From Lentzea aerocolonigenes (GTDB taxonomy: Bacteria > Actinomycetota > Actinomycetes > Mycobacteriales > Pseudonocardiaceae), in assembly GCF_000955955.1 (NCBI RefSeq), contig NZ_JYJG01000437.1:1-11546 (forward strand): 11,546 nt of DNA. Direction: 5' to 3'. The translations under genes and the position numbers were made by a program. Below are positions 1 through 11,546 of this stretch, piece after piece. Numbering within the stretch: the first letter of the stretch is position 1; each line of letters starts with the position of its first letter. The notes under the pieces are model-generated. The model was not told the DNA's origin, did not search any database, and worked only from the letters and a program-made list of their open reading frames with translations.

Positions 1-658
1 TGCCCTGCGCAACGACGTTTGTCTGCGTGGCTTCGGTATCGCGGCCGCTGAACGTGTTGGGTACGGGCCGCGGGATGAGTCCATCGCGATAGAGGCTCCA
101 GAGGTCGCGGGTCGCGAGGGCGTCGAACGTGCCGGGAAGGAACCCGCCGTGGCCGCCTTGAAGCGGCGTAAGGACGTTTCCGACGTAGAACGGCTCGTCC
201 TGCGGCACGCTTCCGTTCTCCTAGGCTTCGAAGAACGCCTCCGATAGGTAGAAGGCGTTCACGGCGTAAGACAACAGAGGCCAGCGACCTGTCGTGTGGA
301 CGAAGTCGCTGGTGACTCTGAGCAGCAGGAGACTGGCGTGCTCGCAAGTTCGGTCCTTGGCCGCGTCCTTGCGCCTTTACTCGAGGTCGGTCCAGTGCTG
401 CCGTCCGTCCAGTTCAACCGCAAACTTCGGCTGGCCGGTCTCGCCGTCGAACACGACGTGGTCGAGTTCAGCCGACAGAGCGAACCACCGCCCGCCCGGA
501 ATCTGTGTGTCCAAGGTGTCGATGTCGACCACGCTGGCCAAACGCATCTTCAGCATGAGCCTGTCGCCCGTGTCGGCTGAGATCTTCCGCAGAAGCTCGT
601 CCGCAGCCTCTTCGTACCTGTTGCTCAGCAGAGGCAGAAGCCTGCCGGTGTGCGCCAT
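1..658 (-). pseudogene. DUF2726/Vsr-like PD-(D/E)XK nuclease, interrupted by two in-frame stops; 3' end lies outside the window
   Basis: Read from ATG at 658, residues 1-93 match the DUF2726/DUF559-like restriction-endonuclease fold. There is an N-terminal helix (LSNRYEEAADELL), then LDHVVFD and FAVELDGRQH, giving candidate metal-site residues D66, E82 and D84 plus H88. Codon 94 is TAA (377-379), yet the same frame goes on with coding-like codons: RRKDAAKDRTCEHASLLLLR, typical of the family's next helix and strand. Codon 146 is TAG (221-223), and the frame again continues (ENGSVPQDEPFYVGN...) to the window edge. Both stops would arise from Gln codons by one C-to-T change (CAA, CAG), and 'EAQENGSVPQDEPF' reads naturally across the second. 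An alternative is a real stop at TAG and a new gene at GTG 206-208, which has AGGAG about 9 bases upstream. The start at 658 has no clear Shine-Dalgarno sequence. It lies 70 bases after the 540-residue gene and is probably the last member of that operon. Family assignment is from memory; the lesions are read directly. Confidence 0.7.
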
Positions 659-728
659 GCTCAGGTCGTACCACCAGCCCCTGACCGTTGAGATCAGGAT
701 GCGTTGGGAGCATTGAAAATGCTTATCA

Positions 729-2351
729 CTACGTGAACGCGTGCTGATCGATCCCGTGCAGATCCCAGGTCCTGGCGTGCTGTGCCAGGTCATCTGAAGC
801 TACCGAGCAGAACTCGGGCGCCAGGGCGAAGAAGAACTGGCCCGCCGGGGTGACAACCTGGAACATCCTGGCGTCCGTGCCGTGTTCGGGAGAAGGACCC
901 AGATCCTGCGTAGAGACCTGCGGGTGCCACAGAACGAAGGCAGGCATCGGAACCTCGACGCCGGCGACTGTGATCGTCTTGGGTTCCTCTCTGACAAAGC
1001 AGCTGTGCTCCTCTTGAGGTAGTTCTCCGCTCTGTTCAACTCGTGGGCCGAAGGACCGAACGAACTTGACGACGCTGCCCTCGTACAGCATCCGCGTCAC
1101 CCGCAGGAGAACACGCTCCGCGTCATTGGTGACTCCGGTGAACCGACCAAGGCGTCGACCGGTCAAGCACTCCACAACCTGGAGATCTTCGAGCACCTCG
1201 ACGGACGCGTGGGCACGCATGGACTGTTCATCGGTGAGATCGGGTGCGGTGAAGGTCAGGTGCGGCTCTTCGTCTCCCTCGCCGTAGAACTCCACCGTGG
1301 CGGCTTCGTCGATCAACAGAAGGAAGCGGTATCGAGCCAGATCTGCGCTATTGGTTTCGCTCCGCTCCGCCAACTCCATCGACACCGGTCCTGGCGCGTT
1401 GGGCACCGCGGGGAGCCGCAGGTGGCACACGACGCCGTCGGTGATCAGCACGTCGACACGACGCACCTCATCTCCGTTCGATGGCCGTGGAACGAAGGCG
1501 CCGTCGTACTCGGCCAGCGAGTTTCCGCCGCTGCCGCGGAACACCGCACGCAGCCGCCGTCTTGGATCCTGCCTGACAGCTTCGATTAGGGTGAACCTGG
1601 TCCATCGCCCGCCAGGTTCTTCGGAGTAGTCCTCGCCTGTCGGCTCGGTTCCGACTGGTGCCGTGTACAGCACTGCTTCCTCGACGAAATCCGAGCCAAC
1701 CACGACCTCTCGCTCCCACATCGTGTGGTCAAGCTCGACTACGCCAGCCTCACGCAGCTTTTCTACGTATCGCAACGTGCGGACCACGAGCTGAGCGACT
1801 CGGCAGTAGTAGCGCACGGCGGCCACATAGCGTGTCCGCATTGGACAATCCAGGGCAGCACGCCTTGTTTGATCTGGGTCCACGTGAACGAGGTCGATGT
1901 ACATCCACGCCTCGGCCAGCAGCACGTTGGACGCCGGTGTGACGTTCTGCGGATCCTCCGAGCGGGCCAACTGGGCGACACTGTAGGTGTCTCCGCTGGC
2001 GGCGGCGTTCCACGCGTTCTTCAGATCTGCGAGCTCATTCCGATGCTGTTGGGCAGCCGTATCCGGCGCCGCGTCCAACAAGCGCTTCAGTGCCTTCGTC
2101 ACCTTGGTGTGATAGATCGATTCCTGTCCCAGCAGGAGCGGGCGGACCCGCGCGGCCAGCGACTCGAACACCTCTTCGTCTGGGGGGAGCCGGTGGGTGA
2201 GACGGGTGGTTCCGTCCACGAGCAGGTTCATCTCGAATCGATCTTCGGCGTGACTCGCGAGAACGACAGGGTCCCTGACGAGCGAGTGGGCTTCGATCCG
2301 ACGCGCGCGGACGACGAAGCCTTCGATGACTTCCTGGCGGCTTGGCGGCAC
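729..2351 (-). CDS. Hypothetical protein, 540 aa, partner of the PIN-like gene
   Basis: I do not recognise a named family. The GTG start at 2349-2351 is preceded by GAAGGA with a 7-base spacer inside the 18-base gap after the PIN-like gene, so the two are likely co-transcribed and translationally linked. The frame ends at TAG 729-731. Codon use is strongly GC3-biased over the whole length, which supports a real gene. There is no signal peptide or membrane segment. Residues 54-92 hold a helical, conserved-looking block (RLPPDEEVFESLAARVRP, then KVTKALKRLL). A pattern like this recurs, as I remember it, near the N-terminus of several actinobacterial hypothetical proteins. Residues 150-220 look helical and the C-terminal half looks beta-rich and acidic. 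No nuclease, ATPase or helix-turn-helix motif is visible. By context it could be a sensor, scaffold or antitoxin-like partner of the upstream PIN-like nuclease, but that is only inference. Confidence 0.85.
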   Translation of the reverse strand: MPPSRQEVIEGFVVRARRIEAHSLVRDPVVLASHAEDRFEMNLLVDGTTRLTHRLPPDEEVFESLAARVRPLLLGQESIYHTKVTKALKRLLDAAPDTAAQQHRNELADLKNAWNAAASGDTYSVAQLARSEDPQNVTPASNVLLAEAWMYIDLVHVDPDQTRRAALDCPMRTRYVAAVRYYCRVAQLVVRTLRYVEKLREAGVVELDHTMWEREVVVGSDFVEEAVLYTAPVGTEPTGEDYSEEPGGRWTRFTLIEAVRQDPRRRLRAVFRGSGGNSLAEYDGAFVPRPSNGDEVRRVDVLITDGVVCHLRLPAVPNAPGPVSMELAERSETNSADLARYRFLLLIDEAATVEFYGEGDEEPHLTFTAPDLTDEQSMRAHASVEVLEDLQVVECLTGRRLGRFTGVTNDAERVLLRVTRMLYEGSVVKFVRSFGPRVEQSGELPQEEHSCFVREEPKTITVAGVEVPMPAFVLWHPQVSTQDLGPSPEHGTDARMFQVVTPAGQFFFALAPEFCSVASDDLAQHARTWDLHGIDQHAFT

Positions 2352-2369
2352 CTGACCGTCCTTCGAGGT

Positions 2370-3521
2370 TCAGGAACTCGTGTGAACAAGCGGATGCGGC
2401 ACGACCAGGTCCGGTGCGATGCGTATCGGCAGCTGATCCAGCCAGTCCACGAGCTCTTCAACGTGGCGAGGCACGAACGTGCCTAGGACGCGAAGCTCCG
2501 GTGAGTCGAGCAGGGCGCTTCGCATCTCCTTGTCGGTGAACACGGCCTCGCAATAGGCGTATGCGACAGAGACGGCGTCGATGTCGGTAACGTGGTTCGA
2601 CTTCCACACGTGCGCGGGGTTCTTGTGAAACCGAGTCTTCATGCTGATGGCCACCTGGGCATGCGGCATTGCTGCCACAAGCGCGCGCATTTGATCATTG
2701 GTGGGATCGAACGCTGGCTGCCCGGAGATGAGCCGCTCGACTTGAACGCGGGTGAACATGCCGAGCCACTCGTGGACGAACTCGCGACCCGCGACGAGGT
2801 CCCGAAGGCGCCCTCGTCGCAGTTTTGGTTTCTCGGCAAGGAAGCGGCCCGTTTCTCGCTCGAAGTCGACGCGACTCTCGTGACTCGCCAGTGCAACTTC
2901 GGGGCGATATCCGTGTTGGCTGCGAAGAACCTCGATCTCGTCGTCGGCTGGACCACGCAGCGCGCTGTGCTCGAGTTTGTAATTGAGCTCAGCCATCGTG
3001 TGATCGAACTCCGCCGCGCCAGCGGCACGACGAATGTCTTCGGTCTTGTCGTTGCTGTGCTCGTCCACGATCTTCAAGCCGCCGATCATGCCGAACGCGT
3101 GCCCGATGGTCGACCGGATGAGCGGGTGGCCGAGTTCATCGGGCAGCGGCTCACCGGTGATTGCGGCGATCCCGGCGATGAACTCGAGGTGCCCCAAGGT
3201 TGGGCGGTCCAGCATGTACTGATACCCAGTGAGCAGCTCGAGAACGTCCGACAAGGCGCCTCGTTGCTTTGGGTCGGCGATCTTGGAGATCTCCCAGACA
3301 TGGGATTCGCTCAGCGGGAAGACCGCACGACGTTCGGTCGCCGCGCGGCGAGCTGATTCGAACAGACGCCTGTACGCAGGGGCTGCCTTCGGATGGCCGG
3401 TTCGCACTCTGGCCATCGCGACGATGTGATTCAGGTCGAGGTACACCAGTGGAATTCTTGGGCGCATCACCTGCGCCCAGATCAGCTCGTCGGCCATGGG
3501 TGCCTTCAGTTGGCTCGCCAA
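2370..3521 (-). CDS. PIN-like domain nuclease, 383 aa from the TTG start
   Basis: The N-terminus (residues 24-34, IPLVYLDLNHI) matches the first strand and first acidic residue (D29) of PIN-like RNases of the 'YLDxNxW' type. 'FPLSESHVWE' follows, as expected for the second acidic position. The C-terminal segment DIDAVSVAYAYCEAVFTDKEM (residues 313-333, FTDK with D330) is the typical closing PIN strand. Such proteins cleave RNA with a metal ion, although targets for this subgroup are unknown to me. I chose TTG 3519-3521 because GGAAGGAG lies 7 bases upstream; ATG 3495-3497 (375 aa) is an alternative. The frame stays open further upstream, to GTG 3690-3692 or TTG 3714-3716, and would add a hydrophobic helix and a basic linker. 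The linker is rich in AGA/AGG codons unlike the rest of the gene, so I left it out. The gene heads the leftward operon. Confidence 0.85.
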   Translation of the reverse strand: MASQLKAPMADELIWAQVMRPRIPLVYLDLNHIVAMARVRTGHPKAAPAYRRLFESARRAATERRAVFPLSESHVWEISKIADPKQRGALSDVLELLTGYQYMLDRPTLGHLEFIAGIAAITGEPLPDELGHPLIRSTIGHAFGMIGGLKIVDEHSNDKTEDIRRAAGAAEFDHTMAELNYKLEHSALRGPADDEIEVLRSQHGYRPEVALASHESRVDFERETGRFLAEKPKLRRGRLRDLVAGREFVHEWLGMFTRVQVERLISGQPAFDPTNDQMRALVAAMPHAQVAISMKTRFHKNPAHVWKSNHVTDIDAVSVAYAYCEAVFTDKEMRSALLDSPELRVLGTFVPRHVEELVDWLDQLPIRIAPDLVVPHPLVHTSS

Positions 3522-3535
3522 CGCACCTCTCCTTC
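3513..3535 (-). promoter_or_regulatory. Ribosome binding site that decides the TTG start of the PIN-like gene
   Basis: On the minus strand GGAAGGAGAGG precedes TTG 3519-3521 at a standard spacing. No comparable site stands before ATG 3495-3497 or before the upstream in-frame GTG and TTG codons, except a weaker GAGG 8 bases before GTG 3690-3692. Confidence 0.5.
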
Positions 3536-3908
3536 CTGTCCTCCGAGATTCAGGGACAGTACCTCTGGACGTGCCTTGGTGGCGCCTCATTTCTCTGCAA
3601 GACAACCGGCTGCCAGGCTTGGGGAGTGCTTTCTTGATCGCGAACCAGGCCGAAGCTGTTACCAGGACGAGCAGTAGAAGGCCGACTGCCACTAGAAAAT
3701 CCTCGACGGCCTTCAAACAAGGGGCAGGGCCCGGTGTCGAAGAGGATCAACATCCTGCTCGAAGCGTAGCCACGAGAGCCACTCGTTGGTGTTTGAGTAC
3801 TCTCCTGCGTTCGTGTCGTGGCTTTGATCGGTCAGATGCTGTGCTATCGACAACTCTTGCGGGCGACAAGTACCCAAGAGCGACAAGCACAACCGGAGCC
3901 AAGCAGAC
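3522..3908. other. Divergent intergenic region (387 bases) with a possible hydrophobic reading frame
   Basis: This separates the leftward PIN-like operon from the rightward GT25/GH16 gene, so it should carry promoters for both. I cannot point to a confident -10/-35 pair. On the minus strand, 3522-3716 is open and in frame with the PIN-like gene. It encodes a strongly hydrophobic stretch (AVGLLLLVLVTASAWFAI) followed by a basic, Arg-rich linker. Near the right end the hexamer CGACAA occurs three times on the plus strand at 3848, 3864 and 3881, spaced 16-17 bases. Confidence 0.5.
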
Positions 3909-6011
3909 GTGAACACGCTGACGATTGAGGAGTTCGAGCGGCGCTTTGCCCATCGCGTTCGGATGAGGGCACGTGTACTCGATCCTCGCCGACGGGTCGC
4001 CGTGTTCTCCGATCGAGGGGAAGCGGACGCTCTCGGACGCATCTATGTGATCAACCTCGACCGGATGCCAGCCCGGTGGCGAAGGGTTCAACGCGAGCTG
4101 GACCGATTTCGTGGCCGGCACGGCGAGCGGTTGGCGGTGCTGGCACGCAGGATCTCGGCCGTTGACGCGCGCTTCATGAACGCTGACCCCGATCCATCGG
4201 TCCTTCGCCCCAGCTACACCCTGGCCGACCAGCTTGCCGTTGAGCCGAATCCGTTGTTGAGGATCGATGACGCTGCCCGATCGCATGAGATCTTCATGAC
4301 CGCGCAAGAGATCGCAGTGGCGCTGTCGCACATCGAGGCTTGGCGTCGCGTGGCCGCTGGCGAAGACCGGGCAGCGCTGATCCTGGAGGACGACGTTGTC
4401 ATGCTTTCGGGCTTTGCTCGTCGGCTCGAAGCGACGTGGATTGCGCTCGAGAGCTTCGACCTGCTCTATCTGGCCTTCAAGGACGTAAGCGCGGACAAGC
4501 CCAGGCCGGGCAGCGGACCGGTCCGCAGGCAGAAACCTGGTGTATGGGAGGCCGCCGCCTACGTTCTCACCAAGACCGGGGCACAGAGACTGCTTGATCG
4601 GTTGCCCGCTTTCGGTCCCATCGATCTATGGCTCAACCTGCAGTTCCACGCGATCAAGGCGTTCACCGCTGGACGACAGCTGGTCGAGCAGAGAATCGAC
4701 GAACCGTCGACCAACTCGTACTCCGTCCTCCCGGTGCTGTCACAGGTCGGCGTCATCACCAAAGAGAAGGCGCTGCTGCCCTCCTCGCCGAAGCTGCGCG
4801 GTCCAGTGATCGGGCTAGGAAGGGGTGGCCCTGGCACGACCTCCCTTGCCAAGGCACTCTCGATGATCGGCTACACGTGCCTGAGCGACCTCGACCTGAT
4901 GCCCGCGAGCGAACTCGGCAAGCTGCGTAGCGGCAACCGCGATCGGTTGTTCAACGCCTACATCAACATCGGTTCGTTGGACGACGACGCGCTTCTCCGT
5001 GAGATCGCAGCGGTAAATCCGCACGCTCTGATCATCGTGACATCGTCAAGCTCGCTGCCCCTTGGACCTCCCGCCGATCGAGTCCTACATCTGACCCCGG
5101 CCGTTGTGGACAAGTGGAAGACCCTCAGCGACTTCCTCAAGATCGAGTACCCGCCCTTCTCCTACCCCGAGATGGAGGACGTTGGCCAGAGGGTTGCCGT
5201 GCGCGGATGCTCCGTAGGCGCCGGGTGGCCAGCGGTCGATCTCAAGTTCGACGCATCACCTTGGATCGTCTTGCGAGAAAAAGACATGTGGCACGGAGTC
5301 TCAACCGAGTGCGATGAGCCATCGCGCACAGTTCCGGTTCCGGCCAAGTGGTCCGCAGGTGATCCGCTCGACGACGGTGAGACCTGGAAGCTTCGAAATG
5401 ACACCTTTCCCAGCAACCTCGTGCTCTTCTCCCCACGCAACATCAAGGCCGGAAACGATGGGTTCGCTCTGTGGGTGCGACGTGAGAAGACGCCGGTTCG
5501 TGAGTTCACGGGAGCAGCTGTCGCCAGCCGGGCGAGTCACCTGTACGGCTCGTTCGCAGCCGAGATGCGGCCAGCGAGAGGCTCCGGGCTCGTAACCGGG
5601 TTGTTCCTCCACCGCAACGGACCCCGCCAGGAGATCGACATCGAGTTCCTCGGTCGAGACACGACGAAGCTGCTCGTCAACGTTTACTACAATCCGGGCC
5701 CGGACGGAACCAAGCTTGAGTACGGCTATCGAGGAACGCCGACAATGATCAGCCTGGGCTTCGACGCCGCTGCGGAATTCCACACCTACGAGATCGACTG
5801 GCGACCAGACCGCATCGCCTGGAAAGTCGACGGGATAACGGTTTACGAGCGCAACGAGTGGAACCCGACCCCGATCCCCGATCGGCCTCTCGAGTTCAAC
5901 CTCAACCTCTGGTATCCCCGCTCGGCGGAGTTTGCCGGACGGCTCGACACCGCTGCTATGCCAGCGTGCGCAGAGGTTCGCTCGATCGTGCTCACACCCT
6001 CTGGTGCCTGA
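3909..6011 (+). CDS. Three-domain fusion: GT25 glycosyltransferase / sulfotransferase-like P-loop domain / GH16 glycoside hydrolase, 700 aa
   Basis: Residues 44-270 are a family-25 glycosyltransferase: RIYVINLDRMPAR (44-56) is the first strand, ISAVDARF follows, EIAVALSHIEAWR (134-146) is the family signature helix, ILEDDVVM (158-165) is the metal/sugar-nucleotide acidic cluster, and AAYVLTKTGAQRLL (217-229) and PIDLWLN (237-243) follow. Residues 298-430 resemble a sulfotransferase: GLGRGGPGTTSLAKAL (302-317) stands where the PAPS 5'-phosphosulfate loop is expected, and DKWKTLSDFLKIEYPPFSYP (401-420) resembles the family's late helix. Residues 440-695 are GH16 (laminarinase/transglycosylase clan), with the catalytic EIDIEF motif intact (E575, D577, E579). 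There is no signal peptide or membrane helix, so all three domains should be cytoplasmic unless anchored otherwise. The GTG start has only a weak CGGAG 10 bases upstream; ATG 3963 is possible and would keep all domains. The glycan substrate is unknown. A role in making and trimming or transferring a surface glycan is inference. Confidence 0.9.
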   Translation: MNTLTIEEFERRFAHRVRMRARVLDPRRRVAVFSDRGEADALGRIYVINLDRMPARWRRVQRELDRFRGRHGERLAVLARRISAVDARFMNADPDPSVLRPSYTLADQLAVEPNPLLRIDDAARSHEIFMTAQEIAVALSHIEAWRRVAAGEDRAALILEDDVVMLSGFARRLEATWIALESFDLLYLAFKDVSADKPRPGSGPVRRQKPGVWEAAAYVLTKTGAQRLLDRLPAFGPIDLWLNLQFHAIKAFTAGRQLVEQRIDEPSTNSYSVLPVLSQVGVITKEKALLPSSPKLRGPVIGLGRGGPGTTSLAKALSMIGYTCLSDLDLMPASELGKLRSGNRDRLFNAYINIGSLDDDALLREIAAVNPHALIIVTSSSSLPLGPPADRVLHLTPAVVDKWKTLSDFLKIEYPPFSYPEMEDVGQRVAVRGCSVGAGWPAVDLKFDASPWIVLREKDMWHGVSTECDEPSRTVPVPAKWSAGDPLDDGETWKLRNDTFPSNLVLFSPRNIKAGNDGFALWVRREKTPVREFTGAAVASRASHLYGSFAAEMRPARGSGLVTGLFLHRNGPRQEIDIEFLGRDTTKLLVNVYYNPGPDGTKLEYGYRGTPTMISLGFDAAAEFHTYEIDWRPDRIAWKVDGITVYERNEWNPTPIPDRPLEFNLNLWYPRSAEFAGRLDTAAMPACAEVRSIVLTPSGA

Positions 6012-6182
6012 TCCGCAGCGCCGGTTCTTCAACGTACCGTTGCCCCTCCGGCGTAGTTTATCCCGTATAGAGCGGGCCTTGCGCACGAGCGGTAGTGTCA
6101 CCGCACTCGTCGGAGGCAATCCTTCCATCGACCTCTGTTCTCTCAACAGACATGACTTTTCCCTAGCTACCGGAGGAGCATC
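6012..6182. other. Intergenic region between the GT25/GH16 gene and the AbiV gene
   Basis: There are 171 bases without coding bias. CGCCGG (6019-6024) and CCGGCG (6048-6053) form an inverted repeat around a smaller AACG/CGTT hairpin and may be a weak terminator. A second imperfect hairpin, CGAGCGGT...ACCGcaCTCG, spans 6086-6109 with a 2-base bulge. A TATAGA (6066-6071) could be a -10 for the AbiV gene, but TTGCCC at 6040-6045 sits 20 bases away, which is long. None of these is firm. Confidence 0.35.
6172..6178 (+). promoter_or_regulatory. Strong Shine-Dalgarno of the AbiV gene
   Basis: GGAGGAG ends 4 bases before GTG 6183 (6 bases counted from GGAGG). It fixes the start of the AbiV-family gene. 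Confidence 0.75.
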
Positions 6183-6884
6183 GTGCCTCAGCCCGCGGCC
6201 ACCCTGACACGGCGACAGCTCGTCGAGCTGGCCGGGGCCGCACTCACGAACTCGGGCTTGCTGCTTGATGACGCGCAACTGCTCCTCACCGCTGGGAGAT
6301 GGCCGCGGGCATACGGCTTGGCGGTCTTGGCTGCCGAGGAGTTTGGCAAGTTTATGCTCTGCGCTACGGCGACACTCACCCTCGACGTCGCTGACGCCGC
6401 CTCGTGGAGCGACTTCTGGAAGAAGTTTCGCAGCCATCAAAAGAAGTTCGTGCTGTGGTTCGGCCAGTATGTAGACCAGCAGGACTGGGGTCCTGTTGGT
6501 TTAGCAGGAGATGAAGAGTGGCTGCGAGCGTGGGACTCCAGGCCTCATGAAGCTCGCCTGCACGACCTGGGCAAGCAATCCGGCTTGTACGTGAACTTCG
6601 ACGCCGGCAGCGTGCACGCCCCTGACGAAGTCGTCGCCGAGGAGACCGCGGCGAAGATGTTCGCCATGGTCGCGTCCGTCATTGGGCCGTGGATGCAGGA
6701 AGCGGAGATGTATCTGGCGCAGCTGCTCAATCCCGATCCGAGAATCGCGGCGATGATCGCCGAGATGCGTGCCTTGGGTGAGGTCCTGCCCGACGAACGC
6801 TCAACGGAGGCCCTCGATGCCTTCATGCAGAAGTATCTGCTCGGTAGTCACACGACGAACACGCGCTTTGAAGACGGCGACTGA
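6183..6884 (+). CDS. AbiV-family (HEPN) abortive infection protein, 233 aa
   Basis: The protein follows the AbiV layout. It opens with a helical stretch (AALTNSGLLLDDAQLLLTAG, 19-38), then WPRAYGLAVLAAEEFGKFML (40-59) with the hallmark A-EE-x-GK, then WSDFWKKFRSHQKKF (75-89). Further on, GKQSGLYVNFD (130-140) corresponds to the family's late 'lYvd' block. AbiV was described in lactococci as an abortive-infection protein that binds a phage protein (SaV) and blocks translation of phage messages. HEPN domains are often RNases, but I do not see a clean RxxxxH in the usual place. RSHQKK (83-88) is the nearest basic/His cluster. The length fits the family. The gene is 171 bases after the upstream gene and has its own strong ribosome binding site, so it is probably an independent unit. 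A defence role is inferred from the family. Confidence 0.85.
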   Translation: MPQPAATLTRRQLVELAGAALTNSGLLLDDAQLLLTAGRWPRAYGLAVLAAEEFGKFMLCATATLTLDVADAASWSDFWKKFRSHQKKFVLWFGQYVDQQDWGPVGLAGDEEWLRAWDSRPHEARLHDLGKQSGLYVNFDAGSVHAPDEVVAEETAAKMFAMVASVIGPWMQEAEMYLAQLLNPDPRIAAMIAEMRALGEVLPDERSTEALDAFMQKYLLGSHTTNTRFEDGD

Positions 6885-6952
6885 CGAACCTGCCGAGAGC
6901 CCTGACGACTCAGAGCCACTGCGATGCTGCAGCGGAAGGTGTTCGCGTCGGG

Positions 6953-8255
6953 CTACCTACCTTTGCGGTACAGCACTCTGCGTAGCATCTCTGGGCGCGC
7001 AAGCAGATCGAGCAAATACAGATAGCCCAACAAGTCCAGGTCGTCTGGCAGGTCACCTGTGTGGTGCGCCAGCAGGGCATTCGTGCGGTCAGCGCTCCCT
7101 GACTTATTGCTTCCGTGCCCATGAGTCGCATTGCGCAACAATTTGAGATAGTCGGCAGCCGCCTTTTCGGGAGCGACTCGCTTGACGCCACCGGACCCGT
7201 TGGGCAGTTCGACATCGGCGGTTCGCAGCTGCCGTTGAAGGTAGAAGCCGTCCTGCGTGTGGACGAGTGCCGCGACCGCGCGGTGCGCGGCCGGCAGCAA
7301 CAGCTCAGCCGCGTCAGGCGGGATCGTTGATTCGAGGTTCTGAAGTGTCCGTTGCGCGAAGGAGAGCGTGCAGTGCGTTTCGAACTTTCTGCCCGTAAGA
7401 CGTTCGAGCGTGTCGAGCACGGTGAAAAGCAGGACGCGGCGAGCGTTGAGGTCGCGGTGGGCGAACTGCGACGCCGAGACACGACGGAATAGTTGCTCAA
7501 CGGTGAGCACCGCTTGCAAGTGCTTCGTCGGGTTGTAGTGGGCTGAGCGGTCGGTGAAGACAGCTGGGTCGCTCGACAGCTGGGTCGCTCAACACCGCGA
7601 ACATGTCGTTCAAACCTGTTGCCCACCAGTGGAGGGCTTCGGTGCCCGCAGAAGCACCGAGCTTGGGCATCGGTACAGACCGCGTTGGTGCCTTGTGTGG
7701 AATCAGCTGTAGGAGCTCTGCGGGGTCCCCGATCGCTCCGTTCAGCGGTTGCCCGAGGCTGTAGATAACTGTTCCGAGTTCCCGATGAGCAGCCAGGCTC
7801 CAGATGGCCGGCGTCGCGGCACCCCACAGCGGTGCGAGGTACGCGTCGAGGGCGAACACCCCGTCGTACAACTTCTCGGATGCAGCGAAGAGGGTTTCGC
7901 CATCTGACGCGGGTGCCCGAACGTGCTTCAAGCTGCCGGCCCGGAGGCGGTCGTCGTGCGCGATGCGTAGGAGGACTCCAGGCAGCTTGACGCGGTGCGG
8001 CAGCCCTGCTGACCGTCGAACGACGTGGACGCCAGCATTGGCGAACACTCGGACGGAACTGTCTCCCTGCAGCCGGAACTCAGTCAGCGACTCAAAGGCA
8101 TCAGCAACAACGAGCGGTAGCTCCGCTCGGGGCGTTATCAATGTCTGAAGCTGCCAGTACGCGAAGATGTCGACAGGCGCTTCTGTCTCTGCTGCTCGCT
8201 CTGCACGCCTGCCGAGTTCCATCTGTCCGTGGTCGTGGCTTGTCAACGTTTCCAT
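6953..8255 (-). pseudogene. Hypothetical protein with HEPN-like C-terminal motif, frameshifted by a 16-bp tandem duplication (428 aa when restored)
   Basis: Two adjoining minus-strand frames belong to one protein. The first runs from ATG 8253-8255 to '...LNDMFAVLSDPAV' and then into 31 missense codons ending at TGA 7497-7499. The second carries on with 'FTDRSAHYNPTKHLQAVL...' to TAG 6953-6955. The break coincides with two perfect tandem copies of a 16-base unit, at 7559-7574 and 7575-7590. Deleting one copy joins the frames without a gap and gives 428 residues. The start at 8255 has GGTGGA about 6 bases upstream and overlaps the end of the 90-residue gene by 13 bases. I do not recognise the family. 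The N-terminal half is soluble with mixed structure. The C-terminus has YLKLLRNATHGHG (about 363-375), which resembles the HEPN RNxxxH RNase motif, followed by a hydrophobic helix (LDLLGYLYLLDLLARP). HEPN identity is tentative. Confidence 0.8.
7559..7590. repeat. Perfect 16-bp tandem duplication causing a frameshift
   Basis: GACAGCTGGGTCGCTC occurs twice back to back at 7559-7574 and 7575-7590 with no mismatch and no spacer. Sixteen is not a multiple of three, so the second copy shifts the minus-strand gene out of frame. With one copy the two halves read through. Confidence 0.97.
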
Positions 8256-8515
8256 GGCCGGTCCACCGGTGAACCCAGCCAGCTGGTCGAACTCGGCTTG
8301 CCGTGGCCCGGTCCTGCTAGGTGGTGCGCAGTAACCAAGCTCGGTCGCTGGTGCAAGTACTGTTCGTCGGTCGTGACCCGCCACAGGCCGGCATCACGGT
8401 CGACCAGCCGTGCCTCAAACCCGGCTTCTTCGAGAAACCGAGCTGGTACGCGGCCCCAGAACCAGGACGGCACGTGGAGCAACGCCGACGTGGGAACACC
8501 ACCTGCACCTGCCAT
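8243..8515 (-). CDS. Small hypothetical protein, 90 aa
   Basis: ATG 8513-8515 to TGA 8243-8245. Codon choice is coding-like (VPSWFWGRVPARFLEEAGFEARLVD..., GLWRVTTDEQYL) and the end overlaps the next gene's ATG by 13 bases, which suggests translational coupling. There is no clear Shine-Dalgarno before the ATG, and only 21 bases separate it from the end of the LigD remnant upstream. I do not recognise a family and see no signal peptide or membrane helix. The compact start followed by a Pro/Gly-rich tail makes it a plausible small regulator or antitoxin-like partner of the downstream protein, but nothing in the sequence proves this. Confidence 0.55.
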   Translation of the reverse strand: MAGAGGVPTSALLHVPSWFWGRVPARFLEEAGFEARLVDRDAGLWRVTTDEQYLHQRPSLVTAHHLAGPGHGKPSSTSWLGSPVDRPWKR

Positions 8516-8536
8516 GACGGGATCTTACGGCCCTGA

Positions 8537-8863
8537 TCAGTTGGGAAGCGCGGCCTTTTCTTGCTCGACGGGCGTGAAGAGGTCGCCCACCACCGAAACG
8601 CGATCAAGCACGTTCTCTGCGGTGAACATCGACTGCTCCGCGGTCTCACAGCCATGGACCTCGTCCCACGTGATCGGCGTTGCCACGTTCGGCTCGTCGC
8701 GACCGCGCAACGAGTAGGGCGAGATGGTGGTCTTCGCGGGGTTGTTCTGGCTCCAGTCGATGAAGACTTTGCCTTCACGTTGCGACTTCGCCATGGTGGC
8801 TGTCACCTGTTGCGGTGCCTCTCGTTCGAACGCCACCGCGACGGCTTTCGCGTATGCCGAAGG
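8537..8863 (-). pseudogene. C-terminal remnant of a LigD-type polymerase (PolDom) gene
   Basis: The translated segment AYAKAVAVAFEREAPQQVTA, TMAKSQREGKVFIDWSQNN, KTTISPYSLRGR, VATPITWDEV, then FTAENVLDRVSVVGDLFTPV, follows the last third of LigD polymerase domains very closely, through to the natural C-terminus. These enzymes add nucleotides during Ku/LigD non-homologous end joining. A whole domain is about 290-300 residues, whereas only about 109 are left. The first two catalytic aspartates and the rest of the N-terminal part are absent; as I recall, the Asp in FIDWSQN is the third metal ligand. The frame meets TAA at 8900-8902 upstream with no recognisable homology above about 8863. A GTG at 8834-8836 could in principle start translation, but the product would be inactive. 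The remnant probably marks a recombination or insertion breakpoint. Confidence 0.85.
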
Positions 8864-9200
8864 AGCTAGTGCGCTGGGATGCCTTGCCGGATACGTGGCT
8901 TATATTGCGGCTAGCCTGATCACTCGCGTGGTCGGCGCGATCACGCTGGTTTCGTGGCTGTGCACGGCACCTCGAAGTAGCCGGCGTCGAGCGTGTCGAC
9001 GTTTGAGGGAGGAATCAGACGCTGGGTTGGTCGTCCGGCGTTCGAGGAAGACGCTGTGTACATTGCTGAGCGCATCAGAGCGAGCACGGTGTGGCCGACG
9101 TGTACCGGCACGCACAGGATTCGAAACGACGTGTAGCTGGTGCCAGAGGGAACGCGGCTGCCACTCAGTTCGTGATCGCCGTACGGTACAACGTTGCGCT
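8864..9200. other. Gap between the LigD remnant and the endonuclease VII gene, with fragmentary coding-like stretches
   Basis: No complete gene is convincing here. On the plus strand GTG 8993 begins a 46-codon frame (STFEGGIRRWVGRPAFEEDAVYIAERIRAS... to TAG 9131-9133). A second frame, open from 9070 after TGA 9067-9069, reads GVADVYRHAQDSKRR...QFVIAVRYNVAL to TGA 9202-9204. Read together with one frameshift near 9075-9090 they could be one broken small gene. GGGAGGA at 9007-9013 looks like a ribosome binding site with no good start after it. The frame of the endonuclease gene itself is also open back through this region, but its codon use there is poor. Confidence 0.4.
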
Positions 9201-9204
9201 GTGA
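9091..9204 (+). CDS. Possible short ORF (37 aa) overlapping the endonuclease VII start, perhaps the tail of a broken gene
   Basis: The frame ends CTG TGA so that its stop overlaps the next start as GTGA (9201-9204), a layout common in translationally coupled actinobacterial genes. The product from GTG 9091 would be VADVYRHAQDSKRR then AGARGNAAATQFVIAVRYNVAL. There is no Shine-Dalgarno before GTG 9091 or 9100. Family unknown. It may be only the C-terminal part of a gene whose front lies in another frame at about 8993-9090. Confidence 0.3.
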   Translation: MADVYRHAQDSKRRVAGARGNAAATQFVIAVRYNVAL

Positions 9205-9995
9205 CTTTGGATGAGCTTCCCCTGCACCGTAGGGAGGCCTTGCTGTGGCGACATGCGCTGGAATTGGACTACGACGGCGTGGACGACCTTGTGAGGTGCG
9301 CGGATCCGCGCCCGTGTATGAGTGCAGCACATGAGGTGTATAACCCGGTCATTGGCCCAGCAGAGCTGGGCGATGACGGCCGGTTTCATCTTCGCGTTGA
9401 CGATGAGCTGATCTGCGCGGTGAAGGCGAGTCGGCGAAGCTCACCGGACGTGGTGCGACACCGCGTGGCCTGCAGCTGGTGGACCGACGGGCAGTATTAC
9501 CGAACTCAGTTGCCGCCGATGCGCGATGGCGCAGTCGTCGTGGGACAGTTCCACCAGACGGTCGCCACGTGGACTGTTGTGCTGACCGGCACTACGCAGG
9601 CACCAGAGTTGGTGCCGCTCCGTCAGCGGTGCATGCCGGGTCTTCACTGGCCGCCTCAACTTGATTCCACCAGCCCGGTCGGGCTGGTCCGTGCGAAGGT
9701 GATCGCAGCGCTGGGTTGGTCGTGCGGTGGGTGCGGCAGCCGTGGTGAGTTCATCGACCATGACCATTTCACGGGCATGGTGCGTGGTTTGCTCTGCAAG
9801 CATTGCAACACCCATATCGACAACTGTGTTCATGTGTCGGGCTGCCCGTGGGCGGACTATCTCAACGATCCGCCGGCCGCGAGCCTGCAGCTGCGCTACC
9901 CCAAGGCAGATCGGGCCTGGACCAAGCCAGCTGCTCTCGCGCGAATCGAGTACTTGGGGTTCGACCCATTCGAGCGGGGACGCAAGAGCCTGTGA
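9201..9995 (+). CDS. Endonuclease VII-family (HNH/His-Me finger) nuclease, 264 aa
   Basis: The C-terminal domain (about 174-210) has the recombination endonuclease VII signature: C175-x2-C178, D186-H187-D188-H189, R195, and C199-x2-C202-N203. The four cysteines bind a structural zinc, and DH-x-H with Asn form the catalytic ββα-metal site that in phage T4 cuts branched DNA. T4 endonuclease VII is about 157 residues with this site near its start. Here the site follows about 170 residues of unrecognised, mixed-structure sequence (WRHALELDYDGVDDL, PCMSAAHEVYNP), and a short tail follows. I chose GTG 9201 because coding character improves there and because of the GTGA junction; no Shine-Dalgarno is present. 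The frame is open further upstream to TTG 9026. Such genes are common in phages and mobile elements. The 381-residue gene starts 60 bases downstream and is probably co-transcribed. Confidence 0.85.
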   Translation: MTLDELPLHRREALLWRHALELDYDGVDDLVRCADPRPCMSAAHEVYNPVIGPAELGDDGRFHLRVDDELICAVKASRRSSPDVVRHRVACSWWTDGQYYRTQLPPMRDGAVVVGQFHQTVATWTVVLTGTTQAPELVPLRQRCMPGLHWPPQLDSTSPVGLVRAKVIAALGWSCGGCGSRGEFIDHDHFTGMVRGLLCKHCNTHIDNCVHVSGCPWADYLNDPPAASLQLRYPKADRAWTKPAALARIEYLGFDPFERGRKSL

Positions 9996-10055
9996 GCACC
10001 GGCTGTGCGGCGCTCAGGTGGATGCGGTCGGCGGTTACCGAATCTCACTTCCGCC

Positions 10056-11201
10056 ATGAGCGACAATCAGATCGTGAACACCCGCTTCGACGAGGCCGAC
10101 TACCAGCTGCTGTGGCCGCGCGTCCTGTTCATCCAGGAGTCGTCCCGGCTGCTCAACAAACGTGCGCTCGACGACTGGAACGAGCGTTGCGAGTTGCTGC
10201 TGGAGGACGCGTTCGTTGGCGGCATGAGCGGCGGTCCGCTGAGCGAGTTCCAGGAGCTCGCGGACGAGCATCCGTGGAGCAAGGAGTCTCAGAAGACGGT
10301 GCCGCCAAGGCTGACCGCGAAGCAGAAGTTCCTGCGCGACTTGATGCAGAACGCCGCGCTGTTGAGGGAAGACGGATCACACCGCAAGCCCTACTGGTCG
10401 CAGAGGAAGAGCGGGACGGGTGCAGAGGTCGCGCGGCTGGGCGTGATCGTTCGCGGCTTCGTCGAGTTGGTCGAGGACCTGGAGCGCAAAGGGTACTTCG
10501 AGAAGCGTTTCGGAAAGGACTGTGTCGACAGCTACGACGGGGTCGACGCCTCATCGGTGATCGAGCGTGCCATTGGCGTCGGTGATCTGTGGCCGCTGAA
10601 GGCAGATCTACTCATCTCCGACCTTGATCTGTTCTGTGATGTGGTCGAGGTGCTGCACGACCTCGTCGCGCGGCCGACGGACCGCTCCTTCCATTCATAC
10701 AGCGGATGTGGATGGCACCACAGCGACTTTGCCATCGAGGCAGGACGGACCGTCTACAGGTGGCAGGTCAACAAGCTGCTTGCGCAGGGCGATCTCGGGT
10801 TGCTATTGGCCGAGGAGGGCGAGGACATCGGCCGCATGGTCACGGCGACCGCAGATGCTCGTCACGAACTGGTTGACGCGCTTGTGAAGAGTGCGGACGA
10901 GACGGGCGATCAGATTCGGCATGCCGTGGCGTTGTTCCGTGCGCGTGGAGCGGACCGGCATCAGAAGCGGTCGGCGGTGTTCACCTTGGCTCGGATCCTC
11001 GAGGGCAGGCGTGACCTCCTGCAGAACAAGCTGCTTCGCAAGGACGAGGGCGCGTTGTTCATGATCGCGAACCAATTCGACCTGCGGCACCAGAACGAGG
11101 CGCAGAAATCGGACTACGACGAGGCGTTCCTCGACTGGGTGTTCTGGTGGTACTTGGCAACCATCGAGCTGACCGACCGGCTTGCTTCTCGTGATGACTG
11201 A
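10056..11201 (+). CDS. Hypothetical protein, 381 aa, with a HEPN-reminiscent C-terminal domain
   Basis: ATG 10056 to TGA 11199-11201, with strong GC3 bias throughout. The first 17 codons of the longer open frame (from 10005) have a different composition, so I start at ATG, although no clear Shine-Dalgarno precedes it. I cannot name the family. The N-terminal ~150 residues are helical and charged (DEADYQLLWPRVLFIQESSR). The middle holds GVIVRGFVELVEDLERKGYF and LLISDLDLFCDVVEVLHDLV. The C-terminus (330-375), DEGALFMIANQFDLRHQN then DEAFLDWVFWWYLATIELTD, matches a pattern I remember from many bacterial hypothetical proteins (IAN-F-IRHxN...W..W.F..YLATI). R344-H345 and N347 could be an active-site cluster like that of HEPN proteins, but this is tentative. 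No signal peptide. It lies 60 bases after the endonuclease VII-type gene on the same strand, suggesting a two-gene unit. Confidence 0.85.
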   Translation: MSDNQIVNTRFDEADYQLLWPRVLFIQESSRLLNKRALDDWNERCELLLEDAFVGGMSGGPLSEFQELADEHPWSKESQKTVPPRLTAKQKFLRDLMQNAALLREDGSHRKPYWSQRKSGTGAEVARLGVIVRGFVELVEDLERKGYFEKRFGKDCVDSYDGVDASSVIERAIGVGDLWPLKADLLISDLDLFCDVVEVLHDLVARPTDRSFHSYSGCGWHHSDFAIEAGRTVYRWQVNKLLAQGDLGLLLAEEGEDIGRMVTATADARHELVDALVKSADETGDQIRHAVALFRARGADRHQKRSAVFTLARILEGRRDLLQNKLLRKDEGALFMIANQFDLRHQNEAQKSDYDEAFLDWVFWWYLATIELTDRLASRDD

Positions 11202-11546
11202 CATTCAAGAGTGACAACTCTCTGCTCGCCGACCTGGCTTCGGTGTGCTGCAAGAGGCGCGAAGGTGTGGCGGAGGTCGTCACCGGACAACTGCGGGAGC
11301 TGTTTGTCCAAGTTGGACAGGGAAAGCGTGTGGGGGCCTGCTCTGACCGTGACGCGAACGGCCCGTCTCGGGTTGATCTTCCGCTGGCTGGGGCGCGCGT
11401 CAACCAGGTTGCGGTGTGAGCACCTCTGCAGGCTCGCGATCGAGGCGAAGTCCACGCCAGGCGGTGTGCCGCAGCCGGCCGCCCGCACCACGGGTGAACT
11501 GGCGGAACCGCTCATCACCCACTAGTGTCCTGAGTCGTTAGTTCTT
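11202..11546. other. Right-end region without a confident gene
   Basis: A weak hairpin AGAGT-GACA-ACTCT lies at 11208-11221, just after the 381-residue gene. A plus-strand frame open from 11198 to TGA 11417-11419 is coding-like in composition (LLADLASVCCKRREGVAEVV, GQLRELFVQVGQGKR). It lacks a good start (GTG 11243 or GTG 11267, the latter 9 bases after AAGAGG), so it may be a small gene or a gene remnant. Nothing convincing is seen from 11420 to 11515. Confidence 0.4.
11516..11546. mobile_element. Possible terminus of an insertion sequence running off the right edge
   Basis: The last bases, CACTAGTGTCCTGAGTC then GTTAGTTCTT, look like the AT-richer terminal inverted repeat of an IS630-type element next to a CTAG/TA target, a pattern I recall from actinomycetes. 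Neither the transposase nor the other end is in the window, so this is a weak call. Confidence 0.25.

Follow-up and report, generated by a model that had tools for sequence, protein, structure and literature searches.

A GT25–GH16 fusion protein and its gene partners as a candidate mobile glycan-modifying cassette

Prophage seroconversion (gtr-like) cassettes carry glycosyltransferase cargo on mobile DNA together with a flippase-like membrane gene. GH16 enzymes of known type cut polysaccharides, and the lichenases (beta-1,3-1,4-glucanases) belong to GH16 subfamily 21; sulfotransferases carry a P-loop Lys/Arg, at the position that aligns with residue 307 of the protein described here. In the excerpted text of PMC6993521, GT25 and GT32 enzymes act in the synthesis of lipopolysaccharide and flagellin glycans, and the carbamoyltransferase in the excerpt of PMC12724379 is an ornithine carbamoyltransferase. 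The window, the whole 11,546-nucleotide stretch of Lentzea aerocolonigenes DNA analysed here (NZ_JYJG01000437.1), holds a gene that joins a GT25 glycosyltransferase, a sulfotransferase-like domain and a GH16 domain in one chain. No description of the GT25–GH16 fusion or of the GT32 cassette to which it belongs was found in the open-access journal literature searched; the impression given in the preliminary description, that the architecture is unfamiliar as a described system, holds as far as characterisation goes, whereas the architecture itself is common in sequence databases. Every domain is a member or a descendant of a known family. The combination and the cassette are absent from PADLOC 2023: at E ≤ 1 no family was matched by the fusion, by the carbamoyltransferase or by either of two GT32 proteins. 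The finding is rated as falling among mobile glycan-modifying cassettes.

Domains and conservation of the fusion protein

The three-part chain of the preliminary description is present as described, on the evidence of the open reading frame, Pfam and fold comparison (Table 1). Profile searches with the families it had named place both outer domains above their Pfam cut-offs and the middle one below: Glyco_transf_25 (PF01755) is matched with E 2.4e-11 (44.3 bits against a cut-off of 24), Glyco_hydro_16 at residues 508–670 with E 1.2e-28, and Sulfotransfer_4 (PF17784) only over residues 300–331 with E 0.0052 (17.1 bits against 22.8). The AlphaFold2 model of the window protein, built from a 70-row alignment, has a mean pLDDT of 86.9 and a pTM of 0.83. 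The protein had been taken to lack an export signal or membrane helix, which agrees with its Kyte-Doolittle hydropathy; no membrane-like segment is seen, the highest mean over a 19-residue window being 1.19.

Table 1. Features of the window, with positions counted from its first nucleotide.
Feature	Position	Strand	Remarks
Upstream interval, place of the GT32 partner in relatives	3717..3908	+	no GT32 trace here
GT25 – pseudo-sulfotransferase – GH16 fusion gene	3909..6011	+	GTG start, 700 aa; ORF, Pfam, homologues
GT25 glycosyltransferase domain	4035..4718	+	about residues 43–270; Pfam 45–232
E160-D161-D162, GT25 acidic motif	4386..4394	+	invariant in 70/70 rows and 24/24 wider rows
Shortened sulfotransferase-like P-loop domain	4794..5198	+	about residues 296–430
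P-loop remnant G304...L313	4818..4847	+	residue 307 is Gly
GH16 lichenase-type beta-jellyroll domain	5331..6008	+	residues 475–700
E575-I-D577-I-E579, GH16 catalytic motif	5631..5645	+	E575/D577/E579 invariant in 70/70 and 24/24
AbiV-family HEPN protein gene	6183..6884	+	Pfam HEPN_AbiV E 3.8e-28; NCBIfam AbiV_defense E 1.2e-30

A search of 5.8 billion proteins (7994 candidates scored) returned 1019 homologues at E ≤ 1e-3, and both outer Pfam domains occur in 119 of the best 120 listed, the sole exception being a 540-residue fragment (P0079); with the distant member L040 as query, 1988 homologues were returned and all 120 listed carry both. Because this pairing is conserved among the listed homologues, a joining error or chance open reading frame is ruled out. 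Compared with a 71%-identical relative in L050, the window gene has a dN of 0.193 and a dS of about 1.0 (dN/dS about 0.19), a dS near 1 being rough and part of the divergence possibly predating the loss of the partner gene; by region, dN is 0.142 in the GT25 domain, 0.163 in the GH16 domain, 0.244 in the middle domain and 0.606 in the linker.

The hallmark residues previously pointed out in the outer domains, EDD for GT25 and E-x-D-x-E for GH16, are borne out by the 70-row alignment, and both triplets are also intact throughout the wider alignment, which includes plasmid copies of Proteobacteria and Campylobacterota. Among the best 121 sequences (query included), EDD is missing in P0050 and in the fragment P0079, and no GH16 triplet was found in P0028. 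EDD was found in each of the 120 distant members listed, and the GH16 motif in 109 of them by a strict pattern and in all 120 by a loose one. The fusion-family profile matches procollagen galactosyltransferase 1 (COLGALT1) with E 1.5e-13; in a fold search with the whole-protein model, GH16 chains fill the match list. The GH16 domain has a beta-jellyroll fold, is closest to the lichenases and resembles ExoK (E 2.2e-15); the nearest NCBIfam model for the fusion is the BglS beta-glucanase (NF047856; E 2.9e-30), scored at 105.5 bits, below the equivalog cut-off of 300. Six Enterococcus faecium plasmid records, NZ_CP116024.1 among them, carry a GH16 stretch about 33% identical to the GH16 domain of the window; the rest of the fusion is not in the match.

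The middle domain takes the form of a shortened PAPS sulfotransferase fold in the fold search. Precomputed Pfam annotation assigns PF17784 to 5 of the 120 listed homologues and to 42 of the 120 listed distant members; a PDB profile search with the middle domain matched sulfotransferases at the C-terminal motif alone (E 1.9e-4 to 3.3e-4), and rows for midasin (E 0.0014) were taken for chance. Where a Lys/Arg would precede [ST]-G in the P-loop, the window protein has Gly307; K or R stands there in 5 of 70 rows. The motif could be located in 112 of the 120 listed distant members, and 7 of these have R; in the wider alignment the P-loop is not recognisable in L034 and L035. The only conserved Arg near residues 374–385 is at 374 (27 of 70 rows), and its equivalence to the Arg of the Arg and Ser that bind the 3'-phosphate in PAPS sulfotransferases is uncertain. 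The earlier comparison with a sulfotransferase is therefore kept for the derivation of the fold and given up for the activity: since the P-loop Lys/Arg is mostly lost and the fold shortened, a sulfating step by this domain is judged unlikely. The family has thus kept a sulfotransferase fold while losing the usual catalytic residue of its P-loop.

Gene partners, hosts and mobile carriers

The fusion was compared across 24 loci (L004–L009, L030–L041, L044–L046, L050, L051 and the window), among which L036 and L037 are near-copies, as are three E. coli loci; the copy in L031 runs off the end of its stretch, and the fusion in L041 is cut by the contig end. A GT32-type gene of near full length lies directly upstream on the same strand in 21 of the 24; in L033 it is split, in L050 only about the C-terminal half remains, and the window has none. 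Two of these partners score above the PF04488 cut-off of 23 bits (27.1 and 29 bits), and the motif GG-x-Y-[VIL]-D-x-D-D is present in all 18 GT32 proteins checked (17 by script, that of L051 by eye). Measured in 16 loci, the distance from the GT32 stop to the start of the fusion runs from −4 to +74 bp, and where the two overlap an ATG is found in 4 of 6; the starts in L006 and L007 are uncertain because the aligned position is CTG, and that in L038 is also uncertain. A separate line of evidence points to the same coupling: in 38 of 119 fusion clusters the longest contig is exactly equal in length to that of a listed GT32 homologue (118 of 120 listed rows entered, from 1888 GT32 rows in all), whereas 1000 jittered control lists gave 0.66 such clusters on average and never more than 4.

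The six proteins closest to that of the window (P0002–P0007) are all missing from those 38 clusters, with 118 of the 1888 GT32 rows compared; this absence is in line with loss of the partner in the window's clade. No trace of a GT32 gene was found in the window by tblastn with five GT32 proteins (E 0.01), and a single-query search of its own genome (96.6% complete, 648 contigs) at E 0.001 gave no GT32 relative. What the window holds is an orphan of the cassette, its GT32 partner lost: either a pared-down form that stands alone or a remnant in decay.

The shortened GT32 gene of L050 (10043–10429, minus strand) lies directly upstream of a full-length fusion and adjoins PDC-S46 and Wadjet JetC genes. 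In L030, the annotated GH16 gene (13030–14148) spans only the 3' part of an open frame at 11842–14148 (plus strand), and the fusion is therefore hidden in that record. Three candidates were dropped as cassette loci, L010 for holding only the GH16 part and L042 and L043 for a weak match to the GT25 part; L002, L003 and L011–L029 were left out because their matches are short and partial and fall, with few exceptions, in the GH16 part. The genes in L042 (7884–8771) and L043 (4315–5202) are stand-alone, of 295 codons, with 26% identity to the GT25 part; both lie on viral contigs and adjoin a GroEL-like gene, as recognised by eye.

The third gene of the cassette encodes a NodU/TobZ-type carbamoyltransferase with PF02543 and PF16861. 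A close match is present in 9 of the 19 records searched, always beside the module (L006, L007, L030, L031, L034, L035, L039, L040 and L041); the copy in L006 contains stop codons, and that in L030 is broken in two. The window's own genome and one other give only 38–39% matches, on other contigs, and eight of the 19 records gave no match.

Named hosts of the fusion belong to four phyla, the Actinomycetota, Chloroflexota, Pseudomonadota and Campylobacterota. Full-length copies are rare. With the window's own genome counted, the full-length fusion is present in 2 of 396 genomes across the phylum and in 2 of 390 of the same family; among that genome and 60 relatives, it occurs in the window's own genome alone, other matches being partial. 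It is also present in 2 of 301 genomes of the phylum of G807 (both previously known), in 4 of 5426 E. coli genomes (two records share one strain name), and, at 80% coverage or more, in 9 of 72,556 plasmid records, of which four are predicted to be conjugative and five non-mobilizable. In E. coli the pair sits amid an integrase fragment, ArdC, MobC and type IV secretion genes, and the region is read as an integrative conjugative element; terminase genes are carried on L039, L040 and L041, with a portal gene on L039 and an integrase gene on L040 and L041, and these contigs are therefore prophage-like. L038, from a viral collection, has defence-type neighbours instead of phage genes. Neither of two queries matched any of 50,697 phage records, which rules out carriage in named phage records at the level of this search; when viral contigs were scanned a second time, with the L040 protein as query, the contig of that protein was the sole match. 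The families that recur in at least four of the compared loci are the fusion, the GT32 protein, the carbamoyltransferase and two recombinase families.

Defence-gene neighbours

The AbiV-family gene of the window, a member of a known abortive-infection family, begins 171 bp downstream of the fusion; against the PADLOC AbiV model it reaches only E 1.9e-4. A full-length PADLOC match (at least 80% profile coverage, E < 1e-50) occurs in 9 of the 15 loci whose open reading frames were scanned individually, which is not an unbiased rate because those frames were hand-chosen and mostly the largest. PDC-S06 is matched in L004, L008 and L030, the last also with AbiD, and HmaB and HmaC lie directly upstream in L005; the other matches are an Orf5-type DUF262 protein in L035, Shedu SduA in L036, PDC-S53 in L038, Lamassu LmuB in L044, and Wadjet JetC with PDC-S46 in L050. 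The frames chosen in L006, L007, L009, L032, L034 and L051 gave no full-length defence match. When 74 chosen neighbours were scanned jointly, PADLOC models for GajA/GajB, PDC-S06, mad3 and LmuB were matched, as were the Pfam domains BrxC/D, GmrSD, Abi_2 and ABC-3C.

When only the largest non-module frame was considered, a defence match was found in 4 of 7 loci (L004, L005, L008 and L050, not L006, L007 and L009) against 1 of 10 control regions from the same genomes (L056, with HmaA), a contrast with a one-sided p of about 0.06, calculated by hand. Fourteen control regions were sought, of which L052, L053, L061 and L065 were too short and were dropped, and G806 had no usable region; the control scan took the largest frame of each, except in L062, where the largest ran off the end and the second largest was taken (the largest frame of L005 also runs off its end). 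The enrichment of defence neighbours over this matched control, in a small sample, is no more than suggestive.

Other frames of the window are as follows. At 8537–8836 (minus strand) a 99-codon frame matches residues 172–254 of the 254 of a LigD primase-polymerase model (E 1.4e-28); as it covers the C-terminal part only, it is probably a gene remnant. The frame at 8724–9995 (plus strand) has a C-terminal stretch like recombination endonuclease VII (E 9e-9), and that at 10005–11201 (plus strand) matches phrog_20667, a family of phage proteins with no known function, over near its full length (E 2.7e-48), with a weak match to PADLOC PDC-S32. The frame at 2370–3716 (minus strand) shows a PIN-domain-like start motif by eye only, with no credible Pfam match.

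Proposed function and comparison with known systems

The reading tentatively preferred, at a little short of an even chance, is that of a mobile cytoplasmic cassette which builds and edits a glycan and is probably kept for protection against phages or rival mobile DNA. In its favour are the conserved fusion, the intact catalytic motifs, the coupling to the GT32 gene, the mobile carriers and the neighbouring defence genes. In gene order, the cassette would supply a GT32-type glycosyltransferase, the fusion and, in some lineages, the O-carbamoyltransferase. The GT32 and GT25 enzymes would use nucleotide sugars to extend an acceptor in the cytoplasm, one sugar after another; the middle domain would have no catalytic role, acting as a spacer that at most binds a ligand; the GH16 domain would cut or transfer the nascent beta-linked chain, as hydrolase or transglycosylase, which takes up the preliminary description's idea of a transglycosylase or glycan editor; and the carbamoyltransferase, where present, would cap the glycan. 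The window copy could not run this whole pathway, since it has no GT32 partner. The hosts of the cassette differ widely in their envelopes, and for this reason an acceptor shared by bacteria at large, be it a lipid carrier, a conserved protein, RNA or the invading element, is favoured over a particular surface polymer; the presence of the cassette in four phyla points to an acceptor that such different bacteria share.

The cassette would probably persist by protecting its carrier, and protection against phages or rival elements would be the simplest reason for its carriage on plasmids, prophages and defence-rich islands. Against protection stand the lack of a match in the phage records, the ability of defence neighbours to ride any mobile island, the six scanned loci that gave no full-length defence match, the absence of a PADLOC 2023 model for the cassette proteins and the prediction that five of the nine plasmids are non-mobilizable. 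The more specific proposal, an anti-phage or anti-plasmid system that works by intracellular glycan assembly and editing, with a dead sulfotransferase scaffold, an optional carbamoyl cap and an acceptor common to several phyla, is put forward as doubtful.

Among the alternatives, a mobile surface-glycan cassette survives best, and is considered rather unlikely: side sugars would be added to a lipid-linked envelope precursor and carbamoylated, phage adsorption would be blocked and protection would be indirect, such that the cassette would resemble prophage seroconversion genes. The roles of GT25 and GT32 enzymes in lipopolysaccharide and flagellin glycans in the excerpt of PMC6993521 speak for it, as do the source name of many fusion members ('GR25 family glycosyltransferase involved in LPS biosynthesis') and the presence of the module on prophage-like contigs; it sits poorly with hosts whose envelopes differ (Gram-positive actinobacteria, Chloroflexota and Gram-negative bacteria), with a GH16 domain that has no export signal, and with the finding that no flippase or other membrane family recurs in at least four of the compared loci. 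An ordinary carbohydrate cluster, for an exopolysaccharide or mixed-linkage glucan and with no role in defence, whose defence neighbours merely share its integration spots, is improbable; islands do collect unrelated cargo and the lichenase and ExoK likeness of the GH16 domain fits it, but no other polysaccharide synthesis gene recurs in at least four loci, and occurrence is patchy (the 2 of 390 same-family genomes) and the mobile carriers varied. Still less probable is modification or counter-modification of nucleic acid, with the transferases and the carbamoyltransferase acting on hydroxymethylated phage DNA or RNA and GH16 trimming the sugars: the carbamoyltransferase matches PHROG 1601, a phage carbamoyltransferase family, over nearly its whole length (E 2.1e-73), but Pfam places no nucleic-acid-binding domain in the cassette, 8 of 19 records have no carbamoyltransferase, and known GH16 enzymes act on polysaccharides. 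This alternative keeps its place because, in the excerpted eLife 2021 account of a 5-hydroxymethylcytosine carbamoyltransferase, enzymes related to the third cassette gene can act on nucleic acid.

If the cytoplasmic glycan cassette protects against phages, the means of defence known from nucleases, NADases and membrane effectors would be widened by the building and trimming of a glycan inside the cell; members on laboratory-tractable plasmids make phage protection testable. Even with no part in defence, the GT25–GH16 chain, with its two active sites preserved in all 70 aligned relatives, would be an unusual enzyme, able as a single molecule to build and cut a glycan with no export.

Each part of the cassette departs from its closest described relatives. 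The GT25 domain resembles the lipopolysaccharide galactosyltransferases and COLGALT1 in its PF01755 match, its EDD motif and the COLGALT1 profile match, but is fused to two further domains. Compared with the PAPS sulfotransferases SgdX2, Cpz8 and those of schistosomes, the middle domain is a shortened version of their fold, with about 135 residues against at least 195 and with the P-loop Lys/Arg usually lost. The GH16 domain differs from the lichenases in having no export signal, in scoring far below the BglS equivalog cut-off and in a conserved insert around residues 596–611 with YGYRG. The carbamoyltransferase shares both Pfam domains with the NodU/TobZ/GdmN O-carbamoyltransferases and matches GdmN, TobZ and the novobiocin enzyme in the PDB, but belongs to the cassette in only part of the loci. 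As a whole, the cassette is like the prophage seroconversion cassettes in being glycosyltransferase cargo on mobile DNA; it differs from them in having no recurring flippase-like membrane gene and in carrying a fused glycoside hydrolase.
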